64,000 nucleotides of DNA from NCBI RefSeq assembly GCF_007923295.1, contig NZ_VOIR01000012.1, positions 372,001 to 436,000 on the forward strand, given 5' to 3'. This document shows, one piece after another, positions 1 to 64,000 of this stretch; within the stretch, counting starts at the first letter, position 1; each line of letters opens with the position of its first letter. The notes beneath the pieces were generated by a model that was not told where the DNA came from, searched no databases, and saw only the letters and a list, made by a program, of their open reading frames with translations. A program made the translations under genes and the position numbers. Source of the stretch: Agrococcus sediminis. Its GTDB lineage: Bacteria > Actinomycetota > Actinomycetes > Actinomycetales > Microbacteriaceae.

Positions 1-1330
1 GCCGGTGCTCGAGGTGCTCGCCGGTGCGCGTGCCGGAGGCGCGCAGCTCGGCGAAGGTGCCCTCGAACACCACGGTGCCGCCGTGGATGCCGGCGCCGGG
101 GCCGAGGTCGACGACCCGGTCGGCGATCGCCATCACCTCGGGCTTGTGCTCGACGACGAGCACGGTGTTGCCCTTGTCGCGCAGGCGCTGCAGCAGCCCG
201 TTCATGCGCTCGACGTCGTGCGGGTGCAGGCCGGCGGTCGGCTCGTCGAAGACGTAGGTGACGTCGGTGAGCGCCGAGCCCATGTGGCGCACCATCTTGG
301 TGCGCTGCGCCTCGCCGCCCGAGAGGCTGCCGGCGGGGCGGTCGAGCGAGAGGTAGCCGAGCCCGATCGCATCGAAGGTCTCGAGCAGGTCGACGAGCTT
401 CGCCCGCAGCGGCGCGGTCGCGGCACCGCCCGCCTCGGGCGGGATCGCGGCGACGAACGGCGCGAGGTCGGTGAGCTGCATCGCGGTCGCCTCGGCGATC
501 GTGACGCCCTGCACCCGCACCTCGCGCGCCGCCGCGTTGAGCCTCGTGCCGTCGCACTCGGGGCACGCCTCGAAGGTGGCGGCGCGCTCGACGATGCCGC
601 GCAGCGTCGGCTTCATCGAGTCGACGTCCTTGACGAACACGCTCTTCGTGAGCTTGGGGATGAGGCCCTCGTAGGTCATGGCGAAGCCCGCGAAGTCGAC
701 CTTGCGCTCCTCGCCGTGCAGGAACAGCCGCAGCTCGTCGTCGGAGTAGTCGGCGATGCGCTTGTCGGGGTCGAGCAGGCCCGACTCGGCGTAGAGCTTC
801 CAGTACCAGCCGCCGACGGCGTAGTTCGGGAAGTCGATCGCGCCCTCGTTGAGGCTCTTCGAGCGGTCGACGATCACGTCGACGTCGATCGTCGACACCC
901 GTCCGAGCCCCTCGCACGCCGGGCACATGCCGCGCGGGTCGTTGAACGAGAAGAGCACCGACGACTCGAGCCGGGGCTCGCCCACCCGCGACCACAGGAT
1001 GCGGAGCATCGTGTACGCATCCGTCGCCGTGCCCACGGTGGAGCGCGAGTTGGCGCCCATCTGCTCCTGCCCGACGAGGATCGCCGCCGTCAGGCCCTCG
1101 AGGCTGTCGGCGTCGGGCTGCGGCGCCGGCGGCATGAAGCCCTGCACGAACGCGTCGTACGTCTCGTCGATGAGGCGGCGCGACTCGGCCGCGATCGTGC
1201 CGAACACGAGGCTCGACTTGCCCGACCCCGAGACGCCGGTGAAGACCGTCAGCTGCCGCTTCGGGATGTCGACGTCGACGCCCTGCAGGTTGTTCTCGCG
1301 CGCGCCCCGCACGCTGATGTGCTCGACCAC
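1..1330 (-). CDS. UvrA-like excinuclease ABC ATPase (3' end outside window)
   Basis: ABC-class DNA-binding ATPase of the UvrA superfamily, cut by the window start. The N-terminus reads VVEHISVRGARENNLQGVDV, followed by a Walker A (GVSGSGKSSLVFGTIAAES). A short zinc-type CPACEGLG motif and a CPECDGTRLN motif follow, then the signature LSGGEAQRTKMVRHMG and a Walker B region ending in VFDEPTAGLHPHD. Direct succession of the domains with short inserts suggests the compact UvrA2/drug-resistance type (about 750-800 aa) rather than the 950-aa repair UvrA; that is inference. The start is a GTG at 1330. A TACGGT -10-like hexamer lies six bases upstream and no Shine-Dalgarno is visible, so translation may be leaderless. 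Likely role: recognising DNA lesions or DNA-bound drugs. Confidence 0.85.
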   Translation of the reverse strand, partial: MVEHISVRGARENNLQGVDVDIPKRQLTVFTGVSGSGKSSLVFGTIAAESRRLIDETYDAFVQGFMPPAPQPDADSLEGLTAAILVGQEQMGANSRSTVGTATDAYTMLRILWSRVGEPRLESSVLFSFNDPRGMCPACEGLGRVSTIDVDVIVDRSKSLNEGAIDFPNYAVGGWYWKLYAESGLLDPDKRIADYSDDELRLFLHGEERKVDFAGFAMTYEGLIPKLTKSVFVKDVDSMKPTLRGIVERAATFEACPECDGTRLNAAAREVRVQGVTIAEATAMQLTDLAPFVAAIPPEAGGAATAPLRAKLVDLLETFDAIGLGYLSLDRPAGSLSGGEAQRTKMVRHMGSALTDVTYVFDEPTAGLHPHDVERMNGLLQRLRDKGNTVLVVEHKPEVMAIADRVVDLGPGAGIHGGTVVFEGTFAELRASGTRTGEHLEHR

Positions 1331-1433
1331 GCGTCGACCGTACCGTCGCCCGCCCGCGCGCGGCACTGCCGTACGATCCGGGAGGCGGCCCGCAGCCCCA
1401 TCCCGCACCCGCACACCCGAACCGAGGAGCCGC

Positions 1434-2759
1434 ATGCCCACCTGGCGCCGCCGCGACGAGAGCCGACTCGACGCATCCGACATCGTCCTGCCCGAGGAGC
1501 GCCTCGGCTGGGGCCGCACGATCGGCCTCGGCATGCAGCACGTCGTCGCGATGTTCGGCGCCACGTTCCTCGTGCCGATCATCACCGGCTTCCCGCCCTC
1601 GACGACGCTCCTCTTCTCGGGCATCGGCACGATCCTGTTCCTGCTCGTGACGGGCAACCGCCTGCCGAGCTACCTCGGCTCGTCGTTCGCGTTCCTCGCG
1701 CCGATCGGCGCCGCGACCGCGATCGGCGGGCAGGGCTTCGCGCTCGCCGGCATCGTGCTGGTCGGCGCGCTGCTCGCGCTCGTCGGCCTCATCGTGCACC
1801 TGGCCGGCACCCGCTGGATCGCCGCGCTCATGCCGCCGGTCGTCTCGGGCACGATCGTCGCGCTCATCGGCTTCAACCTCGCGCCCGCCGCGCGCGACAG
1901 CTTCCTCGCCGACCCGCTGCTGTCGGTCGTCACGCTCGGCGCCATCATCGTCACCGCGGTGCTCTTCCGCGGCCTGATCGGCCGGCTCGCGATCCTCGTC
2001 GGCGTGGTGGTCGGCTACGCCGTCGCCGCGGCCACGGGCGGCATCGACTGGTCGGGCGTCGAGGAGGCGGCGTGGATCGGGCTCCCCGAGTTCCAGATGC
2101 CGACCCTCGACCCCGCGCTGCTGCCGGCCTTGCTGCTGTTCGTGCCTGTCGTCCTGCCGCTCATCGCCGAGAACCTCGGCCACGTGAAGGGCGTCGGGCA
2201 GCTGCTCGACCGCGACCTCGACCCGCTCGCCGGCCGTGCGCTCATGGCCGACGGCGGCGCGACCGTGCTCGCGGGCCTCTTCGGCGGCTCGGCGACCACG
2301 ACCTACGGCGAGAACATCGGCGTGATGAGCGCCACCCGCGTCTTCTCGACCGCCGCCTACTGGGTCGCGGCGATCGCGGCGATCCTGCTGGGCCTCTCGC
2401 CCAAGGTCGGCGCCGTGATTTTCGCCGTGCCCGCCGGCGTGCTCGGCGGCGTGACGACCGCGCTCTACGGCCTCATCGGCATCATCGGCGTGCGCATCTG
2501 GATCGAGAATCGCGTCGACTTCTCGATCCCGCGCAACCAGTTCGCCGCGGGCGTCGGCCTCATCGTCGCGATCGCCAACTACACGCTCACCGCCGGCGAG
2601 CTCGTCTTCGAGGGCATCGTGCTCGGCACGGTCGCGACGCTCGTGATCTACCACCTGATGGATGCGCTCGAGCGGCTGCGCGGACCGCGCGCGGCTGCGC
2701 GCGACGACCACGCGCCGCCCGCCGCCGCGCCCGCCGAGCCGGCGCCCGGCAAACGGTAG
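1434..2759 (+). CDS. uraA: Uracil/xanthine permease, NCS2 family
   Basis: Integral-membrane nucleobase:cation symporter of the NCS2 (uracil-xanthine permease) family, 441 aa, the normal length. It starts LGWGRTIGLGMQHVVAMFGA, typical of UraA/PyrP, and has about 14 hydrophobic segments. The family signature helix is AENLGHVKGVGQ, followed by GGSATTTYGENIGVM, which in UraA lies in the substrate-binding core (known). Substrate is most likely uracil. The ATG at 1434 is chosen because GAGGAG sits 6 bases upstream; the reading frame is open further upstream but in antisense to the UvrA-like gene. The divergent UvrA-like gene shares the ~100-bp intergenic region, where TACGAT near 1372 could be the -10. 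The C-terminus is a cytoplasmic Ala/Pro-rich tail. Confidence 0.88.
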   Translation: MPTWRRRDESRLDASDIVLPEERLGWGRTIGLGMQHVVAMFGATFLVPIITGFPPSTTLLFSGIGTILFLLVTGNRLPSYLGSSFAFLAPIGAATAIGGQGFALAGIVLVGALLALVGLIVHLAGTRWIAALMPPVVSGTIVALIGFNLAPAARDSFLADPLLSVVTLGAIIVTAVLFRGLIGRLAILVGVVVGYAVAAATGGIDWSGVEEAAWIGLPEFQMPTLDPALLPALLLFVPVVLPLIAENLGHVKGVGQLLDRDLDPLAGRALMADGGATVLAGLFGGSATTTYGENIGVMSATRVFSTAAYWVAAIAAILLGLSPKVGAVIFAVPAGVLGGVTTALYGLIGIIGVRIWIENRVDFSIPRNQFAAGVGLIVAIANYTLTAGELVFEGIVLGTVATLVIYHLMDALERLRGPRAAARDDHAPPAAAPAEPAPGKR

Positions 2760-2824
2760 CGGCAACCGTCCCGGGCGGCGGACCCGATCCACCGAGGCAC
2801 CGCCGCCCGTGCCACGCTTGCGCC

Positions 2825-4111
2825 ATGACCGCATCCGGCGCGCTGCCCAGCCCGCGCCGCGTGCAGGGCACCTACTACGTGCTCGTGCTCGGCAACACGC
2901 TCGCCGCGTCGTTCATCTGGGGCATCAACACGCTGTTCCTGCTCGACGCGGGCCTGACGAACCTCGAGGCGTTCGCGGCCAACGCGTTCTACACGGTCGG
3001 CGTGCTCGTCTTCGAGATCCCCACCGGCGTCGTCGCCGACACGCTCGGCCGCCGCGCCTCCTACCTGCTCGGCACGGCGACGCTCGCCGCGACGACGACG
3101 CTCTACTGGCTCATGTGGCTCTGGCAGGCGCCCTTCTGGGCGTGGGCGGCGGTCTCGGTGCTGCTGGGCCTCGGCTTCACCTTCTTCACGGGCGCGGTCG
3201 ACGCGTGGCTCGTCGACGCGCTCGAGGCGACCGGCTATCGCGGCAGCCTCGAGGCGGTGTTCGGCCGCTCGCTCGTCGTGAGCGGCGCCGCGATGCTGGC
3301 GGGCTCGGTGCTCGGCGGCGTCATCGCGCAGCTGACCGACCTCGGCGTGCCGTTCCTGGTGCGCGCCGGGGTGCTCGTGGTCATGCTCGCCGTCGCGGCG
3401 CTGCTCATGCACGACCTCGGCTTCGCGCCCGAGCGCGGCGCCGGCTCGGTGCGGGCGACGCGCGCCGTGCTGGTCGCCTCGTGGCGCCACGGGCTCGCGC
3501 GCGCACCGGTGCGGTGGCTGCTGCTCGCGAGCCCCTTCACGGCCGGCGTCGGCTTCTACGTCTTCTACGCCCTGCAGCCGCACCTGCTCGAGCTCTGGGG
3601 CGATCCCGAGGCCTACTCGATCGCGGGCCTCGCCGCCGCGCTGCTCTCGGGCGCGGCGATGCTCGGCGGCGCGATCGCACCGCTCGTGCGGCGCCTGTTC
3701 GCGCGGCGCACGAGCACGATCCTGCTCGCCGCCGCCACGAGCACGGCGGTGCTGCTCGCGCTCGGCCTCGTGCAGGACTTCTGGGTCGCGGTGGCGCTCG
3801 TCGCCGTCTGGGGCGTGATGACGGCGATCGACGACCCGGTGCACCGCGCCTACCTCAACGACATGATCCCGTCGAAGCAGCGGGCCACCGTGCTCTCGTT
3901 CGACTCGCTGCTCGGCTCGGCGGGCAGCTCGGCGTTCCAGCCGCTCCTCGGCCGCAGCGCCGACCTCGGCGGCTACGGCTTCTCGCTGCTGCTGAGCGGC
4001 GCGCTCTCGGCCGTGGCGGTGCCGTTCGTGCTGCTGAGCCGCGCGCAGCGCTCCCCCGCCGACGCCGCTGAGGGCGTCACCGACGAGGATCCAGGAACCC
4101 GATCTCCGTGA
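2825..4111 (+). CDS. MFS transporter (drug/metabolite exporter type)
   Basis: Major facilitator superfamily membrane protein of 428 aa with 12 predicted helices. The loop 2-3 motif region reads VVADTLGRRASYLLG, close to the MFS motif A (GxLaDrxGrkxxl). C-terminal residues 350-410 contain KQRATVLSFDSLLGS, a sequence style common in multidrug-type MFS proteins of actinobacteria. Substrate cannot be read from the sequence. The ATG at 2825 follows the uracil permease by 65 bp; no strong ribosome site is visible. Its 3' end overlaps the convergent oxidase gene by 35 bp. Confidence 0.8.
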   Translation: MTASGALPSPRRVQGTYYVLVLGNTLAASFIWGINTLFLLDAGLTNLEAFAANAFYTVGVLVFEIPTGVVADTLGRRASYLLGTATLAATTTLYWLMWLWQAPFWAWAAVSVLLGLGFTFFTGAVDAWLVDALEATGYRGSLEAVFGRSLVVSGAAMLAGSVLGGVIAQLTDLGVPFLVRAGVLVVMLAVAALLMHDLGFAPERGAGSVRATRAVLVASWRHGLARAPVRWLLLASPFTAGVGFYVFYALQPHLLELWGDPEAYSIAGLAAALLSGAAMLGGAIAPLVRRLFARRTSTILLAAATSTAVLLALGLVQDFWVAVALVAVWGVMTAIDDPVHRAYLNDMIPSKQRATVLSFDSLLGSAGSSAFQPLLGRSADLGGYGFSLLLSGALSAVAVPFVLLSRAQRSPADAAEGVTDEDPGTRSP

Positions 4112-5225
4112 ACGGCGGCTCGTCGACGGCGAGCTGGGCGGCGAGCTCGCCGAGCGCCGATGCGTGCTTGAACGAGTGCCCCGAGCAGCCGCCGGCGACG
4201 ACCACCCGGTCCGACGCATCCGTCGGCCCGACGACGAACTGCCCGTCGGGCGTGTGGGCCATGATGCAGGTCGTCAGCTCGGCAGGCTCCGGCTCGAGAT
4301 CGGGGAAGGTCGCGGCGACGAGGTCGCGGATGCCCTCGGTCTCGCCCGCGTGGATCTCGCGGTCGATCGCGTCGGGGTCGTCGGCCTCGAAGGGCCCGTC
4401 GAACTCGGGGCCGACCTTCGCGAGGTCGCCGGCGAGCGCGCCGTGGCCCCAGATCCACGCGTCGTGCCCCGGCACCGAGCGGATGAAGAGCGGGATGCGC
4501 TCGATCGACGCGTCGCCGCCCTCGCGCGCCCGGAACCAGCTCATGACGACGCGGTGGGGCGTGATCGCGAGGCCCGGCACGAGCTGCGGCAGCCAGGGCC
4601 CGGCCGCGACCACCGCCCGGCGCGCGCGCACGTCGCCGCCCGCGAGGTGCACGGTGACGCCGGATGCGTCGGGCTCGATCGCGAGCACGCGCTCGCCCGT
4701 GCGGATGGTGGCGCCCGCCGCGCGCGCCGCGTCGACGGCGGCGACGATCGCCGCCTCGGGCCGCAGCACCCCGGCCTCCGGGTCCCACAGGCCCACGTCG
4801 CCCGGATCGAGTCGGGCGTGGCCCGGGAGCCGGCGGGCGAGCTCGTCGGCGTCGAGCCGCTCGACCGGCAGGCCGTGCGCCGCGGCGGCGGCGAGCGTGC
4901 CCTCGATGATGCGCGAGCCCGGCTGGCCGATCATGATGCCGCCGGTCTCGAGCAGCAGCTGCTCGCCGCTCGCGGCCTCCAGCTCGCGCCAGAGCTCGCG
5001 CGCGCGGCGGGCGATGGGCACGAGCCCCGGGTGCTCGAGGCACGCGACGCGGAAGAGTCGCGTGCGGCCGTGCGAGCCGCCCCAGGGGTGGCCGGGCTCG
5101 TGCTGCTCGATGCCGACCACGTCGAGGCCGCGCGCCGCCAGGCGCCAGGCCGCGCTCGAGCCGATCGCGCCGAGGCCCACGACCGCGACGTCCGCCACGT
5201 GCTGGCCCACCGCATCCGCTCGCAT
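4077..5225 (-). CDS. solA: Monomeric sarcosine oxidase / N-methyltryptophan oxidase-like FAD enzyme
   Basis: 382-aa flavoprotein of the MSOX/MTOX (DAO) family, cytoplasmic, oxidising N-methyl amino acids to release formaldehyde and H2O2 (known for the family). Residues 14-40 form the Rossmann dinucleotide motif VVGLGAIGSSAAWRLAARG ending in an acidic residue at GIEQHE. The Cys in TTCIMAHTPDGQF matches the position of the covalent-flavin cysteine of MSOX, and GGCSGHSFKHASALGE is the C-terminal FAD-binding segment. Length agrees with the family (~385). A GTG/ATG start choice near 5225 is supported only by the family N-terminus. The actual amine substrate is not determined. Confidence 0.82.
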   Translation of the reverse strand: MRADAVGQHVADVAVVGLGAIGSSAAWRLAARGLDVVGIEQHEPGHPWGGSHGRTRLFRVACLEHPGLVPIARRARELWRELEAASGEQLLLETGGIMIGQPGSRIIEGTLAAAAAHGLPVERLDADELARRLPGHARLDPGDVGLWDPEAGVLRPEAAIVAAVDAARAAGATIRTGERVLAIEPDASGVTVHLAGGDVRARRAVVAAGPWLPQLVPGLAITPHRVVMSWFRAREGGDASIERIPLFIRSVPGHDAWIWGHGALAGDLAKVGPEFDGPFEADDPDAIDREIHAGETEGIRDLVAATFPDLEPEPAELTTCIMAHTPDGQFVVGPTDASDRVVVAGGCSGHSFKHASALGELAAQLAVDEPPFTEIGFLDPRR

Positions 5226-5243
5226 CCCTCGACCCTAGTTCGG

Positions 5244-5350
5244 GACGACGCTCGGGGCGCGCCGTCGGCCAACCGGCTCCGCGCGGCTGCGGCCGGATAG
5301 TCCGGCCGGACACGCACGGAGCCGGTTGACGGACGGCGCTCGGGGCGCGT
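5244..5350. repeat. Nested palindromic repeat element, copy 1
   Basis: The central stem CGGCCGGA-TAG-TCCGGCCG (5290-5308) is flanked by outer arms AACCGGCTCCG (5271-5281) and CGGAGCCGGTT (5317-5327). A direct repeat GACG(A/G)CGCTCGGGGCGCG lies outside both arms. A related element with the same central GGCCGGATAGTCCGGCC occurs at 24694-24766 with different but self-complementary outer arms. Function unknown; a dispersed REP-like or structured-RNA element is inferred. Confidence 0.7.
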
Positions 5351-5384
5351 CGAGGCGCAGGGAATAGCCTGGGGTACGGCACCG

Positions 5385-5413
5385 TTGCACAAGTCGTTCA
5401 GTTTTGAAAGAAT
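5385..5413 (+). promoter_or_regulatory. Candidate promoter and operator of the flavin monooxygenase operon
   Basis: TTGCAC (5385-5390) and AAGAAT (5408-5413) are spaced by 17 bases and form a plausible -35/-10 pair in front of the monooxygenase gene. The spacer carries a small dyad TTCA-GTTT-TGAA (5397-5408), a possible site for the MarR protein encoded third in the operon. This AT-rich patch stands out from the surrounding DNA. Confidence 0.45.
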
Positions 5414-5436
5414 TGCCCGTGACGGAAGGACACCCC

Positions 5437-6657
5437 ATGAGCAGCATGCAGTTCGGCATCTTCTCGGTCAGCGACATCACCGAGGACCCGACCACCGGTC
5501 GCACGCCCACCGAGCACGAGCGCATCCAGGGGTGGGTCGCGATGGCCCAGAAGGCCGAGGAGGTCGGCCTCGACGTCTTCGCCGCGGGCGAGCACCACAA
5601 CCCGCCGTTCTTCTCCTCCTCCCCCACCACGACGCTCGGATACATCGCCGCGAAGACCGAGCGGCTCATCCTCTCGACCGCGACGACGCTCATCACGACG
5701 AACGACCCGGTGAAGATCGCCGAGGAATTCGCGATGCTGCAGCACCTGAGCGAGGGCCGCGTCGACCTGACGCTCGGCCGCGGGAACACCGGCCCCGTCT
5801 ACCCGTGGTTCGGCAAGGACATCCGCGACGGCATCGAGCTCGCGATCGAGAACTACGCGCTGCTGCGCAAGCTCTGGCACGAGCCGGTCGTCAACTGGCA
5901 GGGCAAGCACCGCACGCCGCTCACGGGCTACACCTCGACGCCCGCCCCGCTCGACGGCGTCGCGCCGTTCGTGTGGCACGGCTCGATCCGCTCGCCGCAG
6001 ATCGCCGAGCAGGCCGCGTACTACGGCGACGGCTTCTTCCACAACAACATCTTCTGGAACAAGGAGCACACCGAGCGCATGGTGCGCCTGTACCGCTCGC
6101 GCTTCGCGCACTACGGCCACGGCGAGCCCGAGCAGGCGATCGTCGGCCTCGGCGGCCAGGTGTTCATGAAGCCGACCGAGCGCGAGGCGAAGGAGCGGTT
6201 CCGGCCGTTCTTCGACGTCGCGCCGGTGTACGGCCACGGGCCCAGCCTCGAGGAGTTCACCGAGGCGACGCCGCTCACCGTCGGCACGCCCGAGCAGGTC
6301 ATCGAGAAGACGCTCGCGTTCCGCGACTACGCCGGCGACTACCAGCGCCAGATGTTCCTCGTCGACCACGCCGGCCTGCCGCTCGAGGAGGTGCTCGAGC
6401 AGATCGAGATCCTCGGCACCGAGGTCGTGCCCGTGCTGCGCCGCGAGTTCGACAGCGTGCGCCAGGCGGGCGTGCCGGATGCGCCGACCCACGCCGCGCG
6501 CGTCGCCGCGGCCCGCGAGGCGGGCACGCAGCTCGGCGAGCAGGGCAGCGCCTGGCGCGAGCAGGGCGTGCGCGGCGACCTCGACACCGGCGCCGCGATC
6601 GCGCGGCAGGCCGGCGAGCCGGGCGGCCGCGGCAGCGAGGGGCGTGAGGTCGCATGA
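5437..6657 (+). CDS. LLM-class FMN-dependent monooxygenase, CE1758 family
   Basis: Bacterial-luciferase-like (TIM-barrel) flavin monooxygenase of 406 aa. The N-terminus MQFGIFSVSDITEDPTTGRT and the GEHHNPPFFSSSP and TLGRGNTGPVYPWFGKD segments match what I recall of the CE1758 subfamily, which is nearly always paired with a CE1759 FMN reductase; here that partner follows with an ATGA overlap. The ATG at 5437 is preferred because GGAAGGA lies 8 bases upstream; the frame extends to 5404 without a ribosome site. The C-terminal ~60 residues after PDAPTHAARVAA are Gly/Arg/Ala rich. Substrate unknown; an oxidative step using reduced FMN from the partner is inferred. Confidence 0.87.
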   Translation: MSSMQFGIFSVSDITEDPTTGRTPTEHERIQGWVAMAQKAEEVGLDVFAAGEHHNPPFFSSSPTTTLGYIAAKTERLILSTATTLITTNDPVKIAEEFAMLQHLSEGRVDLTLGRGNTGPVYPWFGKDIRDGIELAIENYALLRKLWHEPVVNWQGKHRTPLTGYTSTPAPLDGVAPFVWHGSIRSPQIAEQAAYYGDGFFHNNIFWNKEHTERMVRLYRSRFAHYGHGEPEQAIVGLGGQVFMKPTEREAKERFRPFFDVAPVYGHGPSLEEFTEATPLTVGTPEQVIEKTLAFRDYAGDYQRQMFLVDHAGLPLEEVLEQIEILGTEVVPVLRREFDSVRQAGVPDAPTHAARVAAAREAGTQLGEQGSAWREQGVRGDLDTGAAIARQAGEPGGRGSEGREVA

Positions 6658-7271
6658 CGAAGCCGCGCATCGCCGTCGTCTCGGCGGGTCTCGGGGAGCC
6701 GTCGAGCACGAAGCTGCTCGCCGACCGCCTGCGCGACGCGACGCTCAAGGCGCTCGCCGACCACGGCCAGCACTCGGAGGCGGTCGACGTGGTGCTGCGG
6801 CCGCTCGCGCAGGACATCGCGAGCCACATGCTCACCCACAACCCGTCCGAGGCGCTCGCCGCGGCGATCGCCGAGGTGGTCGACGCGGAGGCGATCATCG
6901 CCGTCACGCCGACCTTCAACATGTCGTACTCGGGGCTGTTCAAGTCGTTCTTCGACGTGATCGAGGAGGGCCAGCTCGCGTCGATCCCGACGGCGCTCGG
7001 CGCGACCGGCGGCTCGGCGCGCCACTCGATGGTGATGGACACCGCGATGCGGCCGATGTTCGCCTACCTCAAGGCGCAGGTCGTGCCGACGGGCGTCTTC
7101 GCCGCCTCGGAGGACTGGGGCTCCGACTCCGGCCTGGACCGGCGCATCGCCCGCGAGGGCCGCGAGCTCGCCGACCTCATGGTGGCGCTGCCGCGGCGCC
7201 GCGAGGCCGACCCGTTCGACGAGTCGGGCGAGGCGTTCGTCTCGTTCGAGCAGATGCTGGGGCACGCGTGA
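6654..7271 (+). CDS. NAD(P)H-dependent FMN reductase, CE1759 family
   Basis: Flavodoxin-fold FMN reductase of 205 aa. The N-terminal phosphate-binding loop is SAGLGEPSSTKLLADRL, and VTPTFNMSYSGLFKSFFD is the flavin-contact region of the NADPH-dependent FMN reductase family. It presumably supplies FMNH2 to the monooxygenase encoded just upstream, whose stop codon overlaps this ATG by 4 bases. The next gene overlaps in turn, so the three proteins are translated from one message. Cytoplasmic; the C-terminal segment RREADPFDESGEAFVSFEQM is a less conserved tail. Confidence 0.87.
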   Translation: MTKPRIAVVSAGLGEPSSTKLLADRLRDATLKALADHGQHSEAVDVVLRPLAQDIASHMLTHNPSEALAAAIAEVVDAEAIIAVTPTFNMSYSGLFKSFFDVIEEGQLASIPTALGATGGSARHSMVMDTAMRPMFAYLKAQVVPTGVFAASEDWGSDSGLDRRIAREGRELADLMVALPRRREADPFDESGEAFVSFEQMLGHA

Positions 7272-7741
7272 CGAGCGGCCTCGCGCCGCGGGCGTGGCGC
7301 GGGTACTTCGAGGGCTCGCGCCTGCTCGAGAACGAGCTCGAGCGGCGCCTGAAGGAGTCGGCCGACATGGACCTCGGCGACTTCAACGTGCTGCTCGTGC
7401 TCTCGGAGGCCGAGCAAGGGCGGATGCGCATGGGCGACCTGGCACGCGCGCTCGCGTTCGCCCCGGGTCGGCTCACCTACCGCGTCGCGGCGCTCGAGAA
7501 GGCGGGCCTCGTCTCGCGCGAGCCCTGCCCCGCCGACCGGCGCGGCACGGATGCGGTGCTCACGGATGCGGGGCGCACCAGGCTGCGCAAGGCGCGGCCC
7601 GTGCACGCTCGGCACGTCGAGGAGCTGTTCCTCGGCGACCTCGACCGCGAGGCGCTCGAGGTGCTCGACCGGGTGTTCGGCCCGCTGCGGGCGCGGCTGC
7701 TCGACGGTCGGGCGAGCGACCCGGGCGACGCGCACGACTGA
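7268..7741 (+). CDS. MarR family transcriptional regulator
   Basis: 157-aa winged-helix regulator. The region DLARALAFAPGRLTYRVAAL is the helix-turn-helix and EPCPADRRGTDAVLTDAGR is the beta-wing, both standard MarR features. It starts with GTG at 7268, overlapping the stop of the FMN reductase by 4 bases (GTGA). As the third gene of the monooxygenase operon it is the likely autogenous regulator, perhaps responding to the substrate of the flavin enzymes; the dyad at 5397-5408 is a candidate site. Confidence 0.87.
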   Translation: MTSGLAPRAWRGYFEGSRLLENELERRLKESADMDLGDFNVLLVLSEAEQGRMRMGDLARALAFAPGRLTYRVAALEKAGLVSREPCPADRRGTDAVLTDAGRTRLRKARPVHARHVEELFLGDLDREALEVLDRVFGPLRARLLDGRASDPGDAHD

Positions 7742-7838
7742 CGCCGGGCGCCCGGCAGGCTGACGCGGCGGTGCGGATCCGCGCCGTCCTGTGGATGCGG
7801 ACGGGCGCGTCCCAGCCCGGAACTGGAACGATGGAGCC

Positions 7839-8954
7839 GTGCTGGAGCAGCGGCTGCTGGAGAAGGCGATCGGCGTCGCCGGTCGCCTCATCGCCGTCGA
7901 GCCGTTCGGCGAGGGCAGCATCGCGCGCTTCACGGTCGACAGCGGCGAGCACGCGGGCGAGTGGTTCGTCGACAGCTCGAAGCAGGCCGTGCCCGTCGAG
8001 ACGGGCTTCGTGATCCGCTCGCGCGACGGCGTCGTCGTCGCCCGCATCTGGAAGCATCCGCTCGACCCGCGCCTGCCCGCGCTGCGCACCGCGGTCGACC
8101 CCGAGCGCATCGCCCGCATCTCTGCCGCCGCCGACAGCAGCGGCCCCGTCGAGGCGAAGGTGCTCGCCTACCGGCCGGGCCGGCGCGCGGTCGTGCGACT
8201 CACGCAGCACGGCGTGCACCTGTTCGTGAAGGTCGTGCGGCCGGGCGAGGCCGAGGATCTCGCGGCGATCCACGAGGCGTGCCGCGCCGCGGGCGTGCCG
8301 GCGCCCGAGGTGGCGCACTGGAGCCCCGCTGGGGTCGTCGTCGTGCGCGACGCGACCGGCACGCCGGGGCCCGTCGCCGCGGCGCGGATGCCGGCGGGCG
8401 AGCTGCTCGACGCGGTCGACGCGCTGCGCGAGCGGCTGCTGACGGTCGAGACGCGGCGCATCGCGCGCGCGTCGGTCGGCTCGCGCGTCGACTGGCACGT
8501 CGACCGCATGGCCGGCGGGCTGCCGGGGCGCGCCTCCGACGCGCAGCGGCTGCTGCCCGCGCTGCTCGAGCACGTGCGGCGCGAGGGTCCGCCGCGGGTC
8601 GTCCACGGCGACCTGCACATCGGCCAGCTCTTCTTCGACGGCGGCGAGGTGTCGTCGGTGATCGACGTCGACACCGCGGGCCTCGGCGACCCGGCCGACG
8701 ACAGCGCCGCCTTCATCGGCCACGCGACCGCGAGCGCCGCCCGCAACCAGGCGGCCGGGCGCGACGGCGACGCCGCGCAGCTGCGGGCCATCGCCGACGC
8801 GGCCGCCGACCGCTGGCTGCGCGACCCGCACACGACGGCGCTCACGGTGCTGCACCTGCTCGGCCACGGCATCCGTGCCGCCGAGCGCGCCCCGGGCGCC
8901 GCCGAGCTGCTGCTCGACCGGGCGCTCGAGCTCGCGCGGGTCGCCGCGCGCTGA
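7839..8954 (+). CDS. Phosphotransferase-fold protein (APH/maltokinase-like), paralogue 1
   Basis: 371-aa protein of the aminoglycoside-phosphotransferase/maltokinase kinase fold. The catalytic loop is HGDLHIGQLFFDGG and the metal-binding segment is VIDVDTAGLGDPADDSA. Upstream, LAYRPGRRAVVRL and FVKVVRPGEAED supply the nucleotide-side Arg/Lys. The N-terminal ~110 residues resemble the cap region of maltokinase-like proteins. A close paralogue lies at 11352-12623 on the other side of the two-component genes. The GTG at 7839 is chosen because the paralogue has the same start context (GGAGC then GTG). Substrate unknown; sugar, aminoglycoside or a cell-envelope precursor are all possible. Confidence 0.78.
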   Translation: MLEQRLLEKAIGVAGRLIAVEPFGEGSIARFTVDSGEHAGEWFVDSSKQAVPVETGFVIRSRDGVVVARIWKHPLDPRLPALRTAVDPERIARISAAADSSGPVEAKVLAYRPGRRAVVRLTQHGVHLFVKVVRPGEAEDLAAIHEACRAAGVPAPEVAHWSPAGVVVVRDATGTPGPVAAARMPAGELLDAVDALRERLLTVETRRIARASVGSRVDWHVDRMAGGLPGRASDAQRLLPALLEHVRREGPPRVVHGDLHIGQLFFDGGEVSSVIDVDTAGLGDPADDSAAFIGHATASAARNQAAGRDGDAAQLRAIADAAADRWLRDPHTTALTVLHLLGHGIRAAERAPGAAELLLDRALELARVAAR

Positions 8955-8973
8955 GCGGGGCGACGCCGAGCGG

Positions 8974-9636
8974 CTAGACCAGCCGGTAGCCCATGCCGCG
9001 CACCGTCTCGATGCGGTCGGCGCCGAGCTTGTTGCGCAGGTAGCGCACGTACACGTCGACGACGTTGGAGCCCGGGTCGAAGTCGTAGCCCCAGACGCGG
9101 CTGAGCAGCTGCTCGCGCGAGAGCACCTGGCCGGCGTTGCGCACGAGCTCCTCCGCGAGCGCGAACTCGCGCCCCGACAGGTCGACCTCGCGCCCGTCGA
9201 CCCTGGCCCGGCGCGTGCGGATGTCGAGCTCGAGCCCCTGGTGCGCGAGCGCGGCCGCGGCGTGGGCGGCCGAGCCGTTGGAGGCCATCCGCAGCCGCAC
9301 GCGCGCGAGCAGCTCGTCGAAGCGGAAGGGCTTGGGCATGTAGTCGTCGGCGCCGCCCTCGAGCCCCGCGACGGTGTCGGCGCCGCCGGCGCGCGCGGTG
9401 AGGATGATGACCGGCATCGTCGAGCCCGAGCCGCGCAGCTGCGAGAGCACCTCGAAGCCGTCCATGCCGGGCAGCCCGATGTCGAGCACGAGCAGGTCGA
9501 ACTCGTCGGTGAGGGCGAGGTCGAGCGCCTCCGGGCCCGTCGGGGCGACGCGCGTCGAGTAGCCGGCGGCGGTGAGCCCCTTCTCGACGAACGCGGCGAT
9601 GCGCGCCTCGTCCTCGGCGATCAGGATCGATGCCAT
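8974..9636 (-). CDS. Response regulator, OmpR/PhoB family
   Basis: 220-aa two-component response regulator. The receiver domain (residues 1-120) has the acidic pocket AEDEAR, phosphoacceptor Asp in LLVLDIGLPGMDG, Thr in ILTARA and Lys in YMPKPF. The C-terminal winged helix (130-220) ends LLSRVWGYDFDPGSNVVDVYVRYLRNKLG split by family-typical residues and finishes GMGYRLV. The ATG at 9636 has GAGGAGC upstream and lies inside the 3' end of the kinase gene (16-bp overlap), so the pair is co-translated. Its target operators may be the TGAGAGA dyads at 11294 and 12625 (inference). Confidence 0.92.
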   Translation of the reverse strand: MASILIAEDEARIAAFVEKGLTAAGYSTRVAPTGPEALDLALTDEFDLLVLDIGLPGMDGFEVLSQLRGSGSTMPVIILTARAGGADTVAGLEGGADDYMPKPFRFDELLARVRLRMASNGSAAHAAAALAHQGLELDIRTRRARVDGREVDLSGREFALAEELVRNAGQVLSREQLLSRVWGYDFDPGSNVVDVYVRYLRNKLGADRIETVRGMGYRLV

Positions 9637-11255
9637 GGCTGCTCCTCGGGAATCGCGCGGCTCGCGGCGGGGTCGGCGGGCGGATGCGACGGGGCACCCG
9701 GGCGGGCGGCCCCGGTCGGCGCCACGGGGGTCGGATGCGCTGCGGCACCTGGGCGAGCCGGGTGCGGCGCGACGGGCGGGGGCGCGACGGGCGGGGGCGC
9801 GACGGGCGCCGCGGCGGCGCCCTGCGCCGGCGGCGCGACGACCGCGCCCGGCAGCGTGAGGACGAACTCGGAGCCGGCGCCCGCATCCGCCACCCACGCC
9901 CTGCCGCCGTGCCGCTCGGCGATGAGCGCGACGATCGCGAGCCCGAGGCCGGAGCCGTCGTCGCCGCGGCCCTCGGCGACCCCGCGGCGGAACCGCTCGA
10001 AGATGACGGCCTTCAGCTCGTCGGGCACGCCCGGCCCGCGGTCGCGCACGAAGAGCTCGACGTCGCGGCCGCGCTGCCGCGAGCCGATCGCGATCGGGCC
10101 CTGCGCATGCCGGGCGGCGTTGGCCACGAGCTGCAGCATCGCCTGCGTGATGCGGCCCGGGTCGAGCCGGGCGAGCACGGGCGCGGACTCGACGCGCTCC
10201 TCGAGCGCCGCGCCCTCGACGCCGCGGGCCTTCATCGCGATCTGCTCGGTGAGCGCGGCCAGGTCGGTCTCGCGGATCGCGAAGGCGTCGGCGTCGCGCA
10301 GCCGCGCGGCCGCGCGCAGGTCGTCGACGAGCCGCGCCATGCGGTCGAGCTCGTCGATGACGAGCGCGCGCGTCTCGGCGACCTCGGCCGGGTCGTGCTC
10401 GTCGACGAGCTCGAGGTGGCCGCGCACGATCGTGATGGGGGTCTTCAGCTCGTGGCCCACGTCGCGCAGCAGGTCGCGCTGGCTGTCGAGCGCGCCGCCC
10501 AGCCGATCGAGCATGCCGTTCACGGTGACCGCGAGCTGCGAGACGTCGTCGCGGCTGTCGCCGACGGGGATGCGCTCCGTCAGGCTCGCCTCGGAGGAGC
10601 GCTCGGCGACCTCGCGCATGCGGCGGATGGGCCGCAGCAGCCGGCCGGAGACGAGCAGGCCGATGACGAAGGTCGCCGCGGTCGCGAGCAGGGCCGTGAG
10701 CGAGAACACCCGGGCGGCCTCGTCGAGCTCGGCCAGCTCGGCGGCGACGTCGTAGCCCGTGACGAACACCGCGCTCGGCGGCTCGCCCGCGGCCGGCTCG
10801 CCGATGATGACGGGCGCCGAGAGGTAGCGCACGGTGCGGCCGTCCTGCGCGTAGGTGCCCATCACGATCTCGCCGCCGGCCGTCTCGGCGACGATGCGCT
10901 CGACGAAGCCCGGCAGCGCCTCGAGCTGCACGTCGGTCTGCACGCCCGGCTTCCACGCGGCGCTGCCGTCGACGATGCCGAGCGTGCCCGTGTTGTCGTC
11001 GGGCGCCAGGCGCTGCACGATCGCCTGCAGCGCCTGGTCGGCCGACTCCCACTCCTGCTGCGCGACCGTGAAGCCGCCCGCGTCGAGCGCCGCCTCGAGG
11101 TTGCGGTCGATCTGCTCGAGCACGCGGCTGCGCTCGACGACGTACGCGACGCCGCCGGCGACGAAGACCGTCACGAGCGACAGCAGCGTGAGCAGCCCGA
11201 CGATGCGCGAGCGCACCGTCCAGGTGCGCAGGCTCGGTCGGGCTCCGGCGGGCAT
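9621..11255 (-). CDS. Sensor histidine kinase, membrane-bound
   Basis: 544-aa kinase partner of the following response regulator. Helix 1 is around residues 18-38 (IVGLLTLLSLVTVFVAGGVAYV) and is followed by an extracytoplasmic sensor of ~130 residues. Helix 2 is FSLTALLATAATFVIGLLVSG, then comes a HAMP domain. The HisKA motif is RDVGHELKTPITIVRGH; ATPase motifs are N (LVANAARHA), G1 (RDRGPGVP) and G2 (GSGLGLAIV). Unusually, the catalytic domain is followed by a ~75-residue Ala/Pro tail (APVAPPPVAPPPVAPHP). Start chosen at ATG 11255; an in-frame ATG at 11285 is also possible. A dyad at 11294-11313 sits in the divergent promoter. Confidence 0.88.
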   Translation of the reverse strand: MPAGARPSLRTWTVRSRIVGLLTLLSLVTVFVAGGVAYVVERSRVLEQIDRNLEAALDAGGFTVAQQEWESADQALQAIVQRLAPDDNTGTLGIVDGSAAWKPGVQTDVQLEALPGFVERIVAETAGGEIVMGTYAQDGRTVRYLSAPVIIGEPAAGEPPSAVFVTGYDVAAELAELDEAARVFSLTALLATAATFVIGLLVSGRLLRPIRRMREVAERSSEASLTERIPVGDSRDDVSQLAVTVNGMLDRLGGALDSQRDLLRDVGHELKTPITIVRGHLELVDEHDPAEVAETRALVIDELDRMARLVDDLRAAARLRDADAFAIRETDLAALTEQIAMKARGVEGAALEERVESAPVLARLDPGRITQAMLQLVANAARHAQGPIAIGSRQRGRDVELFVRDRGPGVPDELKAVIFERFRRGVAEGRGDDGSGLGLAIVALIAERHGGRAWVADAGAGSEFVLTLPGAVVAPPAQGAAAAPVAPPPVAPPPVAPHPARPGAAAHPTPVAPTGAARPGAPSHPPADPAASRAIPEEQPWHRS

Positions 11256-11293
11256 GCCCCCATTCAACCGCGCGGGCCTCGGCATGGGCGCCT

Positions 11294-11313
11294 GCGTGAG
11301 AGAAGCCTCACGC
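11294..11313. promoter_or_regulatory. Dyad in the divergent kinase/phosphotransferase promoter
   Basis: Perfect 7-bp arms GCGTGAG-AGAAGC-CTCACGC between the histidine kinase and the second phosphotransferase gene. The inner 14-mer TGAGAGAAGCCTCA matches TGAGAGAGCTCTCA at 12627-12640 at 11 of 14 positions. A shared binding site for the response regulator is inferred. Confidence 0.5.
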
Positions 11314-11351
11314 GGGCCCCGACGGGCTCGCGGATCTGGTGAGATCGGAGC

Positions 11352-12623
11352 GTGGAGAGCGATCGGTCGACGGCGCGCGCGAGCGCCGAGGAGCAGCTGC
11401 TGCGCGACGCGCTCGGCGACGAGCTGCAGGGACGCCTCCGCGTGCTGAGTCGCGAGCCCTTCGGCGCGGGGTCGCTCACGGGCTTCGAGGAGCTGCGCGA
11501 CGAGGTGGGCGCCGGCGACGGCGCCGCGGGCTCCCCCGCCACCCGCTACTGGTACGTCGACACCTCCGGCCGCCGCGTCGAGGCCGAGACCGGCCTCGTG
11601 CTCGGCGACCCCGAGCATCCCGAGGCCCGCATCTGGCTGCACCCGGCCGACCCGCGCCTGCCCGCGCTCGCCCCCGCGTCGTTCCCCGAGGCGGCGGCGA
11701 CCCTCATGGGCCGGCTCGGCGTCTCGATCGACCGGCGGCCCGAGCTGCTGGTCTACCGACCCGGCAAGCGGGCGATGTTCCGGATGCGCGCGGGCGACCG
11801 GGAGACGTACCTCAAGATCGTGCGCCCCGAGTCGTCGGCCTCGATCGTGCGGCTGCAGGAGGCGCTGCGCGCGGGCGGCGTGCCCGTGCCGCACATCACC
11901 GGATGGTCGGAGCTCGGCATCGTGCTCACCGAGACCGCGGCGGGCGTGCCGCTCACATCGCGGCTGCACGAGCTCGACCCGGAGCGGCTGCTCGACTCGA
12001 TCGATGCCCTGCGCGAGCGGATGGGCGCGGTCGACGTGGGGCCCGACGCGCGGCACTCGCTCGCCCTGCGGCAGGACTGGTACCTGACCCGGCTGCGGGC
12101 CGCGCTCGCGCGCTGCGCCGACGGGCGCGGCGCAGAGGCGGGCGACGCGCTCGTGCTCGTCGCGGCGCTCGAGGCGCGCCTGGCCGAGCCCGACGCATCC
12201 GCCCTCGCCGTGCCCGACGACGCCCGGCGCACCGTGCACGGCGACCTGCACGTGGGGCAGCTCTTCGTCGACGGGGCCGACGCGAGCGCCGTCTCGGGGC
12301 TCATCGACATCGACACGGCGGGACTCGGGGACCCGGCCGACGACGAGGCGGCGTTCCTCGGGCACCTGGTGGCGTCGATCGCGCTCGCCCGCGCCGACGC
12401 CGGGCGCGCGGCGGGCTTCCGCCGGCTGCTCGACGCGGCCGCGGCGCGCTGGCTCGCCGACGGCCGCGCCGGCGCCGCGCGCGTGGCGCACCGCACCGCC
12501 GTGCACGTGCTCGCCCACGCGCTCGGGCCCGCCGAGCGCGGCGACCTCGACACCGCCCGCGCGCAGCTCGACCTCGGCGTGCGGCTCCTCGAGCCCGATG
12601 CCGATGCCGCTGCCCTGGGGTGA
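11352..12623 (+). CDS. Phosphotransferase-fold protein (APH/maltokinase-like), paralogue 2
   Basis: 423-aa paralogue of the 7839 gene product. Catalytic loop HGDLHVGQLFVDGA, metal site LIDIDTAGLGDPADDEA, and VYRPGKRAMFRM plus YLKIVRPES all align with the first copy. It is slightly longer, with an N-terminal SDRSTARASAEEQLLRDALG helix. The GTG at 11352 follows ATCGGAGC. It is divergent from the histidine kinase, 96 bp apart, with a 20-bp dyad in between, so joint control is likely. Its substrate is not evident; the placement of both paralogues around an envelope-type two-component system suggests a shared envelope or antibiotic-stress task (inference). Confidence 0.78.
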   Translation: MESDRSTARASAEEQLLRDALGDELQGRLRVLSREPFGAGSLTGFEELRDEVGAGDGAAGSPATRYWYVDTSGRRVEAETGLVLGDPEHPEARIWLHPADPRLPALAPASFPEAAATLMGRLGVSIDRRPELLVYRPGKRAMFRMRAGDRETYLKIVRPESSASIVRLQEALRAGGVPVPHITGWSELGIVLTETAAGVPLTSRLHELDPERLLDSIDALRERMGAVDVGPDARHSLALRQDWYLTRLRAALARCADGRGAEAGDALVLVAALEARLAEPDASALAVPDDARRTVHGDLHVGQLFVDGADASAVSGLIDIDTAGLGDPADDEAAFLGHLVASIALARADAGRAAGFRRLLDAAAARWLADGRAGAARVAHRTAVHVLAHALGPAERGDLDTARAQLDLGVRLLEPDADAAALG

Positions 12624-12624
12624 T

Positions 12625-12673
12625 CATGAGAGAGCTCTCATGCGCGCCTCGGCGGCACCTCACCCGCGGCGGG
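12625..12673 (+). promoter_or_regulatory. Dyad and 11-bp phased repeats upstream of the exported Ala-Pro protein
   Basis: CATGAGAG-AG-CTCTCATG (12625-12642) has perfect 8-bp arms. From 12636 three 11-base units follow in phase: TCTCATGCGCG, CCTCGGCGGCA and CCTCACCCGCG. Phased direct repeats of one helical turn are the usual binding pattern of OmpR-type regulators, which fits the response regulator encoded 3 kb away. Confidence 0.5.
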
Positions 12674-12685
12674 GATGCTTGAGGC

Positions 12686-13123
12686 ATGCAGCGCTCCCAG
12701 TGGATCCTCGTCGGCAGCGCCGGCGTGCTCAGCCTCGGCGCCCTCGGCATCGGCGCGATGGGCGTGGCCAACGCGATGTCGGTGCAGGATGCGACGGGCA
12801 CCCCGATCGCGGGCGCCGAGATCCGCGGCGACGCGGTGAGCCAGGGCGCCGGCGATGCCGTCGCCGAGATGCTCGAGAAGGCCGCGGCGAGCCCGATCGT
12901 GGCGCCATCGCCCACCGCGACCCCGTCCGTGACGGCGACGCCCTCGGCGTCCTCGGCTCCGGCGCCGGCGCCCGCACCGGCCCCCGCGCCCGCCCCGGCT
13001 CCGGCCCCGGCCCCGGCCCCCGCGCCGGCCCCCGCCCCCGAGCCTGCCCCGCAGCCCGTGCCCGCGCCTCCGGCCGACTCCGTCTCGGCCGTCTCGGCCG
13101 CATCCGCCGCCTCGAACGACTGA
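12686..13123 (+). CDS. Small exported or membrane-anchored Ala-Pro-repeat protein
   Basis: 145-aa protein with no recognised family. Residues 1-30 (QRSQWILVGSAGVLSLGALG) form a signal peptide or signal anchor. Residues 31-70 are a small, possibly folded segment (SVQDATGTPIAGAEIRG). Residues 75-135 are a low-complexity tail with about 14 AP dipeptides, the kind of extended spacer that crosses peptidoglycan. Start ATG 12686 has GAGG four bases upstream. It follows paralogue 2 and carries in its promoter the dyad shared with the kinase promoter, so it may be a target or an accessory sensor of the two-component system. Surface location is inferred. Confidence 0.7.
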   Translation: MQRSQWILVGSAGVLSLGALGIGAMGVANAMSVQDATGTPIAGAEIRGDAVSQGAGDAVAEMLEKAAASPIVAPSPTATPSVTATPSASSAPAPAPAPAPAPAPAPAPAPAPAPAPAPEPAPQPVPAPPADSVSAVSAASAASND

Positions 13124-13166
13124 CGCGCCGTCGCCCGCGCGGCGAGCGGCCGCTCCGCGCGGTGAC

Positions 13167-13184
13167 TCGGGCGCCTGCGCCCGA
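13167..13184. terminator. Possible hairpin after the Ala-Pro protein gene
   Basis: TCGGGCGC and GCGCCCGA are separated by two bases, giving a stem of about six usable pairs, 44 bp after the stop. There is no T run. Weak candidate. Confidence 0.25.
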
Positions 13185-13289
13185 CGGGGGCGGGCGCGCC
13201 GGCCCCGGTCGGGCGCAGCTGCCCCAGTCGGCGCCGAGGGGCCGCCGCCGCGGTGGACGACCCCCGAGGTCGTGAGGTAGACTAACGAA

Positions 13290-13709
13290 ATGCCCTCCAA
13301 CGCGCTCGCCGACTCCCTCCGCGTCGCGCTCGTGCGCATGGGGCGCCGCATGCGGCGCGAGCGGGGCGACGAGTCGCTCTCGCTCCACCACCTCTCGGCG
13401 CTCGGCGCCATGCAGCAGCTCGAGGAGCCCACCCTCGCCCGCATCGCCGCGGCCGAGTGCGTGAAGCCGCCGAGCATGGTGAAGACGCTGCAGCACCTCG
13501 AGGCGCTCGGCTACGTCGAGCGCAGCGACCACCCGAGCGACGGGCGCATGGTCGTGTTCCGCATCAGCGGCAAGGGCGACGCGATGATCGCCGAGACCCG
13601 CGAGCGCCGCAACCGCGCGCTCGCCGCCGCCATCGAGCGGCTCGACCCCGCCGAGCGCGAGATCCTCGAGAAGGCCGTGCCCCTCATCGAGCGGCTGGCC
13701 GAAGCATGA
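13290..13709 (+). CDS. MarR family transcriptional regulator
   Basis: 139-aa winged-helix regulator. LARIAAAECVKPPSMVKTLQ is the recognition region and DHPSDGRMVVFRISGKG is the wing, with the conserved Asp-Gly-Arg. Overlap by 4 bases with the next gene, an MFS transporter, marks it as the local repressor of that exporter. TAGACT at 13278-13283 is a good -10 only six bases before the ATG, so the mRNA is probably leaderless or nearly so. Confidence 0.87.
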   Translation: MPSNALADSLRVALVRMGRRMRRERGDESLSLHHLSALGAMQQLEEPTLARIAAAECVKPPSMVKTLQHLEALGYVERSDHPSDGRMVVFRISGKGDAMIAETRERRNRALAAAIERLDPAEREILEKAVPLIERLAEA

Positions 13710-14971
13710 TGTTCCGGTCCTTGCGGCTGTTCAACTACCGCACGTGGTTCACCGGCGCGCTCATCTCGAACGTCGGCGCGTGGATGCAGTCGACCGCGCT
13801 GTCGTGGACGGTGCTGACGGTGCTCACCGCCAACGACGCGACCGCGGTCGGCATCAACATGGCGCTGCAGTTCGGCCCGCAGCTGCTGCTCGTGCCCGTC
13901 TCAGGCCTCATCGCCGACAAGTACGACCGCCGCAAGGTGCTGCTCGTCACCCAGTCGGCGATGGGCCTCCTCGCGCTCATCCTGGGCGTCGTCGTCACGG
14001 CGGGCGTCGTCGAGCTGTGGCACGTGCAGCTGTTCGCGCTCGCGTTCGGCATCGTGCAGGCGTTCGACATGCCGGCCCGCCAGGCCTTCGTCTCCGAGCT
14101 CGTCGGGCAGGACGACATCGGCAACGCCGTCGCGCTGAACTCCGCCTCGTTCCACGGCGCCCGGCTCGTGGGCCCGGCCGTCGCGGGCGTGCTGATCGCG
14201 CTCGTCGCGCCCGGCCCCGTCTTCCTCATCAACGCGCTCACGTTCATCGCCATGCTCGTCGCGCTCATGCGCATCCGCACCTCCGAGCTGCAGCCGAGCC
14301 CGCGCGGCGCGAAGGGCTTCGGCGACATCGTGCAGGGCTTCCGCTACGTGCGGAAGCGCGGCGACCTGCTCATCGTCTTCGCGATGGCGTTCATCCTCGG
14401 CACGTTCGGCCTGAACTTCCCCATCTACATCTCGACCATGACGAGCGTCGAGTACCAGGCCGAGGCCGACACCTTCGGCGTGCTCTCGAGCGCGATGGCG
14501 ATCGGCTCGGTGACGGGCGCCTTGCTCGCGGCCCGCTCCGCCAGGCCCCGCTGGACGTTCATCATCGGCGGCATCGGCCTCTTCGTGCTCGCGTGCGCCT
14601 TCGCCGCCGTCGCCCCGCACATCATCGTCTTCGGGGTCGCGCTCGTCGTCGCCGGCTTCACGGCGCAGCTGTTCATGACCAACGCGAACGCGATGGTGCA
14701 GCTCACGAGCGCGCCCGAGATGCGCGGTCGCGTCATGGCGCTGTACGGCGCCGTCTTCATGGGCGGCACGCCCATCGGGGCGCCGATCGTCGGCTGGGTG
14801 GCGGATGCGTGGGGTCCCCGCGCCGGCATCATGGTCGCGTCGGTCACGTGCCTGGTGGCGTTCGCCCTCGGCGCCGTCTGGTGGATCAAGGCCCGCCGCG
14901 ACGACCGCATGAGCCGCACCGGCACGCTGACGCTGCCGCCGGCGACGGAGTCCGTCGACGTCGTGAAGTGA
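13706..14971 (+). CDS. MFS transporter, MFS_3/enterobactin-exporter type
   Basis: 421-aa membrane protein with 12 helices, beginning FRSLRLFNYRTWFTGALIS, the typical start of the MFS_3 (TMEffector/EntS-like) group. Motif A is represented by GLIADKYDRRKVLLVTQ, and RQAFVSELVGQDDIGNAVAL is the family loop. MRGRVMALYGAVFMGGTPIG is the second conserved block. Substrate unknown; efflux under MarR control is the usual arrangement. ATG 13706 overlaps the regulator stop; a second ATG follows immediately. Confidence 0.85.
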   Translation: MMFRSLRLFNYRTWFTGALISNVGAWMQSTALSWTVLTVLTANDATAVGINMALQFGPQLLLVPVSGLIADKYDRRKVLLVTQSAMGLLALILGVVVTAGVVELWHVQLFALAFGIVQAFDMPARQAFVSELVGQDDIGNAVALNSASFHGARLVGPAVAGVLIALVAPGPVFLINALTFIAMLVALMRIRTSELQPSPRGAKGFGDIVQGFRYVRKRGDLLIVFAMAFILGTFGLNFPIYISTMTSVEYQAEADTFGVLSSAMAIGSVTGALLAARSARPRWTFIIGGIGLFVLACAFAAVAPHIIVFGVALVVAGFTAQLFMTNANAMVQLTSAPEMRGRVMALYGAVFMGGTPIGAPIVGWVADAWGPRAGIMVASVTCLVAFALGAVWWIKARRDDRMSRTGTLTLPPATESVDVVK

Positions 14972-15005
14972 CCATGCCGCCGCAGGCGGTGCGAGGGGGG
15001 ATCGG

Positions 15006-15476
15006 ATGCGCCAGGTCGAGTCGGTGTGGGACTACCCGCGGCCGCCGCGGGTCGAGCCGAGCGACGAGCTCGTGCGCGTCGTGCTCGGCGGCGAGGTGAT
15101 CGCCGAGACGCGCGCATCGCTGCGGGTGCTCGAGACGAGCCATCCGCCCACCTACTACCTGCCGCGCGACGCGTTCGTCGAGGGCGCGCTGTCGCAGGCG
15201 CCCGGCGCGAGCGTGTGCGAGTGGAAGGGCCGCGCGAGCTACCTGACCGTCTCGGGCGGCGACCGCTCCGAGCAGGGGGCGGCGTGGACCTACCCGGTGC
15301 CGCGGCCCGGCTTCGAGGCGCTGCGCGACCACGTGGCGATCTACCCCGGCCGCATGGACCGCGTCGAGGTCGACGGCGAGCAGGTCGTGCCGCAGGAGGG
15401 CGGCTTCTACGGAGGCTGGATCACCTCGCGCGTCACCGGCCCCTTCAAGGGCGCACCGGGCACGCGCGGCTGGTAG
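15006..15476 (+). CDS. DUF427 domain protein
   Basis: 156-aa cytoplasmic protein with one DUF427 domain: VRVVLGGEVIAETRASLRVL, then HPPTYYLPRDAF, CEWKGRASYLTV and AWTYPVPRPGF, ending VAIYPGRMDRVEVDGEQV. The biochemical function of the family is not established. GAGGGGGG upstream of the ATG is the ribosome site. Its stop lies 8 bases from the end of the convergent exporter gene; the two stops are bridged by a small stem (GCGGCT-GGT-AGCCGC). Confidence 0.85.
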   Translation: MRQVESVWDYPRPPRVEPSDELVRVVLGGEVIAETRASLRVLETSHPPTYYLPRDAFVEGALSQAPGASVCEWKGRASYLTVSGGDRSEQGAAWTYPVPRPGFEALRDHVAIYPGRMDRVEVDGEQVVPQEGGFYGGWITSRVTGPFKGAPGTRGW

Positions 15477-15483
15477 CCGCCGG

Positions 15484-16278
15484 CTACTCCTTGTGGCCCT
15501 GCTTCCACGCCTCCACCACGAGGCGCACGATGAGCAGCGCCAGGAACACGGCGAAGATGACGGATGCGGTGCGCGGGTCGAGCGCAGCGGCGGCAGCCGC
15601 GCCGAGCGCGGTCGTGACGCTCGCCGAGAGCCCCACGATCACCGCGGCGATCAGGTCGACGTTCTTGCGGCGCAGGTTGCCGATCGTGCCCGAGATGGCG
15701 GTCGGGATCATCATCGCGAGCGACGTGCCCTTCGCGACGAGGTCGCTCTGCCCGAAGAGCAGGATGAGCATCGGCACGACGACGATGCCGCCGCCGACGC
15801 CGAGGATGCCCGAGAGCACGCCGGTGACGAAGCCGAGCACGACGAGCCCGATGATCGGCAGCACGTCGAGCTGCAGCTCCGCGTCGCGCGACGGCACCGC
15901 GAAGAACAGGCTGACGGCGACCGCGATGAGGAAGACGATGAACGCCCAGCGGATCGCGACGACCGGCAGCTTGTGCAGCAGGTGCGCGCCGACCTGGGCG
16001 CCGACGACCGAGCCGATCACGAGGATGAGGGCGACGAGCCAGTCGACGTTCCCGGCGACGGCGTAGCTGCCGACCCCGACGAGCGCGGCGGGCACGATCG
16101 CGGCGAGCGACGTGCCGGCTGCGAGGCGGCGCGGGAAGCCCGCGGCGAGCGCGAGCAGCGGCACGATGACGATGCCGCCGCCGATGCCGAACATGCCCGA
16201 GAGGAAGCCGGCGAAGAGGCCGATGCCGACGAGGGCCCAGATCGGGCGGCGGTGGTCCGTCTCGAGCTCGTCAGTCAC
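15484..16278 (-). CDS. TauE/SafE family sulfite/sulfonate exporter
   Basis: 264-aa membrane protein of the TauE/SafE family with about eight helices arranged as two repeats. Each repeat carries the family glycine motif: GFLSGMFGIGGGIVIVPLL and GVLSGILGVGGGIVVVPML. Both are followed by a GTSLA motif. Anion (sulfite, organosulfonate) export is known for some members; the substrate here is not determined. Start is GTG 16278. Confidence 0.87.
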   Translation of the reverse strand: MTDELETDHRRPIWALVGIGLFAGFLSGMFGIGGGIVIVPLLALAAGFPRRLAAGTSLAAIVPAALVGVGSYAVAGNVDWLVALILVIGSVVGAQVGAHLLHKLPVVAIRWAFIVFLIAVAVSLFFAVPSRDAELQLDVLPIIGLVVLGFVTGVLSGILGVGGGIVVVPMLILLFGQSDLVAKGTSLAMMIPTAISGTIGNLRRKNVDLIAAVIVGLSASVTTALGAAAAAALDPRTASVIFAVFLALLIVRLVVEAWKQGHKE

Positions 16279-16326
16279 CCGTCCATTCTGCCGTGCGCCG
16301 TCGCATCCGCCCGCCGTGCCCTGCGG

Positions 16327-17118
16327 CTACGCCGTGGGCGCCGCCTTCGGGCGCATGGCGTGCGCCATCCACCACCACGTGAAGACGCCGATCGCGGTGT
16401 GCACGACGACGCCCACCAGGATGCCGATGAGCACGACCGCGATGCCCCAGCCGAGCAGCTGGCCGCCGTCGAGGGCGGTGCCGTCGAAGCCCATGCCGCC
16501 GAAGCCGTCGCCGTCGGAGCCGTCGGTGCCCTGGCCGCCCCACGGAGCGCCCATCCCCATGGGCAGGCCGCCGAACGGCATCGTGATGCCCGACATGAGG
16601 CCGGTGATCACGTTCGTGCCGACGATCGCGATGCCCCAGCCGGCGAAGGTGATGCCGACCGGGTGCTCGACGCCGGGCCCGCGCAGCATGCGGATGCTGA
16701 CGAGGAAGCCGACGACCAGCAGCACCAGGCCGACGACGACGCCCACGATGAAGACGACGGAGTACGAGGCGAGCCACTCGACCGCGCCCGGGAGGATCGG
16801 CGGCATGCCGTCGAGGCCGCCGTTCCAGAGCGCCGCGAGCGCGCTCAGGAGCCCCGCGACGAGGAACGGCAGGGCGAGGAGGCCCGCGGACGTGGTCGCG
16901 ATGTGCAGGCCGAGCCAGCTGATGCCGCCGCCGACGCCGCCCGCGAGGCGGGCGCGGCGGGCAGCCTGCCGGGTGAGCGGCGGGCGCGGGGGCTGGGGCG
17001 CGGCCGTCGCGGAGGACAGGTGGCCGTGCGGCTGGGGCGCAGCCGCAAAGGGCTGCGGGTGGGGCATCATCTGCGGTCCGGGTGCGCCGGGCTGCGGGGC
17101 AGGGTTGGGCACCGTCAT
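16327..17118 (-). CDS. Multi-pass membrane protein with Pro-rich N-terminus, unknown function
   Basis: 263 aa, not recognised. Residues 1-48 are Pro/Ala/His rich (APQPGAPGPQMMPHPQPF) and end with a basic patch RQAARRARLAG. About five hydrophobic segments follow, with a Gly/Met-rich loop near residues 185-205 (FGGLPMGMGAPWGGQG). The layout is like the protein encoded at 33539-34243, a Pro/Gln-rich cytosolic tail followed by 4-5 helices and a short basic end, so the two may belong to one family of actinobacterial membrane proteins. Confidence 0.6.
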   Translation of the reverse strand: MTVPNPAPQPGAPGPQMMPHPQPFAAAPQPHGHLSSATAAPQPPRPPLTRQAARRARLAGGVGGGISWLGLHIATTSAGLLALPFLVAGLLSALAALWNGGLDGMPPILPGAVEWLASYSVVFIVGVVVGLVLLVVGFLVSIRMLRGPGVEHPVGITFAGWGIAIVGTNVITGLMSGITMPFGGLPMGMGAPWGGQGTDGSDGDGFGGMGFDGTALDGGQLLGWGIAVVLIGILVGVVVHTAIGVFTWWWMAHAMRPKAAPTA

Positions 17119-17185
17119 GGCGCCACCGTACGCCCGGCGGGAGGCCGCGAACAGGCCCCGTGACCGCCCGGGCGCGGCGTGGCGC

Positions 17186-19132
17186 TCACCTCGACGAGAC
17201 CGTGCCGAAGCGCTGCGCGATCGGCACGAGCAGCGCCGGCCGGGCGGCGATCCAGGCGGCCGCGATCACGAGCAGGGAGCCCGCGAACCAGAGGAACCCG
17301 ATCCAGTCGTCGGCGTCGCGCGCGGCGTACATGTGGTTGAGGTTGCGCAGCGCCCCGGTGGTCAGCACGAGCAGCACGTGCGTGACGATGAAGACCACGA
17401 AGTAGAGCATCACCGGGAAGTGCACGGCCCGCGCCCACGCGATCGGGTAGGCGCGGTCGAGCCGCTCGTTCCCCTTCGGCCACCAGCCGCTCATGCGCAC
17501 GCCCGTGATGATCGCGAGCGGCGCCGCGACGAAGACGGTGGCGAAGTAGGCGAGCTGCTGCAGCGCGTTGTAGGCGACCCAGCCGTCCTCGACGGGCCAG
17601 TCGAGCGTCGCGTACTGCAGCCCGGCCGAGATCGCGTGCGGCACGACCTCCCACGTGGTCGGCACGATGCGCATCCACTGCCCCGTGGCGATGAGCAGCA
17701 CGACGAACACGACGCCGTTCAGCACCCAGAGCACGTCGAGGCTCGTGTGGAGCCACACGGTGAGGGATGCCTTGGTGCCGGTGCGCTTCGAGGTCCAGTA
17801 GGCCTCGGGCTTGCGCTCGGCGCGCACCTGGAGGCCCGAGCGGATGATGAGCACGATGAGCAGCGCGTTCGCGAAGTGCGACCAGCTGAGCCAGGGCGGG
17901 ATGCCGACAGGGGCGCCCTCGGGCAGCGGCGCGGTGCCGTGGTACTGCTCGACGAACGCGGCGATCGGCTCGAGGCCGACGAACCAGCGCGCGATGGCGA
18001 CGAGGATCGTGGCCGCGCCGACGACGGCGAGCGCGACGAGCACGCCGGCGGCGATCCACTGGCGGCGCGTGGCGGGGCGGAGGCCGGGTGCGGCATCCTT
18101 CGCGGGGGTCGTCTCGACTCCGGCGCTGCGCGCCGGGCTCGACGAGCGGGTGGGCTCCTCCGCTGATCGAGGAGCGGCCGCAGGCCGCGTCTCGAGATCA
18201 CCCGGCACACCCTGCGCGGGAGTCGTCTCGACTCCGGCGCTCCGCGCCGGGCTCGACGAGCGGGTGGGCTCCCCCGCTGATCGAGGAGCGGCCGCAGGCC
18301 GCGTCTCGAGATCACTCGGCACACCCTGCGCGGGGGTCGTCTCGACTCCGGCGCTGCGCGCCGGGCTCGACGAGCGGGTGGGCTCCTCCGCTGATCGAGG
18401 AGCGGCCGCAGGCCGCGTCTCGAGATCACCCGTCGCACCCTTGGCGGGAGTCGTCTCGACTCCGGCGCTCCGCGCCGGGCTCGACGAGCGGGTGGGGGCC
18501 GCCGCCGGTGGCGCCGCTTCCTCCGCTGATCGAGGAGCGGCCGCAGGCCGCGTCTCGAGATCACCCGTCGCACCGGGCGCCGGGCTCGCCGCCCGGGCCG
18601 CCGCAGCCGGCCAGGGCTCGCCTCCGGCGACGCGCGGGAGGCCGCGGCGGATCGACGCGGCGCCGTCGAGCGCGGGAGCTGCGGTCCCGGCGGCGACCGC
18701 CGCCGCGGGCCGCGACTCCTCCTCCGCTGATCGAGGAGCGGCCGCAGGCCGCGGCTCGAGATCATCCGGGGCGCCGGGTGCGGGGGTCGTCTCGATACGG
18801 CCGCTCCGCGGCCTACTCGACGAGCGGGGGGCGACGGCATCCGGCCACGGCTCCCCGCCCGGCACCCTCGGGAGCCCACGGCGCATCCCGGTGGCGGGCT
18901 GCTGCCCGGCGACGGGCACGGCGACAGGCGCCTCCGGTACGGATTCGCGGGTGTCGGCATCCGCGACCCGCGCATCGGTACCGGAGATCGGCTCGGCGAC
19001 GGCCACCGGCGGCTCGGCCACCGGCGGCGCGGCCGGCTCCGGCGCGACCGGCGCCACCGCTCCGCCGGGCGGCCAGGGCTCGCCGCCGGGCGCGCGCGGC
19101 AGCCCGCGGCGCACGACGATCGGCTCCGGCAC
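17186..19132 (-). CDS. Membrane cytochrome b (b561/FdnI-like) with long disordered repeat tail, ETF operon
   Basis: 648 aa. The C-terminal ~300 residues are a cytochrome b/b6-type membrane domain with His residues placed as heme ligands: [30 protein letters not shown], and [20 protein letters not shown]. The N-terminal ~340 residues are low complexity. The motif RRGLPRxxGGEPWP occurs three times (near residues 8, 82 and 170). Three near-identical 38-residue repeats of the form [20 protein letters not shown] follow, encoded by DNA of the family's dispersed palindromic repeat. The GTG at 19132 starts two bases after the etfA stop, so it is the third gene of the etf operon. Electron transfer between ETF and the quinone pool is inferred. 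Confidence 0.75.
18108..18563. repeat. 114-bp tandem repeats inside the cytochrome b gene
   Basis: Units begin with GTCGTCTCGACTCC at 18108, 18222, 18336 and 18450, exactly 114 bases (38 codons) apart. Each contains a stem around GGCGCTGCGCGCC and the dyad TGATCGAGGAGCGG/CCGCGTCTCGAGATCA. The fourth unit is extended by an in-frame insert. The same family motif occurs singly at 18720-18830 and as intergenic arrays near 28.1 and 30.3 kb. All copies preserve the reading frame. Confidence 0.85.
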
Positions 19133-19134
19133 GC

Positions 19135-20103
19135 TCAGCCCTTCCGCGCCTCGAGGGCGCTGATCAGCTGCGGCACGATCGTGAAGAGGTCGCCCACGAC
19201 GCCGAGGTCGGCGACCTCGAAGATCGGGGCAGACGCATCCTTGTCGATCGCGATGATCGTCTTGGCCGTCTGCATGCCCGCGCGGTGCTGGATCGCGCCG
19301 GAGATGCCCACCGCGAGGTAGAGCTCGGGCGAGACCGACGTGCCGGTCTGCCCCACCTGCAGCGACTGCTCGGCGTAGCCCGCGTCGACCGCGGCGCGCG
19401 AGGCACCCACGGCCGCGCCGAGCGCGTCGGCGAGCTGCTCGACGAGCGCGAACTGCTCCTTCGAGCCGAGCCCGCGGCCGCCCGAGACGACCTTCTTGGC
19501 GCTGCGCAGATCCGGGCGCGACGAGGTCTGCGGCGCCGGCTCGAAGCCCTCGACGACCGCCGCGCGGCGGCCCGACGCCTCCACGGCGAACTCGTGCACG
19601 TCGGGCGTCGCCGCCTCGGCGCGCGCGTCGATCGCGCCGAGGCGCACGGTCGCGACGAGCGGGCCGAAGGTGGCCGCCGAGTCGACGTCGTAGGCGCCGC
19701 CGTAGACCGAGTGCCGCACGACGACGCCCTCGTCGTCGCGCGAGACGCCGACGATGTCGGCCGCGAGCGGCGCGCGAAGGCGCGCGGCGAGGCGACCGGC
19801 GACGTCGCGCCCCTCGATGGTCGCGGGCACGAGCACGGCGTCGGGCTGCACGAGCGCGACCGCCGCCGCCGCCGCGTCGGCCGCGGGCACGCCCAGCTGG
19901 TCGCCGTCCGCGGTCGCCGTGTGCACGGTCGTCGCCCCGAGCGAGGCGGCCTGCTCGGCGAGGCCGGCCAGCGCATCCGCCGGTCCGACGACGACCGCGA
20001 CGGGCGTGCCGATCTCGGAGGCCGCGCCGAGCACCTCGGCGGCGCCGGCGGGGAGGCCGCCGCCGGGCGCGGCGGGCAGCACGGTGAGGATGGGGTGCGT
20101 CAT
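19135..20103 (-). CDS. etfA: Electron transfer flavoprotein alpha subunit
   Basis: 322-aa ETF alpha subunit, FAD-binding electron carrier for acyl-CoA dehydrogenases. The C-terminal FAD domain shows [20 protein letters not shown], then [38 protein letters not shown] and [16 protein letters not shown], all hallmark ETF alpha motifs. The N-terminal domain ends near residue 180. The ATG at 20103 overlaps the etfB stop (ATGA) and the next gene starts two bases after its stop. Together these three genes look like one electron-transfer unit serving the acyl-CoA dehydrogenases encoded at 23.4 and 25.6 kb. Confidence 0.95.
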
Positions 20104-20876
20104 GCGAGCCTCCGGTCGGCCAGGAACGCGGCGATGCGCTCGCCGGCGTCGCCCTCGTCGGTGATGATCTCGCCGGCGGCGCGCGGCGGCCGCTCGGCGA
20201 CGGCGGTCATGATCGAGCGCGGCGACGCCGTCTCGTCGGCCTCGACCTCGAGGTCGTCGAGGGTGAGCTGCTCGACCGGCTTCTTCTTGGCGTTCATGAT
20301 GCCGCGCAGCGCCGGGAAGCGCGGGTCGGGCAGCGCCTCGGTGATCGACACGATCGCCGGGAGCGCGGCCTGCGCGACCATCGACCCGCCGTCGGTCGCC
20401 CGGGTGCCGCGCACCGCATCCGCCGTGATCTCGAGCGACTCGAGCCGCGTGATGGCGGGCACGTCGAGCAGCTCGGCGAGCCACGGCACGAGCACGCCGC
20501 CGACGCCGTCGGTGGATGCGTCGCCGGCGATGACGAGGTCGAAGCCGCCTCGGCGCAGGGCCGCGGCGAGCACCTCTGCGGTGCGGCCGAGGTCGGCGCC
20601 CGCGAGCCGCTCGTCGGCGACGTGCACCGCGGAGGCTGCGCCCATCGCGAGCCCCTTGCGGAGCGTGGACTGCGCGGCCTCGGGCGCCATCGTCAGCACG
20701 ACCACCTCGACGTCGGACGCCGACTCGGCGTGCCGCAGCGCCGCCTCGAGGGCGCGCTCGCCGATCTCGTCGAGCACCGTCTCGCTCGCCGCGCGGTCGG
20801 CGAGCCCGGTCTCGAGGCTGAGCACGCGCGGCCCCCAGGTGTCGGGCACGGGCTTCATGAGCACGACGATCTTCAT
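20100..20876 (-). CDS. etfB: Electron transfer flavoprotein beta subunit
   Basis: 258-aa ETF beta subunit. The start MKIVVLMKPVPDTWGPRVLS is typical; the AMP/FAD-associated region holds VVVLTMAPEAAQSTLRKGLAMGA and LVIAGDASTDG, followed by the LPAIVSITEALPDPRFPALRGIMNAKKK signature in parts. It dimerises with EtfA and accepts electrons from acyl-CoA dehydrogenases. AAGGGAT lies upstream of the ATG at 20876. It is the first gene of the operon and is divergent from a MarR regulator gene only ~65 bp away. Confidence 0.95.
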   Translation of the reverse strand: MKIVVLMKPVPDTWGPRVLSLETGLADRAASETVLDEIGERALEAALRHAESASDVEVVVLTMAPEAAQSTLRKGLAMGAASAVHVADERLAGADLGRTAEVLAAALRRGGFDLVIAGDASTDGVGGVLVPWLAELLDVPAITRLESLEITADAVRGTRATDGGSMVAQAALPAIVSITEALPDPRFPALRGIMNAKKKPVEQLTLDDLEVEADETASPRSIMTAVAERPPRAAGEIITDEGDAGERIAAFLADRRLA

Positions 20877-20942
20877 CGCGATCCCTTCGGTGTGTCGGCG
20901 ACTCGCGCCTCGGCTACGGTGATGCTCGACGAGGAGGAGCCC

Positions 20943-21476
20943 TTGGCCAGACCCGCGATGCCGATCGATCCGATCGCCGAGGCGCGCCGCCAGTGGCTCG
21001 CGCACGGGTGGGCGGATGCGGTGCCGGGCATGGTGCTCGTGACCTCGGTGAACCGGGCGCAGCAGCTGCTCGTCGCGCCCGTCGAGTCGACGCTGCGGCC
21101 GTTCGCGCTGTCGTTCGCGCGCTTCGAGGTGCTGCGGCTGCTCGCGTTCACGCGCGACGGGCGGATGCCGATGGGCTCGGCGACCGCGCGCCTGCAGGTG
21201 CACCCGACGAGCGTGACGAGCACGGTCGACCGGCTCGTGCGCGACGGGCTCGTGCGGCGCGAGAAGCACCCGACCGACGGGCGGGCGACGGTGCTGGCGA
21301 TCACGGATGCGGGGCGCGAGCTCGTCGAGCGGGCCACGGAGGCGCTCAACGCGCAGGCGTTCGCCGATGTCGGCCTCGACGAGGCCGACGCGGCCGACCT
21401 GGTGCGCATCATCGCGCGGCTGCGCAAGCGCGCAGGCGACTTCGAGGATCCGCCGGAGCTGCCCGAGCCGCTGTAG
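20943..21476 (+). CDS. MarR family regulator divergent from etfBA
   Basis: 177-aa winged-helix regulator. ATARLQVHPTSVTSTVDRLV is the DNA-recognition segment and KHPTDGRATVLAITDAGREL the wing. The N-terminus EARRQWLAHGW and length suggest the MarR subgroup found next to acyl-CoA metabolism genes in actinobacteria. The TTG at 20943 is preferred because GAGGAGGAG sits 5-6 bases upstream; ATG 20922 is in frame but has no ribosome site. Divergence from etfB over a very short region suggests control of the etf operon and of itself. Confidence 0.83.
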   Translation: MARPAMPIDPIAEARRQWLAHGWADAVPGMVLVTSVNRAQQLLVAPVESTLRPFALSFARFEVLRLLAFTRDGRMPMGSATARLQVHPTSVTSTVDRLVRDGLVRREKHPTDGRATVLAITDAGRELVERATEALNAQAFADVGLDEADAADLVRIIARLRKRAGDFEDPPELPEPL

Positions 21477-21491
21477 CTGAGGGTCTCGCGC

Positions 21492-22283
21492 TCAGCGATG
21501 CCGGAAGCTCGGTTCGCGCTTCTCACGGAACGCCGCCATCCCTTCCTTCTGGTCGGCCGTGTCGAACAGGCCGGTGAAGAGCTCGGCCTCGACGGCGATG
21601 CCCTGCTCGAGCGGCACCTCGAGCGCCGCATCCATCGCCGCCTTCGCGGCGCGCAGGGCCGGCAGCGACTTCGCCGCGATGCCGGCGGCGACCGACTGCG
21701 CCTCGTCGAGCAGCTCGGCCGCGGGCACGACGCGCGAGACGAGGCCGATGCGCTCCGCCTCCTCGGCGCGCACGCGGCGCCCGGTGAGGATGATCTCGGC
21801 CGCCTTCGGGTAGCCGACCGCGCGCACGAGCCGCTGCGTGCCGCCGATGCCGGGGATCACGCCGAGGCTCAGCTCGGGCAGCCCGAAGACGGCGGTGTCG
21901 GCGGCCAGGATGATGTCGCACATGAGCGCGAGCTCGCACCCGCCGCCGAGCGCGTAGCCCGACACCGCGGCGATGACCGGCTTCTGCACGTGCGCGAAGT
22001 CGAGCCACGCCTCGAAGTGCCCGCGCCCATCCGCCCCGCTCTGCCGCATCTCGGCGGCCGACCGGTCGGCCATCTCCTTGATGTCGGCGCCGGCGGCGAA
22101 CGCCTTCTCGGAGCCGCTCACGACGATCGCGCCGACGCCGTCGTCGGCGTCGAGCTCGGTCGCGACCGCCACGAGCTCGCGCATGAGCTGCGCGTTGAGG
22201 GCGTTGAGCGCCTCGGGCCGGTCGAGGTGGATCCAGGCGACGCGATCGCGCCGCTCGACGCGGATGGTCTCGAGCTCGGTCAT
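21492..22283 (-). CDS. Enoyl-CoA hydratase (crotonase family)
   Basis: 263-aa crotonase. The oxyanion-hole motifs are AFAAGADIKEMAD and SGYALGGGCELALMCD; LPELSLGVIPGIGGTQRL carries the catalytic Glu region of true hydratases and the LTGRRVRAEEAERIGLVSRV segment follows. It hydrates 2-enoyl-CoA such as crotonyl- or methacrylyl-CoA in the cytoplasm. AGGAGG precedes the ATG at 22283. That ATG overlaps the stop of the upstream hydrolase gene, so the two are co-translated. Third gene of the operon reading left from 24576. Confidence 0.92.
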   Translation of the reverse strand: MTELETIRVERRDRVAWIHLDRPEALNALNAQLMRELVAVATELDADDGVGAIVVSGSEKAFAAGADIKEMADRSAAEMRQSGADGRGHFEAWLDFAHVQKPVIAAVSGYALGGGCELALMCDIILAADTAVFGLPELSLGVIPGIGGTQRLVRAVGYPKAAEIILTGRRVRAEEAERIGLVSRVVPAAELLDEAQSVAAGIAAKSLPALRAAKAAMDAALEVPLEQGIAVEAELFTGLFDTADQKEGMAAFREKREPSFRHR

Positions 22284-23392
22284 GCGCGCTCCTCCTGCTG
22301 CGATCGGGTGGGCAGTGCCAGGTCGCCCTCGGGCACGGGGGCGAAGCAGGCCTCCACCATCGCAGGCGTGACGCCCGCGAGCGAGGCCGGGCGCCAGCGC
22401 GGCCGGCGATCCTTGTCGACGAGCTGCGCGCGCACGCCCTCGGCGAAGTCGGGCGCGAGCGACACGTGCCGCGAGACGCGGAACTCCTGCACGAGCGCCT
22501 CCTCGAGCGAGCCCATCCGGCGGGCGCGCCGCAGCGCCGCGAGCGTCACCGCGACGGCGAAGGGCGAGCGCTCGGCGATGGTGCCGGCCATCGCGACGCC
22601 CTCGTCGCCGGCGGCGCGCAGCCGCGCGACGATCAGCGCCGGGTCGTCGCCGGCGAAGGCGTGGTCGATGAGCGGCCGGCTCGCCTGGAGCGTGCCGGCG
22701 GGCGGGGCGGTCGCGAGGCGCGCGATGGCGTCGTCCGGATGCGTCGTCTCGAGCAGCGCGAGCAGCTCCGGGAGGCGGTCGTCGGGCACGTGCGCATCCG
22801 AGAGCCCGAGCGCGATCGCGTCGGCGGCGCCGAAGTGGTCGCCGGTGAGCGCCGCGCGGGTGCCGAGCTCGCCGCTGCGGCGCGTGAGCAGCCAGGTGGC
22901 GCCGACGTCGGGCACGAAGCCGATCGTCACCTCGGGGAAGCCGATGCGGGTGCTGCCGGTGGCGACGCGGTGGCTCGCGTGGCCCGAGATGCCGACGCCG
23001 CCGCCGAGCACGATGCCGTGCTGGATCGCGACGACGGGCTTCGGGAAGCGCGCGATCGCGGCGTTCATCGCGTACTCGTCGCGCCAGAAGCGGGCGGCGC
23101 CGCGCCCGCCGTTCGACTGCACGTCGTCGCGGAGGCTCACGACGTCGCCGCCGGCGCAGAGCGCCCGCTCCCCCGCGCCCGTGATCGCCACGCACTCGAC
23201 CTCGTCGTCCGCTGCCAGCGTGCGCAGCGCATCCGCCACGTCCCGCACCATCGCGTGCGTGAGCGCGTTGAGCGCCCGCTGCCGGTCGAGCACGATCACG
23301 CCGAGCGCGCCGCGGCGCTCGACGCGCACGTGCTCGGCGGGCGGCGCGCTCGCGCTCGCGCTCGCGGTCGCACTCAGGGTCGGCTCGGTCAT
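22280..23392 (-). CDS. 3-hydroxyisobutyryl-CoA hydrolase-like crotonase
   Basis: 370-aa crotonase-fold enzyme. Motifs: [35 protein letters not shown], and [20 protein letters not shown]. The C-terminal extension with [19 protein letters not shown] is diagnostic of HIBYL-CoA hydrolases as opposed to hydratases (known for the family). It would release 3-hydroxyisobutyrate in valine degradation. The N-terminus carries a Ser/Ala linker ([15 protein letters not shown]). The start at 23392 overlaps the upstream acyl-CoA dehydrogenase stop by 4 bases. Confidence 0.87.
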
Positions 23393-24576
23393 CGCGCCCC
23401 CAGCATGGCGCGGCCGACGATCATGCGCATCATCTCGTTGGTGCCCTCGAGGATGCGGTGCACGCGCAGGTCGCGCACGACGCCCTCGATGCCGTACTCG
23501 TGCAGGTAGCCGTAGCCGCCGTGCAGCTGCAGCGCCTCGTCGGCGACGCGGAAGCCGGCGTCGGTCGCGAACCGCTTGGCCATCGCGCATGCGACCTGCG
23601 CGTCGGGATCCTTCGCGTCGAGCTTCGCCGCGGCCCGCTCGACGAGGGCGCGCCCGGCCTGCAGCTCGGTCTCCATGTCGGCGATCTGGAACTGCACGTG
23701 CTGCCGCGACGCGAGCGGCTGGCCGAACGTCGCGCGGTCCTTGACGTAGGCGATGCTGCGCTCGAGCGCCCACTGCGCGCCGCCGATCGAGCACGCGGCG
23801 ATGCCGAGGCGGCCGCCGTTCAGCCCGCGCATCGCGATGCCGAAGCCGTCGCCCTCCTCGCCGAGCCGGTCGGCCGCGGGCACGCGCACGCCGTCGAGGA
23901 TCACCTGGCGGGTCGGCTGCGCGTTCCAGCCCATCTTGTGCTCGTCGGGGCCGAAGGAGAGGCCGGATGCGTCGCCCGGCACGATGAAGGCGGTCATGCC
24001 GCGCGATCCCTGCCGGTCGGGGTCGCTGCCGCCCGTGCGCGCCATGACGACGTAGACGGCCGACGAGCCCGCGCCCGAGATGAACTGCTTCGTGCCGGTG
24101 AGCACGTAGTCGTCGCCGTCGCGCACGGCCGCGCTGGCGACCGCGGCGGCGTCGGAGCCGGCGCCGGGCTCGGTGAGGCAGTAGCTGGCGAGGTCGTCCA
24201 TCGAGCACAGGCGCGGGAGCCAGCGGCGGCGCTGCTCGTCGGTGCCGAACTCGTCGATCATCCAGGCGACCATGTTGTGGATCGAGAGGTAGGCGGCGAC
24301 GGCCACGTCGCCGCGGGCGAGCTCCTCGTAGATGGCGACGGAGTCGGCACGGGTGAGGCCGGAGCCGCCGACGTCCTCGCCGACGACGATCGCGCCGAGC
24401 CCGAGCGAGCCCGCCTCGCGCAGCGTCTCGACGGGGAACTCCTTGTCGGCGTCGCGCTGGTTGGCGAAGGGCGCGAGGCGGGCCTCGGCGAAGTCGCGCA
24501 CCGCCTCGACGAGCGCGGCGCGCTCCTCTGCGGTGGCCTGGGCGGCCATCGTGCCGGCGGTGCTGATGGCGGACAT
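23389..24576 (-). CDS. Acyl-CoA dehydrogenase (isobutyryl-CoA dehydrogenase-like)
   Basis: 395-aa FAD enzyme, first gene of the leftward operon. Motifs: [59 protein letters not shown] and [20 protein letters not shown]. The catalytic Glu position is within [19 protein letters not shown]. Isobutyryl-CoA is the best guess because the next gene is HIBYL-CoA hydrolase-like. Electrons would go to EtfAB. ATG 24576 is chosen from the family N-terminus; the frame is open to 24615. Its promoter overlaps the 28-bp dyad at 24616-24643. Confidence 0.88.
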
Positions 24577-24615
24577 GCGCTCACGACCCCTTCGTCGCAT
24601 CCGTTGTGCGTCCAC

Positions 24616-24645
24616 GTAGATAGATGGACGTCCACATATCTACCA
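24616..24645 (-). promoter_or_regulatory. 28-bp palindromic operator and promoter of the acyl-CoA operon
   Basis: GTAGATA-GA-TGGACGTCCA-CA-TATCTAC is a 28-bp near-perfect palindrome (24616-24643) in an AT-richer patch. On the minus strand TGGTAG and TATCTA are 17 bases apart and could be -35/-10, placing the dyad over the spacer, a repressor layout. A TetR-type regulator of acyl-CoA catabolism is inferred; its gene is not obvious nearby. Confidence 0.6.
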
Positions 24646-24693
24646 TCCCGGGCTCACGGCGCGCCAGCGCCGCGACGCCATCTGCCCGCGCAT

Positions 24694-24766
24694 CGTTCGT
24701 CGACCGGCCAGGTGTGGCGCCGGCCGGATAGTCCGGCCGGCCGTGCACTGGGCCGGTTGACGAACG
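24694..24766. repeat. Nested palindromic repeat element, copy 2
   Basis: Outer arms CGTTCGTCGACCGGCC (24694-24709) and GGCCGGTTGACGAACG (24751-24766) pair at 15 of 16 positions. The inner stem GCCGGCCGGA-TAG-TCCGGCCGGC (24719-24741) has 10-bp arms. The inner stem core is the same as in copy 1 at 5291-5307, while the outer arms differ in sequence yet stay paired. Confidence 0.7.
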
Positions 24767-24807
24767 GCGACGAGGAGGCGGCGGGGCGCGACGGACTGCC
24801 CGCGCGG

Positions 24808-24837
24808 TTGAGGAAGAGCGGATGCGGTCGCTACCGT
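24808..24837 (+). promoter_or_regulatory. Candidate promoter of the SDR/acyl-CoA dehydrogenase/thiolase operon
   Basis: TTGAGG (24808-24813) and TACCGT (24832-24837) are separated by 18 bases, 43 bp before the SDR start codon. The rest of the 24577-24879 intergenic stretch holds the leftward operator and the palindromic repeat; nothing else was seen. Confidence 0.4.
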
Positions 24838-24879
24838 CAGGGGCGATGGCGCCGACGGCGGCGCCCGCGAAGGGTGCGC

Positions 24880-25638
24880 ATGGACATCACGGGACAGGTG
24901 GCCCTCGTCACCGGCGGAGCATCGGGGCTCGGCCTCGCGACCACGAAGGCACTGCTCGCGCAGGGCGCGCGCGTCGTGGTGCTCGACCTGGGCGGCACGC
25001 CCGCCGCCGAGGCGGCCGCAGCGATCGAGGGCGTGACCGTGGTCGCCGCCGACGTGCGCGACGAGGCGCAGGTCTCGGCCGCCCTCGACGCCGCCGACGC
25101 GCTCGGCGACCTGCGCGTCGTGGTCAACTGCGCCGGCGTCGGCGACGCCGCGAAGGTGCTCGGCAAGCAGGGGCCGTTCCCGCTGGCCCAGTTCCAGCGG
25201 GTGATCGACATCAACCTCGTCGGCACCTTCAACGTCATCCGCCTCGCCGTCGAGCGGATGGCGCGCACCGAGCCGATCGGCGAGGAGCGGGGCGTGATCG
25301 TGAGCACCGCATCCGTCGCCGCCTTCGACGGCCAGATCGGGCAGGCCGCCTACACCGCGTCGAAGGCGGGCGTCGCCGGCATGACGCTGCCCATCGCGCG
25401 CGAGCTCGCGGCGCTGCGGATCCGCGTCAACACGATCGCCCCGGGCCTGTTCGACACGCCCCTGCTCGCGGCGCTGCCCGAGCCGGCGCGCATCTCGCTG
25501 GGCCAGCAGGTGCCGCACCCGGCCCGGCTCGGCGACCCCGCCGAGTTCGGCCTGCTCGTGACGCAGATCGTCGCGAACCCGATGCTCAACGGCGAGACCA
25601 TCCGGCTCGACGGCGCCATCCGCATGGCGCCGAGATAG
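24880..25638 (+). CDS. SDR 3-hydroxyacyl-CoA dehydrogenase (HSD10-like)
   Basis: 252-aa short-chain dehydrogenase. Cofactor motif [20 protein letters not shown] with Asp in VVLDLGG indicating NAD(H); [12 protein letters not shown] and the catalytic YTASKAG motif; [16 protein letters not shown] and [13 protein letters not shown] at the end. The whole pattern is that of 17beta-HSD type 10/2-methyl-3-hydroxybutyryl-CoA dehydrogenases, which act in isoleucine and short-chain fatty-acid oxidation. GAAGGG precedes the ATG at 24880. First of three rightward genes. Confidence 0.9.
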
Positions 25639-25647
25639 GAGGATCGG

Positions 25648-26808
25648 ATGCGCTCCGACTACTACGACGACGACCACGCCTCGTTCCGCGAGAGCGTGCG
25701 GGAGTTCGCCGCGCGCCACGTCGCCCCGCACTACGACGACTGGGAGCGCGACGGCCTCATCGACCGCGACCTCTACCGGCGGATGGGCGAGGCGGGCCTG
25801 ATCGGCATCGCCATCCCGGAGCGCTTCGGCGGCATGGAGGTCGACGACTACCGGTTCCGCATGGTGATCAGCGAGGAGCTCGCGCGCGTCGGCGCGGCGG
25901 CGCTCAACGCCACGCTCGGCGTGCACGACGACATCGTCATCCCCTACCTCCTCGACCTGGCGAGCCCAGAGCAGCAGGAGCGCTGGCTGCCGGGCATGGC
26001 CGCCGGCACCTCGATCGGCGCGATCGGCATGACCGAGCCCGGCGCCGGCAGCGACCTGCAGGGCATCCACTCGAGCGCCGTCCGCGACGGCGACTGCTGG
26101 GTGCTGAACGGCTCGAAGACCTTCATCACGAACGGCATCCACGCCGACAAGGTGCTCGTCTTCGCGCGCACCGACCCGGCGGCGGGCTCCCGCGGCTTCA
26201 CGCTCTTCCTCGTCGAGGAGGGCATGGCCGGCTTCGAGCGCGGCCGCAAGCTCGAGAAGGTGGGCCTCCACTCGCAGGACACCGCCGAGCTCTTCTTCCG
26301 CGACGTGCGCATCCCCGACGCCAACGTCGTGGGCGAGCCCGGCATGGGGCTCGTCTACCTCATGCAGCGGCTGCCGCGCGAGCGGCTCTCGATCGCGACC
26401 GGCGCGCTCTCGTCGGCCGAGGCCGCCTACGCGTGGGGCCGCGACTACGTCTTCCAGCGCTCGGCGTTCGGCGGCCTGATCGGCGACCTGCCGACGGTGC
26501 GGTTCACGCTCGCCGAGCTCGAGACCGAGCTCGACATCGCGCGCGCCTACCTCGAGCGCTGCGTGCTGGCGCTCAACGAGGGGCACCTGACGACCGTCGA
26601 CGCGTCGAAGGCGAAGTGGTGGGCGACCGAGCTCGAGCAGCGGGTCATCACCCGCAGCCTGCAGCTGCACGGCGGCTACGGCTTCATGGAGGAGTACCCG
26701 ATCGCGCGCGCGTTCCGCGACTCGCGGGTGCAGACCATCTACGGCGGCACGACCGAGATCATGAAGGAGATCATCGGCCGCGACATCGCCAAGCGCGCGA
26801 AGCCGTAG
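25648..26808 (+). CDS. Acyl-CoA dehydrogenase
   Basis: 386-aa FAD-dependent acyl-CoA dehydrogenase. Motifs: [60 protein letters not shown] and [20 protein letters not shown], with the C-terminal QTIYGGTTEIMKEIIGRDIA. This resembles short/branched-chain or long-chain dehydrogenases of actinobacteria; chain-length preference cannot be read. AGGAGGA is placed 5 bases before the ATG. It lies 9 bp after the SDR gene. Donates electrons to EtfAB. Confidence 0.92.
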   Translation: MRSDYYDDDHASFRESVREFAARHVAPHYDDWERDGLIDRDLYRRMGEAGLIGIAIPERFGGMEVDDYRFRMVISEELARVGAAALNATLGVHDDIVIPYLLDLASPEQQERWLPGMAAGTSIGAIGMTEPGAGSDLQGIHSSAVRDGDCWVLNGSKTFITNGIHADKVLVFARTDPAAGSRGFTLFLVEEGMAGFERGRKLEKVGLHSQDTAELFFRDVRIPDANVVGEPGMGLVYLMQRLPRERLSIATGALSSAEAAYAWGRDYVFQRSAFGGLIGDLPTVRFTLAELETELDIARAYLERCVLALNEGHLTTVDASKAKWWATELEQRVITRSLQLHGGYGFMEEYPIARAFRDSRVQTIYGGTTEIMKEIIGRDIAKRAKP

Positions 26809-26836
26809 CTGCGCGCGACCGGCGGGAGGGCGACGG

Positions 26837-28021
26837 ATGCGTGAGGCAGTGATCGTCGACGCGGTGCGCACCGCGTCGGGCCGGGGCAAGCCCGGCGGAG
26901 CGCTCTCGGGGGTGCACCCCGTCGACCTGCTCGCCTCGGTGCTCGAGCAGCTCGTGGCGCGCACCGGCATCGACCCGGCGACGATCGACGACGTGATCGG
27001 CGGCTGCGTGCAGCAGGTCGGCGAGCAGTCGGGCAACGTGACGCGCAGCGCCCTGCTCGCGGCCGGCTTCCCCGAGCACGTGCCCGGCACATCCGTCGAC
27101 CGGCAGTGCGGCTCGAGCCAGCAGGCGGCGACCTTCGCGGCGCAGGCGATCATGGCCGGCGCGCAGGACGTCGTGATCGGGTGCGGCGTCGAGTCGATGA
27201 GCCGGATCCCGCTCGGCACGGCGGCGATCGAGCGCGACATCCACGGCTCGCGCCTCGCCGAGCGCTACCCCGACGGGCTCGTGCACCAGGGCATCTCGGC
27301 CGAGCTCATCGCGGCGAAGTGGGGGCTGTCGCGTGCCGAGCTCGACGACTTCGCCGCCCGCTCGCACGAGCTCGCGGCGGCGGCCGGCGCCGACGGGCGC
27401 TTCGACGGCGAGATCGTGCCGATCGATCTCGGCGAGGGGCGGCAGCACCGCGTCGACGAGACGGTGCGTGCCGCGACGACGCGGGAGGGGCTCGCGGGCC
27501 TCGCCCCCTCGTTCGAGCACCCGCGCTACGCGGTGCGCTTCCCCGAGATCGCGTGGCGCATCACGCCCGGCAACGCTTCGCCGCTCACCGACGGGGCGTC
27601 GGCGGCGCTCATCATGTCGCGCGAGATGGCGGATGCGCTGGGGCTCCGCCCGCGGGCGCGCTTCGTCGCGTCGTCGGTCGTCGGCGACGACCCGATCATG
27701 ATGCTCACGGGGCCCATCCCGGCGACGGCGAAGGTGCTCGCGAGGGCCGGGCTCAGGATCGGCGACATCGACGCGTTCGAGGTGAACGAGGCGTTCGCGT
27801 CGGTGCCGCTCGCGTGGCTGCGGGAGACGGGCGCGCCGCTCGAGCGGGTCAACCCGCGCGGCGGCGCGATCGCGCTCGGGCACGCGCTCGGCTCGTCGGG
27901 CACGCGGCTGCTCGCGACGCTGCTGGGGCAGCTCGAGCAGACCGGCGGCCGCTACGGCCTGCAGACGATGTGCGAGGGCGCCGGCATGGCGAACGCGACG
28001 ATCATCGAGCGGCTGGGCTGA
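26837..28021 (+). CDS. Thiolase (acetyl-CoA C-acyltransferase)
   Basis: 394-aa thiolase. The nucleophilic Cys is in TSVDRQCGSSQQA, the His in VNPRGGAIALGHALGSSGTR with the preceding NEAFASVPLAWL, and the second Cys in TMCEGAGMANATI. It completes the oxidation cycle by cleaving 3-ketoacyl-CoA, for example 2-methylacetoacetyl-CoA to acetyl- and propionyl-CoA. The neighbours favour degradative use. GGGAGGG precedes ATG 26837. A repeat array and a long hairpin lie directly after the stop. Confidence 0.92.
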   Translation: MREAVIVDAVRTASGRGKPGGALSGVHPVDLLASVLEQLVARTGIDPATIDDVIGGCVQQVGEQSGNVTRSALLAAGFPEHVPGTSVDRQCGSSQQAATFAAQAIMAGAQDVVIGCGVESMSRIPLGTAAIERDIHGSRLAERYPDGLVHQGISAELIAAKWGLSRAELDDFAARSHELAAAAGADGRFDGEIVPIDLGEGRQHRVDETVRAATTREGLAGLAPSFEHPRYAVRFPEIAWRITPGNASPLTDGASAALIMSREMADALGLRPRARFVASSVVGDDPIMMLTGPIPATAKVLARAGLRIGDIDAFEVNEAFASVPLAWLRETGAPLERVNPRGGAIALGHALGSSGTRLLATLLGQLEQTGGRYGLQTMCEGAGMANATIIERLG

Positions 28022-28041
28022 GTCTCAGCCCCGCTAGCCCC

Positions 28042-28260
28042 GCTCGTCGAGCCGCGCCCGCCCCCGCTCGTCGAGCCGCGCCCGCGCTCCGCTCGTCGAG
28101 CCGCGCCCGCCCTCCGCTCGTCGAGCCGCGCCCGCGCTCCGCTCGTCGAGCCGCGCCCGCCCTCCGCTCGTCGAGCCGCGCCCGCGCTCCGCTCGTCGAG
28201 CCGCGCCCGCCCTCCGCTCGTCGAGCCGCGCCCGCAGGGCGCGAGTCGAGACGACGCTGC
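28042..28260. repeat. 25-bp tandem repeat array after the thiolase gene
   Basis: Eight copies of GCTCGTCGAGCCGCGCCCGC begin at 28042, 28066, 28091, 28116, 28141, 28166, 28191 and 28216. Spacers alternate GCTCC/CCTCC, which suggests growth by a 50-bp double unit. The last copy is followed by AGGGCGCGAGTCGAGACGAC, completing the palindromic family repeat seen in full at 18.1 and 30.3 kb, so the array is a partial copy amplified in tandem. Confidence 0.85.
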
Positions 28261-28280
28261 TGATCTCGCGCCCCAGAGCT

Positions 28281-28345
28281 CCGCGAATATAGGGACAGTG
28301 GCGCTCATCCGCCGCCGATGACAGCCACTGGCCCTATATCTGCGG
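28281..28345. repeat. 65-bp hairpin between convergent thiolase and peroxidase genes
   Basis: Arms of 28 bases (28281-28308 and 28318-28345) pair at 23 positions around a 9-base GC loop. They contain ATATAGGG and CCCTATAT cores and are far AT-richer than the surroundings. It may terminate both convergent transcripts, although there is no T tract, or be a small mobile palindrome. The remaining bases up to 28420 show nothing else. Confidence 0.65.
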
Positions 28346-28419
28346 CGCGCGGGGCGCGAGCGCCGGATGCGCCGGGCGAGCGCGCGCCGCGCGGCGCGAG
28401 GGACGCTGTGCGGGCCGGC

Positions 28420-28917
28420 TCAGGCCGCCGCGCTGCCGCGCTCCGCGAGCGCGCGCTCGATGTCGTCGCGCAGCTCGTCGGGCGTCGTCGTCGGGGCGAA
28501 CCGCTCGATCACGCGGCCGTCGCGGCCGATGAGGAACTTCGTGAAGTTCCACTTGATGGCACCGCCGAGCTTCCCCTTCTTCTCCTCCTTGAGCCACTGG
28601 AAGACCGGGTGCGTGTCGGGGCCGTTGACCGCGATCGGCGCGAACATCGGGAACGAGACCCCGTAGTTGCGCTGGCAGACCTCGGCGATCTGCTCGACCG
28701 AGTCGTGCTCCTGCTTGAACGAGTCGGAGGGGAAGCCGAGCACGACGAGCCCCTCGTCCTGCAGCTCGCGGTGCAGCTGCTCGAGGCCCTCGAACTGCGG
28801 CGTCAGCCCGCACCGGCTCGCGGTGTTCACGACCAGCACCACCTTGCCCTCGAACGCGCCGAGGTCGACCTCGCCGCCGGTGAGTGCCTCTGCCTGGAAG
28901 TCGCTGAGCGTCGTCAT
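28420..28917 (-). CDS. Glutathione peroxidase family (Cys-type thiol peroxidase)
   Basis: 165-aa thiol peroxidase. NTASRCGLTPQFEGLEQLH holds the peroxidatic Cys where animal enzymes have Sec, followed by VLGFPSDSFKQEHDS and the WNFTKFLIGRDG motif with the Trp and Asn of the active site. In bacteria such proteins usually use thioredoxin-type donors; actinobacteria lack glutathione (known), so a mycothiol or thioredoxin donor is inferred. ATG 28917 is chosen with CAGGGTGG upstream; GTG 28926 is in frame. Cytoplasmic, peroxide detoxification. Confidence 0.9.
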   Translation of the reverse strand: MTTLSDFQAEALTGGEVDLGAFEGKVVLVVNTASRCGLTPQFEGLEQLHRELQDEGLVVLGFPSDSFKQEHDSVEQIAEVCQRNYGVSFPMFAPIAVNGPDTHPVFQWLKEEKKGKLGGAIKWNFTKFLIGRDGRVIERFAPTTTPDELRDDIERALAERGSAAA

Positions 28918-28971
28918 GCCGACCACCCTGCCGGGCCTTGCTATGCGCGGCCCGAGAGCGGCGCATCCGCC

Positions 28972-30252
28972 TCAGTCCGAGTCGGCTGTCCGCGCATCGA
29001 GCCGGCGACCGGCCCAGACCGCGGCGGCCGCGAGCAGCACGCCGACCGCGGCGACGAGGATCAGCCAGCGGAAGTCGACCACGACGAGCAGCGCCGAGCC
29101 GAGCGCGAGCAGCAGCATCTGCGGCACGTTGATCGACACGTTGAGGGCCGCCGACGTGCGGCCCTGCAGGCGCGGCGGCGTCAGCCGCATGCGCAGCGTG
29201 ACGACGCCGACGATCACCCACGGCACGCCGAACCCGATGAGGCCCTGCACCGCGCCCAGCCCGGCCCAGCGCATCCACGCCTCCGCGAGCGGCCACTGCA
29301 CGAGCGCCCACGCGGCGAGCGTGCCGAGCCCGAGGAGCGCCAGGCCCCAGCCGACCAGGCGGCGCTCGCAGATGCGGCGCAGCATCCACGCGGCGCAGAG
29401 GCCGCCGGCGAGCGCGCCGACGCCCTGGATCGCCTGGGCGGGGCCGAGGGCCGCCGGCCCCTCCTGCAGGCCGTGCTCGACGAGCGGGAAGATCGTCGCG
29501 TTCAGCAGGCCCGTGAGGCCGAAGCCCGCGGCGACCGCGATCGTGAGCAGCCGCAGCAGCGGGTCGGCGAGGAGCGCGCGGAAGCCCGCCGAGAGCTCGT
29601 GCCAGTAGGTCTCGCCCTCGAGGCGCGGCTGCGGCTCGGACTCCTGCAGGCGGATGGTCGACATCATCACCGCCATCACGAGGAAGCCGGCGGTCGCGAG
29701 CGCGATGACCGCCCACGGGCCGGCCGCGACGTAGAGCGCGGCGCCGAGCGCCGGGCTCACGATGCGGCAGCCGTTGTCGATCGAGGTGAAGATGCCGTTC
29801 GCGCCCGCGAGCTCCTCGTCGGGCAGCAGGTCGCGCAGCAGCCCCGACTGCGCCGCGGCGGTGAGGTAGGCGGCCAGGCCGTAGCCGAACGTGGCGGCGT
29901 AGATGAGCCACACGTGCTGCGCGCCCTGCACGAGCAGGAGCGTGAGCACGACGGCGGCGGTGCCGAGGTTGGTGGCGATGAGCAGGGGCCTCCGGTGCAC
30001 GCGGTCGGCGAGCTGGCCGGCGAACGGCGCGAGCAGCGCCGGCAGGCCGATGAAGAGGAACACGAGCGCGCCGGCCGCGTCGGAGCCGGTGAGCTCCTTC
30101 ACCCAGATGGCGAGCACGAGGTAGAGGGCGCTGTCGCCGAGGTTGGTGGCGACCCAGCCGACCATGAGGCGCCGGTAGGCCGGGCGGCGCATGGGGCTCG
30201 GCGGCCTGGGGGCGGATGCGACGGGTGCGGTGGCGGCGGCGGTGCCGGTCAT
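28972..30252 (-). CDS. MFS transporter downstream of ArsR-type regulator
   Basis: 426-aa MFS protein with 12 helices; RRPAYRRLMVGWVATNLGDS begins the first helix and GQLADRVHRRPLLIATNLG is the motif A loop. GIFTSIDNGCRIVSPALGAA is a conserved helix-5 segment of the MFS_3-like exporter group. GAGGAG lies upstream of ATG 30252. It is read in the same direction as the ArsR-type gene ending at 30470, separated by the repeat array at 30308-30451. Export controlled by that regulator is inferred; the substrate is unknown. Confidence 0.83.
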   Translation of the reverse strand: MTGTAAATAPVASAPRPPSPMRRPAYRRLMVGWVATNLGDSALYLVLAIWVKELTGSDAAGALVFLFIGLPALLAPFAGQLADRVHRRPLLIATNLGTAAVVLTLLLVQGAQHVWLIYAATFGYGLAAYLTAAAQSGLLRDLLPDEELAGANGIFTSIDNGCRIVSPALGAALYVAAGPWAVIALATAGFLVMAVMMSTIRLQESEPQPRLEGETYWHELSAGFRALLADPLLRLLTIAVAAGFGLTGLLNATIFPLVEHGLQEGPAALGPAQAIQGVGALAGGLCAAWMLRRICERRLVGWGLALLGLGTLAAWALVQWPLAEAWMRWAGLGAVQGLIGFGVPWVIVGVVTLRMRLTPPRLQGRTSAALNVSINVPQMLLLALGSALLVVVDFRWLILVAAVGVLLAAAAVWAGRRLDARTADSD

Positions 30253-30307
30253 GGCGGGTCTCCTCGGGGAGGGGCGGCGGGGTGGAGGCGCGGCGAGCGA
30301 GGGTGGG

Positions 30308-30451
30308 GTCGTCTCGATACGGCCCTGCGGGACTGCTCGACGAGCGGGGTGCGGGCGGGGTCGTCTCGATACGGCCCTGCGGGCCTACTCGACGAGCGGG
30401 GTGGGGGCGGGGTCGTCTCGATACGGCCCTGCGGGCCTACTCGACGAGCGG
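30308..30451. repeat. Three 52-bp tandem units of the dispersed palindromic repeat
   Basis: Units start with GTCGTCTCGATACGGCCC at 30308, 30360 and 30412, exactly 52 bp apart. Each has the dyad halves CTCGATACGGCCC and GGGCCTACTCGACGAG. They separate the ArsR-type regulator from the MFS gene within what looks like one transcription unit. Each can fold into a stem, so attenuation or mRNA processing there is possible. Confidence 0.85.
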
Positions 30452-30469
30452 GAGGGGTGGGGCGGCGCG

Positions 30470-31087
30470 CTAGGGCGTCGGCTCGGACGCCGGGTCGGGG
30501 TTGACCGCGCCGAAGAAGTGGGCCTTGCGGCTGCCCGAGGGGCGGGTCGCCGGGTCGGCCTCGCGGCCGTGGAAGCGCTCGGTGAGCCGGGCGATGTCGC
30601 CCGAGAGCTCCGAGAGCTCCTCGGCCGTCGCCCAGAAAGTGGAGAGGTTGACGGTGACGCCCTCGACCCACTCCGGCTCCTCGGCGCGGGTCATGAAGAA
30701 GTCGACGAGGCGGGCGGCCTCGTGCTGCACGTAGAGCGCGCCGATCGTGGCGGAGGTGCGCAGCGATGCCGGGTCGGAGGGGTCGGGGCGCAGGTCGCGG
30801 CTGCGGTGGGCGGGCCGCCAGGGCTTCGACGTGCCCTGCGCCTCGGCGCGCTCGATGAAGCCGGCCTTGGCGAGGGAGCGCAGATGGAACGAGCAGTTCG
30901 AGGGGCTCTCCCCCACCTGCTCGGCGATCTGGGTGGCCGTCGCCTCGCCCAGCTCGTCGATGACGGCGAGGATCTCGACGCGCAGCGGGTGCGCGAGCGC
31001 CCGCAGCACCGCGGGGTCGCTCGTGCGCAGGTCGGGCTTGTCGTGCCGGCCCTCGCTGCGCTGCTGCGCGTCGCGCTCCTCAGCCAT
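30470..31087 (-). CDS. ArsR/helix-turn-helix regulator with C-terminal effector domain
   Basis: 205-aa DNA-binding protein. RALAHPLRVEILAVIDELGE and ATQIAEQVGESPSNCSFHLRSLAKAGFIE form an ArsR-type winged helix (residues ~30-90). The C-terminal ~110 residues, with YVQHEAARLVDFFMTRAEE, resemble the extension of helix-turn-helix regulators that control adjacent MFS genes. No metal-ligand Cys cluster is visible. ATG 31087 lies two bases after the stop of the 50-aa gene upstream, implying translational coupling. The palindromes at 31296 and 31330 are likely its own operators. Confidence 0.83.
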   Translation of the reverse strand: MAEERDAQQRSEGRHDKPDLRTSDPAVLRALAHPLRVEILAVIDELGEATATQIAEQVGESPSNCSFHLRSLAKAGFIERAEAQGTSKPWRPAHRSRDLRPDPSDPASLRTSATIGALYVQHEAARLVDFFMTRAEEPEWVEGVTVNLSTFWATAEELSELSGDIARLTERFHGREADPATRPSGSRKAHFFGAVNPDPASEPTP

Positions 31088-31089
31088 GC

Positions 31090-31242
31090 TCAGATCCAAC
31101 CACGCTGGATCATCGCCTCCGCGCGCACGCGGTCGTAGCGGCGCTCGGTGCGCTCCGCCTCGAGCCGTGCGCGGTGCCGCTCGTCGGCGCTCATGCCGAT
31201 GACGCGGAGCGTCGTGGTGCGGATGCGGTCGGTGCGTCCCAT
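31090..31242 (-). CDS. Small protein (50 aa) upstream of the ArsR-type regulator
   Basis: 50-aa basic protein, GRTDRIRTTTLRVIGMSADE followed by an Arg/Glu-rich helix RARLEAERTERRYDRVRAEA. A strong GAGGAGG ribosome site stands before ATG 31242 and its stop abuts the regulator gene, both signs of a real gene. Not recognised; a role as a co-regulator or leader peptide is speculative. Confidence 0.6.
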   Translation of the reverse strand: MGRTDRIRTTTLRVIGMSADERHRARLEAERTERRYDRVRAEAMIQRGWI

Positions 31243-31295
31243 GGGATGCCTCCTCGGTCTGTGCCGGCGATGGTCCCTGGGTGGTGCCGACATCC

Positions 31296-31345
31296 GAAAG
31301 AATACTTTCAAAGCATCCGCTTCGCAACAGTTCTTTCAAAAGAAC
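31296..31345 (-). promoter_or_regulatory. Promoter with two palindromic operators (ArsR-type operon)
   Basis: On the minus strand TTGCGA (31327-31322) and TATTCT (31304-31299) are 17 bases apart. GAAAG-AATA-CTTTC (31296-31309) covers the -10 and GTTCTT-TCAA-AAGAAC (31330-31345) lies just upstream of the -35. Both share the GAAAG/CTTTC-type half-site. This arrangement suggests autorepression by the ArsR-type protein. Confidence 0.65.
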
Positions 31346-31384
31346 CGCTTCGGCGTGTCGGGCGGTGCCGCGGGCACGACTGAA

Positions 31385-31413
31385 GGCCCCGACACCGTCA
31401 CGGCGTCGGGGCC
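31385..31413 (-). terminator. Hairpin terminator after the SseB gene
   Basis: GGCCCCGAC (31385-31393) and GTCGGGGCC (31405-31413) pair perfectly around an 11-base loop, 36 bp beyond the SseB stop. A second stem GGCGGC-TTCA-GCCGCGCC follows at 31419-31436. No T tract, as usual in GC-rich actinobacteria. Confidence 0.55.
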
Positions 31414-31448
31414 CGATCGGCGGCTTCAGCCGCGCCGTCAGGTGCGGC

Positions 31449-32228
31449 TCAGGAGCCCGCGAGCTCCTCCGCGCTGAGCTCGACCCACGGCCCTGCCGGG
31501 TTGATGACGAGCGACGAGAGGGTGCTGCTGCCGCGGAGCATCTCGAGCACCTTCGTGGTGGTCGTCGGGATGACGCCGTCGCGCGGCTCGCGGGCCGCGA
31601 CCTCGGGCGCCGACGTGTAGGCGAGCAGCGCCACGGTGCCGTCGGGCCGTCGGCTCACCCGCAGCCGGGGCTTGCCCTCGTGCACCTGGCCGGCCTCGAG
31701 CGCGCCGGCGAGCAGCAGCGGCGCGTCGACGCGCAGCGCCGCGAGCACGTCGGCGGGCGTGGCGAGGCCGGCGTCGGCCGCGGCGATGACGCGCTGCAGG
31801 GCCTCGTTGCGGGGGTGGCGCAGCGCGCCCTCGATGTCGGCCGACGAGAGCGCGGCGGTCGTCTCGGCCGGGTCGATGAAGAGCCAGCCGGCGCCCTGCC
31901 GCTTGGCCATCTCGAGCACCGCGGAGGCCGGCTGCGCGACCGACTGCACGCGGGTGCCCTCGGGGTGCATGCGGGCGATCTCGGCGTTGCTCGTGAAGGC
32001 GAGCAGCGCCCGCTTGCCGTCGGGGCCGACGCGGCTGCTGATGCGGATGCGGGCGCGCTCCTGCAGGCGGCCGTCCTTGACCTCCATGTCGGAGCCCGTC
32101 GCGTCGAGCAGCAGCTCGCCGGCGAGCGCCGCGCGCAGCACGTGCACGACGGTCTCGAGCTTGGGGTCGGCGGCGAACGCCGCGACCGCTCGGCGCAACC
32201 GCGCGTTGTCGACCAGCTGTCCGCTCAT
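31449..32228 (-). CDS. SseB family protein (two SseB N-terminal-like domains)
   Basis: 259 aa with two tandem SseB-type domains. In each half the pattern is a hydrophobic L-L-A-hydrophobic start, a KRALLAFTSNAEIAR or TVALLAYTSAPEVAA strand, then a Ser/Pro-rich helix and WLFIDPAE or SLVINPAGPW strand. Actinobacterial SseB proteins have no settled function. Single gene with ATG 32228, divergent from an ArsR gene 70 bp away. No membrane or signal segment. Confidence 0.8.
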   Translation of the reverse strand: MSGQLVDNARLRRAVAAFAADPKLETVVHVLRAALAGELLLDATGSDMEVKDGRLQERARIRISSRVGPDGKRALLAFTSNAEIARMHPEGTRVQSVAQPASAVLEMAKRQGAGWLFIDPAETTAALSSADIEGALRHPRNEALQRVIAAADAGLATPADVLAALRVDAPLLLAGALEAGQVHEGKPRLRVSRRPDGTVALLAYTSAPEVAAREPRDGVIPTTTTKVLEMLRGSSTLSSLVINPAGPWVELSAEELAGS

Positions 32229-32297
32229 GGCCCCACGCTATCCCGTGCGAGACATCTCACTGTTGACGTATATAAGCCGCGATGCAACCATTGCCCC

Positions 32298-32750
32298 ATG
32301 CACGCGCTCGACGTCCTCGGCGATCCCGTGCGGCGACGCATCCTCGAGCTGCTCGCCGACGGCGAGGCGAGCGCGGGCGCGATCGCTGCCGCGATCGGCG
32401 CGGAGTTCGGGATCAGCCAGCCCGCCGTGAGCCAGCACCTGCGGGTGCTGCGGGAGCAGGGCTTCGCGACCGTGCGGCCCGAGGGCCAGCGGCGCCTCTA
32501 CGCCGTCGACCCGGCCGGGCCCCGAGCGGCCCGCGAGTGGCTGAGCGCCTTCGACGCCTTCTGGATCCCGAGGCTCGCCGCGCTCGACACCGAGCTCGCG
32601 CGCGGGCGGAGGCGGCGACGGCTCGCAGCGGAGCGCGAGGGCGGCGCAGCGGCACCGGTCGCCTCCGACGCCGGCCGGGCCGATGCATCCGCCCATGACG
32701 ACGGCGAGGGCGACCGCCCCGCCTCCCCCACCCCGACGAAGGAGCGATGA
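32298..32750 (+). CDS. ArsR family repressor paired with SRPBCC protein
   Basis: 150-aa ArsR-type regulator: HALDVLGDPVRRRILELLAD and FGISQPAVSQHLRVLREQGF form the winged helix, and RPEGQRRLYAVDP is the wing. The C-terminal third is Arg/Ala rich and probably disordered. This non-metal ArsR subtype is usually fused or coupled to AHSA1/SRPBCC proteins; here the next gene is one, overlapping by 4 bases. TTGACG at 32263 is a good -35, and GTTG/CAAC half-sites flank the start region. Confidence 0.88.
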   Translation: MHALDVLGDPVRRRILELLADGEASAGAIAAAIGAEFGISQPAVSQHLRVLREQGFATVRPEGQRRLYAVDPAGPRAAREWLSAFDAFWIPRLAALDTELARGRRRRRLAAEREGGAAAPVASDAGRADASAHDDGEGDRPASPTPTKER

Positions 32751-33424
32751 CCATGGTGGATGTGCTGGCCCAGCTGGGCGCGGTCGACCGGACGGTGCAA
32801 GGCACCCAGATCGATGGCGAGCCCGCGCGGCTGCAGAGCCTCGCGCAGACCTACGACGCGCCGATCGACGACGTGTGGGATGCGGTGACGAGCCCGGAGC
32901 GCATCGCGCGGTGGTTCCTGCCGGTCTCGGGCGAGCTGCGGCTCGGCGGCCGCTACCAGCTCGAGGGCAACGCGGGTGGCGAGGTGCTCGAGTGCGAGCC
33001 GCCGGCCGACGGCGCGGCCCGCTACCGCGCGACGTGGGAGTTCGGCGGCGGCGTGACCTGGCTGACCGTGCGGCTCGCGAGCCTCGGCGAGCGCACGCGG
33101 CTCGTGCTCGAGCACGTGGCCCGCGAGGCGGACGTGCCGGCCGAGATGCGGGAGACCTTCGGGCCGGGCGCGACCGGCGTCGGCTGGGACGGCGGCCTGC
33201 TGGGCCTCGGGCTGCACCTGGCCGCGCCTGACACGGCGATGACGCCGGCCGAGGGCGAGGCGTGGGCGGCGACCGAGGAGGGCAACGCCTTCTACCGGGG
33301 CGCGGCCGACGCGTGGGCCGAGGCCTCGATCGCGGCCGGCACCGATCGCGAGACGGCCGGGCGGCAGGCGGATGCGACGTACGGGTTCTACACGGGCACG
33401 CTCGACCTGGGCGGCGGCGCGTAG
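32747..33424 (+). CDS. SRPBCC (AHSA1-type) domain protein
   Basis: 225-aa START-like beta-barrel protein. TYDAPIDDVWDAVTSPERIA and RWFLPVSGELRLGGRYQLEG are the diagnostic AHSA1/CalC-type segments, then ATWEFGGGVTWLTVRLA and RLVLEHVAREAD. The C-terminal ~70 residues form an all-helical extension. Ligand unknown. ATGA overlap with the ArsR gene indicates a two-gene operon in which the repressor controls its partner. Confidence 0.87.
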   Translation: MTMVDVLAQLGAVDRTVQGTQIDGEPARLQSLAQTYDAPIDDVWDAVTSPERIARWFLPVSGELRLGGRYQLEGNAGGEVLECEPPADGAARYRATWEFGGGVTWLTVRLASLGERTRLVLEHVAREADVPAEMRETFGPGATGVGWDGGLLGLGLHLAAPDTAMTPAEGEAWAATEEGNAFYRGAADAWAEASIAAGTDRETAGRQADATYGFYTGTLDLGGGA

Positions 33425-33451
33425 GCGGGCTGCCCGCGGCGGACGCCTACG
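33420..33451 (+). terminator. Hairpin at the SRPBCC stop codon
   Basis: CGTAGGCG (33420-33427) and CGCCTACG (33444-33451) pair perfectly around 16 bases and include the stop codon. A second, longer imperfect stem (33470-33489 with 33516-33535) lies between the convergent ends. Likely termination region for both genes. Confidence 0.45.
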
Positions 33452-33538
33452 TGCACGGATCGAGGAGCGGTCACCGGATGAGGGCGGTGCGTCCTCGACC
33501 CGTGCGCGGGGCCTGGATCGTCCTCGCCCGGTGACGGG

Positions 33539-34243
33539 TCAGGCGCGACGCGCCGCGTCGCGCGGGCGCAGCGCCCAGCCCATCCACCGCCATGCCCCGG
33601 CCCCAGCCATGGCGCCGACCACGGTGCCGATGAACCCGGCGGCCAGCGCCGCGATGGCGAAGCTCGTCGCCGGGTCGCCCTCGGGCTCCAGCAGGGAGGT
33701 CACGATCGCGACGGCCACGGCGACGAGGTGCACGGGCACGGTCGCGATCGCGGCCGCGGCCGCCGTGATGCCGAGCGCGCGGCCCGCTCCCCAGCGCCGC
33801 AGCCGCAGCCAGCTCAGCAGCAGGCCCAGCAGGCACAGCACGGTGCCGATGGCGACGACGCCGACGGTGATCGGCGTCACGATCTCGGCGATGCCGTCCG
33901 CGAGCGGGTTCACGCCCGACCACAGGTAGACGAGGGGCGTGATGAGGGCGGAGACCCCGACGATGAACGCCCAGAAGAGCACGATGACGCCGCCGAGCGC
34001 CGTCCCGACGCCGAGCAGCGCGCCGCTCGACGCGCCGATGCGCAGCAGCCGGCGACGCTCCGCGTCGGTCAGCGGCGGGCGCGGCGCGGCGGCTTGCTGC
34101 CACGCGACCTGCTGGTGCGCGGGGAGCTGCTGCTGCACGGGCGGCTGCCACGCGGGCTGCGACGGCTGCTGCGGCATGGGCGGCTGCCACGTGGGCTGCG
34201 GCGGCTGCGACGACTGCGGGGCGCCCTGCGGCGGGAGGCTCAT
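33539..34243 (-). CDS. Multi-pass membrane protein with Pro/Gln-rich N-terminus
   Basis: 234 aa, not recognised. Residues 1-55 are Pro/Gln-rich (QPPQPTWQPPMPQQPSQPAW), followed by a basic TDAERRRLLRIG stretch and about five hydrophobic segments; the C-terminus is basic. The layout resembles the 16327-17118 product. ATG 34243 has GGGAGG upstream. Confidence 0.65.
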   Translation of the reverse strand: MSLPPQGAPQSSQPPQPTWQPPMPQQPSQPAWQPPVQQQLPAHQQVAWQQAAAPRPPLTDAERRRLLRIGASSGALLGVGTALGGVIVLFWAFIVGVSALITPLVYLWSGVNPLADGIAEIVTPITVGVVAIGTVLCLLGLLLSWLRLRRWGAGRALGITAAAAAIATVPVHLVAVAVAIVTSLLEPEGDPATSFAIAALAAGFIGTVVGAMAGAGAWRWMGWALRPRDAARRA

Positions 34244-34307
34244 GCCGCGACCGTAGGGGCGCACGCCTGCGAGCCCGCTAGGACGCGCGCGGGTGCCGCG
34301 GGCGGCG

Positions 34308-34637
34308 TCACCGGACGGCGACCGTCAGCAGCACCGCCGCATCCGTCACCGCGTCGAGCGCGTGCCGCTCGTCGGGGATGCCGACCACATCGCCAGCCGA
34401 GGCCTCGAGCTCGCCGCCGGCCCAGCGCAGCCGCACCGTGCCGGTGAGCACCTGCAGCGTCGCCTCGCCATTGGCCTCGTGCTCGTCGAGGCCGCGCCCG
34501 GCCGCGAGCCCCATCACCGTCTGGCGCAGCGCCGCGTCGCGGCCCGAGCGGATCGACCGCCCGGCGCGCCCGCTGCTCGCCTCGCGGGCGGTGGCGAGCA
34601 GCTCGTCGGCGAGCGAGGGCAGGTGCACGGGGTCCAT
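34308..34637 (-). CDS. Small cupin-domain protein
   Basis: 109-aa single-domain cupin. The first cupin motif is GRGLDEHEANGEATLQVLTG, with His, Glu and Glu/Gln at metal positions, and the second is ASAGDVVGIPDERHALDAV, so a metal centre is plausible. Such LuxR-type small cupins are common and mostly unassigned. ATG 34637 is divergent from another cupin gene by 72 bp. Confidence 0.78.
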   Translation of the reverse strand: MDPVHLPSLADELLATAREASSGRAGRSIRSGRDAALRQTVMGLAAGRGLDEHEANGEATLQVLTGTVRLRWAGGELEASAGDVVGIPDERHALDAVTDAAVLLTVAVR

Positions 34638-34709
34638 GGAGCCAGCATGCCGCGCGGGCGCCCGCGGCTCTACCCTCGGATTCAGGTGTCCCGGCCCGAG
34701 GAGGCGGCG

Positions 34710-35120
34710 ATGACGACGGATGCGACGGGCCCGCGAGCGGGCGACGAGCGGTCGGGTGTTCGCGCCCCGCGCATCCTCGCGAGCACGGGCGACCTCGGCG
34801 CCGCGGCCGGCCCCGACGCCCGCGGCGCGATCTGGCGGCTCGACGAGGCCGAGCGGCACCTCGACGCGAACGTGATCGCGCTGCCGCCGGGCGAGCGCAT
34901 CGAGTCGCACGCCGGTCCGGACGAGGACGTGCTGTGGCACGTCGTCGCGGGCTCCGGCACGCTCGCGACCGACGACGGCGAGGTCGAGCTGCTGCCGGGT
35001 GCGATCGTGTGGCTGCCGCGGCGCTCAACGCGCGCCGTCATCCCCGGCCCCCAGGGCCTCCGCTACCTCTCCGTGCATCGCCGCAAGCCCGGCCTCGGGA
35101 TCGGTCGCGCGCCGGCGTGA
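34710..35120 (+). CDS. Cupin-domain protein
   Basis: 136-aa protein. Residues 50-120 form a cupin: PPGERIESHAGPDEDVLWHV, VVAGSGTLATDDGEVELLPG and AIVWLPRRSTRAVIPG. The first motif has His and Glu/Asp residues of a metal site. GAGGAGGCG precedes ATG 34710. It is divergent from the small cupin gene, so the two may be co-regulated. Function not known. Confidence 0.8.
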   Translation: MTTDATGPRAGDERSGVRAPRILASTGDLGAAAGPDARGAIWRLDEAERHLDANVIALPPGERIESHAGPDEDVLWHVVAGSGTLATDDGEVELLPGAIVWLPRRSTRAVIPGPQGLRYLSVHRRKPGLGIGRAPA

Positions 35121-35253
35121 TGCGGCGCCGCAGCCGGAATCGAGCGCTCCGGGGCCGAAGACGTACGCTTTCGCCCGTCGCAACCCCTCGCCGCGCCAGC
35201 ACCTTGCGCGAACGCCCGATATGCGCGCGCCCGCGCCGCTAGATTCGGCAGGT

Positions 35254-36291
35254 GTGAGCGCCACCGCCCCCGAAGCCGTCATCCTGATCCGCGCGCTGCA
35301 GTTCCGGCCCAACCCGGCGACCGCGGCCGACAACGCCTTCCAGGCCGAGCCCGACGACGGCGAGACGCCCGACGAGACCGCCGCGAAGGCGCTCGCCGAG
35401 ATGGACGCGGTCGCCGAGGCACTCCGCGCGGTCGGCATCACGGTGCACGTGTTCGAGGACGAGGACCACACGCGTCCCGACAGCGTGTTCCCCAACAACT
35501 GGCTCTCCACGCACGCCGGCGGTGCCGTCGCCGTCTACCCCATGTACGCATCCAACCGCCGGCATGAGCGCCGCACCGACGTGCTCGAGATGCTGAAGAG
35601 CACGTACCGGGTGCAGACGATCATCGACTACTCGGGGCTCGAGCCCGACGGCATCTTCCTCGAGGGCACCGGCGCGATGGTGCTCGACCACGTCTCGCGC
35701 GTCGCGTACATGGCGCGCAGCCACCGCGCCGACACGAACGTGCTCGAGCGGTTCTGCACCGACTTCATGTACGAGCCGATGGTCTTCGACGCCGTCGACG
35801 CCGACGGCGTGCCGGTCTACCACACCAACGTCATCGCGTGCGTGGGCACCGACGTGGCGCTCTTCGCGCTCGACATGATCCCGGATGCGCGGCGTCGGCA
35901 GGAGGTGCGCGAGCGGCTCGAGGTGCACTGCCGGAAGGTCGTCGAGCTCACCGAGGAGCAGGTGCGCGAGTTCGCCGGCAACGCGGTGGAGCTCTCGGGC
36001 CGCTGGCCCGACGGCCGCCGCCGCACGATCATGGCGATGTCGGAGCGGGCGCGCAGGTCGCTGCGGCCCGACCAGATCGCGGTGATCGAGGAGTCGTGCG
36101 AGATCGTCGCGGTCGACATCCCCACGATCGAGCTCGCGGGCGGGTCGGTGCGCTGCATGATCGCGGGCGTGCACCTCGACCCGCGGCCCGCGCGCGAGCC
36201 CGAGCTCACCGAGGCGGTCGAGGCGATCGCCGAGGAGCCCGAGACGATGGACGGCGCCGAGGCGGCGTCGGAGCTGGAGCCGGCCGGCTAG
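35254..36291 (+). CDS. ctlX: Citrulline hydrolase CtlX-type (amidinotransferase-fold)
   Basis: 345-aa guanidine-group-modifying enzyme. Signature stretches: RPDSVFPNNWLSTHAGG with substrate Asp and Asn, IFLEGTGAMVLDHVSRVAYM, PVYHTNVIACVGTDVALFAL with the catalytic His, and ELAGGSVRCMIAGVHL with the nucleophilic Cys. These match the CtlX group, which releases ornithine, CO2 and ammonia from citrulline (known for the family). GTG 35254 is chosen: TAGATT at 35240-35245 is a -10 eight bases before it, suggesting a leaderless message. An in-frame ATG at 35221 would lie upstream of this -10. The last ~25 residues are acidic. Confidence 0.83.
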   Translation: MSATAPEAVILIRALQFRPNPATAADNAFQAEPDDGETPDETAAKALAEMDAVAEALRAVGITVHVFEDEDHTRPDSVFPNNWLSTHAGGAVAVYPMYASNRRHERRTDVLEMLKSTYRVQTIIDYSGLEPDGIFLEGTGAMVLDHVSRVAYMARSHRADTNVLERFCTDFMYEPMVFDAVDADGVPVYHTNVIACVGTDVALFALDMIPDARRRQEVRERLEVHCRKVVELTEEQVREFAGNAVELSGRWPDGRRRTIMAMSERARRSLRPDQIAVIEESCEIVAVDIPTIELAGGSVRCMIAGVHLDPRPAREPELTEAVEAIAEEPETMDGAEAASELEPAG

Positions 36292-36353
36292 GTGCAGGGA
36301 CTCGGACCGAGACGCCCGTCGCCGACAACGGCCTTGCTGCGTGCCCAGGAACA

Positions 36354-36391
36354 GCGCCCTGCACCGAGCTCGAAGGCTCGGTGCAGGGCGC
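36354..36391. terminator. Bidirectional hairpin terminator
   Basis: GCGCCCTGCACCGAGC (36354-36369) and GCTCGGTGCAGGGCGC (36376-36391) are perfect 16-bp arms around TCGAAG. The hairpin sits between the convergent ctlX and PIG-L gene ends and should stop both. Confidence 0.8.
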
Positions 36392-36396
36392 TCCGA

Positions 36397-37140
36397 TCAC
36401 CGGACGAGGCGGTCCAGCAGGAACGTCCCTTCCCTGCGGTACGGCTCGCCGAGCACCGCGCCGGAGTGGGACGCGATGCCGTTGCTGATCGCAAGCGCGG
36501 TGAAGAATGCTCGCTGCCCTTCGAGGCCGAGCGTCTCGACCTCATCGTCGGTCCACGACGGCACGATCGACTTCAGGATCTCGGGGCTCGTGTGCTCGAG
36601 CCAGTGCTGCGCGCTGAAGGTGTTCTGCGATGTCAGGACGCGCAGGGCGTCGAGCTTCTTGGGAAGGTGCTCGCCGATCTCCACGACGCAGTTCGGGCGC
36701 TCCGGCGTCATGTAGAAGATGGTCGGGATGGGGTGCGGCGGGTGGCCGCCACACTCCTCGACGCGCCAGTCACGGCCGGCGACGGCGAGCGCCTCGGCGA
36801 AGAGGATGGCGATCACCCGACGGTCCGGGTCGAGGTCGTGCTGCGCGTGCTCCGGGTCCTGCATGATGATGACGTCGGGCTTCTCCCGCCGGATGAGCGA
36901 CACGACCTTCAGCTTCGCATCGCCGAGGAAGTCGACCTCGCCGAAGCCGACGTCCAGGAAGTCGACCTCGCTCGTGATGCCGAGCGCTCGGGCGGCGTCG
37001 CTGATCTGCGGGCGGCTCTCCTCCCGGCACATCAGCACCGCGGCATGCACGGAGTCTCCCGCCGCGATGGCGGAGGCGATCGCGCCACCGCACTCCACGA
37101 TCTCGAGTCCGTAGCTGGCCATCATGAGCACTCTCGTCAT
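36397..37140 (-). CDS. PIG-L/LmbE-fold protein with altered metal-binding motif
   Basis: 247 aa. The fold is recognisable: VLMMASYGLEIVECGGAIAS at the N-terminus aligns with the AHPDDE(x)xxGCGG motif of LmbE deacetylases, and PDVIIMQDPEHAQHDLDPDR with the later HPDH region. The His, Asp and Asp of the first motif are replaced by Ser, Gly and Leu (ASYGLE), and the last His by Arg. The zinc site of MshB-type enzymes would therefore be missing, so this may be a non-catalytic or re-purposed member. It is last in the ABC-transporter operon, 24 bp after the permease gene, with AAGGA before the ATG. Confidence 0.75.
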   Translation of the reverse strand: MTRVLMMASYGLEIVECGGAIASAIAAGDSVHAAVLMCREESRPQISDAARALGITSEVDFLDVGFGEVDFLGDAKLKVVSLIRREKPDVIIMQDPEHAQHDLDPDRRVIAILFAEALAVAGRDWRVEECGGHPPHPIPTIFYMTPERPNCVVEIGEHLPKKLDALRVLTSQNTFSAQHWLEHTSPEILKSIVPSWTDDEVETLGLEGQRAFFTALAISNGIASHSGAVLGEPYRREGTFLLDRLVR

Positions 37141-37164
37141 GGCGTTCCTTTCATCTCAGCGCCG

Positions 37165-38088
37165 TCAAGCACGGCGGAGTCGGGGGTTGATCTTCTGCTC
37201 CAGGGCGTAGCCCAGCAGCGCGAATCCGAGCGCGGCGAGCATGATGAGCAGCCCGGGCGGGACCACCCACCACTGCCATGCGGGCGTCAGGAACGCTCCG
37301 CGCGCCTGCGCCCAGTACAGGACAGACCCCCAGCTCTTCTGCAGCGGGTCGCCGAGCCCGAGGAACGAGAGGGACGACTCGAGCAGGATGGCCGCACTCG
37401 TCGCGGCGACGAACTCGCCGATCGCCAGGAGGAACGTCCGCGGCAGCACATGCCTTCGGATGATGTAGCCGTCGCGGGCGTTCATCGAGCGGGCCGCCGT
37501 GACGTAGTCACGGCGCGACAGGCTGAGCACCTGAGAGCGGATGACCCGGGCCGTCGGTGCCCAGATCAGGAACGCGATCACGAGGATGGTGTTGAGCACG
37601 CTGCGGCCCAGGTACGCGGAGAGCACGATGAGGAGCGGCAGGAAGGGGAGCACGAGGACGACGTCTACACCGCGCATGATGATCGAGCCGACGCGCGGGA
37701 AGTACCCGCCCACGAGACCGATCGCGGTGCCGACGAGCATGGCCGCGGACGCGGCCACGACGCCGACCATCAGCGAGACGCGCGTGCCGAAGATCAGCTC
37801 GCTGAGGATGTCCTGCCCGACGTCGTTGGTGCCGAGCAGATGCGCGGCGCTCGGCGGGGAGAACGGCGCTCCGGCGCGGATCGTCGGGTCGTACGGCGCG
37901 ATGAGCGGCGCGAAGATCGCGACGAGCACGAGTGAGCCGACGATCACGGCTCCGACGATGCCGATCAGGCGCGTGTAGTCGCGCGGAGCGGGTCGCGTCA
38001 GCTCGCGGGGCGCGAGGCGCGCTCGGAAGCTGACCGTCGGGATGCCGGTGGTCTTGGGGTGCGACGGCGATGGGGGCTTGGGCGTCAT
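37165..38088 (-). CDS. ABC transporter permease, DppC/OppC type
   Basis: 307-aa inner-membrane permease. An N-terminal cytosolic stretch is followed by a first helix (IVGAVIVGSLVLVAIFAPLI), the PYDPTIRAGAPFSPPSAAHL periplasmic segment with LGTNDVGQDILSELIFGTR, typical of DppC, and the EAA loop around YVTAARSMNARDGYIIRRHV. Length and order are normal. Its ATG overlaps the stop of the DppB-type gene. Works with the neighbouring permease, binding protein and fused ATPase to import a peptide-like solute. Confidence 0.9.
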   Translation of the reverse strand: MTPKPPSPSHPKTTGIPTVSFRARLAPRELTRPAPRDYTRLIGIVGAVIVGSLVLVAIFAPLIAPYDPTIRAGAPFSPPSAAHLLGTNDVGQDILSELIFGTRVSLMVGVVAASAAMLVGTAIGLVGGYFPRVGSIIMRGVDVVLVLPFLPLLIVLSAYLGRSVLNTILVIAFLIWAPTARVIRSQVLSLSRRDYVTAARSMNARDGYIIRRHVLPRTFLLAIGEFVAATSAAILLESSLSFLGLGDPLQKSWGSVLYWAQARGAFLTPAWQWWVVPPGLLIMLAALGFALLGYALEQKINPRLRRA

Positions 38089-39059
38089 GTCCTCGTCCTC
38101 GGGTCAAGTCGGGGATACAGCAGATCGGCCAGGATGTTCGCGACGAGCACGGCGATGGTGAAGACGAGGAAGGTCGCCTGCATCACCGGGTAGTCCCGCG
38201 AGGAGACGGCTTCGAACACGAGCCGGCCCAGGCCGGGGTAGGAGAAGACCGTCTCGATCACGACGGAGCCGCCGAACGCGAACCCGAGCCGAAGCGCGAT
38301 CACGGTGCTGACGGGCACGATGGCGTTCCGCACCACGTGGCGCGAGAGGACCTGGGTGTTGGTGAGTCCCTTCGCCTGCGCCGTCCTGATGAAGTCCTCG
38401 CCCATGACCGAGAGCGTCGAGTACCGCATCGTGAGGAAGATCCCGGGGATGCTGAGGATCGTCAGGGTGAGGATCGGCAGCGCGGCGTGAGCGGCGATGT
38501 CGACGAACGCGTCCCACGGGGCGAGCTGCGCACCGGGGGTGACGGCGCCGTAGGAGGGCAGCCAGCCCAGCGTCACGGAGAAGAGCGCCACGAACAGCAT
38601 GCCCAGCCAGAAGGACGGCGTCGAGTCCAGGGCGATCATCGTGTTCAGGCTGACCACGTCCGATGCGCGACCGCGTCGCCACGCGGCCAGCACACCGAGG
38701 GCGATGCCGATGAGCGATGACAGCAGCAGCGCCGTCATGGTGATCAGCAGGGTCCACGGCAGGCGCTCGAGGATGAGATCGCCGATCGCCTCGTTCATGC
38801 GGAACGACGTGCCGAAGTTGAAGGTCAGCACGTTGCCCCAGTACCGGAAGTACTGCACGATCATCGGCTGATCGAGTCCGGCTTCACTGATCAGCTCCTC
38901 CCGCTCCTCCGGGGTCAGCTCGGACGGCTCCACGCCGGCGAGCAGGGCGAGCGGGCTCCCCGGCATCAGCCGGGGCAGCACGAAGTTGAGGGAGATGGCC
39001 ACCGCGAGCACGATCGCGTACTGCCCGCCTCGGGAGATCAAGAACCGCCAGGGGCCCAC
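38085..39059 (-). CDS. ABC transporter permease, DppB/OppB type
   Basis: 324-aa permease. The N-terminus is followed by helix AIVLAVAISLNFVLPRLMPG and the periplasmic LDQPMIVQYFRYWGNVLTF segment, characteristic of DppB; the EAA loop is FIRTAQAKGLTNTQVLSRHV. ETVFSYPGLGRLVFEAVSSR is the usual late signature. GTG 39059 is preferred because AAGGAGG ends 8 bases upstream of it; GTG 39068, three codons earlier, lies on top of that ribosome site. Confidence 0.9.
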   Translation of the reverse strand: MGPWRFLISRGGQYAIVLAVAISLNFVLPRLMPGSPLALLAGVEPSELTPEEREELISEAGLDQPMIVQYFRYWGNVLTFNFGTSFRMNEAIGDLILERLPWTLLITMTALLLSSLIGIALGVLAAWRRGRASDVVSLNTMIALDSTPSFWLGMLFVALFSVTLGWLPSYGAVTPGAQLAPWDAFVDIAAHAALPILTLTILSIPGIFLTMRYSTLSVMGEDFIRTAQAKGLTNTQVLSRHVVRNAIVPVSTVIALRLGFAFGGSVVIETVFSYPGLGRLVFEAVSSRDYPVMQATFLVFTIAVLVANILADLLYPRLDPRTRT

Positions 39060-39092
39060 AGTGGCCACCTCCTTCTCGTCAGTGCCGGACCG

Positions 39093-40757
39093 TCAGGGTC
39101 GGGCGTCGGCAGGGATGAACGACAGCTTGTTGATCGGTCCCTGCCCGGTGATCGAGGTCCAGCCGCCGTAGGCGTCGCTCGAGTGGCCGTAGAGCCCGTT
39201 CGGGTAGAGGAGGGTGATCAACGGGAGCTCTTCGGCGATGAGCGCCTGGAGCTCGGCCGCGACGGCGCGCCGGGCCTCAGGGTCCGACTCCGTCCGCAGC
39301 TCGGCAGCCAGCGCATCGGCTTCCTCGCTGCGGTAGCCGGTGATGTTCAGGTTGCCGAGCGTCGGGTCGCTGTCCACCAGCGCACCCATCTGGCCGATGT
39401 CCGCCTGGGTGGGTGCCGACCAGCCGAATACAGCCATGTCGTAGTTGCGTCCCGCTGCGACGTCGTACTCCGGCCAGACCAGCTGGTCGAAGGCCTCCTG
39501 GTCGAGGGACGCCACCTCGACGCGCATCCCGATCTCGGCGTACTGCGCCGCCAGCAGCTCGGCGATGCGCATCCGCAGCGCGTTGCTCGATACCGCGAGC
39601 AGCTCGACCTCGAGTGCTTCGCCGTCGAGCTCGCGCACTCCGTCGCCGTCGCTGTCCGTGATCCCGGCCTCGTCGAGCAGAGCATTGGCCGCGTCCACGT
39701 CGAACGTCGTCTCGATGCTCTCGTCGTAGAACGGGGACTCGGGGTGCACCCAGCCGGCATTCCCCGGGATCGCGGCACCGAGGTAGACGTCCGAGACGAG
39801 CAGCTCGCGATCTGTGGCCAGATTGATCGCCTGACGCACGGCGACATCCGAGAACGGCGCCCGCTGCGTGTCGAACGCCAGCAACGTCGTCACGTACTCG
39901 GGTCCTTCGAGCACCGAGAGCCCCTGCTGCCCGTTCAGCACGGGAACCTGCTCAGGCGTCACCGACCGGGTGATGATGTCGATCTCGCCCGACCGCAGCG
40001 CGGCGACCGCGCCCGCGTCGTTCGCGAACTGGATGACCCTGATCTCCTCGACGGTGGGAGCACCGGCGAAGTATTCAGGGTTGGCCTGGAAGCTGTAGCT
40101 CGTGCCCGGGTCCGACTCCACGAGGCGGTACGGGCCGGAGCCGACGCTGGTCGACTCGTCGAAGGGCGCCTCGTCCGGAGCGTCGATGCTGGACCAGATG
40201 TGCTCCGGCAGGATCGGCAGCTCGGCGAGCGTGCGGAGCTCGAACGACGCCCCTGGCTCGAGCAGCTGGACGGAGACGGTCTCGCCGTCGACGGCGACCG
40301 ACTCGACGTTCGAGACGGCGGTCCGGAAGCGTCCGGGAGGGCCGTCCTGGTAATAGGTGAAGCTGAACGCCACGTCCTCGGCCGTCAGCGGCTCGCCGTC
40401 GTGCCAGGCCGCGTCGTCGCGGATCGGCATCGTGTAGGTGAGCCCGTCCTCGGACGTGGTCACCTCCTCGGCGAGCCACGGCTGCGGGACTCCAGCCTCA
40501 TCGATCTGCAGCAGGGAGTCGTAGACGAGGCCGAGGAGGTTGTAGCCGGTCGCGGTCTCGTACGTGTGGGGGGTGATGTTGCCCTCCTGGCCGAAGTTCG
40601 CCATGCGGACGATCTCCGCACTGCTCGCCCCGGCGTCTGGCGAGGGCCCCCCGCTCTCCTGGGGGGCTCCACCCGCGGCACAGCCGCCGAGCAGGGCCGC
40701 GATGGCAGTTGCGGAGACGATCGTCGACCAGCTCCGTCGTCGGTAGATGCGCTTCAT
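39093..40757 (-). CDS. ABC transporter solute-binding lipoprotein (SBP_bac_5, peptide type)
   Basis: 554-aa extracytoplasmic binding protein of family 5. A lipoprotein signal peptide ends in ATAIAALLGGCAAGG, giving Cys near residue 26 for lipidation. TSEDGLTYTMPIRDDAAWHD, then PLTAEDVAFSFTYYQ, are the family signature, followed by VAVRQAINLATDRELL. Substrate class: peptides, nickel chelates or other oligomers; not resolved. ATG 40757 is used; GTG 40766 is in frame with AAGGA upstream and equally possible. It lies between the ATPase and permease genes, an unusual order since the binding protein is most often first. Confidence 0.9.
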   Translation of the reverse strand: MKRIYRRRSWSTIVSATAIAALLGGCAAGGAPQESGGPSPDAGASSAEIVRMANFGQEGNITPHTYETATGYNLLGLVYDSLLQIDEAGVPQPWLAEEVTTSEDGLTYTMPIRDDAAWHDGEPLTAEDVAFSFTYYQDGPPGRFRTAVSNVESVAVDGETVSVQLLEPGASFELRTLAELPILPEHIWSSIDAPDEAPFDESTSVGSGPYRLVESDPGTSYSFQANPEYFAGAPTVEEIRVIQFANDAGAVAALRSGEIDIITRSVTPEQVPVLNGQQGLSVLEGPEYVTTLLAFDTQRAPFSDVAVRQAINLATDRELLVSDVYLGAAIPGNAGWVHPESPFYDESIETTFDVDAANALLDEAGITDSDGDGVRELDGEALEVELLAVSSNALRMRIAELLAAQYAEIGMRVEVASLDQEAFDQLVWPEYDVAAGRNYDMAVFGWSAPTQADIGQMGALVDSDPTLGNLNITGYRSEEADALAAELRTESDPEARRAVAAELQALIAEELPLITLLYPNGLYGHSSDAYGGWTSITGQGPINKLSFIPADARP

Positions 40758-40813
40758 TGCCTTCACTCCGTTCCTTCATGTTGCGCGCCGAGGAGGCGCT
40801 GTGTGTTGGTGTT

Positions 40814-42673
40814 TCAGGTTTGGCGAGTGAGCTCCGGCTCACCGAGCCGGACGCACGCCACGTCATGCGTCGGCGTCCAGGCGGTGAGCGTCGGCACCGT
40901 GGTGTCGCACCTGCCGATGACAGCGGCGGGGCATCGCGAGTGGAAGCGGCAGCCCGGTGGGGGCGATAGCGGGCTCGGCGGGTCGCCCTGCAACGGGGTG
41001 GGGGGGAAGCGCTTGGTCGGATCAGGCGTCGGCACGGCACCGAGCAGCGCGCGCGTGTAGGGGTGCTGCGGGGAGCCGAAGATCGCTTCACGATCCCCCA
41101 CTTCGACGATCTTGCCCAGGTACATGACCGCGACGCGGTGGGCGATGTCGCGGATCACCGCGAGGTCGTGCGAGATCACCAGCAACGAGACCCCGAGATC
41201 CGCCTGCAGGCGACGGAGGAGACCGAGGATCTGCGTCTGCACCGTCACGTCCAGCGCCGAGACCGGCTCATCGCACACCAGCAGGGAAGGCTCGAGGCTC
41301 AGTGCTCGAGCGATCGCGACCCGCTGCCGCTGCCCGCCGCTCAGCTGGTGGGGATGCCGTCGCGCCAGCTGCGGGTCGAGCTCGACGAGCTCGAGCAGCT
41401 CTGCGGCGCGAGCTCGGCGGCCGCTCGCCGACATGCGGTGGTTGATCAGCAGCGGCTCGGTGACGATCTCCTGCACCGAGAGCCCCGGGTTCATCGAGGA
41501 TGAAGGATCCTGGAACACCATCTGCGCGTTGCGTCGGAGTGCGCTCAGCGATGCTCGCCTCGCCCCAGCGACATCCTGGCCGGCGAGGTGTACGGTGCCG
41601 TGGCGCATCGGTTCGAGACCGAGGAGGGCGCGGGCGAACGTCGACTTCCCCGACCCGCTCTCTCCGACAAGCCCGACGGTCTCGCCCGCGGCGATCTCGA
41701 GGGAGACATCGTCGACGGCTCGGACGAGGCGGTTCCCCGTTCGTAGTCCGCGCTTCACCTGGTAGGCGACCTCCAGGTCGCGGACGTCGACCGCGGCGGT
41801 GCCGGTCGCCGTCGCCCGCGGCGGCAGCTCGCGCAGCGGCGCATCCAGGCGAGGCATGCTCTCGAGCAGCGCGATCGTGTAGGCCTCGCGCGGAGCCGCG
41901 AAGATGTCGTGGCAGCTCCCACGCTCGACGACGCGACCGCTCTGCATGACCGTGATGTCGTCGGCGATCTGCGCGACCACCCCGAGGTCGTGGCTGATCC
42001 AGATCGTGGTCATCGATCGCTCGGCCGTGATGCGCTGGACGAGCCTGAGGATCTGCGCCTGCACCGTGACATCCAGTGCAGTCGTCGCCTCGTCGGCGAT
42101 GAGGACCCGGGGCTCCGCGGCGAGAGCCATGGCGATCATGACGCGTTGACGCATGCCGCCGGAGAACTGGTGCGGGTACTCCTTGACGCGCCGCTCCGCC
42201 TCAGGGATGCCGACTTCCGCCAGCAGCTCGGCAGCTCGCTTCCAGGTCGCGCCGGCGGCGGTGCCGCGGTGTGCAGTCATCGACTCGAGGATCTGCGCAC
42301 CCACGGTCATCACCGGGTTCAAGGAGGACAGCGGATCCTGGAAGATCACACCGATCTCGGCGCCTCGTACCGCCCGCAGCTCTGCGGGCGCAGCATCCAC
42401 CAGCTCCTTCCCGAGGTACCGGATCGATCCACTGACCTGCGCTTCCTCCGGGAGGAGGCCCAGCACTCCCATCATGGTGACGCTCTTGCCGGATCCCGAC
42501 TCTCCCACGATCGCGTGCGTCGTGCCCGAGCGGACGGTGATGTCGACCCCGCGCACCGCGTCCACGTCGCCGCTCGAGGTCCGGAACGAGACGCTGAGGT
42601 CACGGATCTCGAGCGCTGCAGGGCCGTCGGCTGCCGGGGCCGTCGTGCGCACATCTGCTTCCGGTTTCAGCAT
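40814..42673 (-). CDS. Fused dipeptide/oligopeptide ABC ATPase (DppD-DppF type)
   Basis: 619 aa with two ABC domains in one chain. Domain 1: Walker A VGESGSGKSVTMMGVLGLLP, signature FSGGMRQRVMIAMALA, Walker B VLIADEATTALD. Domain 2: VGESGSGKSTFARALLGLEP, LSGGQRQRVAIARALS, LLVCDEPVSALD. The C-terminal oligopeptide-type zinc-like motif CRFHSRCPAAVIGRC is present. ATG 42673 has AGGGATT upstream; the frame stays open to 42742 with two more ATGs that lack ribosome sites. First gene of a five-gene operon. A CsoR-like box sits at 42758-42774, only ~85 bases from this start. Confidence 0.9.
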   Translation of the reverse strand: MLKPEADVRTTAPAADGPAALEIRDLSVSFRTSSGDVDAVRGVDITVRSGTTHAIVGESGSGKSVTMMGVLGLLPEEAQVSGSIRYLGKELVDAAPAELRAVRGAEIGVIFQDPLSSLNPVMTVGAQILESMTAHRGTAAGATWKRAAELLAEVGIPEAERRVKEYPHQFSGGMRQRVMIAMALAAEPRVLIADEATTALDVTVQAQILRLVQRITAERSMTTIWISHDLGVVAQIADDITVMQSGRVVERGSCHDIFAAPREAYTIALLESMPRLDAPLRELPPRATATGTAAVDVRDLEVAYQVKRGLRTGNRLVRAVDDVSLEIAAGETVGLVGESGSGKSTFARALLGLEPMRHGTVHLAGQDVAGARRASLSALRRNAQMVFQDPSSSMNPGLSVQEIVTEPLLINHRMSASGRRARAAELLELVELDPQLARRHPHQLSGGQRQRVAIARALSLEPSLLVCDEPVSALDVTVQTQILGLLRRLQADLGVSLLVISHDLAVIRDIAHRVAVMYLGKIVEVGDREAIFGSPQHPYTRALLGAVPTPDPTKRFPPTPLQGDPPSPLSPPPGCRFHSRCPAAVIGRCDTTVPTLTAWTPTHDVACVRLGEPELTRQT

Positions 42674-42757
42674 GGGAATCCCTGCGTCTCGAGGTCGGAC
42701 CGGTGATGCGAGGGCACGAGAGAGGAACATTCGGTTCATCATCGAGCCGCTTGCTGG

Positions 42758-42774
42758 ATACCACCGGGGGGTAT
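42758..42774. promoter_or_regulatory. CsoR-like box at the head of the ABC operon
   Basis: ATACC-ACCGGGG-GGTAT is an imperfect version of the copper-repressor palindrome at 44113-44129, and the flanks also match (CCGCTTGC..GGATACC in both). On the minus strand TTCCGA and TACGCA, 17 apart, would be a promoter whose start falls in the box. The 42674-42903 intergenic stretch shows nothing else. Confidence 0.5.
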
Positions 42775-42903
42775 GCGTAGACCGTACACGGACGGGTCGG
42801 AAATGCGAAGCGACGGCGCTCGGGCGCGTCGAGATGCGCGAGCTGCGGTGCGCTGAGGCGGCGCCTCACCGTCCCTCCGCCGCCCTGGCTCAGGCCAGGC
42901 CGC

Positions 42904-44079
42904 TCAGGCGACGCCGAGCCGCGATGCCGCCCGGGCGACGTGGGGCCCGGCGTTCCAACCCACGACCCCGGTGAGCACGCCGTGAGCGTCGGTGAGCTCG
43001 GTGATGAGGCCGCCGCCCTCGAGCTCGACGGGGCGCTCGGCGGCGCCGAGCGCGGCCGAGCCCCTGCCTGCGACCACCGCGCCGTGCGCCATCAGCGTGA
43101 AGCCCGTCGTCACGCGCCATGGGCCCGGGTCCTCGGCGAGGCCGAGGTCGTGCAGCACCGCGCGCGCCGCGTGCGCGCCCTGGGCGCCCGCCGCATCCCA
43201 GTGGTCGGCGCGCAGGCCGCCGGTCACGGCGGCGGCGCTGCCCGCGGCGTAGACACCATCAGCCCCCTCCACGCGCATCCGGTCGTCGACGGCGATGGCG
43301 CCGTCGAAGCCCGCCCACGCCGTGTCGGGCCGCGAGCCGACGACGACGAGCACGGCGTCGGCGGTGAGCTCGCTCCCGTCGGCAAGCTCGACGATCGCGG
43401 CGTCCGAGGGCGCAGCGGGCGTCGCCGCGGCCGACGCTGCCCGGATCGCGACAACCTCGGTGCCCAAGCGGGCGTCGACGCTCTCGGCGCGCAGCGCCGC
43501 GAGGCGCGTCGCGATCTCGGTACCGAGCGCGGCGCGCAGGGGCAGCGGCGAGCGCCCCACGAGCGTCACGCGGGCGCCCGCCTCCGCGAAGTGGCTCGCG
43601 ACCTCGGCGCCGATGAAGCCTGCGCCCAGTATCACCAGCCTGGCCCCAGCGGGCTCCGGTAGGGCCTCGCGGAGCGCCTGCGCGTCGCGCGCGGCGTGCA
43701 TGGCGTGGAGGCGCACCGCGCCGTCGACGGCGATCGCCGCGTCGAGGGCGCGCGGGGCGCTGCCGGGTGCGAGCACGACCGCGATGCCGCGCAGGACCCG
43801 GCCGTCGTCCAGGACGATGGCCCGCTCCGTGCCGTCGAGGCGCGCGGCGCGGGCGTCGATCACCTCGACATCCGGCAGCGGCGGGAGCGCGATCTGCTCG
43901 GCCGTCAGCAGTCCGGGCAGCACCCCCTTGTCGACGAGGGTGCGGTTGATCGGCGCGGCGCCCTCGCCGTTGATCAGTCGGATGGGCCCGGAGAACCCTT
44001 CGGTCCGGAGCGCACGGGCGCAGCCGTGCCCGGCCGCCCCGGCACCCACGATCAGCACTGCCTGCTCGAACGACGACAT
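42904..44079 (-). CDS. FAD-dependent NAD(P)-disulfide/ferredoxin reductase-like oxidoreductase
   Basis: 391-aa flavoprotein. FAD-binding Rossmann motif VLIVGAGAAGHGCARALR at residues 8-25; a second Rossmann motif VILGAGFIGAEVASHFAEAG (NAD(P)H) near residue 150; GVYAAGSAAAVTGG for the FAD pyrophosphate contact near 280. There is no CxxxxC redox disulfide. This matches the rubredoxin/ferredoxin/nitrite reductase-like small pyridine-nucleotide oxidoreductases. It is divergent from copZ across the CsoR-type operator, so it is probably copper-induced. GAGGAGAGG precedes the ATG. Confidence 0.8.
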   Translation of the reverse strand: MSSFEQAVLIVGAGAAGHGCARALRTEGFSGPIRLINGEGAAPINRTLVDKGVLPGLLTAEQIALPPLPDVEVIDARAARLDGTERAIVLDDGRVLRGIAVVLAPGSAPRALDAAIAVDGAVRLHAMHAARDAQALREALPEPAGARLVILGAGFIGAEVASHFAEAGARVTLVGRSPLPLRAALGTEIATRLAALRAESVDARLGTEVVAIRAASAAATPAAPSDAAIVELADGSELTADAVLVVVGSRPDTAWAGFDGAIAVDDRMRVEGADGVYAAGSAAAVTGGLRADHWDAAGAQGAHAARAVLHDLGLAEDPGPWRVTTGFTLMAHGAVVAGRGSAALGAAERPVELEGGGLITELTDAHGVLTGVVGWNAGPHVARAASRLGVA

Positions 44080-44104
44080 CCGTCCCGCCTCTCCTCGCGA
44101 CCGC

Positions 44105-44132
44105 TTGCGCGGATACCCCCCTGGGGTATACC
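44105..44132 (+). promoter_or_regulatory. CsoR-type copper operator over the copZ promoter
   Basis: ATACCCC-CCT-GGGGTAT (44113-44129) is a perfect palindrome of the CsoR class known to bind Cu-responsive repressors. TTGCGC (44105-44110) and TATACC (44127-44132) flank it with 16-bp spacing as -35/-10. The box also lies 33 bases before the divergent oxidoreductase start. No csoR gene is in the window. Confidence 0.8.
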
Positions 44133-44186
44133 TTTCACGGTAACAGCACGGAGGGCCGATCGGGCCCGCGGATCCAGGAGGCGACC

Positions 44187-44402
44187 ATGACGACGACCGA
44201 GTACCAGGTGACCGGGATGACCTGCGGCCACTGCGAGGGCGCGATCCGCAGCGAGGTCGGCCAGATCGCCGGCGTCTCCGGCATCGAGGTCAGCGCCGCC
44301 TCCGGCCACCTCGCGGTCTCGACCGCAGGCGACGCGCCCGTCGACGACGCGGCCGTGCTCGCCGCCGTCGAGGAGGCCGGCTACGAGGCACGCGTCGCCT
44401 GA
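44187..44402 (+). CDS. copZ: Copper chaperone CopZ-type HMA protein
   Basis: 71-aa heavy-metal-associated domain. The metal loop is GMTCGHCEGAIRSEVGQI at residues 10-27, with the CxxC dithiol of Cu(I) chaperones, and VEEAGYEARVA ends the ferredoxin-like fold. It delivers Cu(I) to the P-type ATPase encoded at 45506. CAGGAGG upstream of the ATG is a strong ribosome site. First gene of the rightward copper operon. Confidence 0.93.
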   Translation: MTTTEYQVTGMTCGHCEGAIRSEVGQIAGVSGIEVSAASGHLAVSTAGDAPVDDAAVLAAVEEAGYEARVA

Positions 44403-44480
44403 CGCACCACGGTGCCCGCCCGCATCGGCACACACCGCATCCCGCTCCGCTCCCCACGCAGCCCCGACGAAGAGGACCCG

Positions 44481-45464
44481 ATGAACACTCCCGCCCGTCT
44501 CAGCATCTACGGCCTCGGCCTGGTCGCCGCCTTCGGCGCAGCCTTCCTGGTCGCCGGCGCGGTGGTGCCCGACTCCGCCGTCGAGGCTCGCGCCGCAGAG
44601 GTCGAGGAGGGCCATGGCGCCCACGAGGAGACGGTGCTGCCCGACGAGGCGGCCTCCGCCGCGCTCCCGGGCCTCTCGCTCGACGCCGACGGCTATCGGC
44701 TGAGCCCGATCACGGCGCCCGACGCGGTCGGCGAGGAGGAGGAGCTGCGCTTCTCGGTGCTCGGTGCCGACGACCAGCCGCTGCTCGAGTACACCGAGGA
44801 GCACGAGAAGGACCTGCACCTCATCGTCGTCCGCCAGGACGGCAGCGAGTTCCGGCACGTGCACCCCGAGATCGACGCCGAGGGCACGTGGTCGCTCCCC
44901 TGGAGCTGGGAGGAGGCGGGCACCTACCGCGTCTTCGCCGACTTCACGCCGGGCGGCGCCGAGAGCGGCGTGACGCTCACCCGCACCCTCAGCGTCGCCG
45001 GCGACTTCGAGCCCGCCGCCCAGGAGGACGAGGTGCGCACCTCGCAGGCCGGCGACTTCGAGGTCGAGCTCATCGGCGACCTGGCCGCAGGCGGCAGCTC
45101 GACGCTCACCGTCGAGGTCACTCGCGACGGCCAGCCCGTGACCACCATGGAGCCGTACCTCGGCGCCTTCGGCCACCTCGTGGCGCTGCGCGACGGCGAC
45201 CTCGCCTACCTGCACGTGCACCCCGAGGGCGCCGAGCCGGAGGCGGGTCAGCTCTCCGGCCCCACCGTCGAGTTCGCCACCGAGGCGCCGACGCCCGGCC
45301 GCTACCTCCTCTACTTCGACTTCCAGGTCGACGGCGAGGTGCAGACCGCCTCGTTCGTGCTCGGCACCGACGGGGAGGCCTCCGAGAGCGGCACGTCCGA
45401 CGAGGGCGACCACGAGGAGCCCGCCGAGGGCGACACGCACGACGACGGCGAAGACGACCACTGA
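44481..45464 (+). CDS. Exported His-rich metal-associated protein of the copper operon
   Basis: 327 aa. Residues 7-30 (LSIYGLGLVAAFGAAFLVAG) are a signal anchor. After it comes EVEEGHGAHEE and two beta-rich domains with conserved His-x-His pairs: HLIVVRQDGSEFRHVHPEI and GHLVALRDGDLAYLHVHPEG. The tail is acidic and His-rich (HEEPAEGDTHDDGEDDH). This matches the secreted proteins found between copZ and copA in many actinobacteria; periplasm-side copper handling is inferred. AGAGGAC precedes ATG 44481. Confidence 0.8.
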   Translation: MNTPARLSIYGLGLVAAFGAAFLVAGAVVPDSAVEARAAEVEEGHGAHEETVLPDEAASAALPGLSLDADGYRLSPITAPDAVGEEEELRFSVLGADDQPLLEYTEEHEKDLHLIVVRQDGSEFRHVHPEIDAEGTWSLPWSWEEAGTYRVFADFTPGGAESGVTLTRTLSVAGDFEPAAQEDEVRTSQAGDFEVELIGDLAAGGSSTLTVEVTRDGQPVTTMEPYLGAFGHLVALRDGDLAYLHVHPEGAEPEAGQLSGPTVEFATEAPTPGRYLLYFDFQVDGEVQTASFVLGTDGEASESGTSDEGDHEEPAEGDTHDDGEDDH

Positions 45465-45505
45465 GCCGCTGACGCTCCCCTACGCGAACGCAAGGATCGA
45501 ACATC

Positions 45506-47806
<2,301 letters not shown>

Positions 47807-47854
47807 CGCCGGCGACGACGACTGACCTCACCCACACCCCGAAAGGAACCCACC

Positions 47855-48064
47855 ATGTGCGAAGCCCACGACCACGCCGCCGCCACCACCACCGAGGCCG
47901 CGACCGCCGAGTGTCCCGTGATGCGCGGCAACCACGTCGATAAGGCCGACGCCGAGGCGCAGGGCCTCGTCCGCGAGTACCAGGGCGAGACGTACTACCT
48001 CTGCTGCGCGGCATGCGGCCCGCTGTTCGACGCTGACCCCGAGAAGTACCTCGTCGCGGCCTGA
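47855..48064 (+). CDS. YHS-type small metal-binding protein
   Basis: 69-aa protein. The N-terminal CEAHDHAAATTTEAATAECP holds Cys/His ligands, and the C-terminal REYQGETYYLCCAACGPLFD plus DPEKYL is a YHS domain. YHS proteins accompany copper ATPases and bind metal through the Cys pair. GAAAGGA precedes the ATG. Last gene of the copper operon; a strong hairpin follows. Confidence 0.85.
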   Translation: MCEAHDHAAATTTEAATAECPVMRGNHVDKADAEAQGLVREYQGETYYLCCAACGPLFDADPEKYLVAA

Positions 48065-48077
48065 GTCGCCGGCACGA

Positions 48078-48117
48078 CGGAAGAGGCGCCACCCAATGCG
48101 GGGCGGCGCCTCTTCCG
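48078..48117 (+). terminator. Hairpin terminator of the copper operon
   Basis: CGGAAGAGGCGCC (48078-48090) and GGCGCCTCTTCCG (48105-48117) are perfect 13-bp arms around 14 bases, 14 bp after the YHS stop. No T tract. Confidence 0.75.
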
Positions 48118-48191
48118 CGTCGCGGCGTCCGGTCGTAACTGCGCTCCCAGTCGACGCGCTGTTGCCGCGCCGGTCTGGCTATGCCATTGTT

Positions 48192-48205
48192 TGCGTATGA
48201 ACGCA
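48192..48205. promoter_or_regulatory. Dyad over the start codon of the ArsR gene
   Basis: TGCGT-ATGA-ACGCA is a perfect 5-bp-arm palindrome that includes the ATG at 48197, in an AT-richer patch. Autorepression by the encoded ArsR protein is plausible. Confidence 0.45.
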
Positions 48206-48556
48206 GATATGCAAGTAGTCGACGAGCCGGTCGAGCTCGCGGTCGAGGTCTTCTCGATGCTCGCCGACGCGACGCGGGTGAAGATCCTGCTGGCGCTCCG
48301 CGAGGGCGAGCAGTCGGTCGGCGACCTCGCCGCCGCGGTGCGGAAGCCCACGCCCGGCGTCTCGCAGCACCTCGCCAAGCTGCGCCTCGCGCGCATGGTG
48401 GTCGCCCGCCACGAGGGCACCCGCGTCTACTACCGGCTCGCCGACGACCACGCGAGCGAGCTCGTCGCCGTCGCCATGCACCAGGCCGAGCACATGCTCG
48501 GCACGGCCCCCGAGCACCTCGGCGTGCCCGAGGAGGTGGGCGGCGACCGTGCGTGA
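48197..48556 (+). CDS. ArsR/SmtB family repressor
   Basis: 119-aa winged-helix regulator: EVFSMLADATRVKILLALRE, then VGDLAAAVRKPTPGVSQHLAKLRLARMV and wing RHEGTRVYYRLADDHA. The HQAEHMLG helix near the end (VAVAMHQAEHMLGTAPEHLG) has His residues like those of CmtR/SmtB-type metal sites, but recognition-helix Cys ligands are absent. ATG 48197 is preferred; TTG 48191 is in frame. The message is probably leaderless. The following MFS gene overlaps by 8 bases. Confidence 0.87.
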   Translation: MNADMQVVDEPVELAVEVFSMLADATRVKILLALREGEQSVGDLAAAVRKPTPGVSQHLAKLRLARMVVARHEGTRVYYRLADDHASELVAVAMHQAEHMLGTAPEHLGVPEEVGGDRA

Positions 48557-49769
48557 GGTGCTGCGGAACCCCGCCTACGCCAAGCTCTTCAGCGCGCAGA
48601 TCGTCGCGCTGCTCGGCACGGGCCTCCTGACGGTCGCGCTGGGACTCCTCGCCTTCGACCTCGCGGGCGGCGACGCCGGCGTCGTGCTCGGCATCGCGCT
48701 CACGATCAAGATGCTCGCGTACGTGGGCGCCGGGCCGCTGCTCATCGCGGCGACCAGCCGCGTGCCGCGGAAGGCGCTGCTCATCGGCGCCGACGTCGTG
48801 CGCGCCGCGATCGCGCTCCTGCTGCCGCTCGTCGGCGAGGTGTGGCAGATCTATGTGCTCATCTTCCTGCTGCAGTGCGCATCCGCCACCTTCACTCCCG
48901 CCTTCCAGGCGGTGATCCCCGAGATCCTGCCCGACGAGCGCCAGTACACCCGCGCCCTCTCGCTGTCGCGGCTCGCCTACGACCTCGAGTCGCTCGTGAG
49001 CCCCGCGCTCGCCGCCGCGCTGCTGCTCGTCACGAGCTACTCCAACCTGTTCCTGGGCACCGTCGCCGGCTTCGCGCTCTCGGCGCTGCTCGTCGTCGCG
49101 ACGCGGTTCCCCGCCATCGAGGCGCAGCAGGGGCTGACGTTCTTCCAGCGCCTGACGCAGGGCGCGCGCATCTTCCTGCAGCACGCCGAGCTGCGGGCGC
49201 TGCTCGCGCTCAACCTCGCGGTCGCGGCGCCCACGGCGATGGTGATCGTGAACACCGTGGTGCTCGTGCAGGACCGGCTCGCGCGGCCGCAGGCGGATGT
49301 CGCGTTCCTGCTCGCCGCCTACGGCGCGGGCTCCATGGTCGTCGCGCTGCTGCTGCCGCGGCTGCTCGAACGCGTGCCCGACCGCACGGTCATGCTCGCG
49401 GGCGCCGCGTCGGCGACGCTCGGGCTCGGAGGGACGACGGCCGCGCTCCTGACGGTGCCGTCCTGGCCGATGCTGCTCGCGCTCTGGGCGGTGCTGGGAG
49501 CGGGCAACGCGGCGATCCTCACCGCGTCGTCGCGGCTGCTGCGGCGCAACGCCTCGACGCAGGAGCGCCCGGCCGTCTTCGCCGCGCAGTTCTCGCTGTC
49601 GCACGCGTGCTTCATCGTCACCTACCCCCTCGCGGGCGTGCTCGGCGCGGCGCTCGGGCTCGGCTGGACCGCGCTCGTGCTGGGGGCGATCGCGGGCGTC
49701 GCCACCCTGGCGGCCGCGCTGCTGTGGACGAGCCGGGAGCCGGCGCGGCTCGAGCCCGTCACCGATTGA
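48549..49769 (+). CDS. MFS transporter co-transcribed with ArsR repressor
   Basis: 406-aa MFS protein with 12 helices. LRNPAYAKLFSAQIVALLGT opens helix 1 and ATSRVPRKALLIGADVVRAA is the motif-A-type loop. ATFTPAFQAVIPEILPDERQ is the conserved helix-4/5 loop of the MFS_3 group, as in the other exporters of this window. Starts with GTG 48549 inside the ArsR gene (8-bp overlap), which suggests metal or metabolite export under that repressor. The ion is unknown. Confidence 0.85.
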   Translation: MREVLRNPAYAKLFSAQIVALLGTGLLTVALGLLAFDLAGGDAGVVLGIALTIKMLAYVGAGPLLIAATSRVPRKALLIGADVVRAAIALLLPLVGEVWQIYVLIFLLQCASATFTPAFQAVIPEILPDERQYTRALSLSRLAYDLESLVSPALAAALLLVTSYSNLFLGTVAGFALSALLVVATRFPAIEAQQGLTFFQRLTQGARIFLQHAELRALLALNLAVAAPTAMVIVNTVVLVQDRLARPQADVAFLLAAYGAGSMVVALLLPRLLERVPDRTVMLAGAASATLGLGGTTAALLTVPSWPMLLALWAVLGAGNAAILTASSRLLRRNASTQERPAVFAAQFSLSHACFIVTYPLAGVLGAALGLGWTALVLGAIAGVATLAAALLWTSREPARLEPVTD

Positions 49770-49784
49770 GGATCGGTCGCGGAA

Positions 49785-49803
49785 CGAGGAGGCTCGCTCC
49801 TCG
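49785..49803 (+). terminator. Small hairpin after the MFS gene
   Basis: CGAGGAG-GCTCG-CTCCTCG, 16 bp past the stop; a second stem ACCGAT-TGAGG-ATCGGT covers the stop codon itself. Candidate terminator only. Confidence 0.35.
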
Positions 49804-49904
49804 ATCCGCGGCGGGCTCCGATTCGCTCCTCGATCGGTCGCGCGGCGCAGCCATGACCGCGTGGGCGCGGCCGAGTGCCTGGTGGCACTGCGATACTCGG
49901 GGCG

Positions 49905-50624
49905 ATGAAGGCGCACGAGACCGTGATGGGCTGGGTGACGGCCGAGCTGCAGAGCGGCCGGCTGTCGATCGGCGATCACCTGCCCGGTGAACGCGCGCTC
50001 GCCGAGACGCTGGGCGTGTCGCGCGGATCGCTGCGGGAGGCCCTCCGCGTGCTCGAGGCGGTCGGCGCCATCCGCACCTCGACCGGCTCCGGCCCGCGCT
50101 CGGGCACGATCATCACCGCGTCACCGGGTCAGGCGCTCGCCCTCTCGCTCAACCTGCAGCTCGCGACCCGCCACGTCGAGCACGCCCACGTGTTCGAGGT
50201 GCGGCTGCTGCTCGAGGCCTGGAGCGCCGAGCACGCCGATCTCGCCAGCGGCGACTGGCCGACGGCCGAGCGCCTCCTCGACCGCATGGACGACCCCGGG
50301 CTCGGCGTGCCCGAGTTCCTCCAGCTCGACGCCGAGTTCCACGTCGCGCTGTCGCGCGCGGCGGGCAATCCGCTCATCAGCACGCTCATGGACGCGCTGC
50401 GCACCTCCATCGCCGACCACACGCTCGCGCGCGCGCAGGCGCTGCCCGACTGGCCGACGACGGCGACGCGGCTCCGCGGGGAGCATCGCGGCATCTATGA
50501 GCGGATGCGCGCCGACGACCGGGAGGGCGCTGCAGCGCTGCTTCGCGACCACATCCGCGGCTACTACGCCGAGACCTCGACGGAGCCGGACGGCGCTCGC
50601 ACCGCGACGGACGCGACGGGGTAG
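49905..50624 (+). CDS. FCD-type GntR regulator, LldR-like
   Basis: 239-aa regulator. N-terminal winged helix: LPGERALAETLGVSRGSLRE then ALRVLEAVGAIRTSTGSG. The C-terminal FCD domain has FEVRLLLEAWSAEHAD, EFHVALSRAAGNPL with metal His, and ADHTLARAQAL/RGEHRGIYERMRADDREGA halves with further His. FCD proteins bind carboxylates such as lactate. The MHS transporter and lldD follow, and the TGGTC-n-GACCA operators between fit the LldR/PdhR recognition pattern. ATG 49905 chosen; the frame is open to 49875. Confidence 0.88.
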   Translation: MKAHETVMGWVTAELQSGRLSIGDHLPGERALAETLGVSRGSLREALRVLEAVGAIRTSTGSGPRSGTIITASPGQALALSLNLQLATRHVEHAHVFEVRLLLEAWSAEHADLASGDWPTAERLLDRMDDPGLGVPEFLQLDAEFHVALSRAAGNPLISTLMDALRTSIADHTLARAQALPDWPTTATRLRGEHRGIYERMRADDREGAAALLRDHIRGYYAETSTEPDGARTATDATG

Positions 50625-50663
50625 CGACGCGCTCCGCCGGTGCGGACCGCGCGCCTTCGGCGC

Positions 50664-50721
50664 TTGACGGCGGGTGCCCGCTGCTCTATCGTCGCTGTGG
50701 TCTGACCACATGGTCCGACCA
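50664..50721 (+). promoter_or_regulatory. Promoter with two LldR/PdhR-type operators
   Basis: TTGACG (50664-50669) and TATCGT (50687-50692) are 17 bases apart. GTGGTC-T-GACCAC (50697-50709) and TGGTC-C-GACCA (50711-50721) follow, centred 13 bp apart at the expected start site. The TGGTCnGACCA pattern is that of FadR-subfamily regulators of lactate genes, so the protein encoded just upstream is the probable repressor. Confidence 0.75.
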
Positions 50722-50751
50722 CACTCGAACGCTTCTCGAAGGAGAGAAACC

Positions 50752-52095
50752 GTGGCCAGCACCTCTGCTCCCGCAGCTCAGCCGCCGCATCGGCTCAACT
50801 ACCGCGTCCTGTTCGGCAGCCTCTCCGGCAGCGTCATCGAGTGGTTCGACTTCCTCGTGTACGGCACGGTCGCCGCCCTCGTCTTCAACCGCATCTTCTT
50901 CCCCACCGACGACCCGTTCATCTCGACGCTGCTGGCCTACGCGTCGTTCTCGCTGACGTTCTTCTTCCGGCCCATCGGCGGCGTCGTCTTCGCGCACATC
51001 GGCGACCGGATCGGCCGCAAGAAGACGCTGTTCCTCACGCTGATGCTGATGGGCGGCGGCACCGTCGCGATCGGCCTCCTGCCCGACTACTCGGCGATCG
51101 GCATCTGGGCCCCGATCCTGCTCGTCCTCTTCCGCATCATGCAGGGCATCGGCATCGGCGGCGAGTGGGGCGGAGCCCTGCTGCTGGCCTACGAGTACGC
51201 ACCGAAGCACCGCCGAGGCCTCTACGGTGCCGTGCCGCAGATGGGCATCAGCCTCGGCCTGCTCCTCGCCTCGGCCGTCGTCGCGCTGCTGACGCTCATG
51301 CCCGAGGACCAGTTCCTGGCATGGGGCTGGCGGATCCCGTTCGTCGCGAGCGTCGTGCTGGTCTTCATCGGCCTGTGGATCCGCAACGGACTGGACGAGA
51401 CGCCCGAGTTCCAGCGGATCCGCGACACCGGCGCGCGCCTGCGCCTGCCCATCAAGGAGGTCGTCACGAAGCACTGGGGCGCCGTGCTCGTCTCGATCGG
51501 CGCGAAGGCCGCCGAGACCGGCCCCTTCTACATCTTCGGCACCTACGTGATCGCCTACGCCACGAACATCCTCGACGTGCGCCAGAACATCGTGCTGCTC
51601 GCCGTCGCGGCCGCGGCGCTCGTCGCCACGGTGTGGATGCCGTTCTTCGGCCATCTCTCCGACCGCGTCGGCCGCGCCGTGCTCTACCGGATCTCGGCGA
51701 CGGCGACGATCGTGCTCGTCGCGCCCTACTTCTGGGTCCTGAACACCGGTGAGACGTGGGCGGTCTTCGCCGCGACCATCGTCGCGTTTGGCCTGCTGTG
51801 GGGCAGCGTGAACGCGATCCTCGGCACGCTGATCGCCGAGAGCTTCAGCCCCGAGGTGCGCTACACCGGCGCGACGCTCGGCTACCAGGTGGGCGCTGCG
51901 ATCTTCGGCGGCACCGCGCCGCTGATCGCGGCGTGGCTGCTCGAGGCGAGCGGCGGCGAGTGGTGGCCGATCGCCGTCTACGTAGCCATCTGCGCCGGCC
52001 TGTCGGTCGTCGCCTCATTCTTCATCTCGCGCGTCGCGCACGTCGAGGCGACGCAGGAGGCCACGACGAGCGATCCCGTGCCCGACGTGCGCTGA
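50752..52095 (+). CDS. MHS-family MFS transporter (probable lactate/organic acid uptake)
   Basis: 447-aa MFS symporter of the metabolite:H+ symporter (MHS) family. [40 protein letters not shown] and [20 protein letters not shown] are the diagnostic MHS motifs, and [16 protein letters not shown] follows. These proteins take up organic acids such as citrate or alpha-ketoglutarate; lldD downstream points to lactate. GTG 50752 is preceded by AAGGAGA. It lies 50 bp before lldD and after the two operators. Confidence 0.9.
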
Positions 52096-52145
52096 GCGCC
52101 GCGCCAGCCGCGCCCATCCGTCCCGCATCCACACCGAGGAGCATC

Positions 52146-53402
52146 ATGAAGCGACAACTCCCCCGACTCGGCGAGCTCGCCGAGCTCATGCAGTTCAAGC
52201 GTCCCGACCTCGACGCCCGTCGTCGCCGGCTCGACGCGGCCCTCACGATCGACGACCTGCGGGCGATCGCCAAGCGGCGCACCCCGGCCGCCGCCTTCGA
52301 CTACACCGACGGCGCCGCCGACGGCGAGGTCTCGCTCACCCGCGCGCGGCAGGCGTTCGAGGACGTCGAGTTCCACCCCGACATCCTGCGGCCCGCCGCG
52401 AGCGTCGACACCTCGACGACCGTGCTCGGCGGCCCGAGCTCGATGCCCTTCGGCATCGCGCCCACCGGCTTCACGCGCCTCATGCAGTCCGAGGGCGAGA
52501 CCGCCGGCGCCGGTGCCGCGGCCGCCGCGGGCATCCCCTTCACGCTCTCGACGCTCGGCACCACGACGATCGAGGAGGTCAAGGCGGTCAACCCGCACGG
52601 CCGCAACTGGTTCCAGCTCTACGTCATGCGCGACCGCGAGGTCTCGTACGGGCTCGTCGAGCGGGCGGCCGCCGCGGGCTACGACACCCTCATGTTCACG
52701 GTCGACACGCCCATCGCCGGCGCGCGCCTGCGCGACAAGCGCAACGGCTTCTCGATCCCGCCGCAGCTGACGCTCAAGACCGTCGTCGACGCGATCCCCC
52801 GCCCGTGGTGGTGGTTCGACTTCCTCACGACGCCCAAGCTCGAGTTCGCGTCGCTGTCGACCACCGGCGGCACCGTGGGCGAGCTGATCAACAACGCCTT
52901 CGACCCGACCATCTCGTACGACGACCTCGACGTCATCCGCTCCATGTGGCCGGGGAAGCTCGTCGTGAAGGGCGTGCAGAACGTGCCGGATGCGGTGCGG
53001 CTCATCGAGGGCGGCGTCGACGGCATCGTGCTGTCGAACCACGGCGGGCGCCAGCTCGACCGCGCGCCCGTGCCGTTCCACCTGCTGCCGCAGGTCGTGC
53101 GCGAGGTCGGCCGCGACGCGACGGTCATGGTCGACACGGGCATCATGCACGGCGCCGACATCGTCGCCTCGGTGGCGCTCGGCGCCAAGTTCACGCTCAT
53201 CGGCCGCGCCTACCTCTACGGCCTGATGGCCGGCGGGCGCCAGGGCGTCGACCGCACGATCGCCATCCTGCGCTCCGAGATCGAGCGCACCATGGCGCTG
53301 CTGGGCGTCTCGTCGCTCGACGAGCTCGAGCCGCGCCACGTGACGCAGCTGCAGCGGCTCACGCCGATCGCGCGCGACGCGGCGGAGCGCATCGAGGGCT
53401 GA
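52146..53402 (+). CDS. lldD: L-lactate dehydrogenase (quinone/FMN), alpha-hydroxy-acid oxidase family
   Basis: 418-aa FMN enzyme. Motifs: [94 protein letters not shown], and [15 protein letters not shown] with the catalytic His and the Arg of the substrate site, then [14 protein letters not shown] for FMN phosphate. Oxidises L-lactate to pyruvate and passes electrons to quinone. GAGGA precedes the ATG. Last gene of the lactate operon; a GC stem over the end of the convergent VanZ-like gene could stop transcription. Confidence 0.92.
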
Positions 53403-53414
53403 GCGGGCGACTCC

Positions 53415-53789
53415 TCAGGCCGCCGGCACCCGCCGGCGGCCGGCGAGGCGGCGGCGCAGCAGCAGGCCGAGCGCGAGGCCGAGCGCGACGCCGACGAGGT
53501 CGGCGACCGCGTCCCACGGGTCGCCCGAGCGCTCGGCGAGCAGCGCGTGCTGGATGAGCTCGGATGCGACGGCGTGGGCTGCGAGCGCCGCCCCGAGCCA
53601 GGCGGGCGCGAGGCCCGCGAGCACGCCGAGCAGCGCCGGCGCGAGGAACACCGCCGCGTGCAGCACCTTGTCGAGCCCGGGCGCCTGCGGCAGGTCGGAC
53701 GGCGGGCTCGGCAGGTAGAGCACGACGAGCTGCGCGACGAGCGCGAGCGCGAAGAGCGCCCCCGCCGCCCGACGCACGCCCACTCGCAT
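53415..53789 (-). CDS. VanZ-like membrane protein
   Basis: 124-aa protein with four hydrophobic segments. The typical VanZ pattern is GLDKVLHAAVFLAPALLGV, then AVASELIQHALLAERSGDPW and DAVADLVGVALGLALG, containing the conserved Asp-Lys, His and Glu-x-x-Gln residues. VanZ-type proteins are linked to teicoplanin tolerance in enterococci; the function in actinobacteria is unproven. ATG 53789; alone, convergent to lldD. Confidence 0.8.
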   Translation of the reverse strand: MRVGVRRAAGALFALALVAQLVVLYLPSPPSDLPQAPGLDKVLHAAVFLAPALLGVLAGLAPAWLGAALAAHAVASELIQHALLAERSGDPWDAVADLVGVALGLALGLLLRRRLAGRRRVPAA

Positions 53790-53889
53790 GCGTCGATCGT
53801 CGCATCTCTTCCACAGCGGCCCGACGACCCTGCCCCCGGAGTCATCCCTGAGCGCATCATCGGATCATGGCAAGTACGGGGAAGCGGCC

Positions 53890-53913
53890 CATAACGCGTT
53901 GCGTTCATAACGC
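53890..53913 (+). promoter_or_regulatory. Repeated operator-like sites before higA
   Basis: CATAACGC occurs twice (53890 and 53906) with 16-bp spacing, separated by GTTGCGTT, so AACGC-GTT-GCGTT forms a small palindrome. TTGCGT at 53899 may be a -35. HigA-type antitoxins autorepress at such sites. Confidence 0.45.
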
Positions 53914-53934
53914 CACGCGTGATGCAATGCTCTC

Positions 53935-53958
53935 GTGATCAAGTCGTTCGGAGGAGCG
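53935..53958 (+). pseudogene. higB: Remnant of higB toxin start codons
   Basis: GTGATCAAGTCGTTC encodes VIKSF, which equals the usual HigB N-terminus MIKSF, and then runs in frame straight into the ribosome site and ATG of higA. The rest of the toxin (about 85 codons) is missing, which implies an in-frame deletion. Inference from a very short match. Confidence 0.45.
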
Positions 53959-54252
53959 ATGAGCAAGCTGGAGCCAGTGCACCCCGGCGAGGTGCTCCAC
54001 GAGGAGTTCCTCGTGCCGCTGGGCGTCACGCAGCACCGGGTCGCGGTCGCGATCGGGGTGCCGCCGCGCCGGATCAACGAGATCGTCCATGGCAAGCGCC
54101 GCCTCACTGCCGACACGGCGCTGCGGCTCGCACGCTACTTCGGCACGTCGGCGCAGTTCTGGGTGAACCTGCAGTCGCGCTTCGACCTCGAGAGCGAGCG
54201 CGACCGCATCGGAGCGCGCCTGGAGGAGATCCGCCCGCTGCAGTCTGCCTGA
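53959..54252 (+). CDS. higA: HigA-type antitoxin (orphan)
   Basis: 97-aa XRE-family antitoxin. PVHPGEVLHEEFLVPLGVTQ and HRVAVAIGVPPRRINEIVHG form the helix-turn-helix, and KRRLTADTALRLARYFGTSA plus QFWVNLQSRFDLE the family's C-terminal part. Full length for HigA. GGAGGAG precedes ATG 53959. No HigB is encoded upstream or downstream apart from five codons, so it is an orphan, possibly a repressor or anti-addiction protein. Confidence 0.9.
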   Translation: MSKLEPVHPGEVLHEEFLVPLGVTQHRVAVAIGVPPRRINEIVHGKRRLTADTALRLARYFGTSAQFWVNLQSRFDLESERDRIGARLEEIRPLQSA

Positions 54253-54276
54253 GGCGCAGCACGTCTCTACATGGGT

Positions 54277-55422
54277 TCAGCCCTGGAGCTCCATCCGGAC
54301 TCGTTCGAGCGCTGCCCGCCAGGGGATGCGCTCCTGCTCCAGCCGCATGTCGCCCTCGTCGCGCAGGCGGTCGAGCGCCGCTTGCTCGTGCGCCTCGAGC
54401 GTCGGGTAGCTGCCGCGCGCCGGCTTCGGTTCGGGCACCCACAGGTCGCGATGCGCGAGCAGCACCGCTTCGTCCATCAGGAGGCTGCGGACCCGCGGCA
54501 GCGCCGTGCGCAGCCGGTGCAGGATCGCGAAGCCATTCGAGTCGAGGTCGCCCCAGTACAGCACCTGAGTCGCCACGATCCAGGGCACCCGCGCGAGCTC
54601 GGCGACCGCGAACCCGGAACCGTGCACCGCAACCACGCCGTCCAACGGCGGCAGCGACAGCAGCGTCTCGAGGTTCTCGAGCACCAGCACCGTCGGGGCG
54701 CCGACCTCCAAACGGGCGAGCTCATCGATCGACGCCCCGAACGAGCGAGGCGCACCGGGCAGCATGTTGTCGTCGAGCAGCCGAGCGCGGAAGAGCTGCT
54801 CAGCGCCGACGACGCCGAGGCTCTCACGCCCGGTCGCGGCGAGCACGAGGGCCGACACGACCGCCCGGTGCGACGCGAACCACTTCGAGTCCACGCCGCG
54901 GATGGGCAGCTGGCGCGGACGCATCCCGTCGACCGGGTGCTCGCAGATCCAGCGTGCCGCGGCGAGCACGGAGGCAAACTCGTCCTCGGCGTAGTCGGCG
55001 AGCGCTGTCGCGTGGGTGCGTGCTGCCGTCGCGACCGCCTGCCCGCCTCCCAGCGCGGCGATCGCGATCGCCACTCGCGATCGCATCCGCGCCCACGCAT
55101 CCGCCGACGCTCGTCCCGCGAACGCGGCCAGGGCGTCCGCCCCCGAGATCGTCACGCGCACCGGCACGGTCTGCGCGCCGACGCGGCTCCACGCCCGCAC
55201 CTCCCACTCCACCTCGACGCCCGGCTCCTCTGCCGCCGTCGCCCAGGCGTCGCGCCACCCGAGCACCGCGCCCGGCAGCTCGAGCGCCTGCCGCTCGGTC
55301 GGCGCGTGGAGCGCGACCCGCACCGTTGCGACGGAGGCAGCCTCTGGATCGCACGCCCAGTCACGCGCACGCGTCGCGACCCGCGAAGCCACGCGCAACC
55401 GCGCCTCATCCACCCCGATCAC
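54277..55422 (-). CDS. jetD: Wadjet anti-plasmid protein JetD (topoisomerase-like nuclease)
   Basis: 381-aa nuclease subunit. RQLPIRGVDSKWFASHRAVV is the diagnostic JetD segment, and the C-terminal Toprim-like domain has LVLENLETLLSL with Glu and VLYWGDLDSNGFAILHRLR with the DxD metal residues. JetD cuts plasmid DNA held by the JetABC SMC complex (established for Wadjet). GTG 55422 overlaps the JetC stop. An N-terminal ~170-residue domain matches the DUF3322 part. Nothing is truncated. Confidence 0.93.
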   Translation of the reverse strand: MIGVDEARLRVASRVATRARDWACDPEAASVATVRVALHAPTERQALELPGAVLGWRDAWATAAEEPGVEVEWEVRAWSRVGAQTVPVRVTISGADALAAFAGRASADAWARMRSRVAIAIAALGGGQAVATAARTHATALADYAEDEFASVLAAARWICEHPVDGMRPRQLPIRGVDSKWFASHRAVVSALVLAATGRESLGVVGAEQLFRARLLDDNMLPGAPRSFGASIDELARLEVGAPTVLVLENLETLLSLPPLDGVVAVHGSGFAVAELARVPWIVATQVLYWGDLDSNGFAILHRLRTALPRVRSLLMDEAVLLAHRDLWVPEPKPARGSYPTLEAHEQAALDRLRDEGDMRLEQERIPWRAALERVRMELQG

Positions 55423-58400
55423 CGGACCTCCGAGAACCCGAGCTGGTCGACCGTCGACTGCCGCTGTGTCGGGTTCTGCACGACGGCCACCCCGCCGATG
55501 TACGGCTCGAGCGTCTGGAGGAGCTTGAGCGGCGTGGCGAGCACCATGTGGAAGCCGAACTCGACGAAGACATCCATCGCCATGCGCGTGTAGGCGCTGT
55601 CAGCCTTGTCGAACGCCTCGTCGAGGATGACGGTGCCGTAGCGGGGCATGTCGGCGCCGTCCTCCGTGAGCTGGTATCGGAGCGCCGCCGCGAGGCAGAA
55701 CACGACGAGCTTCTGCTGCTGTCCGCCGGAGAGCGATGCACCCGAGTCGTAGGTGGCGTGCACGAGGCCCGCGCTATCGACCACCTCTGCGAGGAAGGAC
55801 ACATGCAGGCGCGTGTCGAGGCACAGCTCGCGCCACTTGCGGTCGGCGGCATCGCTCGAGGCGAGCCGCGCCATCAGCTGCGCGAGCACCTCGAAGCGCC
55901 GCTCGGCGGAGGCCGCGTCCTCGTCATCCCAGCTGCCCTCGGCGATCTGCGCCAGCTCGGCAAGGAAGCGCTGCACCACGTCGCCGCGCGTCAGCTTCAC
56001 TCGGATGCGCAAGAACCGGTCGCGGTCGAACTGCGACCGCCCGAGCGACTCGTTGACGGGCGCAATGCGCTCGCGCACCTCCTTCGGCGCATCCAGCAGC
56101 TCCTTGCGCAGGAACCCGACGACGAGGCTCGACTTGTCACGCAGCAGTCGCCGGAAGCTCTGCTCCTGCGAGGGCAGATCGTTGGCCTCGATCGTCACGA
56201 GCAGCGCCCTGAACCCGGCGCGGTCGTCGATGCGGGCGACGAAGTCGGCGGATGCGGCGGCCCACCTGGCCTGGAAGCCGGTCGCCGCCGCGGCGAAGTC
56301 CTGCGCGGCCAGATCGCGCTCGCCGATCGCCCGCTCGCGCTCCCGGCTCAGCCGACCCTCGACCTCGCGGGAGGCGTCGGCGAGCTCGGCCAGAGCGATG
56401 CGACGCCGCATGTCGCGGAAGTGCGCAACGAGTTGCTCGACCGCCTCCGACTCGAGCTCGCCGCGCCCGTCGTCCGCGACGGCTCGCTCTGCCTCGGCGA
56501 TCAGACCGTCAAGCCGCTCGAGCTCGAGCCTCGCCGTCCGCTCCATGGCGACTGCCTCGTCGGCGGCGGCACGGGCGGCGTCTGAGACGGCCCGGGTCTC
56601 CTCGACGGCCGAGGCCGCCCGCTGCAGGTCGCTGCGCGCGCTCGTCAGGGCTGCGCGCTGCCGATGCAGCTGGGCGACGCGCGCACCGGCCGCCTCGGCG
56701 TCGTACTGCTCCCAGGATTCCGACAGCAGCTGCTTCAGCTGCTGCCGCCGACGGATGCTCAGCGAGACCTCCGCCTGCAGCAGCTCGACCTCGCGCGCGG
56801 CCGCTCGCACGTCGGCCTCCGCCTCCAGGTGCTGCGCCACCAGTGCCTCGTGGCGCGCCTCGCTCGATCCGAGCAGCCACCGCGTCGGGTCGTCGACGGC
56901 GAACCGGTCATCCTTCTCGTAGCGGGTGGCCGAGCGCTTCACCTGCCCGCGGATCGTCACCGCGCGAGCGAAGCGGTCGAGCTCATCGGCCGTCTCGACG
57001 CACGCGACGTCGAACTGCTCGGCGAGCCTGTGCGAGAGCCAGTCGTGGAAGCCGCCGGCGCTCACCGTGAGCTTGCGCACCAGGGAGACGTCGCTCGCGA
57101 GCGAGCGCGGCGAGCGAGACGTCGCCTCGACGAGCTCGTAGTCGAGCTTCAACCCGAGCGATGCGCCGTCGATCCAGCGCCGCGCGGCCGTGAGGTGCTC
57201 GGCCCGCACGAGCAGGGTGGTGGCGAGCGGGCGCAGCACCCGCTCGATCGCGCCTGTCCAACGGCGCTCCTCGGGCCTCACGTCGAGCAGCTCGCCGGCG
57301 AAGGGCACCGCTTGCTCCGGCACGCCCAAGTGGGCGGCCAGCCGCGATCGCACGTCGAGCCGACGCGCATCGATGTTGCTCCGGGAGCGCCGCAGCGCCT
57401 GCAGCTCGGCGTCGATGCGCTTGCGCCGGTCGGTCGACTGCGCGAGCCGCTGCACGGCGGGATGCTGCATGTCGAGCTTGGCCGCGGGCTGCCGCAGCTC
57501 GTCGTCGGCCATCGTGCGCAGCTCGACGAACTGCGCCTCGTCGCGCGGCGCCTGCTCGATGCCGACGTCGGCGAGCTGCCGCGTCAGCCGCTCGAGCTGC
57601 GCCCGCCGGTGCGCGACCTCGCGCTGCGCGTCCCCGATGCGTCCGTCGAGCTGCGCCAGGTCAGCTCCGCCCGCGCGGTCGAGCGCCTGCTGCGCCAGCC
57701 GATGATCGTCGGCGGCGGCCGCATCGCCCTCGCGCGCCGCGGCGAGCGCCGCGCGAGCCTGCTGGGCAGCGACGTCGGCGATCGTGCGCTCCTGGCGAGC
57801 GAGCCGCAGCCGCTCCCGCGCCTCGAATGGCCGCACGAGGTCGCGCAGCGCTTCGGCTGCGACGGCGCGGGCGGACGCGTCGTCGTACCGGTCACCGATG
57901 TCGCGCATGACGGCGAGCGCGTCGCGCTGCAGCCGCAGCTCGACGACGTGCTGGTGCGCCGCGTCCAGCTCGCCGAACTGCTGCACAGCATTGTCGGCGA
58001 TCGTGAACGTCTGCGGCCGGTCGAGCATGAACGTGCGGAACAGGTGGTCGAGGCCGCCCAGGTTCTTCGCCGACTGCGTGCGGTGCAGCAGCTGCAGCGC
58101 GTTGTCGCCGCTGATGCCCAGCAGGCTGCCGAGGCGCGCGTAGAACTTCGCGTGCTTGCCGCTCGTGGTGATCACCGCTCGCGGGAACGCGCGCTGGAGC
58201 CCACGCGTGTCGATGCCGTTGGCCTGGCTCGTCACGAAGCCGCGCAGCCGTTCGAGGTCGAGCTCCCCCTGCTCCAGCAGGTAGGCGTCGCGCAGATCGC
58301 TCCTGTCGGTCGACGTGCCCTTCAGGAACATGAGCCTCGCCAGGCTGAGCGACCCATCCGCGCCGTCCCCGTAGCGCAGCAGCACGCCGCTCACGACCGT

Positions 58401-58748
58401 GCCGGGCCGCAGGAACCGGCTGACGACGCGGTCCTGCTCCTCGTCGGCCGTCTTCGACCACGCGCCGCGCACGTAGCTGACGATGCTGCGGTCGCCGCGA
58501 GCGGCACCTGCTCCTTGCGCGGCAGCGTTGAACTGGAGCATGCCGTCGGGCGTGAGCACCGCCGCGATGCCGTCGAGCAGCGAGGACTTGCCGGAGCCCG
58601 AGCCGCCGGTGATCAGATGCCCCTTGCGCGCCACGTGCACCCGATGCAACCCGTCGAAGGTGCCCCAGTTGAGCAGCTGCACCTCGGCGAGTCGCCACTG
58701 CGCGCGCTGCTGCGGGGCCTCGAGGCCGGGGATCTCGAGCATCGTCAT
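55419..58748 (-). CDS. jetC: Wadjet SMC-like ATPase JetC (MukB-like)
   Basis: 1109-aa SMC ATPase. Walker A in residues 48-57 (GGSGSGKSSLLDGIAAVLTP), long coiled coils from ~270 to ~480 and ~630 to ~880, a hinge between them, signature in SYDSGASLSGGQQQ-type form (SLSGGQQQKLVVFCLAAALR), and Walker B VILDEAFDKADSAY. The core of the loop-extruding complex that recognises small circular DNA. ATGA overlap at 58745-58748 with JetB and at 55419-55422 with JetD shows strict stoichiometric translation. Arg/Leu-rich coiled coils as expected. Confidence 0.95.
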   Translation of the reverse strand: MTMLEIPGLEAPQQRAQWRLAEVQLLNWGTFDGLHRVHVARKGHLITGGSGSGKSSLLDGIAAVLTPDGMLQFNAAAQGAGAARGDRSIVSYVRGAWSKTADEEQDRVVSRFLRPGTVVSGVLLRYGDGADGSLSLARLMFLKGTSTDRSDLRDAYLLEQGELDLERLRGFVTSQANGIDTRGLQRAFPRAVITTSGKHAKFYARLGSLLGISGDNALQLLHRTQSAKNLGGLDHLFRTFMLDRPQTFTIADNAVQQFGELDAAHQHVVELRLQRDALAVMRDIGDRYDDASARAVAAEALRDLVRPFEARERLRLARQERTIADVAAQQARAALAAAREGDAAAADDHRLAQQALDRAGGADLAQLDGRIGDAQREVAHRRAQLERLTRQLADVGIEQAPRDEAQFVELRTMADDELRQPAAKLDMQHPAVQRLAQSTDRRKRIDAELQALRRSRSNIDARRLDVRSRLAAHLGVPEQAVPFAGELLDVRPEERRWTGAIERVLRPLATTLLVRAEHLTAARRWIDGASLGLKLDYELVEATSRSPRSLASDVSLVRKLTVSAGGFHDWLSHRLAEQFDVACVETADELDRFARAVTIRGQVKRSATRYEKDDRFAVDDPTRWLLGSSEARHEALVAQHLEAEADVRAAAREVELLQAEVSLSIRRRQQLKQLLSESWEQYDAEAAGARVAQLHRQRAALTSARSDLQRAASAVEETRAVSDAARAAADEAVAMERTARLELERLDGLIAEAERAVADDGRGELESEAVEQLVAHFRDMRRRIALAELADASREVEGRLSRERERAIGERDLAAQDFAAAATGFQARWAAASADFVARIDDRAGFRALLVTIEANDLPSQEQSFRRLLRDKSSLVVGFLRKELLDAPKEVRERIAPVNESLGRSQFDRDRFLRIRVKLTRGDVVQRFLAELAQIAEGSWDDEDAASAERRFEVLAQLMARLASSDAADRKWRELCLDTRLHVSFLAEVVDSAGLVHATYDSGASLSGGQQQKLVVFCLAAALRYQLTEDGADMPRYGTVILDEAFDKADSAYTRMAMDVFVEFGFHMVLATPLKLLQTLEPYIGGVAVVQNPTQRQSTVDQLGFSEVR

Positions 58749-59446
58749 CGCTCCGACTCCTCGTCGCCGGCCGAGACGGGCTCGCGGTCGTCGAGCGCCG
58801 CAGCCCCGCGCTCGATCGCACGCTCATACTCGAGGCGCAGCGCCTCCACGCGCTCGTCGTCGAAGATGAGCCGCAGTGCCGGCGAGATCTCGACCCTCTC
58901 GTCGCCGCCGGCGCGATGGATGAGTCCGAGCTTGTTCATGAGCTTGGTCCAGGAAGCGTTCATGCGGCGCTCGAAGTCGGCGGGGTCGCGCGCCACGCGG
59001 TAGGGCGCGAGCTGCTCGTACACGTCGGCCCGATCGATGAACACGCGTCGTTCCCCGCGCGCGGCCAGGAGGTGCTGACGGAGCACGAGCAGCATCAGCG
59101 TGTCCATGAAGGTCAGCGGTCGCGTGCGTACGGCGAGCGGAACCGCCCGATCGCCGGCGTCGACCGGGCGCACGAACGCGATCTCGTCGGCGCGGTCGAT
59201 CACGAGGTCGAGGAACAGGTCGTGCAGGCGCGAGCGGATCGCGTCGGTGTCGGCCAGCAGAGCGAGCCAGAGCCGGCCGCGGTTGGCGGCTGAGAGGTAG
59301 GGTCCCTGGACCAGCTCGAGGAGCGCACGCCTCGAGTCCTCGCGCAAGCTCCCGACGTCGCCCGGCCACAACGTCGTGAAGCCTGACGACGCATCCGTCT
59401 CCTGCTGGTCGCCCTCGATCGACCCTGGCGTGCGCGCGTCGGTCAT
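58745..59446 (-). CDS. jetB: Wadjet subunit JetB (MukE-like, DUF4194)
   Basis: 233-aa winged-helix kleisin-interacting protein. TLMLLVLRQHLLAARGERRV and FIDRADVYEQLAPYRVARD are typical DUF4194 segments, and MNASWTKLMNKLGLIHRAGG with VEISPALRLIFDDERVEAL ends the domain. It bridges JetA and JetC. Start and stop overlap its neighbours by 4 bases each. Confidence 0.92.
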   Translation of the reverse strand: MTDARTPGSIEGDQQETDASSGFTTLWPGDVGSLREDSRRALLELVQGPYLSAANRGRLWLALLADTDAIRSRLHDLFLDLVIDRADEIAFVRPVDAGDRAVPLAVRTRPLTFMDTLMLLVLRQHLLAARGERRVFIDRADVYEQLAPYRVARDPADFERRMNASWTKLMNKLGLIHRAGGDERVEISPALRLIFDDERVEALRLEYERAIERGAAALDDREPVSAGDEESER

Positions 59447-60897
59447 GTCGGAATCCTCTCGGTGAAGCTGTGGGTGCGCACGCGAGCGCTGCGGCGGGCG
59501 CCGTCGGCCCCCGACCAGGTCACGGACTCCGTCTCATCAGCCGAGACTCTGCCGTGCCGGGCCGCGAGCGTCATGAGTCCGACGACGCTCGCGACCCCCT
59601 GCGTCGCTGACCACTCGTCGAGCAGCGCGGCGACGGTGACGGCAGCCGTGCCGCGCAGCCGGTCGTTGACCACGCCGCTCAGCTCCGCGAAGTCGATCTC
59701 GGTGTCGCGGGCGAGCGCTCGCAGCTGCTCGAGGTCGGCCAGGCCCGGCTGGTGCGCGACGACGTGCACATCGACGGCGAACTCGGAAGGGTCGTGGAAG
59801 GCGAGCGCCCCAAGGCTGGAGAGTTCGACGGAGGTGAGCGGCAGTTCGATCCCGCTGGCGTGGAAGGGCTTGACGTGCTCGGCAGCGCGTTGCGCCGCGG
59901 CGAGCGCGGCGCGTATGGAGCGCTGCAGCGCGCGATCGCGCTGGAAGTCCTGCGACTGCACGTAGCGGCGCAGGCCGCGCGCGAACTCGGCGAGCACGCC
60001 GTGGATCTCGTGGCTGCCGAGCTTGAGCGTGTGCAGGAACGTGCGCAGGAACCGGCGCTCGGCCGTGGTCATCGCATGGCTGAGGTCACGATCGAGGAGG
60101 CTCGCGATGTCGTCCTCGAACGCCTCGCTGCGCTCGGTGTCGAGCACGAGCGCCGAGAACGCGCTGAACGTGAGCCCTTCGTCGGTCTGCTCGATGAGGT
60201 CGACGCCGCGGAAGATCTCCTCGACGACGCTGCGCTGCGACTCGTCGGAGTCGAGCAGGCTCGCCATGAGCTCGTGGTTCAGCTGATCGAAGCGGGCGCG
60301 CACGCGCTGGAAGTCGGAAGGCACGTCCTCGGCCAGCCTGAGGATCTCGGCGACGCGCTCCTTGGCCCGAGCCGCATCGAGCGGTTCGAAGCGGCCCTCG
60401 CCGATCGCCTGGATCTGCGCGTCGATGACGGCTCGCTCTCGCTCGAGCGCCTCCCGGCGGCGGGTGCCGTCCGGGTCGGTCTCGACAGCGAGCCGCTGCA
60501 CCTGATCGCGGATCGTCATCAGCCTCGACTCGGTCGCCGTCGCTCGCGGCTGCTCGATCTGCTCGAAGATGCGGATCGCGCGCAGCGCCTCCGAGGAGAG
60601 CTCTACCGTCTCTGCTCGCGCCGCCGGTGCGGGGCGTCGGACGAGCCAGCCCGCCGAGCGCCAGGCCGCGGCGTACGCGACGCCGGTCTGCGGCAGCGCG
60701 AAGTGCGACCGCAGCGCGTCGAGGTCGGCGTCGAGCAGGTCGACGAACTCCTCCGCCGGCATGCGGCGGGTCTGTCCGCCGAGGTGCCTCGAGAGGAGCG
60801 CGACGATGATCGGCGCGTGCTCCGCGCGCAGCAGCGCGAACGCGGCGTCGGTGTCGACCAGGCGCCGCAGGCGCAGTGCCGCCCCGAGCGCCGTCAC
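59443..60897 (-). CDS. jetA: Wadjet kleisin subunit JetA (DUF3375)
   Basis: 484-aa MukF/kleisin-like protein, first gene of the operon. The start VTALGAALRLRRLVDTDAAF and ALLRAEHAPIIVALLSRHLG is the standard DUF3375 beginning, with MPAEEFVDLLDADLDALRSH next. The central EPLDAARAKERVAEILRLAE and VRARFDQLNHELMASLLDSD segments and FRGVDLIEQTDEGLTFSAF are also family features. GTG 60897 is selected because GAGGCGAGG lies just upstream and the family begins here; the open frame continues to 60975. Divergent from the Fic gene by ~290 bp. Confidence 0.9.
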   Translation of the reverse strand: MTALGAALRLRRLVDTDAAFALLRAEHAPIIVALLSRHLGGQTRRMPAEEFVDLLDADLDALRSHFALPQTGVAYAAAWRSAGWLVRRPAPAARAETVELSSEALRAIRIFEQIEQPRATATESRLMTIRDQVQRLAVETDPDGTRRREALERERAVIDAQIQAIGEGRFEPLDAARAKERVAEILRLAEDVPSDFQRVRARFDQLNHELMASLLDSDESQRSVVEEIFRGVDLIEQTDEGLTFSAFSALVLDTERSEAFEDDIASLLDRDLSHAMTTAERRFLRTFLHTLKLGSHEIHGVLAEFARGLRRYVQSQDFQRDRALQRSIRAALAAAQRAAEHVKPFHASGIELPLTSVELSSLGALAFHDPSEFAVDVHVVAHQPGLADLEQLRALARDTEIDFAELSGVVNDRLRGTAAVTVAALLDEWSATQGVASVVGLMTLAARHGRVSADETESVTWSGADGARRSARVRTHSFTERIPT

Positions 60898-61123
60898 AAG
60901 CCTCGCCTCATGGCTCCATCCTGGCTGAGGCGGGTGACACGGTCGCTCGCTCCACGCCGACCCGCGCATCGACACCCGTCGTAGCGATCAGATCTATCGT
61001 TTGAGTTCGAGGGTACGACTCCGAACGGGAGGACGGCGCACCCCGCGAGGAGCCGCCCGACCGCGTCGCGTAGCGGCCGGGCCGCTGTCCCCAGCACCTG
61101 TCGACGTCGCGAACATATCCGGC

Positions 61124-61161
61124 GAACGTGTTAACTTCTTGGCTGTTTGGGTAACACATTC
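61124..61161. promoter_or_regulatory. Inverted repeat in the jetA/fic intergenic region
   Basis: GAACGTGTTA (61124-61133) and TAACACATTC (61152-61161) are inverted copies with one mismatch, 18 bases apart, in the AT-richest part of the 289-bp divergent region. On the minus strand TATGTT (61117-61112) might be a -10 for jetA. A shared regulator of the defence genes is possible. No other feature was seen in 60898-61185. Confidence 0.45.
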
Positions 61162-61185
61162 GACCGAAGTGTTGAGGAAGCCGAC

Positions 61186-62250
61186 ATGTCATCGTGGACC
61201 CCGCACGAACCGTACAACGACCTGCCGCCACGTCCGCGCCCTGTCCAGCCTCCCAGCACGCTGCTGCTCGAGGCGGCAAGCGCACTGGGGCGCGCGGATG
61301 AGGCAGCTCGCTCCATTCCGAATCCGGGCGTGCTCGCGGCCGTCGTTCCGATCTTGGAGGCGCAGGCCTCTTCGGCCATCGAGAACATCGTCACCACCAG
61401 CGACGAGCTCCTGCGCGAGGCCGCGGGAGTCGGAACTCCGACTCCCGCAACCACCGAAGCCCTGCGGGCACGAAGCGCACTGATCGTAGGCGTGGACGCA
61501 CTCCGTGCTCGGCCCGTCTCCCCCGCGATGGCGACCCTCGTCGCCGATGAGCTCATGGGTCATTCGATGCAGTTCCGGCGGGGAGGTGGCGTCTACATCG
61601 GTCGTCCAGACGGAACGCGCGTCTACACGCCCCCAGAGGGCCACGAGCGGATCGCCTCACTGCTCGATGAGTGGGCGACCTACGTGCACGATGCATCGGT
61701 CGACCCGCTCACTCGGATGGCGCTCAGCCACTACCAGTTCGAGGCGATCCACCCGTTCCACGACGGCAACGGGCGAACGGGCCGCATCCTGAACCAACTT
61801 CTGCTCATCGAGAGCGGCCTGATCGAGCAGCCCGTGCTCTATCTGTCCGGCATGATCAACCACCGGCGGCGCGACTACTACGAGCGCCTGCTCGCCGTCA
61901 CCGCAGAGGACGCATGGGAGCCGTGGCTCGAATTCATGCTGCTCGCGGTTCGCGATGGCTCCCACTGGTCGCTCGAGAGAGCCGTTCGCGTTCGCGCTGC
62001 CTTCACGACGGCCGCCGAAGAGATCGATCGTGTCCTGCCGAACGGGGTGAGCACGAAATTCGTCGACGTCCTCTTCCGCAACGCCTACGTCACCATCCGT
62101 GACGTCGTGGAGGCTTGCGGCGTCACGCGCCAGACCGCTTCGAACTGGCTCCATCGGCTGAGCGATAGCGGCCTGATGACGGAACTGCCATCAGGCCGCA
62201 CGAAGGCCTTCGTGAATCGGCCGTTCCTCGCCGCACTCGTCGAGGACTGA
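61186..62250 (+). CDS. Fic family protein with N-terminal inhibitory motif
   Basis: 354-aa Fic protein. The active loop is HPFHDGNGRTGR, intact and predicted AMP-transferring. The N-terminal SSAIENIVTTSDELL carries the (S/T)xxxE(G/N) autoinhibitory helix of class II Fic proteins. A C-terminal winged helix (RNAYVTIRDVVEACGVTRQTA split by Ser/Asn) is a DNA-binding-like domain of the Fic/DUF4172-type group. TGAGGAAG precedes ATG 61186. It lies beside Wadjet and may be part of the same defence cluster; its target is unknown. Less GC-rich than the flanks by eye. Confidence 0.9.
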   Translation: MSSWTPHEPYNDLPPRPRPVQPPSTLLLEAASALGRADEAARSIPNPGVLAAVVPILEAQASSAIENIVTTSDELLREAAGVGTPTPATTEALRARSALIVGVDALRARPVSPAMATLVADELMGHSMQFRRGGGVYIGRPDGTRVYTPPEGHERIASLLDEWATYVHDASVDPLTRMALSHYQFEAIHPFHDGNGRTGRILNQLLLIESGLIEQPVLYLSGMINHRRRDYYERLLAVTAEDAWEPWLEFMLLAVRDGSHWSLERAVRVRAAFTTAAEEIDRVLPNGVSTKFVDVLFRNAYVTIRDVVEACGVTRQTASNWLHRLSDSGLMTELPSGRTKAFVNRPFLAALVED

Positions 62251-62291
62251 TCGTGCCCACAGGAACTCGGACCGATCAGGCCTGAGCCGGG

Positions 62292-63188
62292 TCACACCGT
62301 CGCCCTCGACAGGTGCGGGTGCTCTGCGACGAGCGACCGGATCCCGTCGGTGATGACGCGCACCCGCAGGAGCTCGGTGAGGTCGCGCGGCACGACGAGC
62401 CAGTAGGTGCGGCGGATGCGCAGCTCCTCCGGGAGCACGCCCACGAGCTCCGGGTCGGCGCCGCCGATGTAGGTCGGCAGGAGCGCCACGCCGAGGCCGG
62501 CGCGCGCGGCGCTGTGCTGGCCGGTGATGTTGTTGGTCTGCAGCCGCGCGTGGGCGCGCGGCAGCAGCTCGTCGAGGATGCGCAGGGGCGCCACGTCGAG
62601 CAGCGCCTCGACGTACCAGATGAGGTCGTGGGCGCGCCGCAGCTCTTCGACCGTGACCGGGGTGCCGTGGCGCTCGAGGTAGGCGCGCGAGGCGTAGCAG
62701 CGCAGCTCGTAGTCGGCCAGGTGCTGCACCGCCGCGGCGCGCGGCGAGGGCCGCTCGAGCGTGACGGCGACGTCGAAGTCGCGCGCGGTGATGAGGTCGT
62801 GGCTCGTCGCGGTGATCACCTCGACCGAGAGGCCCGGATGCGCGTCGAGCAGCGGCCGCAGGCCCGGCACGAGCACGTTGGCGCCGAAGCCGTCGGGCGC
62901 GAGCAGCCGCGCGGTGCCGCTCAGGTCCCCGGCGCGCGAGACGACCGCCTCGAGCGCCCGCGCCATGCTCGACTCGACCGCCTCCGCGTGCGGCAGCACG
63001 AGCCGCGCGGGCTCGGTGATGCGCCAGCCCTGCGGCGTGCGGTCGAACATCCGCACGCCGAGCTCCTGCTCGAGCCGGCTGATGCGCCGCGACACCGTCG
63101 TCTCGTCGACCTGCAGGCGGGCGGCGGCGTCGCGCAGCCGGCCCGTGCGGGCCACCTCGAGCAGGTAGCGCAGGTTCTCGGCGTCCAT
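62292..63188 (-). CDS. LysR family transcriptional regulator
   Basis: 298-aa LysR regulator. Helix-turn-helix at residues 5-60: LRYLLEVARTGRLRDAAARL, then VDETTVSRRISRLEQELGVR and MFDRTPQGWRITEPARL. The C-terminal PBP2 ligand domain has two lobes, ending TYWLVVPRDLTELLRVRV. Divergent from an iron-containing alcohol dehydrogenase gene by ~125 bp, so it probably regulates it. The ATG at 63188 is taken from the family N-terminus. Confidence 0.9.
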   Translation of the reverse strand: MDAENLRYLLEVARTGRLRDAAARLQVDETTVSRRISRLEQELGVRMFDRTPQGWRITEPARLVLPHAEAVESSMARALEAVVSRAGDLSGTARLLAPDGFGANVLVPGLRPLLDAHPGLSVEVITATSHDLITARDFDVAVTLERPSPRAAAVQHLADYELRCYASRAYLERHGTPVTVEELRRAHDLIWYVEALLDVAPLRILDELLPRAHARLQTNNITGQHSAARAGLGVALLPTYIGGADPELVGVLPEELRIRRTYWLVVPRDLTELLRVRVITDGIRSLVAEHPHLSRATV

Positions 63189-63232
63189 GCATCCATTCTG
63201 CACTTCTGCAGTCGAGTCTGCGCGTTTGGGCG

Positions 63233-63261
63233 TTGACGCCTGCATCCGCGCATCCCAGGCT
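63233..63261 (+). promoter_or_regulatory. Candidate promoter of the alcohol dehydrogenase gene
   Basis: TTGACG (63233-63238) with CAGGCT (63256-63261) at 17-base spacing, 54 bp before the GTG. LysR sites (T-n11-A) are likely in the CTGCACTTCTGCAG region at 63198-63211, which is nearly palindromic. Confidence 0.35.
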
Positions 63262-63314
63262 GGGAGCATCCATCCCCGTCCTGCGGGGCCGAGAACCACG
63301 AAGGCGTGCACCCG

Positions 63315-64000
63315 GTGAGCATCGACATCAACACTCCCCCGATCCTCCGATTCGGCGCGGGCAGCGTCGACAGCATCGGCGAGCTGCTCGCCTCCTCGGG
63401 CGCCGCGCGGCCGATCGTCGTCACCGACCGCTTCCTCGTCTCCACCGGCGTCGCGGCCCGGGTGGCGGAGTCACTGGCGGCGTCGGGCATGGAGGCGGCG
63501 GTCTACGACGGCACGATCCCCGACCCCACCACCGACTCGCTCGAGTCGGGCCTCGCCGCGATCCGCGAGCACGGCGCCGACAGCATCGTCGCGCTCGGCG
63601 GCGGCAGCCCCATCGACACCGCGAAGGCCCTCTCGGTGCTCGCCGTGCGCGGCGGGCACATGCGCGAGCTCAAGGCGCCGTTCCAGTTCATGGGGCCCGC
63701 GCTGCCGGTGATCGCCGTGCCCACCACCGCCGGCACCGGCTCCGAGGTGACGCAGTTCACGATCATCACCGACAGCGCCAACAACGAGAAGATGCTGTGC
63801 GCGGGCCCCGGCTACCTGCCGAAGGCCGCGGTCGTCGACTACGAGCTGACGCTCTCGATGCCGCCGCGCCTCACCGCCGACACCGGCATCGACGCGCTCA
63901 CCCACGCCATCGAGGCGTACGTGAGCCGCAAGGCCAACCCGGTCTCCGACGTGTACGCGCTCGCCGCGATCTCGCGCATCGGCCGCTACCTGCGCCGCGC
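63315..64000 (+). CDS. Iron-containing alcohol dehydrogenase (5' part, runs past window)
   Basis: The first 228 residues of a group III (Fe) alcohol dehydrogenase or related maleylacetate-reductase-type enzyme; the rest is beyond the window. Start SIDINTPPILRFGAGSVDSI; the nucleotide motif is VALGGGSPIDTAKALSVL, then PTTAGTGSEVTQFTIITD, and the metal region begins ADTGIDALTHAIEAYVS with Asp and His ligands. Oxidises an alcohol or reduces an aldehyde with NAD(P). GTG 63315 with GAAGGCG about 10 bases upstream is the first plausible start. Divergent LysR gene suggests substrate-induced expression. Confidence 0.87.
   Translation, partial: MSIDINTPPILRFGAGSVDSIGELLASSGAARPIVVTDRFLVSTGVAARVAESLAASGMEAAVYDGTIPDPTTDSLESGLAAIREHGADSIVALGGGSPIDTAKALSVLAVRGGHMRELKAPFQFMGPALPVIAVPTTAGTGSEVTQFTIITDSANNEKMLCAGPGYLPKAAVVDYELTLSMPPRLTADTGIDALTHAIEAYVSRKANPVSDVYALAAISRIGRYLRR

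What the first reader, a model, noticed from the sequence alone, without database searches (positions are those of the whole stretch)
54277..62250. Complete Wadjet JetABCD operon beside a Fic protein and an orphan HigA
All four Jet genes are intact and joined by 4-base overlaps. The Fic gene with an intact HPFHDGNGRTGR loop is divergent over a region with a GAAYGTGTTA inverted repeat, and an orphan HigA lies at the other end. The block may be a defence island where Fic and Wadjet share regulation. Association of Fic with Wadjet is not something I know as standard.
Basis: partly seen in the sequence, partly recalled or inferred. Interest (0 to 1): 0.7.

Follow-up and report, generated by a model that had tools for sequence, protein, structure and literature searches.

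The report
Wadjet beside a self-regulated Fic gene
A complete anti-plasmid Wadjet operon lies next to a Fic toxin-like gene without being tied to it, and the DNA repeat between them looks like the Fic protein's own on/off switch rather than one shared with Wadjet.

Summary
JetABCD is a complete type I Wadjet operon with 4-base overlaps; the Fic gene is an intact SoFic-like AMPylator with a C-terminal winged helix; the inverted repeat is real; a HigA without HigB lies beyond jetD.

Shared regulation is not supported. In a sister species (86% identical Fic) the Fic gene keeps its lysR neighbour and its repeat but lies about 4.7 kb from jetA. Two sisters with Wadjet but no Fic at the site lack the repeat. 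One of 80 fetched Fic relatives has Wadjet nearby.

The repeat is the interesting part. SoFic-like genes from many phyla carry an upstream dyad (RTGT...ACAY, usually 15 bp between 7-bp half-sites). The last three half-site letters follow the protein's recognition helix in 80 of 80 classifiable relatives (20 of 101 had no dyad, 1 was gapped): S/T-R-P with AAA, S/T-R-Q with TAA/TAG, other residues with CG. I conclude that the repeat is SoFic's own operator; binding is untested. A 2023 paper states that SoFic DNA binding had not been shown.

HigA is a leftover: six codons of higB remain in front of it. Fic near Wadjet is slightly commoner than chance, as loose defence clustering would give.

The parts
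59443..60897 (-). jetA (DUF3375), 484 aa from the GTG at 60895-60897; the ORF extends to 60975
   Evidence: Pfam DUF3375 E 6e-124; PADLOC JetA1 E 5e-175; start inferred from alignment with three sister species
58745..59446 (-). jetB (DUF4194), ATGA overlap with jetA
55419..58748 (-). jetC (SMC-like ATPase), ATGA overlap with jetB; Walker A, signature and Walker B present
54277..55422 (-). jetD (DUF3322 + JetD_C), GTGA overlap with jetC
60916..60940 (-). Block conserved just upstream of jetA (GTCACCSGCMTCMGCCAGRATGG), possibly jetA's own promoter region
   Evidence: present in the window, G223, G402 and G384, whether or not fic is adjacent; further upstream the window shows no clear similarity to the others, while G223 and G402 are alike; promoter role inferred
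61124..61161 (.). Inverted repeat GAACGTGTTA-N18-TAACACATTC: predicted SoFic operator
61186..62250 (+). fic: SoFic-like Fic protein, 354 aa, HPFHDGNGRTGR and SSAIEN motifs
   Evidence: Fic_N, Fic and SoFic-like_C over cut-off; PADLOC SoFic E 6e-93; PDB SoFic chains E about 1e-73 to 1e-76; NCBIfam SoFic equivalog E 1e-101 but 340 bits against a cut-off of 550
62011..62223 (+). C-terminal winged helix of Fic (residues 276-346) with recognition helix VTRQTASNWL (313-322)
   Evidence: SoFic-like_C match; residue 314 has the highest mutual information with half-site class of the columns scored; 'recognition helix' from alignment and position, no structure examined
62292..63188 (-). lysR-type regulator gene, the stable neighbour of fic (41 bp between the stop codons here)
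   Evidence: Pfam HTH_1 and LysR_substrate; 85-92% identical in 7 other genomes of the genus; same tail-to-tail junction in G223
53935..53952 (+). Relic of higB: six codons (VIKSFG), six bases before the higA ATG
   Evidence: compared with the start of higB in relatives; no HigB match elsewhere in the window, best E 0.73
53959..54252 (+). higA antitoxin gene without higB
   Evidence: NCBIfam antidote_HigA 109 bits, cut-off 47.7; 55-71% identical to HigA in the relatives examined

Best explanation
The block is a standalone type I Wadjet operon beside an independently placed and independently regulated SoFic-like gene, next to a decayed higBA pair. Shown by sequence: the inverted repeat goes with the Fic gene, not with Wadjet, and its half-site letters go with the Fic protein's recognition helix across phyla. 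Inferred: a SoFic dimer binds this dyad through its two winged helices and represses its own promoter, keeping a potentially toxic AMPylator low until it is needed. jetABCD is read from its own promoter close to jetA and cleaves plasmid-like circular DNA, as recalled for other Wadjet systems.
For: Fic identity. Site history: a lysR orthologue (85-92% identical) lies in 8 of 24 genus genomes counting the window. In the stretches fetched beside it, fic is next to lysR in 2 of 8 (window, G223), jetABCD is present in 4 of 8 (window, G223, G402, G384), and jetA-fic adjacency in 1 of 8. G223 has lysR-fic-FMNdh-MFS-GntR-jetABCD (GntR, MFS and FMN_dh) and a symmetrical version of the repeat at the same distance from fic, -58. 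The repeat core is absent from the G402 and G384 stretches. Family dyad: strict form in 42 of 78 upstream regions (76 of the 80 loci, plus window and G223), 0 of 144 control windows, mean 0.42 and maximum 3 in 200 shuffles; 48 of 52 dyads have exactly 15 bp between half-sites. Helix-operator rule: 80 of 80 classifiable, ungapped loci out of 101, against at most 54 in 5000 label shuffles; 59 of 59 when both arms must be of one class. Helix class and operator class each need 5 changes on the catalytic-domain tree of those 80 loci. Precedent: CccR, a Fic-HTH protein, represses its own promoter through an inverted repeat (PMC9755527, passages).
Against: No binding or expression data. The window's own site departs from the family form (16 instead of 15 bp; right arm TAC instead of TAA) and fails the strict pattern. 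20 of 101 loci have no classifiable dyad, and 41 of 101 have none under the strict form. In the three classified Xanthomonas loci only one arm fits the TAA class. Sequences are related, so 80 loci are far fewer independent events. Some columns outside the winged helix also carry high mutual information (38, 133, 43, 137 and 192 are in the top 20), which shows the share of common descent. Fic near jetABCD is commoner than chance.
Confidence: 0.85

Rival explanations
1. Fic and Wadjet form one functional unit with shared regulation: the repeat controls both divergent promoters and Fic acts as a backup suicide effector when Wadjet fails.
For: Divergent arrangement in the window. Divergent adjacency also in G236 (43% identical Fic) and, with a different Fic subfamily, in G233. 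5 of 42 complete jetABCD loci have a Fic_N-type gene in the stretch, 0.58 expected.
Against: In G223 fic and jetA are about 4.7 kb apart with a GntR-MFS-FMN-dehydrogenase module between them. G402 and G384 have Wadjet without Fic at the site and without the repeat core. 79 of 80 fetched SoFic relatives show no jetA or jetB in their stretch (58 of the 80 stretches are 12 kb or longer). The repeat is 24 bp from fic and 226 bp from jetA, and jetA has its own conserved upstream block.
Confidence: 0.07
2. The repeat is the operator of another regulator, for instance the neighbouring LysR protein, which controls fic.
For: lysR is the stable neighbour of fic. LysR proteins bind dyads (recalled).
Against: Dyads of the same form occur upstream of SoFic-like genes in many phyla and their letters follow the Fic helix. 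The exact core occurs at one place in the genome. In the stretches fetched beside lysR orthologues without fic (G402, G384, G265, G332, G119, G405) the exact core was not found.
Confidence: 0.05
3. The clustering of Fic with Wadjet is itself selected because the two defences work better together, although each is regulated on its own.
For: Three further lineages (G236, G233, G331) have Fic near jetABCD; Poisson P about 0.02 for 3 or more with 0.58 expected, post hoc.
Against: The excess is modest. Other families recur as often in the same neighbourhoods (clusters in 11, 7 and 6 of 42 loci; the 11-locus one may be antisense, the other two look ABC- and SDR-like by eye). General defence-island clustering explains it equally well.
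Confidence: 0.1

Closest known systems
Type I Wadjet (JetABCD)
   Same: All four proteins, order jetA-B-C-D, overlapping genes, DUF3375/DUF4194/SMC/JetD domains
   Different: Nothing unusual found; anti-plasmid activity not tested
SoFic / Sofic Fic proteins (Shewanella SoFic, PDB 3eqx and 3zcn; EcSofic, PMC12249575)
   Same: Fic_N + Fic + SoFic-like C-terminal domain along the whole protein, HPFxDGNGR loop, class II inhibitory motif
   Different: Below the NCBIfam SoFic equivalog cut-off (340 against 550 bits). EcSofic has a 47-residue antitoxin gene AS1 downstream (abstract and passages); here 41 bp separate fic from lysR. A family-wide operator is proposed here; a 2023 paper says SoFic DNA binding had not been shown (PMC10628234, passages)
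CccR of Yersinia pseudotuberculosis (PMC9755527)
   Same: Fic protein with C-terminal HTH that represses its own promoter through an inverted repeat; dimer needed (passages)
   Different: Distant (29% identity to SO_4266 at 45% coverage, per the paper); 10-bp repeats 26 bp apart, against 7-bp half-sites 15-16 bp apart here; T6SS-secreted
higBA toxin-antitoxin
   Same: HigA antitoxin and a higB-like start
   Different: higB reduced to six codons

Membership tests
Type I Wadjet | jetA, jetB, jetC, jetD all present, in one operon | tested here: met
Type I Wadjet | SMC ATPase motifs intact in JetC | tested here: met
   Walker A GGSGSGKS, LSGG, VILDE
Type I Wadjet | Cleaves circular plasmid DNA and reduces plasmid maintenance | not testable with these tools
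   needs a transformation assay
SoFic-like class II Fic | Fic_N, Fic and SoFic-like_C domains over curated Pfam cut-offs | tested here: met
   63.7, 60.8 and 50.3 bits against 26.7, 24 and 27
SoFic-like class II Fic | HPFx(D/E)GN(G/K)R loop and (S/T)xxxE(G/N) inhibitory motif | tested here: met
   HPFHDGNGRTGR at 189, SSAIEN at 62
SoFic in NCBI's narrow sense (equivalog NF046030) | score over the equivalog cut-off | tested here: not met
   340 bits against 550, though aligned along 4-354; hence called SoFic-like here
SoFic-like class II Fic | AMPylation and abortive infection | not testable with these tools
   none here
Sofic-AS1 toxin-antitoxin pair | small antitoxin gene directly downstream of Sofic | tested here: not met
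   41 bp between fic and the convergent lysR gene; similarly short in G223
Autorepressing Fic-HTH regulator (as CccR) | inverted repeat in own promoter, matched to the protein's DNA-binding domain | tested here: met
   by sequence covariation only
Autorepressing Fic-HTH regulator (as CccR) | protein binds the repeat and represses transcription | not testable with these tools
   needs gel shift and reporter fusion
higBA toxin-antitoxin module | higB toxin gene intact upstream of higA | tested here: not met
   six codons only; no HigB match in the window

The most novel reading that the evidence does not exclude
SoFic-like anti-phage proteins from many phyla are self-repressors with a readable DNA code: residues 314 and 316 (window numbering) of the recognition helix set the half-site, which has switched repeatedly between AAA, TAA and CG forms in step with the helix. 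In many proteobacterial genes two or more dyads lie upstream and the last can reach the start codon, so the operator acts as the toxin's restraint; events that pull SoFic off its operator, such as phage DNA replication or host DNA breakdown, would give a burst of toxin. The first sentence is well supported by sequence; the trigger is speculation.
Probability: 0.3. Interest if true: 0.7.

Novelty: new variant of a known kind. Interest (0 to 1): 0.5.

Why it matters
The Wadjet-Fic pairing itself is ordinary. PDB 3eqx lists SoFic as a 'Fic domain containing transcriptional regulator', and a 2023 paper says that its DNA binding had not been demonstrated (passage). The predicted operator makes that question testable with one gel shift, and suggests how a toxin without a known antitoxin partner is kept quiet.

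Tried and rejected
Shared Wadjet-Fic regulation: rejected for the reasons above. LysR as owner of the repeat: judged unlikely. AS1-type antitoxin: no room downstream. A first, too narrow pattern (GTTA-N10..26-TAAC) gave 5 of 77 upstream regions, against 2.4 on average and 8 at most in 500 shuffles, and 0 of 73 control windows, so it was not significant; reading those regions by eye led to the dyad. The strict dyad pattern misses the window's own site. Four of the 80 loci (L208, L232, L236, L237) were left out of the upstream test by my choice (matches near a contig end or lacking the start); they were in the alignment without upstream data. In one search classes were given by the majority of arms with a known triplet over all 15/16-bp dyads, so one fitting arm was enough; one search is the stricter check. 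Helix regular expressions picked wrong residues in several rows and were replaced by the alignment. The place list was capped, so co-location was read from the jet stretches, not from that list. Neighbour clustering is crude: ORFs are stop to stop, some clusters are antisense artefacts, names were read by eye. G344 (Fic about 9 kb from jetA) was not counted, because I had moved its stretch to include the Fic. G373 has another Fic-loop ORF about 2 kb from jetA, not counted. jetD was recognised in part of the loci only (42 of 110 complete), perhaps because the profile came from this subtype. One tblastn query (the alcohol dehydrogenase) was in a wrong frame and so said nothing. A reading frame 62191-63273 scanned was also the wrong one; the LysR frame was confirmed. 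Literature statements rest on searches of open-access PMC papers only. Seen: PMC12249575 abstract and passages; PMC9755527, PMC10628234, PMC8649781 and PMC11706625 passages; all others as listings. One search lists 12 papers holding both 'Wadjet' and 'SoFic'; beyond PMC11706625 I did not open them, so a described co-occurrence there is not excluded.

Full report
What is there. The four jet genes are complete, on the minus strand, in the order A-B-C-D, and match PADLOC type I Wadjet models. Overlaps are ATGA, ATGA and GTGA. Alignment with three species of the genus puts the jetA start at the GTG 60895-60897, with a conserved block at 60916-60940 just upstream that may be its own promoter region. 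The Fic gene (61186-62250) has Fic_N, Fic and SoFic-like_C domains, matches PADLOC SoFic and solved SoFic structures, and keeps the catalytic and inhibitory motifs. It scores below NCBI's SoFic equivalog cut-off (340 against 550 bits), so I call it SoFic-like.

Is Fic a Wadjet partner? JetA matched in 102 of 398 family genomes, 101 over the cut-off, and Fic_N in 172 of 398, 139 over the cut-off. In 110 jetA stretches (109 fetched plus a window piece), 42 have all four jet genes, and 5 of those 42 have a Fic_N-type gene in the stretch: window, G223, G236, G233, G331. About 0.58 were expected. The window is where the question arose and G223 is its close relative, so 3 are independent. In G236 and G233 the Fic gene is divergent and adjacent to jetA as in the window, but the Fic proteins are only 43% and 28% identical to it, the latter over 209 residues. 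From the other side, among 80 SoFic relatives kept from GTDB genomes (stretches of 3.7 to 21 kb, 58 of 80 at least 12 kb), jetA or jetB was found in 1, the same Cryobacterium. This fits loose defence clustering, not a fixed pair.

Site history in the genus. A lysR orthologue (85-92% identity) marks the site in 8 of 24 genomes counting the window. In G402 the order is lysR, FMN-dehydrogenase, MFS, GntR, jetABCD, with no fic. In G223 it is lysR, fic, FMN-dehydrogenase, MFS, GntR, jetABCD, with fic and jetA about 4.7 kb apart. In G384 jetABCD lies about 7 kb from lysR, with FMN-dehydrogenase on its other side and no fic in the stretch. In G405 (contig end), G265, G332 and G119 the fetched stretches show neither fic nor jet beside lysR; G265 has its jetA about 52 kb away. 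The tail-to-tail fic-lysR junction (41 bp in the window, similarly short in G223) is shared, so lysR, not jetA, is the stable neighbour of fic.

Whose repeat is it? The core GTGTTA-N14..22-TAACAC occurs once in the window and at one place in the genome. Among the 289 loci then held it appears in 7: three overlapping loci at the window's fic, three at the G223 fic, and L171, a Nocardiopsis SoFic-like gene. It is absent from the G402 and G384 stretches. SoFic upstream DNA shows a general dyad RTGTHRR-N15-YYDACAY: 42 of 78 upstream regions, 0 of 144 control windows, mean 0.42 and maximum 3 in 200 mononucleotide shuffles, with 48 of 52 dyads at exactly 15 bp. A scored, looser form reaches 5 or more in 50 of 78, against a mean of 0.33 in 60 shuffles. 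In most Microbacteriaceae SoFic-like genes the dyad starts at -56; in the window and G223 it starts at -58 with spacing 16.

The code. I aligned the proteins and classified half-sites by their last three letters: 109 candidates, 107 with 150 bp upstream, 101 after removing those at least 95% identical, 81 with a class, 1 of these gapped in the helix. [S/T]314-R-P316 goes with AAA in 22 of 22, [S/T]314-R-Q316 with TAA/TAG in 8 of 8, and other residues at 314 (K, Q, E, G, R) with CG in 50 of 50: 80 of 80, against at most 54 in 5000 label shuffles. I noticed the rule in the table; 23 of the 101 loci were added afterwards, 18 of them classifiable, all consistent. Requiring both arms to be of one class leaves 59 of 59, with 41 loci unclassified and 1 gapped. 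Column 314 has the highest mutual information with operator class (1.35 bits), and columns 276-346 average 0.50 against 0.27 before them; but columns 38, 43, 133, 137 and 192, outside the winged helix, are also in the top 20, a sign of shared descent. On a tree of the catalytic domain alone, helix class and operator class each need 5 changes, 4 and 4 on the strict set. Three classified Xanthomonas loci with VTRQTAAR lie next to two loci with AKRETAAR, of which the one classified has CG sites; two Corynebacterium loci with K/Q-R-Q have CG sites although their nearest other neighbours are actinobacterial AAA loci. In the Xanthomonas loci only one arm is TAA, the other ACT; the window's right arm is TAC. 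These are weak points.

How it likely works. Shown: domain content, motifs, conservation of the dyad, helix-operator covariation. Inferred: a SoFic dimer sits on the dyad over its promoter and represses itself, as CccR does with a different repeat (PMC9755527, passages). EcSofic is toxic and causes abortive infection (PMC12249575, abstract and passages); its partner AS1 has no counterpart here. PMC10628234 (passages) states that SoFic DNA binding had not been demonstrated. In the listings I saw no paper on a SoFic operator; subscription journals and preprints were not searchable.

The orphan HigA. In relatives higB begins GTGATCAGRTCGTTCG (VIRSF). The window has GTGATCAAGTCGTTCGGA (VIKSFG), followed after six bases by the higA ATG. 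Of 17 HigA homologues examined in fetched loci, 13 have a full-length or nearly full-length HigB match directly upstream, 2 a partial one, 1 none (G332), and 1 is cut by the contig end; further homologues listed were not examined. The window has none (best E 0.73). So higB was most likely lost by a deletion inside the gene, and higA is a leftover beside jetD, not part of Wadjet.

Noticed in passing
53935-53958 (+): The GTG-started frame of higA begins with six codons that look like the start of higB, so higA may now be translated from the old higB start as well as from its own ATG.
   Followed up: partly
49875-53402 (+): A GntR-MFS-FMN-dehydrogenase block lies on the far side of jetD here and in G384, but between lysR and jetA in G402 and G223: a local rearrangement around the Wadjet operon.
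   Followed up: partly
L193, L226, L247, L207 and other proteobacterial or acidobacterial SoFic loci, upstream of fic: Two or three dyads in a row, the last reaching the start codon by eye, as if the operator also covers translation start or a very short leader.
   Followed up: no
Microbacteriaceae SoFic loci, for example L033: By eye a -10-like hexamer lies very close to the ATG in several, suggesting leaderless mRNA with the right half-site at the -35 region.
   Followed up: no
L062-L170 (jetA loci): Many jetA-B-C loci in the family gave no JetD match with the profile used (42 of 110 complete); either divergent JetD or jetABC without the nuclease.
   Followed up: no
L287 (G332): A second HigA in the genus without a HigB match directly upstream.
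   Followed up: no
L068, L074, L086, L092, L122: A recurring neighbour of complete jetABCD loci (5 of 42), which looks like a DUF222/HNH protein (name from memory, not searched).
   Followed up: no
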